This document shows positions 1-64,000 of a DNA stretch of 64,000 nt, piece after piece. Below the pieces are notes generated by a model, which did not search any database, was not told the DNA's origin, and worked only from the letters and a program-made list of their open reading frames with translations. The position numbers and the translations under genes are program-made. Numbering within the stretch: position 1 is the first letter of the stretch; each line of letters starts with the position of its first letter. This DNA comes from Nymphaea colorata (lineage: Eukaryota > Streptophyta > Magnoliopsida > Nymphaeales > Nymphaeaceae), in contig NC_045138.2 in the NCBI RefSeq assembly GCF_008831285.2, positions 21,549,934 to 21,613,933 of the forward strand, given 5' to 3'.

Positions 1-63
1 GATGTTCTTGTCTAGCATTTTTGCTTGTATTCTGTAACAGTCAATATTATCTCTTTCCTACAG

Positions 64-3001
64 ACAAGAACCAATGCACTTTCTTGGAATCCAAGGGAAC
101 CAATGAATTTTACAGCAGTAAGTCTTTTGTTCCTCAGATTGGACCCCTAGATTCACTTAATTTGATCTATATAGCAATCTATTCAACTCTATATGTGGAA
201 AGAAATTAACTTCATAGGTAGTTTTGTGATCTATGAATATTATTACTTGTTGGCTGCTTCTCAGGCTGGAAGCCTACATACACACTGCAGCAATTAACTC
301 CATTATTGATATTACATACTTGCACCCTCCATGTTATGGGGGAAGCTATGTTATCCATGAATCTAGGAAATTATCTAACATATAGATTATAGATAAGTCA
401 AATGGTGCATGTCTTCTTTCTTTTCACTTTTACTTTTCTCTCAAAGCTGTCTTATTTTTATAATCTTGTAACCTAATATTCATTTTCTTTTCCCTTCTAG
501 ATAAAAGCTTTTCTTTTCGTGCTAAAGTGCGTAACTTTGATTAAGGGTTATTTTCCTTCACTATGGTAGTTTATAATATGATTTACATGCAATTGAAATG
601 AGTCGTATGTTCAATTTCAGGCCAATGAAGATTGCAACTGTTATAGCTATGACATGAGAAAATTGGAAGAAGCAAAATGTGTGCACCAAGATCACGTTTC
701 TGCAGTGTGAGTAGCATTCAGGAAATCTGATCAACAACTTTTTTGTATTCCACAAGCTTAATAAGCTTTTGGCTTATTTGGGTTCTGTTATTTTTTCCAT
801 CAGGATGGATATTGATTATTCACCAACAGGTAGAGAATTCGTGACTGGCTCATATGATAGAACAGTAAGTCGAGATTCTGGACATCATTTTGTCATTTAG
901 ATGTTCTTTCCTTGTATGGAGGAAGAGCAGTTCTTTAAATCACTTATCATGTTTAAAGTCTAAACTTCAGAATGATAATTTTTCTGATTGAAATTTGTGC
1001 AGGTAAGGATATTCCAATACAATGCTGGACACAGTAGGGAAATTTATCACACAAAGAGAATGCAAAGGTAATTTTCATTTGAAAACTTTCCTACTGATAA
1101 CTGATGTTGGCTTGAACTTTGTTAGGCCGGCCTTTAACGTTTTTTAAATTCTCTCTTTTGATGCAGAGTATTCTGTGTAAAGTTCACTTGTGATGCTTCT
1201 TATGTTCTTTCTGGGAGCGACGACACAAATGTTCGCCTATGGAAGGCAAATGCATCTGAGCAACTAGGAGTGGTATGCTCTTTTTTTGTTTGTTTTTCTT
1301 TTTTAGAGGTGGTTTGTTGTTTTGAAAAGGGCCGGGGGGTGGGGGGTGGGGGAGTTGAGGTTGTGGGTTTGATGGACAAATTCTGTTGCTTTTCATGCTT
1401 GCCAGATGCTTATAGCATAGACAGTTCGTGTGCACCCTCAAGCATATAGCAGGCTTCGTTTCACATGCAAATTTATGTGCAATATAAAATAAAATGCTTA
1501 ATGACTTTTATATGGCAAAGTTGGGAAATTTGAAAAGTGTCCATCTTTTGTGTTTCAGCAGGATGCTAAAGTTTGTTCTTAATGCTTGATCTTCATTTTG
1601 TGAAGAGTATACTTGTTCAAATACCCATACGTCTGCAAAGTTTAAGACCGCCTTTATAGCCTGATCGCTGTTGATTCTATTAGTAGTATCAGATGTTTGA
1701 CTGAGCTCTTTAATGTATAGTGTGCACCTTTTTTTCTGTTTGTCTGAGTTGAAGAAAACATGGAGACTCCTACTTGGCCCTTTTAATTAAGAATGACCAG
1801 TTCTGCAAGTAAGCATGGAATAGGTACAGGAAAAAGTGTGTATGATGCTTGAGGTGTTTCTTGGAAGCGTATGCCAGATTGTTCAAGGTCTATATTTAGT
1901 TGTTTTCCCATAAGGATTAGGAAATTTTGCTTGACCATTTTTTCCCACTGTTTGGTATATCATAAGATCTCAAGGTCAGCTAGTGGTGACAAACCGTGGG
2001 GTCACGCAATATGGATGGCTTGCTAAGTTGCACCCTTCCATCTGAGGAGCCTTGAGACTTAATCCATTATTGCTAATCTTCATGGTGAGCAGAGAAACGG
2101 AAAATGGAAAGCAAAGTCTCATGGAAGTATGGAGAAAAGAAGGACGTACTGAAGGTCCTGTAATCATTCGTGATTTGACAATTTTGTCACGGAAAAGAGC
2201 TACTTCTCACAGAGATATTTGGTGTTCCTTTCTTAAGTTTTTGAATGACGTAATAGTCGACTGGTCTCTTTCTGGTTATGTACAACCGCATTAACGGTAT
2301 CTTTATTTTGAGGGTGGAAGCACAAGCCTTTGAAAGAAGATTGTTCGCTGTAACTTCAATGTTGTGTTGGCATTTGTGTGTGCATGGTTATTCCATACCA
2401 ACTGATATTTGATGTTTGCTTCAAGTTATCATTAGCAAGGTCATTCATATTTCAGAAACAAGCGTTGTGCTTGTGATTCTTTTCTCATGCAATCAAAAGA
2501 CTGAAACATGTGATTTGAATTCAACATTCAAATAGCAGACAACTGAAACAAAATGAAATTCTTTTCAAGTATTTGTGGTGGTTGATTATATGCTTTAGTG
2601 CCTTCTGAAGTCTTGAATGTATAATCTGTCTTTTGTCATTTTTCTTCCTATCTGGCTAATGTGTGTGTTTTTCAGCTGCTTCCAAGAGAACGGAAGAAGC
2701 AGGAGTACCAGGATGCTGTAGTGGATCGTTATAAGTACCTTCCAGAGATTAAGCGAATTGTTAGGTGGGTCGTGTTTCTACATTAAACGGGCTGGTTCTT
2801 CATGCCATTCCTAAATAGTTACTGTGTGCATTTTGCAGGCATAGGCATTTGCCGAAGCCAGTCTACAAGGCTAGTGCACTTAGGCGGACAATCACTGATG
2901 CTGAAAAGAGAAGAGAAGATAGGAGGAAAGCTCACAGTGCACCTGGTTCTGTTGTCACTGTTCCACTTCGTAAAAGAAAAATTGTGGCATCAGTTGAATG
3001 A
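64..3001 (+). CDS. DCAF13: DCAF13/SOF1-like WD40 protein, 3' part of gene (7 exons seen)
   Basis: This is the C-terminal 207 residues of a WD-repeat protein of the SOF1/DCAF13 family. Family members work in the nucleolar small-subunit processome (U3 snoRNP, 18S rRNA maturation) and are also described as CUL4-DDB1 substrate receptors. Exons read in phase with GT-AG borders are 64-117, 621-706, 804-864, 1003-1067, 1167-1272, 2676-2764 and 2839-3001, totalling 624 bp. Visible motifs are ALSWNPREPMNF and the NEDCNCYSYD block, then WD repeats ending in GSYDRTVRIF and GSDDTNVRLW. The basic Sof1 tail follows, with YKYLPEIKRIVRHRHLPKPV and a Lys/Arg-rich end. Known family members are about 450 aa, so roughly half is present and the start lies left of the window. 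The 1.4-kb intron 1273-2675 holds nothing else I recognise. The family call is strong; exact exon ends are inferred by eye. Confidence 0.93.
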
Positions 3002-4912
3002 GAACGATCAGGACATTGCGATGGAAAGTTTACGTTCGTGGCAAAAATATGACTTCTTGGAGTACGATAGGTATTGTTGCAGTGTTCACCAGGACTCCAA
3101 AGCTGAGGTGCGCATGAAGTGGTAAATATATTCAGAGGAAATGTCTTCCGTATGTTCCATGAACGAGGGTTAAGATGACGCCTTGACGATTGTCATCCAT
3201 CTGCAAACTCGCCAGTTTTCTAATGGTTGCGTTTGATCTATTCCTGCTGTCAGCAAGCGGGTTAAAGTCGGGGTTTGGAAATATAATACATTTGATGCTC
3301 CAAGTTCATGTTGCTTCCTGTTGCAGTTTTGGATTTTTTTTCTTTATACGGATTTTTATTTTCAATTGGGTGTCATGCATTATCATTTTTGTAAGCAAAC
3401 GGTTGGATTTTAGTAGATTTATAAAATTGAATTTTGGTTCTCATAAGTATTTGACTCTCTGCTGCTGTTCGTTTTTGCATATTCACAATGATGAAAGAGC
3501 GGCAGATGCATGCGGCTCATTGCCAGATCAGATAAACGCGATCTCGATAAGCCCAGCTCTCTTTTTTAATTAATTAAATTAGTTTTATTTTTTGAAAAGA
3601 AATCACGCCCATGCAATATGGCCAATAAGGCTCGCTTATCTGATCAGTTACTCTCTTTACTTATGGCTTGTTTGGTTGTTGAAGGGAAAGGAAGGCAATT
3701 CCTTTTTTGTTGGTTGACTAATTAGAAAGGAGGGAAAAGAAGGAATTGGTTGCGAGGGAGGGAAAGGAAATGATAGATTAGTGTTAATCTAATCTCTTCA
3801 AAATTAAAGGGATTGAGATTGAAAGGGAAAGGAAAGAAAAGAAAGATGGAAAACTTTTTTTGCCCACAATACTCATGAGGACCACACGTCTAAAAAAAAA
3901 CGAAAGAAGATTTTAGTTCATTTTCATTCCAATCTTTTCCTTTCCATTCTTTTCCCTTCCCTTTTCCTCCCTTCATTTCCCTCCAACTTTTCCACTTGCG
4001 TCGTTTTTCTTATTGAAAAAAAAAAAGTAGTGCAACAAAAATTTTACCCTTTTAAGGGTGATGTATTAATGCAGGGCAGGAGGAACTTGGACACTAGCGT
4101 CGTCCCACTTTAAAAATGTAAGTTCAGTTTTTTTTTGTCCTTTTTAATGGTTGCAATAAGCAGGCTATCTAGTATCTACTAGCATTTAAAAATATAGACT
4201 TATAACGTTTAACAGGTAGAAATGCAACCCATTGGATTAAGCAAACGTTAAGAAGAGTACATGACATAGCAATAATAAAAATAAAGACAAAGATTTAATA
4301 ACTTTCACTTTTGGTAAGGCACAAAAACGATTTTTGCTTTGGGAAGAAGTTTTTCAAAATTCGAAGAGATTAAAGAAAGGTGTGAACTAGGAAAATGCAA
4401 AATGCTAACTTCGGTTACGGTTTTGAGGTTTATTTATTTGTTCTGTTGTCTTCGTAATGAATTGGACGAGAAAGAAAGGGAAACAAAAAAAAGAGAAAAA
4501 AAAAAGAAGAAGAAAGAAGGGCCGAAGCCGAATATTCTTTACCGTTTCTGTGTGCTTCCTCTCTCAGATTCATACCTGACGACGGTTCGTACTTGGGTGC
4601 TCCGCCGTTAGGAGTCGATCTCCGTTTCATTACATCTTCCCCTTCTTTTCCGGGTGTACCCATCTCGTTCAATTTGGTTGAGCCAACGCGGTTTGCCTGG
4701 AGGGAGGCAGAGGCAAGTTCTCTCAGAGGAGAGGGAGAGTGAGAGGGGGAGTCGATTTTTCGTGCTAGCGTCAGTCGATGATTGCCGTAAGTGTTTCCAT
4801 GGTGGGAAATTGAGCCGGTCGATGGCGGATCGAGGTCCACGATGAGGGTGGATGAGACACCTTCTTTTTCTCTCCGTTGGTCGTCGTCGCTGTTGCTGCT
4901 TAAGGGAACAGA
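3002..4912. other. Intergenic region between DCAF13 and the TMEM41-like gene
   Basis: No coding region is supported here. It contains the DCAF13 3' untranslated region and poly(A) zone, a purine/pyrimidine fold-back element (3666-3998), AT-rich DNA, and the promoter and 5' leader of the next gene. The A/G-rich tract at about 4465-4520 followed by GC-richer sequence from 4560 is consistent with the start of that gene's transcribed leader. Confidence 0.6.
3666..3998. repeat. Fold-back (MITE-like) element with purine-rich arm and pyrimidine-rich arm
   Basis: The left arm begins near TTTGGTTGTTGAAGGGAAAG and is a run of GGGAAAGGAA-type purines. The right arm is the complementary CTTTTCCTCCCTTCATTTCC run ending near CTCCAAC. 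The arms pair imperfectly around an internal segment that includes a poly(A) stretch. I could not define a clear target duplication, so the boundaries are approximate. This layout is common for short non-autonomous elements in plants. Confidence 0.5.
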
Positions 4913-5027
4913 ATGGCAGCTCCGAGGATTTTCGTTAACGAAATGGGCGGGGGGCAGCGGGACGAGGAGAAGGCCGACGTCGAATCTCCGACCGCCAAGA
5001 AATCGGCTCAGCCGGAGATCAGATTGA
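4778..5027 (+). promoter_or_regulatory. Upstream ATGs and overlapping uORFs in the leader of the TMEM41-like gene
   Basis: Four ATG codons precede the chosen start. ATGs at 4778 and 4799 share a stop at 4811-4813. The ATG at 4822 stops at 4845. The ATG at 4842 opens a 61-codon frame that runs out of frame past the main ATG (4913) to 5027. If transcription starts upstream of 4778, ribosomes must bypass or reinitiate after these frames, which would lower translation of the main product. The transcription start is not known, so the regulatory role is inference. Confidence 0.4.
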
Positions 5028-8000
5028 GTCAATGGGAGATGACGGCCGCCTTCTGCGTCTTCTTCCTCTTCGTCATTGGACTCTCCTGCATCTACCTGAC
5101 CATGCCCACCGCTGAGTACAACAAGATCATCAGGCTGCCGCGCACCTTGTCCGATCTGCGAGTCCTAAAGTGAGCTGCCCATCTGCTTTCTTTCTCTCTC
5201 TTCTCCTTCTTTTTCTTCATTTCCTCTTTCTGTCCGCTTTCTGATTTTTGTCATCCAATCGTATTGATTCTCCAATAACAAATCGATGTGATTCAGCTTC
5301 TTTTCCTCCCTTTGTTGTTGTTTTGTTTCTCTTTTCTTCTTCACTATCTTAATTGTGGTCTCTGCTGCTGTTCTTTGTCGGAATATATTGATACATTAGG
5401 ACATAGGTTGGTCACCCTGATTCCTAGAGTTGTTTCCTCGGTAAAGTTGGTCTTGTGCTTCTTCCTAACATTTACCAATATCAACCACTTTGTACTGAAA
5501 GATTGTTGTACTAGAGTTTCTAACTTAGATAAGATCGGTGCGCTAGCTTGGTTATTGTCTCAGTCTAGTAGTGATCTCATTTACTTGATTTTGAGAAGCC
5601 ACTGCCACCAATCTTGATGTAGCATATTCACTGAACTCGACAAAGACATCATCTTTGGATATCTTGTCACAGTAGTCGTCCGATGAGGGATCTCCTTTCT
5701 TTGGTATTTCCTGTCTTTTGATGGTACAGGTGTCTATGCGTTGGTATGAGATGCCATTTTTAGACTTCAATCGTATTATTAGTTTTTGCAACATAGACCT
5801 AAGAGAGTCTGGATGCCTAACTAGGAGAGCAGTTGATCTGGGTATATAAAGAGTGATGGAGCTTGCGATATTCAGGACCTTGGATGTGGCATAAGAAAGT
5901 AGTGCTCAACACGAAAATCATTTTGAACGGCGGACCAGACAGTATTGTGTTTGTTACGATCGATATAAAATGCTGCCAAGTGCCAAACCATGTGTGGGTG
6001 CACAGTACCAGATGTATGCCATTCTTCGGTGCTTGCTAGATTCCTCCACCCCCCACCCCTTTTGTTTTTCCCTTATCCGACCTAATCTTAGATGATTCAT
6101 GTTTTCCTTCATGCATTCACCTTTATGATTTTCTTTTGTTTGGTGGATACTCTGTTGTTGGTAAATGTCGAGCACCCTAATGTGAGTATACAAAAGAGTA
6201 ACTATAATTTTCTTCATTAAAGTTTTACTACTAATGTATGGTTCTAAGACACTTAATTGCTAATTTTCATTTTGTAATGTGATTTGCATAACCTATATCT
6301 GGGTTGACACTTTTCCACTTTGTCTTCAGGGGACATATTGCGTTGTATGCAAGGGACTATCAACTTCGGTTCATTCTGGGCTACTGTTCTATCTATATAT
6401 TCATGCAAACTTTCATGATTCCTGGAACCATTTTCATGTCGTTACTTGCTGGAGCTCTTTTTGGTGTAGTCAGAGGTGTAGCTTTAGTAGTTTTTACTGC
6501 CACTGCGGGGGCATCATCCTGCTATTTCCTCTCTAAATTAATCGGCAGGCCTATAATCTTCTGGTTATGGCCCGAAAAATTGAGGTTTTTCCAAGCAGAG
6601 GTACTTTCTGAGATGTAGACCAGTTCTTCCAGCTTGGCATTTAGTTGTTTACCTTTTTTTTGGATTTCTATTTTGATTGTGCTTGTTTTGCTTCAAACAA
6701 GTAAATAGTTATATAAAGAGGTTGGAGCTATTTGGCCTTGGTTTTTGAAAACCTAAGCTCTCAGTTTGACAAAATATTATGACAACTTCTCTTGGTTGTT
6801 AGGGACTTTCTCTGCCTTTCAGCTATGGCTGTTGAAAGAACTAAATGGAAGAAAAAGATCCCTGTGAGAGACCCATTTTGCTGTAATCCCCTGCAACAGT
6901 CAGCAAAAGAGACACAAATCATGACTTCCTGCTTGCTCCTGAACTTTTTAAAAAAAAAATCTGCATGGCTTGATGATGTTTTGACTTATTGTCACAAATA
7001 TTGTTCTCGTACTTTTATTGGTGAGTTTTTTCTTGGATATTATTTGGGAAGTTCGTTTTTCTTGAGAAAATCTCATGAACCCAAAAAATGCTAAAATTAT
7101 AAATTAACAGAAAAAACTATGAGTGTACTAATTTTTGTACAAGAACACTGACAACAGCTATTAAAATGTGAAAAGAAACCTCAAAAAATATAAATTAAAT
7201 AACATTTTTCTGAAAAAGGAAAAATACTATAGTTACATTTGGCGTATTTTTCCCTCAAAGTATCACAATTTTTTATTTTATTTTTCATTTTTCTATATTT
7301 TCCCATTCTTTCCACATTTTTTAAGAAAAATACCTATATTTGCGACAGTGGTTGAGCATCTTCATTTTAATAATCATAGTTCTTGCTGTTTTGCAGATAG
7401 CAAAGCGCAGAGATAAGCTGCTCAACTATATGCTCTTCCTGAGGATAACACCAACTCTTCCTAATACATTTATCAATGTAGCTTCTCCAATTGTTGACAT
7501 ACCTTTCCACGTGTTTTTCCTTGCAACACTTGTTGGTCTTATTCCAGCTTCTTACATCACTGTTAGAGTAAGTCCATTATACAAACTTCTCTTATATTCT
7601 AAGATTTTTACTTCTCTTACAATGTGAATTTTTTTATGAAGATTTTTATGTATCTCATATCACGTGAAGTTATGCTGTGTCTAGTTTGTGGTAGTTCTGC
7701 TTAGATGCTTGTTTTAAGTTGGAGTCTTCGTCTGGCTGATCCATGGTCTAGCTTTGAATGCATGCAAAGTACTGGTTTATGCCTATCTAGCTAGTCTCAG
7801 TTTCTTCGTTAATTGCAGAGAGAAGAAAGATGGACAGACACACACACAAGACATTGACATGCATATGCACACTGACATCCACATGTAGCACTCTTACCAG
7901 TTACCACAGGTGTTGTGTCATGGAATTCCAGCCATGGCATACTATTTGATCTTATCAACTGTTTACTTAATTCTGGTTTGTTGATAAAAAAGGAATACAG

Positions 8001-8796
8001 CCAATGACTCAAACTTTTCTTTAGTATACGAGATGAAAACCAGAGGCATTTTTGTACTGGGTTATAATCATGCCTCTACCTTTGAGTATTTGAGGCATGC
8101 CTTTAATTCATCTTTTTATAGGTCAACCGAACATCATAAATGCGCAGCTAGATGTTCTGTTAGAGAATATGAATAGAACTAGATTAAAAGAGGAGAAAGA
8201 AAATGACATGGATTAAGGCTAGCATCTATCATTATATATAACTAATCAAGGTAGAAATTACATATGTATTCTTATTTTTAATAAAACATAGTATCCTAAG
8301 GTACAAACCTGTTAGTACATGTACGTGACATTGTATATGTGAACAACAGAAGTTGTTCATGATTGTAGGTTTGGCATTCCTTTCAAGCTTGTGGTTGAGA
8401 ACTATTAATGAGCTTGGCTTTTATACTGTCACCACTTTCATTCTTGTTTATGTCTTTGTAGATTAATTTGCTCCTACTTAGTCAAAATTGTAAGTCAATC
8501 CGAAGTCGGTAAGGCTTCTAAAAGGACTTGTAAGGATGAGTTGGCCCGAGTTAGTTCAAGCTGTTTCCAAGTCAAAAATCAATAGAAGAATATTTGACAA
8601 CAATTAAGTTGTCAAAAACAATAAAACTTAAAAGACATGATATCACCATAAATCAAGAAAGAAAATCATCTACTATGTGTAGCGTTGTGCAATAACAAAC
8701 TAAATGATAAGTATCCAATGCCACTTAGGAGTCTATGCGTAAAGTCACTAGTCTAATAAAAGAAACAGGACCAAAATTTTCAACATCTCATGGATA

Positions 8797-8827
<31 letters not shown>

Positions 8828-10568
8828 GCTGACAACATGAAGAACATAGGCAGCAGAACAATGAAACAACATAAAGGAAAACGAAGGAAGACAGAGAAGA
8901 AGGAAAAAAATACGAAAGAAAAAAGGGAAAAAGGGTGGAAGAAGAAGATAGAAGACTGCAACAAAAAGAAGAGAAATGCAGGTTGCAGCATGATGGCAAA
9001 AAAAGAAGGAAAAAGGAAATAAAAAAGAAAAAAAATAGAGGAAGGGAGGAGGAGAAAAGAAAAAGGAAGCATAAATAGTGATTGCAAGAGCAAGGGAAAA
9101 CAAAGGACTTGAGGGTTTTGAACACTTGTAATAACTTTTTTTGAATGCTGACTAATCAGTCAAGGGACTAGTTGGTGTTTAATCACTGACTTTACGGCCA
9201 GGTCAATTTTGCCCTAACGACTAGTTGGTTGATAGCTGATTAGGCCGACTAGTGGGTATTTCAACTAGAAAGGTCTTCTCTTCTTCCCTTCACCATAACT
9301 TGTGCCTCTCATTTAGGTGCTCCAATGTTCTCATGTTTAATAAGTTCAAGCTTGTTATTGACCAATGTTTGTCCAGTTAACTACTGTACCTTGTTGGAAT
9401 GTTTCTCAACATTACTACTGTACCTTATTATTGAATACATATAGACTGGTGCTTTTTTGAGTAAAAGAACAGCTGCTGAAATGAAAAAAGTTAACACCTA
9501 ACAAGAAGCTTAATAGGAGGAAGCTGGAAAAGTAGATGTAACGAGAAACTAGCTAACAAGAAGCTTCTTAATATAAATCATACATGGTAAAAAACAGGAG
9601 GAAAGCTAAGGAAACTCCAAAATGCAGATCTGTCTGCCTAACCATGATAAGATCGGGCTCAGTCCATTTATTGTGGGCAAAGTTTAAGTCCTTTTGCTTT
9701 ATTGAATCGTGGATACACCAGTATTATGATTTATGACTTTCTCCTCATAAGTTCTTTGATTTTCATTGGATTCAAATATTCTGTCATGCTTGCAACCAGC
9801 TTCATTTTCAAATAGCAAACTAGTAGTCAGTTTGTTTCTCAAGTCTATGTCCGCTCATTGGGGGAGAATGTGCTGGCTGAGAGGGAGAGAGGTGTTAGGA
9901 GACATGATCAAAATGATGTTCAATATGGTTTGGACCGGATGCCTCTTGAAGTCCCTTATGAATTGGTGTGCAAATCTGGACTAAGTCTCCTCAGAATAGA
10001 TAAGAGACCTAGAATATTGGATGCCTCTGATTCGGCTCTGACATTCATCTCTTTAGTGCTTGGCAACTGATCATGTCAAGGAGATACATTCTGCTGGTGG
10101 GATTTTTTTTTTTTTTTTTTTGGTGAAGAATGTTTCAGCTAATCTGGTAAATGCTAGAGTATTTAGACATGCTGAAGTATCCTTTGGTGAATTTTTTATT
10201 ATTCTGCACATAACCTCCCGAAAAGGTTATAATTACCACGTTTGTGTTTGTACTGGTGACAGGCCTCTATTTATTCTTGGATTATTTGCTCTATAGATTT
10301 TCTTGAGATTTGGCTATTAGAAATAGCTCATATTGAATGAACTTTTAAAGTTTTACGATGTATTGTGTGATTTGAAGAGATGGCACTTGTATTCTTGAAA
10401 CCTTTTATGACCGAGAATGTCTCCTCCTGTGATCAGGCTGGCCTTGCTCTTGGGGACCTCAAGTCTATGAGGGATTTATACGACGTGAAGACTTTGGCGG
10501 TTCTGTTTCTCATTGGTTTTATCTCTATAGCCCCCACCATCATGAAACGGAAGCGGACATACGAATGA
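4913..10568 (+). CDS. TMEM41-like VTT-domain (SNARE-associated Golgi/DedA family) membrane protein, 276 aa
   Basis: This is a complete gene of four phase-consistent exons: 4913-5169, 6330-6600, 7397-7567 and 10437-10568 (831 bp). The N-terminus (residues 1-40) is hydrophilic and acidic. A first membrane segment lies at about 44-64. The VTT core follows with the PGT motif at 117-119, a Gly-rich segment around LLAGALFG (124-131) and FLRITPTLPNTFIN (190-203). Further membrane segments are at about 206-229 and 248-268, and the short basic tail ends KRKRTYE. Human TMEM41B and VMP1 of this family are ER phospholipid scramblases needed for autophagosome and lipoprotein formation. Plant homologues are presumed ER membrane proteins, but this function is inferred from the family. 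The chosen ATG gives the expected length and N-terminus. Intron 3 (7568-10436) is long and holds repeats. Confidence 0.9.
8795..9110. repeat. (AAG)n microsatellite and adjoining purine-rich tract in intron 3 of the TMEM41-like gene
   Basis: A perfect AAG run of about ten units begins near 8797. It is followed by almost 300 bp of A/G-dominated sequence up to about 9110. Long open frames on the opposite strand here are phenylalanine, leucine and serine-rich translations of this low-complexity DNA, not genes. Confidence 0.8.
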
Positions 10569-12490
10569 AGTTTTTTTTCCTTTTTTGTTATCAAATGTTA
10601 GCCAAGGAATGCATTTTTACTTTTGTTTAACAAGTGAAAATTTTATAGTTATTAGGCATTCAATATAGCCAAGGAATTTGTAAAATTGTATCTTCTGTGC
10701 ATCTTCACTGCAACGCCTTCTCTCTCTCTCTCTGTGCGCTAGCAAATTGCAGCTCTGTTTTGCAACCTCTGTTAGGAGGGAGGTGAGAAAGGATGAAAGG
10801 GTCACAGGTTTTCAACTATATATTCCTGTGGGTGTTGGTGAAGTGAGAAATAGAAGTAAAATCTCCCTTGTCCTTTCGTCAATCCCCTCCAATTCCACGT
10901 CCTTGAAACGTAGGGAGTTCAGTCATTCATATCTGTCTCGCAAAGAAAAACACCTAGTTATAGCAGAAAATGTTACATGACATGGTTTCTGTTTCAGAAT
11001 GAATTTTGTTGGTGGTTTGATTTCATGTCCTCTCGGCTCTTTCATACCGACTGAGACGCACATTGAGGAACTTCCAGCAGGCCCACGCATTGTCCATGTA
11101 CAATCTTATTATGTCACCATATACATTGCGCAAAGAAATACTTGATACCCCATTATCATCGATCAATACTTCAAAGCTGTTTGTTCTGTGGGATTGCTCA
11201 GAAGAAAAAACTTCCTTTGCTTCATATCCGGGTGAGCAGCAGGAGTTTTCTTTGCTTCCTATCCAGGTGAGGAGAAGTAGTATTTCATCTTACTACTTGG
11301 CCAAAAATACTATTGTTTGATTGAAAGTTAAAGCTCCCATCTTTCCAGAGTACCAGACCTGCTTTTGGTGTTTTCGAGAGATGCATCTGCTTCCTACCAA
11401 CAATAATAAAACAGGCAGGAATCTCTCCATACACTATGGTGCAGTGCAAGTGGCTGACAAAGTCTAAGCAGAAGCTAAAAATGGAGAAAATTTCAGAAGC
11501 TGGAACTTTCCGACGAGCCAGACCGTCGATGGAATTCCATATTGAGGAGCTTTGGTTGGTAGACTCTTAGCGATCTCTCATACAAAAATAGGGGTTTCTC
11601 TACTGTTAAAAGAAGGGTCAGCTGGGATGTTTGTTCTTGTTACAAGAAATGATTCCTCTCTTCTAGACGTTTGTAGGCAACAGTAGCAGGAAAAAGAAAG
11701 AAGGGAGGGTCACTTCCAAAGCTCCTCTGAGGACGCTTGGTTCTCATAATGGCCAACTGTTTTGTGTTTTTCTTTAGTTGCAAGTTCCCCTTGTTTGGAG
11801 ATTCTCCTACCTTCCTTGCCATTTATGCGTCTTTAACACTGCACTAAAAAGCACCTGATCTGGGAAGTGGGAACTGCTGGAGCCAACGCCAGGAAGCCCG
11901 GAGTCCATAAACCATTAGAGACAAGAAAACAATCCTGTTTTACCCATGGATCAAGTTCTACACCTTCCATTATGCAACTTGAGCTTTTCCATGGCATGGT
12001 CATCATTGGACATGGCATAGGAGCGCATCTAGGGTTTAGCTCCAAGAGGATGGGCCTATTGAAAAACAGTCTTTGAGTCTCAAGAAAAGAACAATAGAAA
12101 AAAGAAAATGTAAGGATTTAGTCTGATGTTTTTTCAAGCTTGCATGGATGGAAAGAGGGACAACCTGCATAAATTCACAGTTTTCTCATGCTTCTTCTGG
12201 GACTCTCAACCGAATTGCACTTAAGCTAGATGCATTTAGATGTTAATTGATACCACATTAAATTTTTCTGTGTTCCCTTTCTGAATTTCTCAACCGAAGT
12301 GCTTAATAATACATAAGGAACACACTGTGCATGATTATTTTAAAATAATACTGGCACCATCTGCCTAATTCTACCTGAATCTAGGAAAGTGAAGAGAAAA
12401 TAAGCATAAAACAGGACATCTCCTTGTGCATGGACATGCATGAACCTTTACCTGTTTGCGACGCACAAAGTGCAGATATATATGATGGAC
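10569..12490. other. Gene-poor interval after the TMEM41-like gene
   Basis: The first few hundred bases are probably the 3' untranslated region, including a short (CT)n run near 10716-10733. Several 60-85 codon open frames occur on both strands, for example 11063-11320 + and 11833-12045 -. None shows a recognisable family, a paired splice structure or a continuous conserved-looking domain, so none is annotated as a gene. Confidence 0.5.
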
Positions 12491-12495
12491 TCATC

Positions 12496-12554
12496 AATTT
12501 TCTGTGGGACCATTCAGAGTGAGCCAATTTTCTGTGGGACCATTCAGAGTGAGC
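12496..12554. repeat. 30-bp direct tandem duplication
   Basis: Two adjacent copies of a 30-bp unit starting AATTTTCTGTGGGACCATTC lie at 12496-12525 and 12526-12554. They are near-identical, which suggests a recent slippage or duplication event. The duplication creates a repeated peptide in both overlapping short open frames, which is not evidence of coding. Confidence 0.85.
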
Positions 12555-12710
12555 AGGAGAGTTATCCCACCGCCCGGGCAATAAAGCCCCCTCCTTCCCA
12601 TTGCTCACAGGGTCCAAAGCTGCATCAGTACTAAGTGATTAGATCTCCTGCATGCTTCAACTTGCATGTATGTAGGATCTACCCTCCTTATGGTAGATAA
12701 GGATAGTCTG

Positions 12711-12783
12711 CTGCAGGTTTCGAACTAGAGATACGCCACCAACATGGCTCAAGTCTGCTCATTTGAGCTATACCCCTCGGGGC
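12711..12783 (-). repeat. tRNA-derived SINE-like fragment (A- and B-box remnants)
   Basis: On the minus strand, an A-box-like TAGCTCAAATGAG is followed after about 35 bases by GTTCGAAACC, which fits the RNA polymerase III B-box GWTCRANNC. The intervening sequence matches a second fragment at 36541-36606 over about 45 bases, although neither folds into an intact tRNA cloverleaf. Two dispersed copies with internal polymerase III promoter motifs suggest a tRNA-derived SINE family. The 3' body and tail are not defined. Confidence 0.5.
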
Positions 12784-13110
12784 TTTCTGTGAGACCGTTC
12801 ATTACTGTAAATCCTAAGGAAAATTGGGCAGTTCATATGTGCTCAATTTGAATAATGTCAAATCCCATTGTGTGGTACTAGTTGAGTCTATTATGTCGTT
12901 TATGTGCGTCTTGCGTGTAGCATTATAGCCAAAAAATTGCTAGACTGAAATGGGCATTTCATGTTATTTGTTCTTGATGTAACTTGATGTTCTGCTCCAA
13001 AGTAGTGGTTCAAAAAAGCCTCTGCTGGACTGACCTTGCATGGCCATTTTATTGAAAACAAGAAGGAAAAGGATTCCATCTCAAACTCTGGCAGTGAGAA
13101 ATGGGTGGTG

Positions 13111-13170
13111 TACCTCTCTCTCTCTCTCTCTCAAGATTGAGAGAGAGAGAGACAGAGACAGAGAGCACAT
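13111..13170. repeat. Inverted (CT)n/(GA)n microsatellite pair
   Basis: A (CT)n run of about ten units is followed, after a spacer of a few bases containing AAGATT, by a (GA)n run. The two could form a simple hairpin. Below this the sequence returns to ordinary AT-rich DNA. Confidence 0.8.
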
Positions 13171-13878
13171 GTGAAGAAAGAAAATAAGGCAGACAGGATT
13201 CCAATTCATTTGAGGGGATTTTTTTTTAAAACCTTTATTAATTCAATCAATAACTGTAACGTTCAAATATGAGGTAGTCGTTGATAAACAGTTTAAAGGT
13301 TAGGTAGTTTTTTTTTGCAAAGTTTCTTAAAAAAATAAAACGAAATTAGCTTTCTTCATTAATCATGAATTCCTTTTTCTTCGTTTTAACACCATGAAAC
13401 CACCTTCTAAATGTGCGACTTGGTCAGTACTTGCTTTGAGATTCAATTTCTGACTGCTTTCTCACAGTCAAAGCTCAACTCTATCCACCAACTTCTTTGG
13501 AGAAAAAACACTACTCATTGACTAAAAAAATACTACTAAAATAAATCCTAATTGGTCTCCTAGGAAGATATGCATAGTTTTCTTTCCAAACGTTTACCAA
13601 TATGCCTTTCATAAGATAGTTTTTCTCAGTGAGAAAAAGTCGTGATTAATCTCATAAGGTTTTGGGACATGGCAGGAAAAGTCAGGAGTTGTGCTCCAAT
13701 GTGATGCAAAACTTTCAAACAAACAAGGAAAAAATAAAAGACACCATGATCGGTGCCGCGACAAGGGATTCACTTGACCTTTTAAACGCATTGACACTGA
13801 CGGCTTAGCAGGAATTTTCTCCGCAACAATTTCCTCGGTCATAAAACCTTCGCCAAAAAAAAAGAAAAATCTCTCTAT

Positions 13879-13994
13879 AATGTGAAAACTGTACGATCGT
13901 ATATGTATGTGTATGTAAGGACTAATGACAGTAAAAATATTACCACCATTACGAAACTGTACGATCGTAATGTGAAAACTGTACGATCGTATAT
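13879..13994. repeat. Three copies of an ACTGTACGATCGTA motif, next to (TA)n
   Basis: The motif GAAAACTGTACGATCGTA occurs at about 13883-13900 and 13973-13990. A slightly shorter copy (GAAACTGTACGATCGTA) lies at 13953-13969. Each copy contains the palindrome ACGATCGT. A (TA)n tract follows at about 13998-14022. The origin and role are unknown. Confidence 0.8.
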
Positions 13995-14115
13995 CGTGTA
14001 TATATATATATATATATATATTGGGCGAACTAAACTTGGGTACTAGCAGGTAAATTGGAATCCAACCATACTTAAAAAGCTTAAGTTAGTTTGGGATTAG
14101 GCCATTACGATTACA

Positions 14116-14322
14116 GGGCATTTGGCAGCAGGAACATTACTTAACACAGTATTCCGTGAATTTGATCTCTTAAAAATTGAAGCAGATTCACATCGTTCTA
14201 ATAATGCTTCATAAATCTGTCATAACTTTTGAGACAAATCCATAAAACACTTTGTTAGTCAGTGATCATCTTGTTTGGGACAGATTCATAAAACACTACC
14301 TTAACTAGTGTTTGTCAAATGC
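14116..14322. repeat. Possible MITE with GGCATTTGGCA-type inverted ends
   Basis: The left end reads GGGCATTTGGCAG and the right end reads TTTGTCAAATGC, which is roughly inverted. The interior contains two similar phrases about missing-hairpin size apart, with GACAAATCCATAAAACAC and GACAGATTCATAAAACAC. A target duplication is not clear. A similar pair of inverted ends (CGTTTGGC and GCCAAACA) occurs at about 38327-38470. Confidence 0.35.
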
Positions 14323-15408
14323 TTTATTAATAGAGTGAATCATAACTTCCATGCACGTAAAAGGAGCTAAACATAATCTTAACCAAAAAGTTTAAGAATT
14401 TTTCAGGCTATACTTTAAAACATGACATGGATCACATATACAAGTTTAAAGAAAGCTCATCAAAGTTTAATGCATAAATAAAATTTGTATAGGATTTCAA
14501 ATCAAAGTTTATGATTATATTAAATTTATAAAAAAATTGGGTAGGACATGAAATCTAGTGTCTTCTACCAATACATTTGATCAATACTACAAGCCCACTG
14601 AGGCATTGACGAAGTCAGGTTTAAAAAACTGGCCGGATGAGCTTCTATATAACTTAAACTAATCGAGTGTTGAAATTACTTGTTCAACAGAAATCCAGTC
14701 AAACTGAAAAAAAAAAAATTTCGTGTTTGTATTAATTAAAAGCAGCCTATGAAGATTAAGAGCCCTAAAGCAGTCACAATGTAAACATGGCAACCAGCTC
14801 AACGTCATTTTCACATTGAAAATTCTCCACGCGTTTTCGATCCAATAAATGGGTTTGGCCTACCTTTTAAGATCTGACATGAATGACCATATTGAGGGTG
14901 ACATTCCCCATCAAAGGAAAGGAAAAAATATATATTTAATAATATATGATGATGCACCTTAACGATTTTATAAATTATTCATCTCTGGCAGGCAGAGACC
15001 CATATATTCAAGAGAATCCAAAAGTGGAGCGAGCACCCATCTGCAGAAGGCCATCCATTCTTTGTCAGTTTGTTTTCATTCCTGAGTTCTTTTTTTTTTT
15101 TTAAGTTCTCAGTCATAAGATGTTCATGATCTTCTCCTCGATTAATGAAACAAGTTGCATGTTTATGGATCTTGTGGTACAAAAAAATGTTTCATATGTT
15201 GTTTAGTGGAGACCAGACTATATGGGTCATGATGCCATTGCTCTTCAAAAGCTTTTAAAAATAATGGCCCGACTTTACCAAGTTTTTTATGGCACAGACC
15301 TTAAAATCTTGTGGGCAACTGAGCATGATCCAAATTATGATATCCATCAACCGGATCGAATTGAGGAAATCTACATTCAAGTGACATAATCCTTTTTTTC
15401 TTTTTCTT

Positions 15409-15484
15409 GGGTTGTTGGTTAAAATTAGATCTGGTTAATTCATCTAGGGTTGTTGGTTAAAATTAGATCTGGTTAATTCATCTA
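15409..15484. repeat. 38-bp perfect tandem duplication
   Basis: Two adjacent identical 38-bp units, each beginning GGGTTGTTGGTTAAAATTAG, lie at 15409-15446 and 15447-15484. Perfect identity points to a recent duplication. No open frame or regulatory motif is involved. Confidence 0.92.
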
Positions 15485-15494
15485 TCGTGTTGGG

Positions 15495-15850
15495 ATGTCA
15501 ATATATCTGATTTAGATCGGATATGAAAAAAATCGGACATGGAAAAGGAATTAATATCCGATTAAGAAATCAAGTTAGATTTGGATTTAACAAATGACAT
15601 CTGATTAGGCTTGGATTCAGAAATAAATTTGGATTGGATTTATTTTTAAACAGATATCATGTATCTAATGCTCTCACATTTTGGAAATCGACCAGATTCG
15701 GTTAAAAATTGGACTCATATTCATATATGAATGTAAAAATTGAATTTAGATCGAATTCAAATTGTAAAATTGAATTTCAGAGATACTTTTCTTTTTTCGT
15801 ATTTGAATCTCAATTTTGAATCTGAATATCTGAAAAGCCGATGCAATTAA
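15495..15850. repeat. Dispersed AT-rich GGAT/ATCCGATT-type repeat, copy A
   Basis: This segment is built from degenerate phrases such as ATCTGATTTAGATCGGATAT, GGATTTGGATT and GAATTCAAATT. A related segment occurs at 23600-23960, and shorter matches occur around 28900-28960 and 35680-35830. The sharing suggests a dispersed non-coding repeat family. No ends, target duplication or coding capacity are visible. Confidence 0.5.
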
Positions 15851-16800
15851 GTGTTTGCCTTGTAACTAGCGTTGGACCTTCATAGGTTATATTAGCTTCC
15901 TTTTTCAGGGACCGCGGCACAGGTGTAGGCAATTGCCCACACAGACCCACAAAAAATATTTATTTTTATATTGATACTACAAAATAAAATTTTCTTATTT
16001 ACATATTAGCACCTTTTAAAAAGTTAAAATTTTACATGTTACAAATTTAAATACCCCTTTCTTTTTCCATCTATTATTTTTGAGAACTCGTCCATCAAAT
16101 CTCACATGACAAAGGATGATTTACAGCCGTTCATGCGGTCTATACTTTTCCTGTTATATATATAATAAAACAGGTCGCTACCAAACCTTCAGACTTTGAC
16201 GGGAGTTATTATATGAGTGGTCCATTAGAAGCCACAGACTTCGGTGGGAGTTATATGAAGTTGCAAATATAAAAAGTCCAATTTGTTCTTTCAAAGTCCG
16301 AAATACTTCTCAGAGGAGACAAGAAGTTTTGTTTAAGGAGACTCATTTGTTTCTCTCTCTAATCCCTCTTTTGATGGGTATTTTAAACTCCTTTGAAAAA
16401 AAAGCTGCAATTTAATCTCTACCGTATGAATAATGACTTATATGATGCTCATCAAGCTAGTGCAGTATATATATATATATATATATAATTGCCACATGGT
16501 TAAAATTTACTGTAAGCATCATGAAGTGCCGCTAAAAATACCTATGTTTTTAGCAATAGATTCTCAATTAATAATTAACATTTGAGGAAAAAATGAAAAA
16601 AATTCAACCAAAGTTGGAAGTGCAAATAATTTGTAGTGTTTTTGGGACCAACAGCTTTGAATTGAGAGTGCTGGGAGGGAGATTGAGTTTACGCTGCCCT
16701 GTGTATGTAACATGTACACGCCGAATGTATATGTAACGAGTGTATGCCGAATGTAGATTTTACTATTAATATACATATTTATTTTCATGTCTAAATATTA
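15851..16800. other. AT-rich intergenic DNA with a (TA)n tract
   Basis: I see no gene here. A (TA)n microsatellite lies at about 16466-16488. The phrase GCAATTGCCCACACAG near 15930 resembles a phrase at about 38015 (GGCAACTGCCCACA), suggesting further remnants of dispersed elements. Confidence 0.5.
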
Positions 16801-17100
16801 TATATGCATATGTATGAGATAACAAATAGATATGAAATAACAAATAAGTACAAAATAATGTTTATAAAATAACAAATGATTTATGAAATAATGAAATAAT
16901 GAAATAATGGATGAATGTATGAGATAACGGTAAATATAAATATGAGATAATGTTTATGAGATAACAAAAAATTTACGAAATAATGAGATAACAAACGGAC
17001 TTATGAGATAATGCTAAACATAAGTATGAGGTCATGGTAAAAGTAAGTATAAGATGATGTTTATAATATAATAAAATATTTATGAGATAATGGGATAAAG
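16800..17100. repeat. Degenerate tandem array of a TATGAGATAAC-like unit
   Basis: About 300 bp consist of repeated, diverged short phrases such as TATGAGATAACAAATA, TATGAAATAACAAAT and TATGAGATAATG. Some units alternate TATGAGATAATG with TATGAGATAACAAA at irregular spacing. This is best described as an old minisatellite. No function is visible. Confidence 0.75.
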
Positions 17101-17417
17101 TTATGAGCGAGATAAAAAAACAAAAACACCTTTGTTGAATTATCAAATTTTGTTTTTGTGGTTTCCTTTTTTGTCCCTATAAAAAGTTTCTTTTTTTTTT
17201 TAATCATGGGCATTTTTTGTCCTATGAAATTTCATACACGAGAATAGCGTAACTTAAGTTGAGAGGTAGGCTGGTTGCTTTTGTTCCAAATGAACATATA
17301 TGTATAAGAATTGAGACCAATGACTTAACTTTCTCTCCATCTCTCTCTCCTTCTCTCTTTTTCTCTCTCTTCCATTCTCCTCTCTCTTTATGGGTGCCGG
17401 TACTCAACCAGTCAACG

Positions 17418-17699
17418 TAAGCTCTAAATTGGGCACCAACCAGGTCCGATAAGTTTTTGGGCAGGGTTGGTTGGAGTTGGTTTAATAATTTATTTTTAAT
17501 AGTATTATATATATATATATATATATATATTTGTTATAATTAATTATATTATAAAACATTTAAAAAAAAATTCTAATGAGGCAGGACCCCGGTTGTTTAA
17601 TAAAGACAGGCCAGGAGAATGGTCAAGCGCCGTGGCCAGGCCTGGCCCAACTTCTTATGGCTTCTTATTGGCGTGGGTCAGCCCAATGCCCACCCTTAA
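17418..17699. repeat. Possible fold-back element with TTGGGCA/TGCCCAA-type ends and internal (TA)n
   Basis: The left end contains AAATTGGGCACCAACC and the right end contains GGTCAGCCCAATGCCCACCC, which pair imperfectly. Internal sequence includes GGTTGG-rich and GGCCAGG-rich halves and a (TA)n run at about 17506-17530. A sequence resembling the outer end (GGCTGGGCATTGGGT) also occurs near 40566. Boundaries are approximate and no target duplication was recognised. Confidence 0.4.
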
Positions 17700-18488
17700 T
17701 TACAGGATGAAGTTCTTGGTTAGGAATATAATTCTTGAAAATTTATAATCAAAACAAAATTCCATGCACTTACTTTAACATGGCATTGACTTGATTTAAA
17801 TACGTTTATTATCTATCTCTTGAAAACCATGTTTTGGTCCTGAAAAACTTGACGAAGAAAAGACTTTTGGCCGTGGATCTCTTTGGCATAATCGGAGGCA
17901 ATTTGAATGGAAACCCACGTCAACATGAAAATAAGCAATTTAGCACAACAACATCACAATTTTCTTTCAAGAATCTACAGCGTCAGATTAATTTGAGAAA
18001 CATGCAAAACTATGGAAAGAGTTGTTTTAGATCTGGGCGGCGGCCTCCACCGCTCTGTCCTTGCCGGCGGCGCTCTGCCCTCGCCGGCTGCCGCTCTGAA
18101 AGACGGAACGGCCTCCCCTTGCCTCATCACTTATTTTGTTTATTTAACTAATGTAAGGAAAAAAACGAAAGAGGAGGCCGTTGCTGCGGGCTGCCGTCAT
18201 TTCGTGACTTACTTCTCTTGCATGATTTTGTTTGTTTATAGTCGATCGTCATGATGTTTGTTTGATGTTTGGCACAAGTTGGTGGGACGGACATTAACAG
18301 CATATCTCGCACTTCTTTGAAAGGAAATTAAGGGTGGAGTTTGATTTTCCACTACTGTTTCAAACAATTTGCTTTCTTTCTTTTCTTTTCTTCCTCGAAA
18401 TTTCTCTGCAGAAATTGAGTACTTCATTCTCTTTCTACGAAACTAGAAAGAACTTAACTTCATGAGCAATGAAGGCTTGCGAACTCTT

Positions 18489-18491
<3 letters not shown>

Positions 18492-18521
<30 letters not shown>
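18492..18521. repeat. (TA)n microsatellite
   Basis: A run of about fourteen TA units is followed by a T tract. It sits some 80 bases upstream of the small candidate frame at 18603. Confidence 0.85.
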
Positions 18522-18528
<7 letters not shown>

Positions 18529-18602
18529 TTCGAGCTCTGCGGCTGCACTGCCCCTATATATTTACTTAAGCTGCTTGCTACACTCAACTTAGAGAGAAAG
18601 AA

Positions 18603-18839
18603 ATGGCATATGACATGGAGACGGCGGGAGAGGCGCCGGCTAAAGCCTCTCATAGATTTCCGGTGCTGCGTTGGGGACGTCGAAACGTAAATAGGACCCC
18701 TTCCTGCAATTTCACCACCAACCTCTTCCCTCCTATAAAGAGACGCCGCATTTTATCGCCATTACTCCCTTTCCTCACCTATAACCTGCGGCGATTTATT
18801 GCCTTTCTTCTGACTTCAGATCCGTGTCGAGGTTTATAA
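18603..18839 (+). CDS. Weak candidate small open frame with a TATA-like element (78 codons)
   Basis: An ATG at 18603 opens a 78-codon frame preceded by a good TATA-like element (CCTATATATTTA, about 18553-18564) roughly 40-50 bases upstream and a short A-rich leader. The predicted peptide is basic and matches no family I know. A possible splice donor (AACGTAAATA) lies near 18687, so the frame could be a first exon, but I found no matching second exon. It may equally be chance. I list it because of the promoter-like spacing. Confidence 0.2.
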   Translation: MAYDMETAGEAPAKASHRFPVLRWGRRNVNRTPSCNFTTNLFPPIKRRRILSPLLPFLTYNLRRFIAFLLTSDPCRGL

Positions 18840-20329
18840 ATTAAACTAACGGCAGCTTCTCATTCCTCTCATTTTAAATAAGAAACAAGTTATTTTTCTT
18901 ATGCAAAAAGTAAAATGAGGTTCTTGAATATGAATCTCAGGCCTTACCTAAGATTCTCAATTAAATTAACTATAAATTTTAGTGGAAATCTTTCATCATA
19001 TCAACTAACGAAAATGTGCTACTCAATATAAAATCAAGATAATCGAACCGCACTAAATGATGTCAGGAGCATCTTTGAGCCCCTAACTATTTAACTTCCT
19101 AAACAAATTAATGATAATACTGACAATGAGAAGCAGCACCGGCATTACTCCATTCTTTTTCTTTTTTTGGTAGTATCAAAGCCACACTACCTCACTTTGT
19201 TTGAGAAAAAAATAAGACTACACAAAGTGGTATCAAATGTCTGGTATAACAGGTGGGGTTGGCGGACCCGTGAAAATCTGGTTGTTAGTTTCGTTCATGT
19301 GGGTGTGGGTGTTATTCCTCTACACTATAAATGGAAACTGCAGAAAACTTGAAAGGAAGCAGTAGCCGACTGTTTTAGCGGTTCTACCCGATGGCTTTGC
19401 TCATCCGAAAGAGCAACTACACAAAAGTAGAATCGATCCGGTAAGGGGTGGTAGGCGACTAGTTACCATTTCAAATCTTTGAAGTATAACTCATTGTATT
19501 GCAAATAAAAAACCACTGATGCATAAGTTGAAGCATGTCGAAAGTGGCACTTTCAAGACATAAACAGACTCATGAAAGGTTGAGTGAAAACTTAAGTTTT
19601 ATTTTAAGTTAAAATCCCCATCACCCAACTCCATAAAAGTAAAAAAATTATCAAAAAAGAATGTTTCACCCTTTATGTACTTCCCCTTTATCAAAATCTA
19701 AGAACGTCTTCTTTCATAGTCATCTTCACTCTACTCCAATATTTAATGTTTGTTATCGGCGCTCAGCATACAGATGATTTGTCCTTTTCAAATAAAAAAT
19801 AACAAACTAAAGTCCGCACCAACTTAACCTAATAGCTTTCTCTCTCGACCCCGCAAAGTGGTTTGGTCTTCGACAGCGATGTACAGTGGAAGTGGAGACA
19901 CCATTATAACCAAAGGTGAAAGAGAAGATTCATAGAAAACAGAGAAGCAGGTCCTCTGAATTATATATGTTTTAAAGATTCTTGTGGTTTTTAGAAGGAA
20001 AACTGAGAAAAAGAAGGCTTATAGAAATGGTTAGTTGCTTTTGGAGCTCGTCACTGCCAAATGAGAACAAATAAGAAAAGAGCAGAGTGAGGAAGAGAAA
20101 GAAAGAGTGAAGACCAAACTAATCTCCCGGGGATTCCGGCGTGAGATGAGCCAAGATCCTCCACTGTTTCCCATCATTTCCACGCCCACTTTGTCAAACT
20201 CTACACACCTATCCACTTTCCCTCTCTACACCTTCTCTCTCTCTGGTTGACCCAACCAACATTTAGATTGAATTCCATTTGACATACTCGTACTTTACAC
20301 ATTCACAGTTCACAACCTAACCACCTAGA
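18840..20329. other. Intergenic DNA upstream of the acidic-protein gene
   Basis: Nothing convincing was recognised. Short frames on both strands do not resemble known families. The 19850-20250 part is somewhat richer in pyrimidine runs but has no identifiable gene. Confidence 0.5.
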
Positions 20330-20600
20330 CTAGTAGGGCTGCATAATCAGTCGAGCCAACTCGAGTGTTTGTTCGAACTTGGCTCTGCTCAACTACTTAA
20401 GTCTGTTCATCATAGTTAAATTAGTTAAAGGAATTGATGAGATAAATAAGTTAAAAACATGTTAACAAAAATGAGTTAAACGAGTTAAGTACTTAAATCA
20501 AACTCGAGCTTCACACTGCATAGTCAAGTTGAACTCAAGTCTATTTTATGGAGCTTGAGTTGAGTTTGAGTCGAGTCAAGGTTAAGCTCGACTCGACCTA
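20330..20600. repeat. Fold-back repeat of CGAGCC/CTCGAG and GAGTCGAGT phrases
   Basis: The left part has GTCGAGCCAACTCGAGTG and the right part has GTTTGAGTCGAGTC and GCTCGACTCGACC, giving imperfect inverted complementarity around an AT-rich centre with repeated AGTTAAA phrases. Such CTCGAG/GAGTCGAG elements are common short non-autonomous repeats in plants. It ends about 280 bases before the ATG of the next gene, so it may overlap its promoter. Confidence 0.5.
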
Positions 20601-20879
20601 TATGCAGCAACAACTACTGAGCCAAAGAAAAGAGTTTCAAACCCTAATGTGGTCATCTAGAAGGAAGACTGGCCCGTTTACACGAGAAGACAGAAGGAAA
20701 ACGGGCGACCGTAATATAGTATTGGATAGGTCTTTATTTGGAAAAATACACCGAGGACAGGGACTCAATGTAAAAATTGATTTAGTATTAAGAACAGCAC
20801 ATTTCTTTCGATCTCTGCTTTATTCATTCCCTCCTTTCAAACAAAAAAGGCAGAAACGAGCCAAAAACACAAGGAGAAG

Positions 20880-21818
20880 ATGAAGAACAGAGAGAAAGAG
20901 ACAGAGATGGAGGATGAACCACACAGTGAAGAGTTTAGCTTTCCAATGGTCGCTCAGAATGAAGTCGATGATGGCAGTATGAATCTCAGCTGCTCCGTAT
21001 GGCTTCCCTATACGACCACCACAAGGGCTGCGTCGGCGACGGCGGTTTCCGAGTGTTGCTCCTTCCCCACTTGCCCCCACAACACCGAGGTAGCCAGCCT
21101 CCTAATTTCCACCACCACCAAAGCGGAAGAGGATCAGGTTGAAGAAGGGCGAACTCCGAGGAGCAGCACTGCCACCCCCAAAACCACCGTGAAGCTGCCA
21201 AGGTCGCCGACCACGACCAGCCCGAGGGCCCTCTTCCCGATGGACAGCATGTGGGAGGACCAAGACGACGGCAGCGGCGGCGTTACTCCGAGCAGGAGGA
21301 GGAGGAGCCTCCTATCCGGCGCCGCCACTCCGAGGTCCTTCACCGCGGAGGACTTGGCGGAGGAGCGGATGGACATGCTGTGGGAGGAGTACCAGGAGCA
21401 CGAGGAGTTGGTGGCCATGGGGTTTGTGAGCGAATTCTTCAAGAAGCACTGGATGGATGATGACGATGACACAGACGGCGACGACGAGGATGACGATGAT
21501 GGGGAGTCCTCTCCTTACACAGCCTCGCACTCCTCCTCCTCTTCCTCCGCCACCCCCACCGCCGCCGCCGCCGCCACCAACAACCCAGGTTCAACTCCAG
21601 AGATGATGGCTCGGCTGTGCTGCGCGCAGGTGATGCAGATGAGCAAAGGCGCCAGCCCCGCGACCGCCGTGGTTCCCCTCAGAAAGCCCGGCCTGCGCGT
21701 TATCTTAAAGGTGTTGAAGAAGCTCTTCCTGCTCCATCATTCTCACCACCACCGCTCATCCCGCGCCAAACGGTCGTCGTCGAAGGTTCGCAGTAGCTCC
21801 CCTGCTGTCAAAGCCTGA
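20880..21818 (+). CDS. Plant acidic, low-complexity protein of unknown function, single exon, 312 aa
   Basis: This is one uninterrupted frame that is GC-richer than its surroundings, with strong codon-like composition. The N-terminus carries a SEEFSFP motif (about residues 16-22) that I recall from a group of uncharacterised plant proteins. An RMDMLWEEYQEHEEL segment lies at about 163-177. An Asp/Glu run spans about 192-211, with serine and alanine runs after it. The C-terminus is basic, with LRKPGLRVILKVLKKLFLL (267-285) followed by a His cluster and Ser/Arg/Lys residues. The layout suggests a soluble, possibly nuclear protein, but no catalytic domain is visible and I do not assign a function. 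The second in-frame ATG at 20907 (MEDEPHSEEF) could be the real start. Confidence 0.8.
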   Translation: MKNREKETEMEDEPHSEEFSFPMVAQNEVDDGSMNLSCSVWLPYTTTTRAASATAVSECCSFPTCPHNTEVASLLISTTTKAEEDQVEEGRTPRSSTATPKTTVKLPRSPTTTSPRALFPMDSMWEDQDDGSGGVTPSRRRRSLLSGAATPRSFTAEDLAEERMDMLWEEYQEHEELVAMGFVSEFFKKHWMDDDDDTDGDDEDDDDGESSPYTASHSSSSSSATPTAAAAATNNPGSTPEMMARLCCAQVMQMSKGASPATAVVPLRKPGLRVILKVLKKLFLLHHSHHHRSSRAKRSSSKVRSSSPAVKA

Positions 21819-23599
21819 TGCCGCTCGGCTTCTGTACCACCCGTTAAGAGAGAAGGGTCTTGAGGCGCCGCCATTAATGATGTAAAAATCTTGTGTAAGT
21901 AATTGAGAATCGATTTGGGTGTAACTAATTACGATCAACAATAATTTGCTTGTTCTTTTACCTGTAATATAATTTACATTTTTTCTTGGCACTTGGTTCC
22001 TTGATTTCACCGTCTCTCTCTTCTACTTTTCATCTTAAAGAAACACAAAAATTCTTCGGGAAGCTTGTTTCTTTCTGTTCTTTGGCTAATTATTACTGTT
22101 TAATGGTTAATTAAAAGCAGAATCTACGTTGAGATTGTGGCTCAGGAAAACACGCAAAAGAGTGTACGTTATCTTTGCGTTAGCTTGGGGTATGGAAACG
22201 AGGAATTTTTGCTATAATCTTAATTGCAGACTTTGCATGTATTGTTTTTTTACCATGAGCTCTTCTTTTGCCGGCAACTGCTAGAAGGAGACCACATGAA
22301 ATGTTGGAAAATGTGAAAAATTTATGATTCTTGACATTGTCGTTTTCTGTAGCGATATTTACTTTGTATGGTAGAAAGGATAACTTTGTTGTCTCCTTGC
22401 TTTTATCTTATATTTTATTTTAATTAGAGTTGAAAAGCACATCAGTAAATGGTAAGCCTTCGTTTGGCAGTTTCTCGTAAAACTATAGCTCATGTCGGTA
22501 AATTCAGAAGCCTGTGTCACCGACATGAAAATTTTCCAAAACATAGGTGTACCTGCCTGTGACTCACAGATTTGAATAAGTTTTCTTTTAGTTGAACAAT
22601 AAATTTGAAGTTAAGGAGTTATTTTATGATATTGCTAAAATGTTTGGAAGAGCGCATTTGTCAATATGTTATCTTTTATAAATATGTTTCACTTCTGAAG
22701 TACTTATGATTGTTTTCTCCTTCAATATTTTTCGATAGTATAAATATGTACAGGTTACATAGCTGTACATAATTTATAAATGTCTTTTAACTTCCAAAAT
22801 ACTTGTGTTTGTTTTTTCCTTTCAATTTTCAGTATGTAAAAATGTGTATTTGTTGCATAATTACAAAGGGTTATTTCTACGCAAGAATGAAAAATAGATT
22901 GTGAATAAAAATCAAATGTTAAGAATTTTCTAAACTCTAACCGTGCGGATTAATCTCTTGGGTTCAAAATCTTTTCAGCTATGCAAATAAAATTCAATAA
23001 AAATTAAAAAAAGAAATCATTCTAAATTTTTTTAAAAACTTCTACATTGGAAAATCGTATTTTGGGTTTTGAGACTGAATAATTATATACGTACGCTCAA
23101 AATTTGGAACAAAAACACGGAAACTAGTTTTGAAATATAGCAACAAACAATTGCTTCAATTCCATTTGAGCAATACATCTTGTGAGTATTAGGTGCAATC
23201 CAAATGCAAAATTTCTATGCAAGACTGCAATTACATTTAAAAAGCAAGACCTAAAAACTGGTTTTTAATCTTGAAACATGGTCGACATCACTGAAAACTA
23301 AAAAATTTATGCTTGGGACGCAGGGATGAGATTTTATTATTTTACAAGAATTTAACAACGTTAAATTGTAAACAATTAGTCTTTAAGAAATCCTATGCAG
23401 TCATTAAGATAAATTTGATTTAATGTTGCCCTTTAGATTTTAGACAATATAGATCAAATGTTAGAGAAAAGTCTTTCAATTTTGGCTTGTAGAATATAAA
23501 TGCACAAAATTTTCTTGAATGAGTTTTTATAGGAAGACAGAAATTGACCCTAAGAAGGGCAAAACCCCTTGACCATTCTTTATAGACCCCAATTGGTTG

Positions 23600-23960
23600 T
23601 ATATAGATATGTCAATAAATCTGATTTAAATCCAATATTTGATTAAGGTGCACAAAAAGAAAAACTTTAACAACCAATTAAAAATTTAGATTGGATTCAG
23701 ATATAAGAGATGGCATCCAACAAAATATTGACCGAATTCAGATTTGAATTATACAGTTTTAAATAAAAATCCAATCAATATCTATAATATTTAGCTTAAA
23801 AATCGGATTTGGATGTTAATCTAAAAATCGAATTCAGATTTTAGATTCAGATATGGTATAAGATTCTTTTTCATCCAAATTCAAACATAAACTTAAACTT
23901 GAATATAGAAATCTAAAAGAACAGATATAGTAAAATATATATTTGATTCGAATATGATCC
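23600..23960. repeat. Dispersed AT-rich GGAT/ATCCAATA-type repeat, copy B
   Basis: It shares its start (ATGTCAATAAATCTGATTTA versus ATGTCAATATATCTGATTTA at 15495) and its general phrase structure with the segment at 15495-15850. It appears non-coding and old. Confidence 0.5.
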
Positions 23961-24616
23961 ATTTAGCATTCCACATAACATTCTACATGCATATGTATAG
24001 CTTCAATAGCCTCTACAGTTAAACCACGCTTGTACACTGCATGGCAGCCATGACCCACCTTACTTTGGCTCAATGATTGCAAATTCTTTTCTGGAAAATT
24101 ACAGTGCACTTGGTTCTGTCTCAAGCACCATGCCATTAATTATGAGGACAACACTATGAGCATAGAGAGTTGGATTTAGACGCATAGATGTGGAAGGCCC
24201 AAACATTAAAACAAAACCCTTTTTCCTTCTACACAGTTTCTCTCTTTGGCTATTTCTTTCTCTCTTCCCAAACTTACATATATATATATATATATAGATA
24301 TAACTTGACATGAGATTGAAGGTCTTTTTTTTTATTTGAATGTCTGGGTTGTCCAATCTTCAGGGTAAGCGAGTAACCAGTAGCTATAACTTTTAAGAGC
24401 CACTCAACTTTTAACAGCCACTCAGTCATCTTACTAAGGTCATCATATGAAATAAATAGATAAATGAGTGAAACAAGAAGACAAATGTATGAACTCATAT
24501 TAAATGACAAAAATGTCATCACCTTTTTTTCGTTGTTTAACTGTTCATTATGTTGGATTGGACGTTCTGTTTAGACAAATGAGAGACTCTCAAAAGATAG
24601 GTTGCTGTTCAATTTT

Positions 24617-24619
<3 letters not shown>

Positions 24620-24689
<70 letters not shown>
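24620..24689. repeat. Compound (TA)n(GA)n microsatellite
   Basis: About nineteen TA units are followed directly by about sixteen GA units. Open frames through it encode repeated Tyr-Ile and Arg-Glu and are artefacts. Confidence 0.95.
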
Positions 24690-24696
<7 letters not shown>

Positions 24697-25342
24697 CATC
24701 CGACAGGTTAAGTTTCACACGTCCATCCACTGGAATTGAACCTTCAAATGGGAAGAACCACACCGTCAATGCACACACACATCCATTTTACGACTCAAAT
24801 GATGAATTGGAACATTACGTTGTTAGTGAATATCCACATCCCCTCATCGAAAATGGATCTTCAATAAGATGCAAAGCAATATACAAAAGGAGAAAGTCAT
24901 GTCCGTGAATGATACGCCAAAAAATGGCACAAAAAATTTCTAATCTTTGACAGATTGGAAACGTGCTACTCACTATAGGATTCTTAATAAAATACAAGAC
25001 TAACCATGTGAAGCACTATCTCGGTCATAGAAATGGTAATGAATGAAAAAGAGGAAAAGAAAAAGAATAAACAGAGGCTTTGTAAATTCTTACTCCCAAC
25101 ATGATACTTTGTCTTCTTCTCATTTCCATCTTGATGCTACAGAGCACCATAACTCGAGACTTAGGCCTGTTAAGGGGAACAGCACTTTCGATGGAGAGAA
25201 GAACCGACCAGCATCAGCTGAATATCCGCATAGCACATTTCCTTGCAAATGAAAAGAATAAGAATCGTAAAATAATGACAAGATCCCAACGTTGGAGGCA
25301 AGATTCTGTTCGTCTCAGGTATAAAGAGGTGGAATCAATGCA

Positions 25343-33677
<8,335 letters not shown>

Positions 33678-34328
33678 CCCTCCCTCCCTCCCTCACTCTC
33701 TCTCTCTCTGCCTCCAAAACGCGCCAAGACTACCGATTGTTGCTCAACATGACCAAAAGTTCAACTTTCTTCACCGCCTCTTGCTAATCATTTCCACCAC
33801 TAGCAATGGAAACCATGCTTAGATTCAATTGTGGAGGAGAGAGGAAGGTGGAGAAGAGAAGAGGAATCACAAAAACAGCGTGCCCTTGATTTATTTCCTA
33901 ATGGCGTTAATCCATGCCAATCGTTAGTACTTACTACAGTAAGAACGGTAACAAGGAAAGAGGGGGAAATAAAGGATAGGTAGATCTCGACACGAGCCTT
34001 TTTATTTTAAGTGCAGCTGTACTCAGAGTTTTTTGCTGCACAACCAACCAACCGAAAAGGCTTCCCCCTCCCCCTCTCTCCGCCCTTCTCTTTCTCTTCG
34101 TCTTTTCTACTTTCTTTTTTCGCCTATCCGTTGCTGGTGGTGTTGCTGCTGCTTGCTCTTCCTTGTGAGATCGATTCGGAGGAAAGAAATGGAATCACCA
34201 CAATAAAGGAAGTCCAGTTTTGCTGGAATCGTCGTCGTTTTCTACAGAGGAAGAACGAAGGAGAGAGAGGAGGTGGGGATGGAGAGATAAATGAGAGTCA
34301 GAGAGTGGGGACGACGCTCTCTCCTCTC

Positions 34329-34360
<32 letters not shown>

Positions 34361-34500
34361 CTCTGCTCAATCGAAGACACCTTCCGGGAAACAGAAGCAA
34401 GGAATAAATATTACAGAAAAGACTGTCGTCTTATTCCCCTTTCTTCTTCCTGTGCGTTACTGCGGTTTGGTCTTTACTTCGCCGCTTCCCTGATGCTCAG
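33678..34500. promoter_or_regulatory. Promoter and 5' leader region of the NIPA gene
   Basis: Immediately upstream of the minus-strand ATG is a GA-rich leader, seen as TCCCTCCC and (CT)n on the plus strand at 33680-33712. A second (CT)n run lies at about 34320-34355 among GC-richer, pyrimidine-rich DNA. GA/CT-rich leaders are frequent in plant genes. The plus-strand frame at 34011-34493 is low-complexity and is not taken as a gene. No transcription start could be fixed. Confidence 0.45.
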
Positions 34501-37500
34501 ATCTCCCCCCTTCAACACTGTGGAAAATTTCGATCTCAAACCCATACTTTAGTCATAATTTTCGAAAAGGCCTTGCGTCTGACGTTGAGTTCACGTTTTA
34601 ATGCAAGAAATAATGCTAAAAATCACGGTAAAGACTGTAAGAAACAAACAAGAAAATCACAGCATGATAAGCTTTTCATGTTCTTTTCTACTTAGTTAAG
34701 AGATGGTGTGGTCTGGCTTTTTTAAGTACTCAGGTTCGAAAAAGGTCTTAAAGTATATTCTATAAAAATTTATGGAAACAGGCACATGACATTTTTTAGG
34801 GACGATAGAATAAAACACTCACCCTCAAAAATAAATAAATAAGCCATTCGTAGAGCCATGATATTTTTGGTTGAGAAATCTAATGTGTGTCTCACATGTG
34901 ATTAGATCTAAGTCCTGCCTCAATTTTGATGAGATTTTAGAATGTCCGATATAATCAACGGCGTACACCAACCCCTATGTAGCTCTGTGGCTAACCTTAA
35001 TCTTAATTTTGAATAACAAGAGATCATTTTTTTGTCATTTTTATTATTAACCTGCACTAATTATGATCAATCTTGTGGTATGTTTGAGTGAGGAATCATA
35101 TGAGGCACCTGAATCACGAGATAAATTGTAAATCTTTTATTTTTTTTTTTTAAAAAAACTTAGATGTGAAGTTTTTGCTCCTTAACATGGATTTGTAAAT
35201 CCACTGTGTGTGTCTCATAAACTTGCATATTTTAAATCAAATTTGAGGTTATTAATATAATAAGCGATGAAAAAAACTGGCATTTTAAAAAATACCAAAA
35301 CAAATTTTCAAATAATGAAGCAATTTTACAAATGTGTCAAATGCTGAGCACCTTTTATTAACTTTTTAAAATATAGTTTGAGCTTTTTTCAGTAAAAGTA
35401 AAAGTGTCACAGGAAGATTAGAAATATGACTATGTAAGGCAGGTCCTTGAAATATGTAAAAGAATAGGGAGCCGGGACTTCGGTTCTTTTCTTCCTCCAC
35501 GTTCCTCAATCCAGCGGTGAAAGTTTTCACTTTTTTGCCATCCACCGACCCGAGGGGGTGCCGACGCCTTGACGGGTCGGACCATCGTCGATATTGTGTG
35601 GTCCGGACTCGGATTTGGTCTGGACAAGGTGAGAAATCCTGTCTGAATTTAGTCAAATTTTGCCTAGGGAGGTAAAAGAATCGCGATGTGGTTCGATTCT
35701 GCCTTATTCAAATCCAAATCCAGGGCACCAATTACTAAGTCTCAATTTCAAATTTGAGTATCAAAACATCAAGTAAACTCAAACCAAATCCGAATCTAAA
35801 AACCTGATATTATGAGAAAAGATGAAAAACTTTATTTTTCCAGCTTTTTCGGGTGAATGAGAGGATTATCCACTGCTGGGCAAGAGTCAAAGCTTATTTT
35901 CTTCTTGCCCTTGAAAGTCTAGAATTTCGTTGGTACCAAGTAGTGAGACCTTTATGTATTTCAACCCTAGTCACAAATAAAGTCTTGGAGTTTTAAATTG
36001 CGAATTTTTTTATGTTATAATACAGTGAACTTGAAAAAAATGAGAAAAATACGGAATTTTTTTTTAAAATTTTGAAAACTAAAAATAAAAAAAACTAAAA
36101 AACTAATAATACAAACATCAAAAGATAAGTAGATTTACAACAACTAAAAATAAAAAATGAAAAAAAAAATGTTTGACATTAAAAAACTAAAAAAACGAGA
36201 AAAAATGCATTAAAAACACATTTTTTTCAATTTTATTTTTTTTCAAAAAAATGCATTTTTTTAGTTTTAAACGATGTGTTTTTTGTGACTATGATTTCAA
36301 CTTACTCGTATGCCCACCCTCTCATGGTGCAGAAGCAAGGGCAGATATACGTAGGGTTTTCAGGGGGCGTATGCCCCAAGAATGTGAAACCTTAAATTTA
36401 CTGTTGGATTTGAGTGAAACCTGAGTCCTGTAATATAGGCAGCTCTACAAGATCCGTGTCACTGCTCCAAAATCAATTGAAAATTTGTTAACTATATATT
36501 TAAGTGATTCCACTCCTAATTCCACTCCTATGCAAAAGCATAACCATCCTGAGTCTCGAACTGGAGACACGCCTCCAACATGCCTCAGTCCGCCCCCTTA
36601 AGCTAATGCTGAAAAACTTCACATCAAATTTTGGATGCGAACCGACCTAGACCTGATTTCAAGAGATGACCCGAACCAGTTTCAAGTATATTGAGAAGAT
36701 ATTCTCCCCATGATTCGAATATTGTTCATAGTTTATTCTGATGATTCGAATCTTGGGTCAGGTGCACTTGATAAATTAATGTTCATTTTGTTATAAGTCA
36801 GTTTAAAATACATCCTAAATCAAACCAGCAATTACATTATTGACTATTTTTCTAAACCAAAACCAATCGTTTCTTGAACAGTTCGATGCATCTATCGTCC
36901 TCTTAATTGCAGTCCACATCACCTTCCACTCCAGCTTAGACTAAAGCTGAATAATTGGCAAAAAGACACTTTCACCATTACATACTTTTCAATAAATAAA
37001 ATTATCGGTTCTTTATGAAACTGACACATGGATCCGATTTCTATAGTAAAAAATTTACAAGTGATACATTTAAGAAACATGGTCTTCAGATTGATTGCTT
37101 CTTGTTAGGTCTCCCAACATGGAAATTACATTCATCCAATTAGTTTTTACAAAAAGAGACTCATATAAACTTGTTAAGGCAATCTTACTTACCATCTCGA
37201 TAGCTCCTTAACTTTAATTTATGAATCCAAACATGGATCCGTCTCCATCTGTAGAACTAAAACACTGACTGGTATGATCTCCAAATATCCAAAATTGGCG
37301 ATTATAATGGAAAAATATTTTTTGAGCATGAGAACATGATCTTGAAGTCAGGATACTGTAAGAAAAGTTAAAAAAAGGCTATCCAATCAAATGGAATGAA
37401 ATTGATACCACATTAAGTTTGATTTTTGTTCTTATTAAATAGCGTCACTTTCACCCTCTGCTTTACAAAAAAAAAAAAAAAATGTAAGGACAACGTTTTA

Positions 37501-38880
37501 TTGTATATAAAATGCAGACGAGTGGTGCAAGCGACGGCAGCCCCCTTAGTGGGATAATCTTCAGATCAAAGATCGGATTTGGATCGGATTTACTCTTTAC
37601 TAGATTCGATTAATGAGCAGACCCTTTCTAATTAAAAGGACATAGATGGCATTTTTTTTTTCAAAAATTTTATCACTGATTTACATAGTTTTAATAAATT
37701 TTATTTTCCATAAAAATATCATTCTAATCTTGTTCTTGAACCACGAACCTTTGAGATCCTATTTCAGTTCAGCTAAGAATCTTAAATCTTCTGGCCCATT
37801 AATAGCTGAAGGGCACTCAGAAATCTTAAGTTAGAGAGTTCGAACAAGTTGTGTGTTATGAAGAGCCATGAAAGTAACCTTCCCTCTTGCCTCCTCCAGA
37901 CGTGTCCCTAAGGACAAGGTTCCTTTCACGCCTCTTCATAACATACAAGTCCCTTTCTAAACAAAATTACTTGAAGAACCAATATCTAAATAAATAAATT
38001 TATGTTATTCTGTGTGGGCAACTGCCCACATAAGCAAAGGTGAAGCCAGGGCCTTGGCACCTCAATTTTTTTTTTTAAATTTACATGTAAATTTTAGAAA
38101 ATTTTATTTGTCTTATATTTGAAAAGTAATATTTTCACTCATGTCAAAATTTAAAAACTTTAATGTGACTCTCTTCTGATTCCAACCTTGCACCCCGCTA
38201 TCCGCCTCTTGCAGCAACAGTGCAAGGAATCTTAGACCCAAAACTGATCTGAAATCCACATTTTGTCTGACAGTGGACTTTTACCTATGGATTTCAAATT
38301 TTCAATGGGCAAATTTGAGGTCTGGCCGTTTGGCAATAAAGAACTCTATGAATTTCCTACCAATCTGCATTAAAAATTTTAATTAGTGTTTTATGAATTT
38401 GATCATTCATTGGGACAGAGATGCATACGCATGAAACAGTCACAAGGTGTTGACACCGCCAAACAAACCCCCATGATCATCACCTCTGAACTAAGACGAA
38501 GTAAACAAACAGGTCCTAAACACATCAGCTCTACCGGATGATTCAGGATTGCACTGGCTGAGATTTAAATAATCTGATAATAATAATTGTTTTTGTCTGA
38601 AATGTCAGAACGATTTAAAATTGCCAATAGCGAGGACCTGCTGAAACAGCATCTCCTTAAGGCTCTTGGGAAGAAATTGATCGTCGACAAGCCGTTTTCT
38701 GGCTGATTTAGATTCAAAAGCCGATTTTAAGAACAATGGTAGCAGGGGCGACACCGAATGGGGACACAGGCCTCCCAAATTTTCACAAACTTCAGAATTC
38801 CATTGAATATTTTGAAAATAATTCTTGTCCTTCCATTAATTGAGATCTGCAGAAAAGGTACGACGAGCCTTTTCCTAAAA
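34501..38880. other. Gene-poor AT-rich interval
   Basis: There is no supported gene. It contains A-rich tracts around 36000-36290, a SINE-like fragment (36541-36606), remnants of the AT-rich dispersed repeat near 35680-35830, and a possible fold-back pair at about 38327-38470. A GC-richer patch at 35500-35640 has no recognisable coding content. Confidence 0.5.
36541..36606 (-). repeat. tRNA-derived SINE-like fragment, second copy
   Basis: On the minus strand the sequence reads TTAGCTTAAGGGGGCGG, then GGCATGTTGGAGGCG, then GTTCGAGACT (fits the B-box GWTCRANNC). It aligns with the fragment at 12711-12783 through the shared CATGTTGG.GGCGT block. It is a truncated head only. Confidence 0.5.
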
Positions 38881-39260
38881 TTTGCAAAGAATAGAACGAA
38901 CCCCATCATTTTTTGATCCGCCAATTTGGTCTGAAGTCGATTTTAGCAAGACGGACGGTAGCTATGGCCGATCTGAACGACGGAATGTCCGCTCCATTGA
39001 TGTCGAATCACTCATTGGGAAAGAGGGCTCTGTCCTCCGAGCACGAAAGAACGGGAGAGAAAACGACGCGCTGCGTGCTGCCGATGAAGGGATCGTAGAC
39101 GAGGAGGAGAAGGAAGAAGCGGCGGCGGGGATGCAGGCAGCAGACGGCCGCCGCATTGGGCGGCGCTAGTGATGCAGAACGGAGATAGCGCCGAGAAACA
39201 ACGAGAGCAATAACGGCGGCAGCACGAAAAGTCATGGATTCATACGTCAATGATTCCCAC
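38880..39260. other. GC-rich island with overlapping open frames on both strands
   Basis: This patch is distinctly GC-richer than its surroundings. On the plus strand an ATG at 38964 opens MADLNDGMSAPLMSN and closes at 39098, while another frame runs 38882-39169. On the minus strand a frame runs 39250-39008, beginning MTYESMTFRAAA. None matches a family I recognise and no second exon was found. It could be a first exon, a pseudogene piece or an inserted fragment. Confidence 0.3.
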
Positions 39261-42016
39261 CGCGTTTTCTTCGTGGGGTCCCTCTTAACAGCCTAAAATC
39301 AAGAAAATTGGCAACCGGGTCGGGTTTCATTCTGGGTCCATATCATATAAAGAAAATGGTACCCGATTGTTCGTGCTGGATTTTGAGTCTGGAAACCAGA
39401 TAATAATGTGACCCGCTTGCCCGATTTCACACGTAAAGATAACACACTCAGGTCTATCGACTTGGTTTCAAACATCAGACCTGGATTTGAATCTAAACCT
39501 AAATCCAATTGCGTTGGATCCAAAACGGTCTCAGGCACTATAAACCTAACCCGGAGGCATCCTGACTATGGAGCTTATCTGAATTTGAGCTAAGTTGAAG
39601 GTTGTGCAAGAATCAAAGCAACGTTGTCCTACCGGTACGGTAGGTGAAACTTTATTTTTGGAAAACGATACGAACAGTCAGTCCGTATCGGCCCCACTGA
39701 ATGACTTTTCTTTTTACATTTAAAAATAAGTAAAAATTGGTATAAAACAATTGATAATTCCAAATAAGGAAGATAAATGTCGAGATTCATATTGAAACCC
39801 GAGCAAGTTATTTTATGGATTGAAAATAACCAAAATGCTCTTAACAGTTAAATGAAAGTATCTACCTCTATAAGGGTGAGAATAAATTTTTTTAAAAAAA
39901 AACTGTAAAATTACTAAAATTTTAACTCATACCACTTTTGCCCTTTATAATGGGGTCTTCCACTTGCTAGCAGAGGCATTGTGATCATTTATGGCCCATG
40001 GTACATTAGTCGCTTGTTATGGGCCATATAACCTACCCAGTTAAATGTGGTCAAAATATCACTTAAATCGAATAGGGGCCCCCTTTTCTTGCATAGAAAA
40101 TAAAATATTCTTCAGGAAAATTTAAATTTCATGTTTTATGACATAATAAGTTTAAGTTGACATTTCTTTTGACAATTTCACCACAAGTGAGGCCTATATC
40201 AGGAAAATAAGAAACTTCACGCATGTATTTGAGATTATAGCCACAACTTATGCCTCGATACGAAAATTGCATATAACATTGCCAAAACAAAATAACTATT
40301 TTCCAGATTCGGACTCCTCTGGTAAGTTTTGCGGTTGAGTACAACGGTCATTTATGGCCTGTTCTTGAAAAGTTGAGGACTCGTGCCCTGACTTTGTAAA
40401 GAACTTCTCAACATTGTGAACCAGTACCAGAAGGCATGCACTCGCAAGGTGAAGCACACATTCCAATATATGTTTCATGTCCAATATATGTTTCATGTCC
40501 AGTGTACATAATATGCCCACCTTGATCCAAAGCCAATAACACAATTCTCCTCTTTTTCAACACTAAGGCTGGGCATTGGGTCAGGCCAAGCCGGCCCAAG
40601 GCTCGACAAAGTCAAGCTTGGGTTGATCTGAAGCACTCACTGACTAACCAAGCCCAACCTACTTAGTTACCAAGCAAGACCCCACCGTTAACTTTATGCC
40701 CATCAGGTACCCTTTTAATATCCACTCATACCAAAAACCCTTAATATTTCATATTTTAATATTTCAAAAATCCTTAACGATGTGCCAAAAATTTATAAGG
40801 TGTCATGAATAACACATGAAACCCTTAACTGTCAAAAATTTATAAGGTGTCATGAATAGCACAAGAAGAGTTTCTAAGGATGTCATGGCAATGCACCAAA
40901 AGTTTCTAATTAAGTTGATTGCTATATATATTGATTGCTATATATATATATATAAGTCAAACACTCAATACCGACCCAACCAATTTTTTTAATTGGGTCA
41001 ACCTAAGTATCAAATAACCAGTCCAGGCTCGAACTATGTTTTCAATAGTCATTTTTAAAACAAACTGTGCCTTTCAAATTTATACTCAAATCAATTTGAA
41101 GTAACAATATATTTGCCATTTGTTTACTTGGGAAAGAGATAATATTAGTCTGTACCCAAGGGATGATTCTGCTGTGTCAGGAGGAAGGGAAGAAAAAACT
41201 TGGAAAGATCACATAAGAGAAGGATGAAATTGGAATTTGATGAATGAGATATTATGAAAGAAAAGCCATCTAACAAACCCATGAAACTCTCATGTACCGG
41301 ATAAGTTCCGAAATTTAGCAATGTACCCATGAAAGCATGGCAGATGTTCACAAGACATTTTTTCCCCATGAACAATGTCCTACAAAATAATGAAAGATGC
41401 TATTCAAATCGAAGAATAGAAGAACCACCAACAACACGCAGGTGCAGGCGGGGCTGAGAAGGATGAGTAGGATCAGTCAGACTAGTCCATCCAATCACAT
41501 ATTTTGATATTTTAAGAAAAAACCTAATTACTTAGATGTGGCTCTTCATGCCTAGACATAAAAATCAAAATTTTTGACATACAGAATGATTTTTATAAGT
41601 GAAACCAAAGTTTACCATTGATTATTAAACCTTTATAAAATCTTACCCACTTAAAAAAATGCCAGCTTATATAGATTAACAAGTTTTTAGTTCTGAAGAT
41701 CACATTATACATATATATCAGACCAATGAATCCATCTTTTTAATATGCATGTACGTAGTTGACTGCACTGCCATCGTCGACATTAGAATTTGGTGACAGA
41801 GGCAGAAACAGAACCATACCCCGGTGACTGGGGTGTGCCATACTCCTTAAAGAGTCCATATTAATTTATTAAAAATTTAATTTCCATTCTCCGTATCTTA
41901 CCTCGTCTTATCTATTTTCCTTACATGTGGGAACAACGAAATACACAAGGCCAGAACTAAAATATTATGAAGATAGACAATTAAGAAAAGCAACCAGACA
42001 GACAAAAGATGTATAA
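39261..42016. other. Repeat-rich interval downstream of the CHFR-like gene
   Basis: There is no supported gene. It includes an 18-bp tandem duplication (40463-40498, unit CCAATATATGTTTCATGT), and a second duplicated phrase AAAAATTTATAAGGTGTCAT at about 40787 and 40833. A possible element end (GGCTGGGCATTGGGT) lies near 40566 and a short (TA)n near 40940-40955. The part adjacent to 42017 is presumably the CHFR-like 3' untranslated region. Confidence 0.5.
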
Positions 42017-45000
42017 TTATGGTAAATTTACTCCTCGTGTAGGACGGCATATATGGTTTCTTTTTCTCGCATGTTCTGCATTATGATGTTGAGTACGGCA
42101 AACCCAGCCATACCAGCAATCTTCTCTTATAGATGCATCCACTGGGAGAGCCTAAAAATACACACAAGCTAGTGAATATTCAGAATACATGATCTGAAGA
42201 GTCAGAGTTCAGGAAGCAAAAAGAAAAAAAGTTCCTCACGTTAGAGCAAGAAACTAAACAGAAAGAAACGAACTTTGAACATATAATATGAAACATTAGT
42301 TGTGGGCAGTACTGCAGCAGAAAAAGTTCAAGAAAATGGACAAAAACTGAAACAGCATCTGCATGACAACCTGTGGGACACATTTTGTAGGTATTAACAG
42401 CGTAAGTCCTAGAGGGCCATTGCTTGGTGCAACGGTATGCTGAGAGATCAGCCTTCATGTATGGGCTTAGGAAAATCGGTTACTCTCAAAACTAAACCTC
42501 AAAGAACTACCTGTAAAGATCAACATATAGTTTTAAATATATATTAAAGTAGTGGAAAATCTCCTTCAATGAAGACAGTTACCCAATGGCACAAGTAAAA
42601 TATAGATAAAAATCTATATTCATTAATTTCTCACACCAATAACTTCACAAAACAACACTCATAAATCATAATAGAAATGAAAGAGAGAAATTGTGCTCCA
42701 AGGTGCAAACAATATAAAATGAGCTCACAAACAACTTTAAAGAAGCTTACAGAATATGGGACAAACTCGTCCCCTAAATAAAGCTGAGAAAGAGACGATG
42801 GTGTCTCCAACATCTAGCCATTGGAGAGTATAAAGGCTCTCTCAACAGAGCAAACAAAATACTGAAAACAAAATAATAAAATACAGGAAGTAACAAAAGA
42901 AAATACAATATTGGTTATAATTCTTAAAACCCTCCCTCAAACTTATGTTGAAATCACCAAAAAATTGCTAGGAGGAAAAAAAATTGAGGACCCCCAAGCC
43001 TTTGGGTGAAGAAATTCGCTTTCACTAGAATTCTTATGTAACATACGGTAACCTAAGTCACAGATACAGGTACAGATGTCCTTTTTTTTTTCGGAGGGTT
43101 GGGGGGGGGAAGACAATTTCATAAATTGGGGATATGGGACAATTCTAACTATCAACCAAAAAAAAAGACCTTCAATCAATTTCAGGCAGGTCAAACACCA
43201 ATACAGCTTAACAGGAAAAAGGTGCAAAAGCAATATGAAGCGTAGACTAATATAAAGGGAGAGAAAGATTACTTGTTTGGGAATTGAAAGACGGAAGCAA
43301 TGTAGAAGATGTGCAACAACCTTGTTGCAACAATGGCTGCATAGCACAGAATCTCTCAGTGGAAGAAATAGACAAATAAGTCCAAAGACTATAAAGCAAT
43401 CAATTCTACATCTCGCAAAGATGGAACAGAACATAAACTTTCTCATAATTCCATGACTGGGACTGTTAAAGATACAAAAAAAGGGGTTTTCTGAAATATT
43501 AGGAAGTTAGGGAAGGTCTCTTTAAATGTTTTGTTACTTTTAGTGGACTTCTCTTGTAATTTTCCCTAACCCTAATCTCTTAATAGAGATTAGGGTCACG
43601 TAATGCTAGACAACTTTTTGCTGCCTCTCTCTCTCTCTCGTAACATGGTATCAGAGCGGGTGTGGGCGTCGACGGCAGAGTGCACTTTCCGGTGACCTTC
43701 TCCGGCGATCACCATCTTCTCCGACGAACAGCCAAGTGAGTTCGTTCCTTTTTTTTTTTTCTCTCGTTCTCTCCCTTGTCACCGCTACTCCTTATTCCCT
43801 CTTATCACCCAATAAGGAGACAGTGAGGGAATAGGGGTTGGGCGTGCCGTGAGAAGGAGGACCTGATCACGCCTATGTGGAAGGCGTGATCAGATCCTCA
43901 TATTGGTCGTATGAAGAGACTATTGTGGATGCAGCGTGACGTGTGACGCTGTGGTTTGTGATGATCGTAAATACAGTTTCGGTAAAGTCAAGCTGCGTGA
44001 GGTGTTGTGGATGCTTTGTGGAGTCTATGTGCTGCTTATAAATTCAGGTTTTTGAATATGATCAGATTTTTTCTATAGATCGTGGATACAAATTCAGTAA
44101 AGAAAGGCTGCGTGAGGACTGTTGCTGATCCTTAGTACAAGTTTTTGTTTGATTTCGTGGATTTCTTTGACACGTGGACAGGAAGTTTTATGAGAACTAG
44201 CTGCTGTTATAAGTGGCAGCAGTCTTCAGTCGTTGGGAGTTCATTCTTGTTTTTGTCATCGGCTAAATCAGATCTGAAGTGACAGTAATTTCCTAGCCCT
44301 CCTTCTTTAAACGTTTGCGTCAATCTGGTCTTCTTTATTTACTATGGCTGAAAACAGTAAATCTGAAGGGTCTACTAACTACAAGATGGCTGGGAATTCA
44401 TTCTCTTATGGAACCACGATGAAACTTAATGGCTCAAATTATGAAATATGGTCTAGGGTATTCATAATGTCGGTGGCTGGTCATAGGAAGAAATATATTT
44501 TTGAGGAGGATGAACCTATTGAGAAAAAAGGAATATATGCTGCGTGGGATGAAGATAATTATATTGTTATGTCTTGGATTATGAATAGTGTGGAGTCTCA
44601 TATAGCCCCAACTATTGCATATTATACCAAGGCCAAGGATATGTGGTCTTTCTTGAGAAAGACATACTCGCATGCCACTAATGTAATTAAGATCCTACAA
44701 CTAGAAGAGGAGTTATGCAACATTCGACAAGGGGATCAGGACCTATCTCAATATTTTGCTACTTTGACTGCTGCATATGAACGGTTAAAGGCTCTTCGCC
44801 CACCTTGCCAGCATTGTTATGCATCACACGTTGAGACTGGTATGGTGGCAAAGTTCTTATCTGGCCTATCTTCAGAATACTCTGTGGCAAAGTCTCAAAT
44901 TCTAACAGGCAGTGAACTTCCAGATTTAGCAGACACGTATAATAGGCTGAGTCGCTTTGCAGTCACTCTTTCTCAGACTACGCATGACATACCAGTCTCT

Positions 45001-48000
45001 GCACTTGTGATATCAGGAGGACGGGGCCCCAGTTCTTTTGGAGGCACTAGGGGGCGTGGTACAGGCCGTGGTGCTGGACGTGGCAGATTTCAGTGCTCTT
45101 ATTGTGGCAAAATTGGTCATCTAGAGGACCGTTGTTGGGACAAACATCCTCACCTCAGGTCTAATGTTTCCTCTGGACGTGGTGGAGGTAGAATCACCAC
45201 AAGCAGAGGTCCTTCTTCATCCCAGGCAACTCATTCAAAGACAACAATATCTATGGTTGAGTCTTCTACTGATCCTTCTATATCTATGTCATATTCTCTT
45301 AACCTAAGTAAGGATGAATATGATCGTGTTCTTGCTCAGAGGTCTGGCTCTACATCTGCCTCTACATCTACCAATGCTGCTGTTGTAGATTCAGCATTCT
45401 CTGTTGGTGCTCCTACTGCTGATCCAGGTATGACATGGATGATAGACTCGGGCGCTTCTAGACATTGTTGTAATCAACCACAAAATTTTTCATCATTTGT
45501 CAGATTTTCTACACCACAGTATGTTAAGCTGGCTGATGGCAAGTTGTCCCCTGTTTTGGGTAGCAGTGATATTTATCTTCCACATTTAGGCACTATTACA
45601 CATGTGCTATATGCACCTCAATTTCCTGTTAATTTGATATCTGTGAAGCAGCTAGCTATCGACTTACAATGTAAAGTCATTTTTGAATCTGACTCTTGTT
45701 CTTTTCAGGACTTACCAACTGGGAAGATGATTGGTGGCGGCCATGAGCGTGAGGGCCTTTATTTTTTGTCAATCCCAGTTGATGTTGCTGCATCTTCAGT
45801 CCCTTCCAAGCCTTCTCCCTTCCAATGGCATCTCAGATTGGGTCATCCGTCCGTACCAAAACTTCGTCGCATGTTTCCAGACATTCCTGCATCAGAGTCC
45901 TTCTTATGTGATGCCTGCCAGTTGGGCAAGCATACACGGAGCAGCTTTCCTTCGAGTCAGAGTCCATCGAGTCAGAGTCCTTTTGATCTCATTCATGTGG
46001 ATGTATGGGGTCCTAGTCGGGTTCCTTTTCGATCATGTTTTCGATATTATCTTGTTCTAGTTGATGATTTTACTAGAGTCAGTTGGGTTTTCTTGTTAAG
46101 GGAAAGATCTGAAGTCATATGTATTCTTCAAAAATTTATCAAGGAAATAAAAACTCAGTTTGGATTCATTGTCAAAAATATTCGCACTGATAATGCTCTT
46201 GAATTCAAGTCTTCCATTCTACTTCAGTTTTATGCCGACCATGGAATTCGACCTCAATATACTTGTCCACATACGTCCCAACAGAATGGTGTAGCCGAAC
46301 GCAAACATCGGCAACTCCTAAACGTAGCTCGTACCCTCATGTTACATTCTCACATGCCTGCCTATTTTTGGGGTGATGCTATCCTTACTGCGTGTTACCT
46401 CATTAATAGATTACCCTCTTCCTCCATTCAAGACCGTATTCCAATTCAAATTCTATATCCAGGGCGTTCATTATTTCATTTACCTCCCAAAGTTTTTGGA
46501 TGCACTTGCTTCGCACATATCCTAGGCCCGAACAAAAGCAAACTGGCTGCCCAAGCTATCAAATGTATCTTTATTGGCTATTCAGCTAATCAAAAGGGAT
46601 ACAAATGCTTTGATCCCGTGACCAAGAAAGACATTATCAGTGCGGATGTTACCTTCTTTGAGTCTCGTCCTTATTTCCCTCCGTCAAGTCCCTCTTCATC
46701 TGAGATGCATGCACCTATACCTCTTCCTATTCCACCAGTGTCACTTGAGTCATTTCCATCATCTCAACCTAGGTCACATGAACATTTTCTTGAGCCTCCG
46801 TTGGTTTACACTCGTCGTCTAGGTCCCTCTCTCAACCGTCCACCAGCATCGTCTCAAGAGGTAAGCTCTACTGATAAGACTGACTCAGGTTTAAGTGATG
46901 ACTATTCTGCAGCAGATCTCCCTATTGCTATTCGCAAGGGCAAGCGACAGTGTACCTTACATCCTATATCTAATTCTGTCTCTACTGCTCATCTGAGTAC
47001 ACACTTAGTACAGTTTGATCAAGCTTTATCTAGTCATGTTATCCCGTCCTCGCACCATCACGCCCTGTTAGATCCACGTTGGCGACAAGCTATGCAGGAG
47101 GAAATGGATGCTCTTCTTTCTCGGGAGACTTGGGATTTGGTAGACCCCCCAACACGCTGTGATGTGGTTGGCTCACGATGGGTATTCACCATCAAGTATC
47201 ATTCTGATGGGTCAGTTGAAAGGTTCAAGGCCCGTCTTGTCGCAAAAGGTTATACTCAGACTTATGGTGTTGACTTCTTTGAGACCTTTTCGCCTGTGGC
47301 CCGGTTGGGCACTATTCGCTTGATTATCTCTCTTGCTGTCCAACGAGAGTGGCCTCTTTTTCAATTGGATGTCAAAAATGCCTTTCTGTATGGAGACCTT
47401 TCTGAAATTGTTTATATGCAGCAACCACCTGGTTTTGAGCGACAAGGGGAGTGTTCCAAGGTATGCAAGTTAAAGAAGGCTATTTATGGACTCAAACAGA
47501 GTCCCCGTGCATGGTTCCAAAAGCTTACTGAAGTGTTATCTAAGTGTGGATTTAGCCGATCCCAACTTGATCACTCATTGTTTATCAAGCGAGGCTCAGC
47601 AGGACTTGTGATATTGATTGTCTACGTGGATGATATTGTTCTTACAGGGGAAAATGATCAAGAGATAGCTCAAACAAAGGAGTTTTTACAGCAACACTTT
47701 GTTACGAAAGACCTTGGACAACTTCGTTATTTTCTTGGTATTGAGGTGGCTCGTAGTAATAAAGGAGTTGTAGTGTCTCAAAGGAAATATGCTCTTGATC
47801 TTCTACAGGAAACAGGACTATTGGGGGCTAAACCTGCCACACTTCCCATGAATCCTCGCATTCATATACATGATGATGACTCAGAGCCGTTTGACTCTAG
47901 ATCTTACAGATCTCTGATAGGGAAACTGTTATATTTGACTGTCACTCGTCCCGACATTAGCTTTGCTGTGAATAAGTTGAGCCAATTCATGGAAAAACCC

Positions 48001-51000
48001 CGAAAAGTTCACTGGGATGCAGCTCTAATGATTGTAAGATACTTGAAATCAGCCCCGGGAAAGGGGCTATGGTTCAAGAAAGGAGAATGTGTTGACATCG
48101 AGGCGTATAGTGATGCTGATTATGCTGGATCTGTAGATGATAGGAAGTCTACTACCGGGTTTTGTGTCTTTGTGGGCGGTAATCTTATTTCCTGGAGGAG
48201 CAAGAAGCAGAATGTTGTGGCTCGTTCTAGTGCTGAGTCAAAATATAGAGCTATGGCTCAAACTATGGCTGAAATGTCGTGGGTTAGATCACTACTTGTA
48301 GAGTTGGATGTCTCAGTGAATCTCCCAATGAAGATGTATTGTGACAACAAGGCAGCTACATATATCGCTAACAATCCTGTCTTCCATGAGCGGACTAAAC
48401 ACATTGAAGTGGATTGCCACTATATTCGGGACTTAGTTCAAGGAGGAATTGTTAGCACTATTCATGTCTCCTCAGAAGATCAGGCAGCAGATATTCTCAC
48501 TAAAGCTCTTCCCATAGGCGATTTCCTGAGATGTTGTAACAAGCTGAGCATGATTGACATATATGCTCCAGCTTGAGGGGGAGTGTTAAAGATACAAAAA
48601 AAGGGGTTTTCTGAAATATTAGGAAGTTAGGGAAGGTCTCTTTAAATGTTTTGTTACTTTTAGTGGACTTCTCTTGTAATTTTCCCTAACCCTAATCTCT
48701 TAATAGAGATTAGGGTCACGTAATGCTAGACAACTTTTTGCTGCCTCTCTCTCTCTCTCGTAACAGGGACATTTGAGATTTTTTCCACCTTGATTTTGAG
48801 AAAACAGAATTATTTTTGACATTATAAATAATTTTTATCTTTTACTTAGCTGCACTCTGGTCAAAGAAGACCTTTGACAAAACTGGAGCCAGACGTTGGT
48901 TTAGCCCATTCTGCTTCTTCTGACTTCTATACATAGTTCATTTCTTCTCAATTTAAATATTCTTCCTTCAGCCATCTTTTCTTAATAAAATTGTTATTCT
49001 TTAGTTGTTATCTTTGTGGCTTCTTGCACAAGAGTAATCATGAGAAGTATTATGTGCTCTTTGTGAACTACTTTTGAGTTAAGATACTCCTCAAGTCTTT
49101 TTGTGACTTGATCATATTATTTGGAGGCAATCTTCACAAAGGTTGCCTCACACTGATACCATGGAGCTTTTGTGGTGAACCAATACTACTTGAAGTTAGC
49201 ACAGTTGACTTCCTTTTTTAATCTTAGAAAGTCCAAAGTCTCAATTAAAATAATATTTTACCACAAATGCCATATCATATTCTAAGGAAATACTGTATTA
49301 TCAACATGGATAAAAATGTGTAGAAGGTCTAGAAGGAACTTACTCGCAGAGATAGGTGTTTGAAGTTATTGAGTCGATGTTATTTAACATCATACCCATG
49401 GGCTCTGCAAGGTTAGCAGGAAACACATAATCAACAATAAAATTTGATTGCATAACAAGATGCATAATGAGATGCGATAGCAACATGAAGAAAAATCATC
49501 ATGAGTTATTCAGCAATTTGACAATTAATATCGAGTTCACAAGATGGTTCAGTTCTAGCATGAAAGAGGCCACATTTTACAAACGATAATCCTACCAGGC
49601 TACCACAAAGTGAAGACCTTAGTTTCCGAGCTAGTTTGATAAACTTGGCGGTCAACCGACTAGACCATGGGCACAAAATTGGAAGAATGCAATTTTATAG
49701 ACTAGCCAATTGACTTGTGGACCAACTAGTCATTACACTAACTGTAATAATCTTCTCGCAGTTGATAACTCCTGTAAGCTAGATTATGGGTATAAAAGGG
49801 TCCACTACCCTGGGCAAAGTGCACGGGTTGCCAATCACTTGGGAGCCCGGTGACTAAGGCCAAATGGGCATTCTTTGGAGATACAACAAAGGATGCAAGG
49901 CAAGTCTTAGGAGGCAGACATGACTTGGCTTCAGTGGGGTGAATGCAAGGTGCTTGTGGAGAAGACAGCTTGCTGGATGAGACCACGTGTTTGAATTTTA
50001 GCACACACAAGCCAACACTGGCCAAGCTGATGGGCAGCCAATAGAAGCTCTGGTTCATTGGCCTTGAAAAAATTCCCATCCTGCAAAAAGCATCTCGATA
50101 TAAGAATCAGTGGGGTGCTAAGCCAATAAGAAAGTAGCTGAAAGCAAGTCCATGCATCGGCCTGTTCAACAGCACTTGCAGATTGGCTTGTAGAACATGC
50201 CAAGGAATTGCGATAAGAGATCAAGCATGACTCTGTGCTTGACATAAAAGCAGCTCATTAAGATTTATGCATGCTGGCATTCTTGGCAAGGGAGATGGTA
50301 AAACCCTAGTCCTTTCAAAAGACACAGCCTTGGGGTGGGGCCACATGGTAGTGCAGTTGTTGCATGTGGTTTTTCACACTTGTAAATGGTTAAGAACAAT
50401 GTAACTCTGAAAGCTTTATATAGCTACCCAGAAGGCCCTTGAGGGGGTATATGGGAAGGAGAATTGTACAACACAAGGTTCAATAAGGAATAATGCCTCA
50501 GCCTTAAACCATTTGGTGTTGTGTTGGTTGTCTTTTGCCTTAATTTGTATTTTGGAGCAAGGACTTGCTTGTCTGACAGCTGCTTAGGTTAAAAGATGAA
50601 CCTGAGTTCTCATAAATACATGCCAATGAGGTGGTACCTATCTCTCTGTTGTCAAACTTTAAACACCAGGCCATGATAACATCTTGTAATGTCTTCCCAC
50701 TTTGAGCTATACATCTTTGAGTGACCTGCCGAAAGCATAATTGCAAAATGTGAAAGGAATACGACAAATGAAAAATTTCATAAAACTGTACAAAGAGAAA
50801 AAGCTACATACGCCTTGCTCATATGTGTTTCCTTCATGTGTAGACTCAGGCATTCTGGTAAAAACACGATCTGATATCTGTATAGTGTGCACAACATACA
50901 TCACATGATTAGAAAAACAAAGGCGTACCATGAACATTGATTCAAGCATAGGAATCAAGTATAGCAACAAACTGTAGCAAAATTCAGGACTGTTACTGTG

Positions 51001-54000
51001 TAGCAGGAAAAAAGAAATACATTTCAAAAAATCCTGCTAAACAAACAACCTTTGGAAAAGCAGAAGAGAATAAAAGAAGACAATTCATTACTTATTTTAA
51101 CTAACAGAATTTAGGTGACCTCTTGCTTTGCCTTCTAGTTTTGTGTATATGGGAGGTCACAAGTTATACAATTTTCGAAAAAAAGGCCAACCAATCTGTT
51201 TCAAAGTAAATTGAAATTAGTCATTTTTAGATAAAAGGTTTTGCTAGGTGAGTTATTTGTGGATCTCATAATCCACATCAAAAGCTAATGTCTACTTAAT
51301 CCTAGTATTAACCAAGGATTTGCTAATTATCGACTTGACCAATTTAATTGTAAATCACTGGATTTAATGAAGCGAGATTAACCAAAAAAAGAGACTTTCT
51401 TTCATATCCTTTTTCAGTTGGCATCCAATTAAGCACAGCGTCATGTATTAGATGGAAAAATTACAAAAATGTGGCCAGCACAAAGGTTGTTCAATTAAAA
51501 AAAAAAAAAAAAGATGAACTGAGCCCAAACTTATCCATCAGATACAAAAAGGGTACACAGTAGGCGCGAAGCATAGAAGCTGTTCTGCACCACAGCTCTA
51601 AATGCCCAACTGCTAAAAATTTTTTTAGGACTGCCAAATAGTGCACGCAACAAAAATCCCCCCTTGTTGCTAAAATGATTATCCAGATGCAAAAAATAGC
51701 CATTTGGGAAGGCCTAAAGTACATGAACCTGCAAAAAAGATACTCTCGAAGTCCATAACAAATTTGAAATCTCAGATATCAAAAATTTGAAATAAGCAAT
51801 ACTTAGTTCTGCACCAATGGCAGTACCATGAATTTGATTCACCGAACATTATTGGGGCTGGTTTAACAAGCATTAGTAATGATAGGATAACCCATACATT
51901 TAATAGGCACAATTAGGATAAAAACATCTCCTAATACACATAAAATGCTCTGTACAACAAGAATACATTCAGCATGAAGAGTAATAGAAAATAATGATGC
52001 CACCTTCTAGAATGAGTGATGCTCCAGCACAATTCTACTCACAATAATGTCTCCACGGTTCAAAAATAATAGTGCCTCAACATGGATAACATGATACACA
52101 TACATGGTCCTACATTCATAAAGGCTAGCCACATAATAAGTTCAATACATAGCAACATGTCAAACACACAAAATGCATGTGCCCATGAGTCCAATCAAAA
52201 CAATTATCCAGCTCTTATTTCTTTGTAATAAAGATATTCCCAGGTTCCATTCTATTCACAACCGTCCTTTTTATGAACTTTGAAGATGGAATAGCAAAGG
52301 ATACTAAAGGAATTTGCTTCACAACTGATATAGCATGAATTATGCATATTTTCATCTAAATAGTATACATTATTTGTAGGGTGGAAATTATATTTAAGGA
52401 CCTATGTTTATTTTTAATTTTTATCCAGGATCTCATGGTTCCAATCTCACTACAATTGAAGTTAAAATGAAGACTACATGTAGTTTTAAGTTTTAAGTGT
52501 ATTTGGATCCATAACATGTTTTAGATCCAAGTACCAGATAGTATAAACTAACAAAACCATTGCCACTCTATGTTAAACTCATTTCAGGGGAGAGAATTCA
52601 GTCCATGCCCCTACTGAGAAAACTGTGCTACCCCATCTTCCTCTCCACAACCTAGTCTTCTTATCTCCCTTTTGTTCTCTTTTTAGTCATTCTTTTCCTT
52701 CTTCTTCCTTACAATCTTCTGACCTATTTACAACTTAAAACTCAACTATTTGGACGGATCTCAGCCAGCCAATGAGGTCCATAGACTGGGCAGGTCCACA
52801 TCTTGACAGACAAGTCCCGTCTTCTTTAACAAACCAGCCACTGTCCTAGAGGCAACTGGACTGGTGGCACTTTCTTCTCAACTCTTATTCATAGAATGTC
52901 CTCTTCCAGCATGGAAAGCAACTGAAAGCCATAATACAAACTAAAAAGGTGGCATCAATTTCTCCTCTGTCACCAATTCCAAGGCTTTTCAGGTGAAAGC
53001 CAACATTGGGCGTCCTCCTTCTGCCTCCTCTCCAACACAACCAGCAAGGTAAGTAGGACAAGTTTTTAGGTTAAGAGAATTGTTATTAGTTTAGAGGTTT
53101 TGTTTTAAATCAAGAAACTGATTTAACCAGCATCCAAGCTTTTCTGGCAGATTTTGATTGGTTAGACTGCTTCATTTAGCACATATCTACACATTTTAAA
53201 TTTGACTTCATCAATTTCATTTTTGATGTCTTGTAGGTTGATTAGGGTAATCTTGTATTAAAAGAAAGAAGACTTCCATCACAGTAAAACTAGGGCTTTT
53301 TACTGTTCTTATTTAATTGGTAGATCAGTGCTTTGTGTTGCTAAATCTAGCTCACTGGTAGACTATGTTTTCAATTTTGTGTATCTAGTTGATTTCTTAT
53401 TAGGATCAAGGTTTAGCTTTCTGATCAGCAGAGGTTAGAATTAGGGTTTTGGTCATTCCTTTTTATTCAATCCAGTGCCAATTAGGGTTTTCTCATTAGA
53501 ATCTTTTGATTAATTTAGTATAGTTTTGACATGGTTTTACCAATTTCTGTTGTTCTTTTAGTGTTTGAGGAGCTACTTAGAAGCTTTCACAAGAATTTGT
53601 ATTTTATTCATCTAAACTGGGCCAATCCTCATCTTTAGGCTTGATTAGGTTCTATTGGCAAAATCAAGTCTAGTTTAGGATTATTTAGTGATTGTTCTTC
53701 AACATTCTACTAGATCGTTTCTTGATAGGGCAATACCTTGCCTTCTTGCTTATTTAAAGTTTATGGTAAGTTCTTTGTGTTTCTCGTATTATTTTAGGTT
53801 GGAATAGTTAGGTTAAATTCTGTTTTGTATTTACATTAGTTAGATCAATTTATTCTTTGTTCATTCAATTAGGGTTAAATTCTTTTCAGGCTCTATGGTT
53901 TATGTACTGTTTTTTAACCGCTATAATTTGTTCTTGATTATGTTTAGTTGATTTTGTTTTACCCAGGTCTAGGGTTATTTAGTTTAGTGCTGTCCAGGTC

Positions 54001-57000
54001 TGCTCAGTTGGTTTTATTCCAGCCAGAAGTCTATTTCTAGGTTAATTCCGGCCAGCAGGTTTGATTTCATCATAGCCAGCCTTGTCTTGTTGAAATCAAG
54101 CCCAACTGCAGCCTCTTAATGCTTAATTATGTTACTGTTAGTTGTAGAAAGTTCATATTTATTGCCTTCTAGATTTCATTACTTGTCAGATTCAAATCGA
54201 CATGTTAGCTGATTGCTTGAAGTTTGCATTCTGTTTTACTTCTTGAATATTGTTTTGTTTACGTAGTTAGGACAATTACTCTATCATGTACTTCTCGTTT
54301 ATATTTAGATTAGATCTGGGATAGGTGTATGGGAGACTTATGAGTAGTTAATTAATTAGGTTGCCTCTAAGTCACAGCGGTACATGGTACGGTGGTACAC
54401 TTTGGTACGTTTGGTTCGGTTCCAGGTCAAAACCGACCCAAACCATTTAAATCACACATGTTTGCCAAAGCCTCTGCCCAACACTTCTTCCTCCGTTTTA
54501 CGTACCTTCAGCCATCAATCTCCTCCAATGGATGGCAGTGGAGAGCTTCACCGGCCAGTGGCGACCGCCGATGGACACCAACTGGTGAGGTAAGTTTTTT
54601 TTCCTTACGTTTTCATCAGTTTCCCTTTTTTCTTGTGTTTCTATGTTAGACAGTTGGACGCTTGTTTGATGTTTCTCTGTCGTTCTTACTTAATTTTAAT
54701 TTGGTAACTGCATTGAAAACGTGATGAACTCCATTTTGCCGTGTTTTTCTTTTATATTTGTATTACTTTTTTTGCTGGTTCCTTTTATATTTGAACTGCC
54801 GAATTAGTTATTCACCTCTTTTGCTAGCTTCATTTATATTTGCCGTGTTTTTTTATGCTGAGTGATTTTTTTTTTAATTTTCTGCTTTCGTGGAATTTTG
54901 CATATATACTTTTTTTTTGCATACCCTTACCTATATCAATGATTTCTTGATAATTTTATTGATCTTAAAGTAGCCGTTGTCTTCTAGATTTTAGGTTAGT
55001 TTAAACCTGCAGGCTGCAGCTTTTCATAAGTTTGTAACTTTATATCAAATTTCATTTAGTCAACATTCCATTGGTCAAAGGATTTAGCAGTCTTCTAAGG
55101 TCAGGTTAGATAAACCAATATATTTTTTTATTAGCCGATTAGAATGTTCCAGTAAAGAATATAATAGATATATATAGTTTAACCTAGTATTACTTCTTTT
55201 CTTGCGATTTCTTTTCCTTTAATATCAAATTTTTTGTTGGCTTTGCAGAACAGGGAATATATATATCCGGAGGAGGGTAGGCTGAGGTGGAGAATCGGAA
55301 GTTAGTTCGGTCTGAACCCTGGACCTTAGAAGCGGCTGACAACACTAGAGATTTAGGTGCTTAGATTCCTGTTTTTATTCAATTTAAGCAGTTGAGTAGT
55401 AATTATTTTATTCCAAGTCACAGGTAGTTTAGGCCTTATTTTCGCTCTTGCAAAAGTAAAACTGAGTTATTAGTTTAAGTTTAATAATGTGGCATTTAGT
55501 ATCATCGACACAAATTTCAGATCAATTTTGGTATATCACATTCCCTGTGGATTTGAACCACCTTGCCACTCTACATGAGTGTATCTGTATGAGCTGGTTA
55601 ATGTATTGACATGTGGTTCTAAGCTGGTTTTCATAAAAAAAGCATTTCCAAAGTTTTTTTTCTTATCAATCTTTCATACTAATTGAATCATATGGACACA
55701 ATCCTGAAAATGATATCATATTTTGCAAAAAAGTGGCTCCAAGTAGCATTCAGGTTCAAACATTGATTAACAAAATATGCAAAGACATACATAAAGAAGA
55801 ATTCGTTCTATATTACACAATAATTATTTAAAGAGAAACATGGGAAGGTAAAATTACTTTTGAAGACTATAATTATCCTACATGTTTAGAAAAATGACAG
55901 TTAGTGCCTACAGAATAGATTTGCTTTATAAGTAACATATGGCCACACAGTCATGTATGTATGAGTGAAAGGTAATAGCACTTACTGGCCTAAAAGTTCC
56001 TGGGCTACAAAGCCCACTGGCATTGTCATCACTTACACCTTGAGCCTGCCAATAAGCTGCACAAAATGATCTATCACATCCTACACCTGCAAATGTTAGT
56101 TAGCTTAGAAGCACGTTGTGACAAAAAATAAACTGGAAAGGCAAATTGCAGATTAGAAAATCTTCCTGCTTTTGCTTCCCTTGCAGGAACCAGAAAAGGA
56201 ATGACTACTTTTTATTTTGATATCATCCTGATATAAACTAATGTCAAGTACTGGTTTAGAAAATTTAGAGGCTCATTCTAAGACTTCAAAGATTCAGATA
56301 AAATTCAGTAAATCAGGTTCCTAATAGGAAAGGACTAAATTGTGAACCAATGATTACAGAATGTAATTAATTCTTGTCCTCGGAATACCTTTCAGAAATT
56401 CTAATTAAATATTTGCAATGATTGGTTCTTCAATAGAATTGAACAGCAATAATAATTTTTAATAGATCTCAAATAAATACTTTTGTGAATATAAGAAAGT
56501 TAAAGTCTCCAAAATGACTGAAATATTTGACTTCGGACAAGCTTATCTAACAGGACAGACTAAGTCATAAATTAAGAAAACAACAGGTCCCTTCACTTAT
56601 GAGATCAAAATTAAACTATACATACTAAAATGCTCATGTTTTTGAATTTTTTGTCAAGATAGATTATACAATTAAGCAGATCAAAATAACAAGTGAAGGA
56701 CTAGTTGCAACTTGCAACCAACAGTTTGGTGTCAATTAAAAAAAAAAAAGCTTCTGTGGAGTTAGATGCCAAAATATTTCAGAAATGATACATAAGGCCA
56801 ACCCAGTTCTAGTTTTCTGTATGAGATTCTAACATAAATGGCTTCACAAGGCTTTATACAACCTCAAAATCAACTAGACCATTGCTGTTGAAAGCAGCAA
56901 TCAGATAAAAGGGATGAGTTTTGTTGTAAGGAAAGACTCTACATGATGTCTTTTGCTTGCACATAATAAAAGATTGTTTTAAAGTAAACTATCGCAACAC

Positions 57001-59416
57001 ATGCTTGGCTCATTCAAGGTGACCTCAATTTATATATGTCATGACAAGCTCTAACAAACAGGTTGATTATGCAGTGAAAAGTTCACTTGGAAGTTCCAGG
57101 CTTCCTAGTCACAGGCTTTGCACATACAACCACCTAGGTGCCTAGGCAACATGTTAGGGAGTGAAACCAAAGGTATTGTTTTCTTGTTTGGGTTTGTAAT
57201 GCTTTAAAAAATCACAATACACATGGCTCATCCAATTGTTTTTTTTTATGTGGTTTTCCAATTTAGTTTTTCTTTTTAGGCTAACCTCAGAATCTATGTC
57301 ACATGGGTACTCCTCTTAAGGAGGAGTACCCGTATGGTACGGGTACGTCCCTGGTGCGGTCAACGCAGTACCAGGTACGGTCAACATACCCGAGACCATT
57401 TTTGTCCATTTTCGGACTCGGTCAACTTTGACCAAGTCTAAAGTTGTCCAGTTTTTTAGTTGAAAACTAAAAATCCCCCTCTTTTCTTGTTTCCTTTTTC
57501 ACTCTAAACCTTTCTTGTACATAGTTCCTGACAACTTTTCATTTAAAATCTTCCATACAAAAATTCATTCCTTCTCTATAACTTGACTCTTCGATAATAG
57601 TGTGAGACATAACCATAGCGATGTCAATATATCTTAAAAGCGTGACCTGTTGCTCCTTCTAATCTTGATGATGCGACGGAGAATCAAGAAAGCTGATATA
57701 TTTGTATGTTAATCACTTTCATACTGTGTTTTGTGAATATGTTATTCATTTTGAAATTTTTTGACATATATATGTCTGCGTGTGTGTATGGCCGTACCCC
57801 TGCACCCAAATTTTTTGAAAATGGTCCGTACCCGTACCCCCACCGGTACCCGTACCTGCACCTGTACCCGTACCTATGTGACATAGCTCATAATAGAGAG
57901 TTTGTTTTAACAGCTTTTCTTTTCGTCACAACTTAAATACTAATTATGGTTGTTGTTTCAACTTTCAAGGGTCAATCTATTCACTCTCCTAGGCAATATT
58001 TTTGCCTTGTCACTAATAAATTGACTACTTAAACTCATGTTTAATCAATTTGATCTCCCAACCCAATTGGGGGCAAAAGCCTATGAAAAGATCGTTTGGA
58101 TTTATGAAAGGGTTGCTTGAAAGACATGCCACTTAGATTGTGGCACTTCAACCAACTCAGGCATGGCCACGTGGGTTTTGGGTGTGCTAGAAAAAATCAA
58201 CCAGGTATGATATTTTTTGTTTCATGCAAACAATCAAGTGTTAAATTTATATAATCACAACTATTACCTGTGACTGTATACACACGGTAGGCTAGCCCAA
58301 TTAATCCGGCCCAGGCTTCTTCAAAGGCTTGGAGCATTGACTACCATTTTTTGCTACTTAGGTATAGCACAAAGTAGACTCAAGGTGTGGCCCTCAATAA
58401 ACAATTCAGACAGAAGGCTTGCACAGGGCAAGCATCATTCAAAAGTCAAACAATTACTTTTCTCTAGGTTAACATTGTAATAAATGACAACAGGCTTCAA
58501 CAACTCTTTGAAAATGGAAATTAACACTGTGTACTTTTCTCTAGGTTAACATTGTAATAAATGATGACAGGCTTCAACAACTCTTTGAAAATGGAAATTA
58601 ACCCTAACTGTAGCATACCAATGTAAGTATTCAAGATGCAATTCCAAACATCTATACAGAATTAACAAGAAATATGCTTAGAGCACCAGAATGATCCAAC
58701 TTTTATAGGAAAATTTTACATGCCAACATACATATCAGAACCATTAACTGCAAACTGGGAGATTGCTTAAGCAGAAATTAGGAAAATAAGAAACATTCAA
58801 ATAATGAAATTATTTAAACAATTTGGGGTTCTCTACATACATTTTGTGTGATATAAAGCTATGGACACAGGTCCATCATGACTCTGTTTTCAAACGGAAA
58901 AAAAGAAAAGAAAAGAAAAGAGTCAAAGGTAGGAAACTAAGATGCAAATCACAGAAAAAAACTTGAGTTGGTAAATCTACAACTTACAATGTTGTGGAAC
59001 ACCAATCTCAGGTCTCAAGGGCATCATGTGCCCACATCCATGGCATTGTCTATGGCCAGTATTCGGGCTGCATCTAAATCCACCAAAACCAGTGCCAACT
59101 GCATAAAATAGCCTTAGTACATATAACATAAAATACATGCATTGGATTACCTAGATAAAATCACTTATTGAGTACAGCATCAACTTCAAAAGATCTCCAT
59201 AAATGAAAGTTATACATAGAACAGAAACACATGCGCACAACCACAAGAACATGTGCCCAATTCGTGGACACACAAGCTGTTAGGCGCAGGCCTAACACTG
59301 TCTTGCTCATGTCTTTACGTTTTTACTTCTGTTTCTGTTTCAGCACTCACAGGTAGTTCACGGGTCGGGTCACTAGTTAGGTCATGTAATAAACCCACCC
59401 ACTCAGCACAAGATAC

Positions 59417-59488
<72 letters not shown>

Positions 59489-62400
59489 CTTAAGGGGAAT
59501 TAAAACCCTAAGGAATGAATGAGATTACTACCGAAGCTGGGCTTTGTGTTACTTGTGTGCTTAAGAGTTAAGACAGAAACCTAAAACAGAGAGGAAGGTC
59601 GATAGCTACTTGGTAGCTATGATGAAGAGGATCATGGTAAGGGATGCGATGGTGGCTGTGGAGCACCACCTGAACCAGGTGGAACCGGCGATAGGGGGCT
59701 TGGAGGGGAGGATGCACTGGATGGACCAACGCCTGGATGGAATGGACGCATGCCTGGAGACCCTAATTGCTGAGCAACAGACAATGGCGACCCTGCTACG
59801 TGAAAGTCTCTGACAAGGTACGCAATGCTCTCCTAGTTTAGAGCAAACGCAAATTGATGATCGAAGGGGAAATAGCTAGCCGCCAAATGGTGCAAGAGGA
59901 TCTGCTTGGAAAACTTCGAAGATGGAAACGTTCACCGGAGATGGCCCCGTTAGCTGGGTGTTCCAATTGGAACAATACTTCGAATGCAAGGGAATCGTGG
60001 AAGAGCAGAAAGTGAATCAAGCAGCCATCTACTTCGAAGGAGAGGTGATACATTGGTATCGCTGGCTACTATCACACCAGGGGAAGCCGGATTGGGAAAT
60101 CCTCGTCAGAGAGATCACCACCCACTTTGGGCCCTCAATCTTTATAATGTCAAGCTCTCGAGAATTAGGTAGACAGGCACGGTGGTAGAGTATCCAGAAA
60201 ATTTTGAGGCATTTACGAACATGATTCGTGGCTGGCCCCTAGAGGCCCTTATTGGGGCATTTGTCGGAGGTCTTAAGGATGAGCTACGAATCAAAGTACC
60301 CTGAACCTTGTTAGAATGCTTCGAAACTGCTTGCATGGTGGAGGAAAACTACCGACAACAACACATCACCGACAAGAACTGGTCTAACGCCAGGATCATT
60401 CAGCGAAGCCGGATGAATGCAGAAACTCTCCCTTATGCAATGACTGGGGCCAAGGCGAGCAACCTACCTCGCCAAGTCATGAGGCATCAGACGCCTGAGC
60501 AAATAAAGGAAAAGCGGCGTTAGGGCATTTGCTTCCATTGCGATCGCCCATGGGCACCAGGGCATAATTGCTGACGGTTACATATGTATTTGGTTGAAAA
60601 AGGGGAGGAATCCCCTGACGAAGAAGAAGAAACCCCCACAGCTGAAGACACAACAGCTCCGGTAGAAGAGGCACCACTAGAGATCTCCCTGCATGCGCTT
60701 GCAGGGGATGGGTTCCCCTACTGATGAGAATTAAAGGGCAACAAGGTGGCAGGAAGGTAAGTGTTTTGATCAACACTAGATCAATACACAACTTCATTTG
60801 TGAGAAATCTGCCCGTGCTCTGGGGTACAGTGTGGAGACGCAGCCCACTTTCGATGTGGTGGTTGGGGACGACAATACCCTCAAGTGCAGGGGTAGATAC
60901 CACCAAGAAATACTTGAAAAACAGGGCCACAAGTTCCTTGTCCAACTATACGCACTCGCCATGGGTGGAGCCGACTTGATCTTGGCTATCCAATGGTTAC
61001 GTGACATTGGAGAAGTGGTCTGAGATTTCATTGGCACGAAAATGCAATTCCACGGCCCAAAAGAGGAGAAATTAACACTCGCGGCAGCTCCCAAGAAGTA
61101 GGAGGAAAAGGAGGAGAAGGAGAATTATCATCACTTAAGAGATCACCTAAGTGTTCACTTGAAACTGGCGCATTCATCCAGAAAATAGAAAAAAAAAATC
61201 ACTTTTCCCATTTCCATGTCTTGTACAATTTCTAATACTTTCTCTAATTCTAAGCTAAAGCAAGAGAATCTGATCATAACTCACAAAACTAGCCGACACC
61301 AAAGTCACATGGGTATCAGTATGGATTCATGTACTACAATGCAAGTATAGACAGAAAAATTTTAGAAAACATGGATACCGGGTATGGAAGAGTTTGTACG
61401 TATATGTATACACAGGGGCAGAGGGAGGGGGGGGCGCCTAGGCCATGGCCCCACCCCAACCAATTTTTTTTAAAAAAATCTAGTGTAAAAATTGAATTTT
61501 TTTTTTGTCTCAATGTATTTTTTGAATATAAGTTCAGTTTGGCCCTACCTAAATCCAATCCACAAAACCCAGGGCTCCGCCCCTGTGTATACATTGAAGG
61601 GAAAACTTTGAGAAACTTATAATTTTGTGGTATTAATTTGTAAATTTTAAATATTTATGTTTGTTTTATAATATGAATTCATAATTTTTTGTAATATGAA
61701 TAAACTTAGTGGACTTAATACAAAATTTTTAAAAGTTAAAAAGAGAAAGGGGCGCTGCAACAAGGTATGCTCCCTCTCTCTCTCTCTCTCTCTCTCTCCA
61801 TCCATTTTTTTCCAAACTTAAAAAAAAGGGTATATCGGGGATGTGTCCCCAAACCTGTCACGCCATACCAGCACACCAACACAGGTATGAGGACATGTTC
61901 CCCAAACCCATGTGACTTAGTCGACCGCATGAAACTGGTAGAAAAAGCAAAACAAAATTATAGTCTAAACGAAATGAAAAATTTGAATATCCAATGACAA
62001 GCTGCTAAAGTTTTAAAGTATTCTCATACCACATTGAAGGCACTGCTGGGCATAAGCAGAACTATTAGTTGTAGCAACAGAAGCTGCATCCACATAAGCT
62101 TTAGATCGACATAACTTAGTAACCTGGATATTAACAAGTGTATATGGAGGTTTGAGAAACAGCAGTAGTTCATCCTGAAGGACCTAAACAATGCTTGAAA
62201 GATGAAAAAACTAATCGAAACAACATCAATATCGAAGAAGTAGAGAAAACATCAAATCTATAAGGATTGCCTAACAATGCTCAACTTTTGCATGGGATAA
62301 CTAAAGTCATTTTTGGTGACCTACTATGTCACATGGGCACTGGGTGCAGCTGCTAGTGCAGCACTCTTCACAAAGAACTTGGGCATGGGGTGAAGCAACA

Positions 62401-62829
62401 TATGGGTGTGTATGTGTGTGAAAGTTTAAAGTAAAAAAAAATTCTATAAATTGTAAAATAAGCCTCGGATTGTAAAAGAAAAAAGAAACGTTAAAATAGA
62501 AGAAAGACCCATATATACCTAATGCTGGAGAATGCAGAACTTTCACACATCGCCCAATACAATGTGGGATGCATAATAATAATTGCAGAAAGGAGAAAAA
62601 GTTATTTCAGTATACCTATAACCTAAAATCACGTGGCTTCATCTAATTTACAATTACATCACTCATGTTATCAAACAAAACAAGAATATTAAACAAAGAA
62701 TGATTGGTCCAAATGGCACTTACAAATTCTCTTTTAATAGTAGCACATGAATCCAAAGTCATAACTTCTTCACTCGACCTCTTTAGTGAAGGATTGGATT
62801 CTTGGATAACCTGTGATGAAGATGAACAT
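42017..62829 (-). CDS. CHFR-like E3 ubiquitin ligase, 3' nine exons (274 residues), 5' end outside window
   Basis: Minus-strand exons in order are 62829-62724, 62123-62030, 59098-58988, 56086-55986, 50877-50812, 50725-50638, 49404-49344, 43336-43273 and 42151-42017. All have GT-AG borders and keep one frame (826 bp). The sequence matches the part of plant CHFR-type ligases after the RING domain: [19 protein letters not shown], then a Cys-rich region with [30 protein letters not shown] and [15 protein letters not shown], then GKTLQDVI. The C-terminal [16 protein letters not shown] arrangement (C-x5-C, H-x5-H) fits the poly(ADP-ribose)-binding PBZ finger at the end of CHFR. CHFR ligases ubiquitinate mitotic-checkpoint targets in animals; the plant role is less clear. 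The FHA and RING exons must lie beyond 64000. Introns are very long and full of transposons. Confidence 0.85.
43464..43645 (+). repeat. Left LTR of the Copia element
   Basis: 182 bp starting TGTTAAAGATAC and ending CGTAACA. Every base matches the right LTR by eye. It contains a perfect 12-bp inverted repeat with a 4-base loop (43569-43596) and a terminal (CT)n run. Confidence 0.97.
43646..43660 (+). other. Primer binding site of the Copia element
   Basis: The sequence TGGTATCAGAGCGGG starts directly after the left LTR. TGGTATCAGAGC is the plant Copia site complementary to the 3' end of initiator tRNA-Met, which primes minus-strand DNA synthesis. A leader of about 680 bases follows before the gag ATG. 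Confidence 0.93.
44344..48576 (+). CDS. Copia gag-pol polyprotein, 1410 aa, intact
   Basis: One open frame encodes all retrotransposon proteins. The gag region runs from about residue 26 ([11 protein letters not shown]) to 215, with a CCHC zinc knuckle at C251/C254/H259/C264. Aspartic protease has DSGA at 368-371. The integrase zinc-binding region has H496, H501, C522 and C525, and the catalytic D553, D616 and E652 have exactly 35 residues between the last two. Reverse transcriptase begins near 913, with D1009 in QLDVKNAFL and YVDD at 1094-1097. RNase H has D1257, E1298 and D1334, and its usual AE[AS]EY block reads AESKY here. The stop at 48574-48576 overlaps the polypurine tract. All hallmark catalytic residues are present. 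The long untranslated leader and the opposite orientation mean it is not part of the CHFR-like mRNA. Confidence 0.98.
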   Translation: MAENSKSEGSTNYKMAGNSFSYGTTMKLNGSNYEIWSRVFIMSVAGHRKKYIFEEDEPIEKKGIYAAWDEDNYIVMSWIMNSVESHIAPTIAYYTKAKDMWSFLRKTYSHATNVIKILQLEEELCNIRQGDQDLSQYFATLTAAYERLKALRPPCQHCYASHVETGMVAKFLSGLSSEYSVAKSQILTGSELPDLADTYNRLSRFAVTLSQTTHDIPVSALVISGGRGPSSFGGTRGRGTGRGAGRGRFQCSYCGKIGHLEDRCWDKHPHLRSNVSSGRGGGRITTSRGPSSSQATHSKTTISMVESSTDPSISMSYSLNLSKDEYDRVLAQRSGSTSASTSTNAAVVDSAFSVGAPTADPGMTWMIDSGASRHCCNQPQNFSSFVRFSTPQYVKLADGKLSPVLGSSDIYLPHLGTITHVLYAPQFPVNLISVKQLAIDLQCKVIFESDSCSFQDLPTGKMIGGGHEREGLYFLSIPVDVAASSVPSKPSPFQWHLRLGHPSVPKLRRMFPDIPASESFLCDACQLGKHTRSSFPSSQSPSSQSPFDLIHVDVWGPSRVPFRSCFRYYLVLVDDFTRVSWVFLLRERSEVICILQKFIKEIKTQFGFIVKNIRTDNALEFKSSILLQFYADHGIRPQYTCPHTSQQNGVAERKHRQLLNVARTLMLHSHMPAYFWGDAILTACYLINRLPSSSIQDRIPIQILYPGRSLFHLPPKVFGCTCFAHILGPNKSKLAAQAIKCIFIGYSANQKGYKCFDPVTKKDIISADVTFFESRPYFPPSSPSSSEMHAPIPLPIPPVSLESFPSSQPRSHEHFLEPPLVYTRRLGPSLNRPPASSQEVSSTDKTDSGLSDDYSAADLPIAIRKGKRQCTLHPISNSVSTAHLSTHLVQFDQALSSHVIPSSHHHALLDPRWRQAMQEEMDALLSRETWDLVDPPTRCDVVGSRWVFTIKYHSDGSVERFKARLVAKGYTQTYGVDFFETFSPVARLGTIRLIISLAVQREWPLFQLDVKNAFLYGDLSEIVYMQQPPGFERQGECSKVCKLKKAIYGLKQSPRAWFQKLTEVLSKCGFSRSQLDHSLFIKRGSAGLVILIVYVDDIVLTGENDQEIAQTKEFLQQHFVTKDLGQLRYFLGIEVARSNKGVVVSQRKYALDLLQETGLLGAKPATLPMNPRIHIHDDDSEPFDSRSYRSLIGKLLYLTVTRPDISFAVNKLSQFMEKPRKVHWDAALMIVRYLKSAPGKGLWFKKGECVDIEAYSDADYAGSVDDRKSTTGFCVFVGGNLISWRSKKQNVVARSSAESKYRAMAQTMAEMSWVRSLLVELDVSVNLPMKMYCDNKAATYIANNPVFHERTKHIEVDCHYIRDLVQGGIVSTIHVSSEDQAADILTKALPIGDFLRCCNKLSMIDIYAPA
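48575..48583 (+). other. Polypurine tract of the Copia element
   Basis: GAGGGGGAG lies immediately before the right LTR and overlaps the gag-pol stop codon. It primes plus-strand DNA synthesis in LTR retrotransposons. Confidence 0.9.
48584..48765 (+). repeat. Right LTR of the Copia element
   Basis: 182 bp, identical to the left LTR, followed by the GGGAC target duplication. The inverted repeat recurs at 48689-48716. Confidence 0.97.
49405..50637. other. CHFR-like intron with a possible retroelement remnant (about 49740-50540)
   Basis: The segment contains ordinary-looking non-repetitive text with GCTTTATATAGC and a CAATAAGGAATAA poly(A)-like signal near 50482. This resembles the U3/R region of an LTR or the end of a processed insertion. 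I could not find the matching second copy, a primer site or a target duplication, and the short minus-strand frames here have no recognisable domain. Confidence 0.3.
50878..55985. other. 5.1-kb CHFR-like intron with an unexplained gene-like block (about 52600-55500)
   Basis: The intron has no transposon coding sequence. From about 52600 the plus strand becomes T-rich, with exon-like GC-richer patches at about 52980-53045, 54450-54595 and 55255-55340. Plausible donors (CAAGGTAAGT at about 53045, GAGGTAAGTT at about 54588) and an acceptor (TTTGCAG at about 55250) are visible. No conserved protein is encoded. It could be a non-coding RNA gene, a captured gene fragment or part of a large non-autonomous element. 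Confidence 0.35.
56087..57293. other. CHFR-like intron, AT-rich, nothing recognised
   Basis: This is the first part of the intron between exons 58988-59098 and 55986-56086. I see no coding sequence or clear repeat before the hAT-like element at 57294. Confidence 0.5.
57294..57886. mobile_element. hAT-like non-autonomous element with 8-bp target duplication
   Basis: Ends are CTATGTCACATGGGTAC and GTACCTATGTGACATAG, a good inverted pair. The flanks CTCAGAAT (57286-57293) and CTCATAAT (57887-57894) form an 8-bp duplication with one mismatch. Subterminal regions repeat GGTAC and CCGTACC phrases. The interior is AT-rich and encodes no transposase, so it would need one supplied elsewhere. It lies in the CHFR-like intron between exons 58988-59098 and 55986-56086. 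Confidence 0.75.
58456..58603. repeat. 77-bp tandem duplication in a CHFR-like intron
   Basis: A unit beginning ACTTTTCTCTAGGTTAACAT at 58456 recurs at 58533 with only a few differences near its middle and end. It suggests a recent local duplication. Confidence 0.9.
59414..59485. repeat. (CATA)n(TA)n microsatellite inside the Gypsy LTR-like end
   Basis: About four CATA units run into about twenty-eight TA units. Confidence 0.93.
59610..61023 (+). pseudogene. Broken Gypsy gag-protease frames
   Basis: Gag begins at about 59610 with a predicted coiled, charged start. The retrotransposon gag core follows ([18 protein letters not shown] near 59931), then a frame change near 60140 and continuation through EYPENFEAF and [10 protein letters not shown]. 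In-frame stops occur at about 60167, 60302, 60521 and after the zinc-knuckle-like [14 protein letters not shown] (about 60533-60574). The protease part (60724-61023) carries NTRS where the family has the catalytic Asp-Thr-Gly, so it cannot be active. No downstream polymerase is present. Stops of the TAG/TGA type and G-to-A changes fit ageing by cytosine deamination. Confidence 0.75.
61300..61920. mobile_element. Probable hAT-like element with CAAAGTCACATGGGTA/CCCATGTGACTTAG ends, containing a nested MITE
   Basis: Its ends resemble the inverted ends of the elements at 31096 and 57294. Target duplications are not recognisable, so the outer boundary is less certain. A separate 173-bp element is nested in it at 61413-61585. 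A (CT)n run lies at about 61770-61798. No transposase frame is present. Confidence 0.5.
61413..61585. mobile_element. 173-bp hAT-type MITE with CAGGGGC ends and a perfect 8-bp duplication
   Basis: The element begins CAGGGGCAGAGG and ends CTCCGCCCCTG, an inverted pair typical of short hAT derivatives with CAGGGGCGGAG-type ends. It is flanked on both sides by TGTATACA (61405-61412 and 61586-61593), an exact 8-bp duplication. Because the duplication is itself a palindrome, an alternative reading is a 15-bp inverted repeat. It is nested inside the 61300-61920 element. Confidence 0.75.
62325..62570. mobile_element. Partial member of the CTATGTCACATGGG family
   Basis: The left end CTATGTCACATGGGCACTGGG is clear. 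The right end is uncertain and may have been lost, so the stated end is a guess. It lies in the short CHFR-like intron between exons 62724-62829 and 62030-62123. Confidence 0.45.
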
Positions 62830-63220
62830 CTGAAAGGTGGTAATTTTGTATGAAGGGTTGATAAAAGTTCTAAAGATATAGCCATTAGATTATCTCAAAA
62901 AAGAAAATGTTATAATTGGATGGATACCATTTGTTCCAACAAAAATGAAATTTATAAACAAATAATTAAATCAAATCAGGTGTTGGAAACTTCGATATAC
63001 AATTTAAAGAAAATCATGTGTATCAACATTGTAAGCACAGAGTTGTACCATAAAATATCTTAATAGATGTATTGGGACTAAGGGAAGAGCCAACATGGTG
63101 ATGGTACATGCTGGAAGTAACTGCTACATTCAGCTAAAAGTCTTCAACTTAGGATACTGTAAAAACTCTCACAATGTAGGTACAGAAAGAGCCTAAGGAA
63201 GAAAGAACTAATGACATTTA

Positions 63221-63402
63221 GGGGCCATTTGATAGATTGGAAACTTGGAATTGGAAAAATATTTCTGGAAATATATTTCTTGGAATAAAGGAATGGACAA
63301 AATCTTTCCAATTCCCATTTTGATGTGTGTGTGATGATTAAGAAATATATTTCCAGAATATATTTCTTAGTTTGATGAAAAAGAAATATATTTCCAAGTT
63401 CA
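63221..63402. repeat. Possible MITE with GGGGCCATTTGATAG start
   Basis: The start resembles ends of common plant MITEs. Repeated AAATATATTTC phrases occur in both orientations, and the right side holds an inverted CTTGGAA-type segment (TTTCCAAGTTC). No target duplication was fixed. Confidence 0.35.
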
Positions 63403-64000
63403 GTGTTAGAAATTGGGGGAAACTGCCGTCGAAAACGTCGACGGACGCCAGCCACATGCTGTAGGCCAATTCAGCTCCTTCAAGGCCGGCTGCAATCTCA
63501 CACCCACCCCGCTGCTATAGGGTGTTCAAGGTCTCACCTGCTGGAGCCACGTCCGGTAGTGCGTCCGTCTCCTTCTGGAAACTTTGCAGAGACAGACAAC
63601 GTTGAGGAGAAGGCGTCACTCGCAGAATTATGCGAGTTATCTAAATTCGTTCCTTGCACCGATGGTTTTGAAAATTGGGCAGCAACTTGTTACATGAATG
63701 AGGAGTAGACGCTCCAAACTTCAGCTCCTAACAAGCTCCTTGGTCAAAACGAGTGAAGGATCAAGCTCGCCTGCACCGCCAGTGGCTGACAGAACCCGAT
63801 AGCAGCCGATTGCGAGTTTCTCTTCGATAGATATTGGGCGTTAACTCCTCCCTGGTCCGATCGAGCTGAAACTTGGCAGGAACAATCTCAGGATGTCTGC
63901 GGTCCTATCTTCATCAAGCTCGACGGCTGAAAACAGCCGTGGAATGCCCAGCAATCGAGTTATCAGTCGCCAGTCTCTGGTAGAGTCTTTCTCAGCTTGC
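63403..64000. other. GC-richer stretch at the window edge, identity unknown
   Basis: It stands out from the AT-rich neighbours and contains a plus-strand frame of 101 codons (63403-63708) without recognisable domains. On the minus strand an exon-like frame ends at a GTGAG donor near 63537. Its predicted peptide does not resemble the FHA or RING parts of CHFR. It could be an upstream exon, a fragment of another gene or a transposon edge. The sequence continues beyond the window. Confidence 0.3.

Follow-up and report, generated by a model that had tools for sequence, protein, structure and literature searches.

Plant Ty1/copia LTR retrotransposons share a common plan, that is, one gag-pol frame in which integrase precedes reverse transcriptase (RT), LTRs with TG...CA ends, a 5-bp target-site duplication (TSD), a primer-binding site (PBS), and a polypurine tract (PPT). 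As regards RNase H, the gypsy-type element Ty3 served here as a biochemical yardstick only: the critical residues of its D-E-D-D site (PDB 4ol8) are D358, E401, D426, and D469, and an E401Q change eliminated RNase H activity (PMC5371799). We analyzed a 64,000-nucleotide stretch of Nymphaea colorata DNA, hereafter the window, which carries an element of the same plan as plant Ty1/copia elements; the window copy, however, has lost the RNase H glutamate, the changed position aligning with Ty3 E401. Taken as a whole, the locus very probably represents a Ty1/copia copy that recently landed, in antisense, within an intron of a CHFR-like host gene, that is complete but crippled in its RNase H, and whose family has recently expanded.

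The two LTRs (43464..43645, 5′, TGTTA...TAACA, and 48584..48765, 3′; both + strand) were identical over 182 of 182 bases and were bordered by exact copies of the TSD GGGAC (43459..43463 and 48766..48770), as the earlier note had described. On comparing the window with itself (E 1e-5), only two repeat pairs were found besides the LTRs, of 27 and 74 bases. A 182-base exact repeat with a TSD at its borders is not a product of chance. All internal features lay on the + strand. The 5′ LTR was followed by a 15-base PBS, TGGTATCAGAGCGGG (43646..43660), which we assign, by assumption, to the initiator Met tRNA and which was the same in 14 of 15 full relatives (the exception being L026). Then came an untranslated leader (43661..44343), in which a 23-column alignment gap was common to the window copy, L009, L010, and L011 among the eight copies printed, window included. 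The single gag-pol frame, of 1410 codons plus stop, was indeed open across 44344..48576, with Pfam domains for gag, pre-integrase, integrase, SH3, and RVT_2. It encoded a CCHC motif, which we take to be the zinc knuckle of Gag (45094..45135), a D-S-G presumably belonging to the protease (45445..45453), the integrase core (rve, 45976..46275, residues 545-644, E 4.7e-11; D553 and D616 within, E652 just past the matched stretch), and the RT (RVT_2, 47125..47853, residues 928-1170, E 2.7e-75, with D1009 and DD1096-1097). A PPT (48576..48583) adjoined the 3′ LTR. Both the PBS after the 5′ LTR and the purine tract before the 3′ LTR were thus in the right position, and they were conserved among copies. 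Integrase lay upstream of an RVT_2-type RT in one polyprotein, and direct LTRs with TG...CA ends and a 5-bp duplication were both present, which supports the Copia identity proposed earlier. The element is an ordinary Copia retrotransposon, a new copy of an already known kind.

The earlier note had seen all visible catalytic residues in the frame and had called the element apparently autonomous. Neither statement was supported. Hallmark residues were standard at 20 of 21 positions in the window copy, as compared with 21 of 21 in each of the 15 full relatives. The exception fell in the RNase H stretch (48052..48573), which drew no separate match from Pfam: it kept D1257, D1334, and D1383, while codon 1300 (48241..48243), the position that the alignment pairs with the catalytic glutamate of RNase H, read lysine where all 15 full relatives keep glutamate. 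Of the 150 RNase H places scored across the genome, 70 were read, the window being one of them. Position 1300 was glutamate in 68 of the 69 other copies read and a stop in the remaining one (L071). In nine aligned rows, window included and reaching down to 37% identity, the glutamate was missing from the window only. Lysine as the marker of a sub-lineage was rejected, as it occurred in none of the 69 other copies read (70 of 150 places, window included).

A neighboring glutamate, 1298, was about as conserved, being kept in 67 of 70 copies versus 68 of 70 for 1300, and was invariant in the nine aligned rows; the choice between the two therefore rests on the register with Ty3. Gypsy-type RNase H stretches from the same genome aligned to Ty3 structures (PDB 7q5b, E 1.1e-20; 4ol8, E 2.5e-20), and by our own count, which was cross-checked with the N that 4ol8 has at position 426, E401 corresponds to the second glutamate in ELEL. 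In the copia-to-gypsy alignment, a weak one whose profile match is not significant by itself (probability 0.15%, E 0.38), K1300 stood opposite Ty3 E401 and D1334 fell in the D426 column. The spacing from D to E was 43 residues in both copia and Ty3. The top PDB matches of a copia RNase H profile were weak and of bacterial type (4h8k, E 0.54), a wider profile gave none, and comparison with bacterial RNase HI yielded no usable alignment. A single-sequence fold of the stretch had a mean pLDDT of 35.1 and gave the site no structural support. From the sequence alignments, we infer that position 1300 is that of the catalytic RNase H glutamate.

The lysine would then entail a loss of RNase H activity, and without RNase H the element's own RT would be unable to remove the RNA template or to leave the polypurine primer. 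The copy would have been born dead or have died after insertion, and would be mobile only if sibling copies supplied RNase H. It probably cannot copy itself unaided. A competent copy, in which the lysine is either tolerated or an assembly or sequencing error, seems distinctly unlikely. Such a reading can draw on the otherwise unbroken frame, on the 20 of 21 standard hallmark residues, and on the fact that both LTRs match those of another recent copy. Yet the lysine is unique among the 70 RNase H copies read and aligns with the Ty3 residue at which glutamine abolished activity (PMC5371799). Moreover, 9 of the 10 private changes of the window copy are of one mutational kind, so a genuine mutation at 1300 requires no special cause. 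A copy that lacks RNase H activity yet is complete in all else, in a family with intact siblings, might still be copied in trans, or it might spoil the particles that it shares with them and thereby restrain the family, scenarios to which we give little credence. If the lysine preceded insertion, in the RNA, this insertion would itself record trans-copying. An unbroken frame together with identical LTRs is commonly read as "autonomous and very young", a reading that can mislead; checking each catalytic residue against siblings in the genome exposes a perfect-looking, probably inactive copy.

Near-identical copies, a search for which had been suggested, were found. The LTR search of the genome scored 40 places from 365 candidates, and the RNase H search scored 150 from 10023, of which 45 were at least 95% identical (rounded values), window included. 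The full relatives compared (n = 15; L009-L014, L017-L022, L025-L027) shared 99.28 to 99.72% identity in aligned bases with the window copy, the nearest showing 15 differences in 5300 sites, and the frame was unbroken in 6 of the 15. Both LTRs of the window copy equaled the LTRs of another recent copy. The family has expanded recently, and it is a good candidate for having been active of late in N. colorata. One distant relative (L101) was returned by the species-genome search, and none by a search of viral contigs and phages. Incidentally, a search of plasmid records returned four records.

The insertion had been called very young on the strength of LTR identity. That it is recent stands; the inference from the LTRs is weakened, since 182 bp cannot separate zero from several hundred thousand years and since substitution-free LTR pairs also occur in copies carrying as many as 17 private changes. 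Indeed, the 95% bounds for 182 identical bases reach ~633 thousand years at a rate of 1.3e-8 or, at 7e-9, 1176 thousand years, and LTR pairs were free of substitution in 14 of 16 full copies. Over the whole element, the window copy had 10 private changes in 5298 sites (nine G:C to A:T transitions; seven non-synonymous and three synonymous), corresponding to ~0.15 million years (0.07-0.27) at 1.3e-8. This age is probably an overestimate. Summed over the 16 copies, only 2 substitutions separated the LTRs, versus ~8 expected by our own arithmetic if all 121 private changes had arisen after insertion, which suggests that private changes overstate age, although conversion between LTRs would also lower the 2. 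Potential conversion is reported for 25% of plant LTR pairs (PMC7251063). Together with the wide time bounds above, this figure leaves some room for a much older insertion whose LTRs are identical by conversion or simply by being short. We hold such an age to be very improbable: private changes are few across the whole element, the 1410-codon frame is unbroken, and the low LTR count argues against it too, subject to the same effect of conversion. The insertion is thus recent, though not exceptional in its family, since 10 of the 15 other full copies had fewer private changes. Searching the assembly with the left flank (left side only) for an empty allele returned none, the one full match being the locus itself; six partial matches were 63 to 141 bases long and 71-83% identical.

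The host was confirmed as a CHFR-like gene, on the strand opposite to the element. Its joined exon pieces matched zf-CRD (E 5.3e-24) and human CHFR (2xoc, E 1.3e-09). Two open stretches on the - strand each covered part of zf-CRD, 58980..59150 (E 7.5e-11) and 55929..56099 (E 0.0024, alone below the family cut-off), and for a PBZ zinc finger the zf-CCHH match reached 14.9 bits, short of the cut-off of 22.7. The element-bearing intron, delimited by reading frame and homology, would span 43353..50637 (- strand), between an upstream exon at 50638..50725, with a putative start of its own, and a downstream exon at 43273..43352, with putative ends; a C-terminal exon at 42030..42151 includes ...RNHICRPTR, its end being provisional. 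These three exons are also on the - strand. The intron measured 7285 bp, or 1978 bp minus the element and one TSD copy, and the splice frame across it was consistent.

The splice acceptor had been put about 127 bases from the element, a distance that corresponds to a CAG near 43337. Placing it by homology to human CHFR and reading frame instead, we located the first exon base at 43352, so that 106 bases of intron separate it from the TSD and 111 from the LTR. An acceptor at CAG 43337 was rejected; it would lose residues aligning with DTVLC of human CHFR. Branch points usually lie 18-50 nt before the acceptor. The concern over splicing is weaker because the element is intronic, antisense, and upstream of this usual zone. 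It is still near the acceptor, and the intron has grown from 1978 to 7285 bp, so that the host gene might be envisaged to be spliced or expressed differently; we regard this as unlikely, given the antisense orientation and given that the acceptor, the sequence just upstream of it, and the frame linking the two exons are intact. The antisense element is probably spliced out together with its intron.

The Copia element lay where the earlier note had placed it, at 43464 to 48765, and its LTRs, target duplication, primer-binding site, purine tract and frame were all located. The 5' LTR (43464-43645) and the 3' LTR (48584-48765) were equal at 182/182 bases, the target duplication GGGAC was found on both flanks, and the primer-binding site and the purine tract stood directly after the 5' LTR and directly before the 3' LTR, respectively. 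A single open frame of 1410 codons ran from 44344 to 48576, along which Pfam families came in the order Retrotran_gag_2, Pol_BBD, gag_pre-integrs, rve, SH3_retrovirus and RVT_2. Integrase thus precedes reverse transcriptase, which makes the element copia-type. By eye, we noticed that the LTR carries a perfect inverted repeat, CCCTAATCTCT-TAAT-AGAGATTAGGG (~43569-43594 and the same stretch of the 3' LTR), overlapping a telomere-like CCCTAACCCTAA; the inverted pair was also listed between the LTRs.

The last 208 residues of the frame matched no Pfam family, even at E 10, and the RNase H part was therefore examined by comparison. We searched the 407.8-Mb assembly (783 contigs) for relatives, scoring 40 places of 365 candidates with the LTR and 150 of 10023 with the RNase H stretch. 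Near-identical copies, for which the earlier note had proposed a genome search, were indeed present: 45 of the 150 scored RNase H places, window included and some on unplaced contigs, showed at least 95% identity after rounding. Seventy of the 150 were read, namely the 30 best (as loci) and 40 picked from lower ranks, one being the window itself. At residue 1300 (codon 48241-48243), where the window copy has lysine, the 69 others had glutamate in 68 cases and a stop in one, and none had lysine. The neighbouring glutamate 1298 was retained in 67 of the 70, and among the other D-E-D-D positions the second D was lost in one copy and the third in two. Glutamate at 1300 extended to distant matches, that is, another element of the same genome (51%), a plasmid record (37%) and a genome bin (37%). 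Incidentally, two short "plasmid" records (NZ_CP115454.1 and NZ_CP115302.1; Kitasatospora, Streptomyces) coded for a reverse transcriptase of copia type (38.6% identity) and look like eukaryotic contamination.

We also compared the window copy with 15 other full copies, 16 in all; two copies split by other elements (L015/L016 and L023/L024) and a lone LTR (L028) stayed outside this set. At 21 residues, which we took as hallmarks from known motifs, all 15 relatives were uniform and the window differed solely at 1300. The earlier claim that the frame has all visible catalytic residues thus fails at this RNase H position.

Is residue 1300 the catalytic glutamate? Gypsy-type RNase H stretches were drawn from the same genome, and the alignment of four of the six matched Ty3 in PDB 7q5b and 4ol8. 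Counting along 4ol8 with an offset of 2 brought D358 and E401, the second E of ELEL, into register, together with position 426, which is N in 4ol8 and D in 7q5b. In a statistically weak copia-gypsy profile alignment (E 0.38), K1300 stood opposite the invariant E and D1334 opposite the 426 column. The D-to-E spacing was 43 residues in both Ty3 (358 to 401) and the element (1257 to 1300). According to an excerpt of the review PMC5371799, RNase H clears away the template while sparing the plus-strand primer, and E401Q eliminates the RNase H activity of Ty3. Since 1300 aligns with E401, lysine there should, by analogy with that excerpt, disable the RNase H of the window copy. Searching the PDB with a copia RNase H profile gave weak or absent RNase H matches, comparison with bacterial RNase HI yielded no usable result, and the predicted fold of the stretch did not help in placing the catalytic site.

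The insertion had been called very young. With no difference in 182 bp, its age is bounded (95%) at 1176 thousand years for a substitution rate of 7e-9 and at ~633 thousand years for 1.3e-8. The latter is the rate for grasses in an excerpt of PMC10025401, which has 1.5e-8 for other plants. Private changes along the whole element are more telling than LTR identity, and the window copy had 10 in 5298 sites relative to the 15 other full copies. If all arose after insertion, they correspond to 145 thousand years at 1.3e-8 (70-267) or 270 thousand years at 7e-9 (129-496), although private changes also take in copying errors and unsampled source lineages. By our arithmetic, the 121 private changes over the 16 copies predict ~8 LTR-to-LTR substitutions, whereas 2 were observed. 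True ages are therefore likely lower, unless conversion between LTRs, reported in plants in an excerpt of PMC7251063, erased differences.

The other full copies had 0 to 17 private changes, fewer than the window's 10 in ten of them, as many in one and more in four. LTR pairs were free of substitutions in 14/16 copies (two of these with an indel) and had one in 2/16. Of the 15 others, 14 (all but L009) had an exact target duplication and 14 the same primer-binding site. Six kept the frame unbroken and stop-free across 1410 residues; stops, frame changes or inserts disrupted it in nine. Overall, the insertion is recent, as claimed, but unexceptional within a family of recent insertions.

The copy nearest to the window's among the 15, L009 (G000:C2:11997163-12002862), has both LTRs equal to the window's and lacks a target duplication (AAATC vs AGGCA), suggestive of recombination or of lost flanking sequence. 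A different copia element, with ~50% identity in RNase H, apparently interrupts the split copies L015/L016 and L023/L024 and was thus probably recently active too.

By a gene model built from homology and frame, the element sits inside an intron of a CHFR-like gene. Minus-strand open stretches at 58980-59150 and 55929-56099 matched the CHFR cysteine-rich domain, the second, alone, under the family cut-off, and a peptide assembled from five exon pieces matched zf-CRD at 5.3e-24 and human CHFR (2xoc) at 1.3e-09. The exons on either side of the element, the preceding one ending at 50638 and the following one starting at 43352, join in a continuous frame that matches human DTVLC. The intron between them has phase 1 and measures 7285 bp, or 1978 bp once the element is taken out; the element lies antisense to the gene. 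The target duplication is 106 intron bases from the downstream exon; the distance of 127 bases proposed earlier corresponds to another AG, whose use would drop conserved residues. A direct duplication of 74 bp, 96% identical, lies close to the CHFR-like exons (58455-58605).

We propose that the family's reverse transcriptase copied a parent RNA and that the product integrated at GGGAC in this intron. The lysine may have come from an unsampled parent, from the copying step or afterwards. Nine of the 10 private changes were G:C to A:T transitions, in CG (2), CHG (2) and CHH (5) contexts, a pattern that fits cytosine decay and copying errors alike. The copy would be transcribable in principle; its own product should be without RNase H, and the copy could then move again only with enzyme from its siblings.

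No empty allele was found in the assembly with the left flank, whose one full match was its own place. Part of this flank (~42902-43051) had six partial matches elsewhere (63 to 141 bases, 71-83% identity), which look like a short dispersed repeat, perhaps old.
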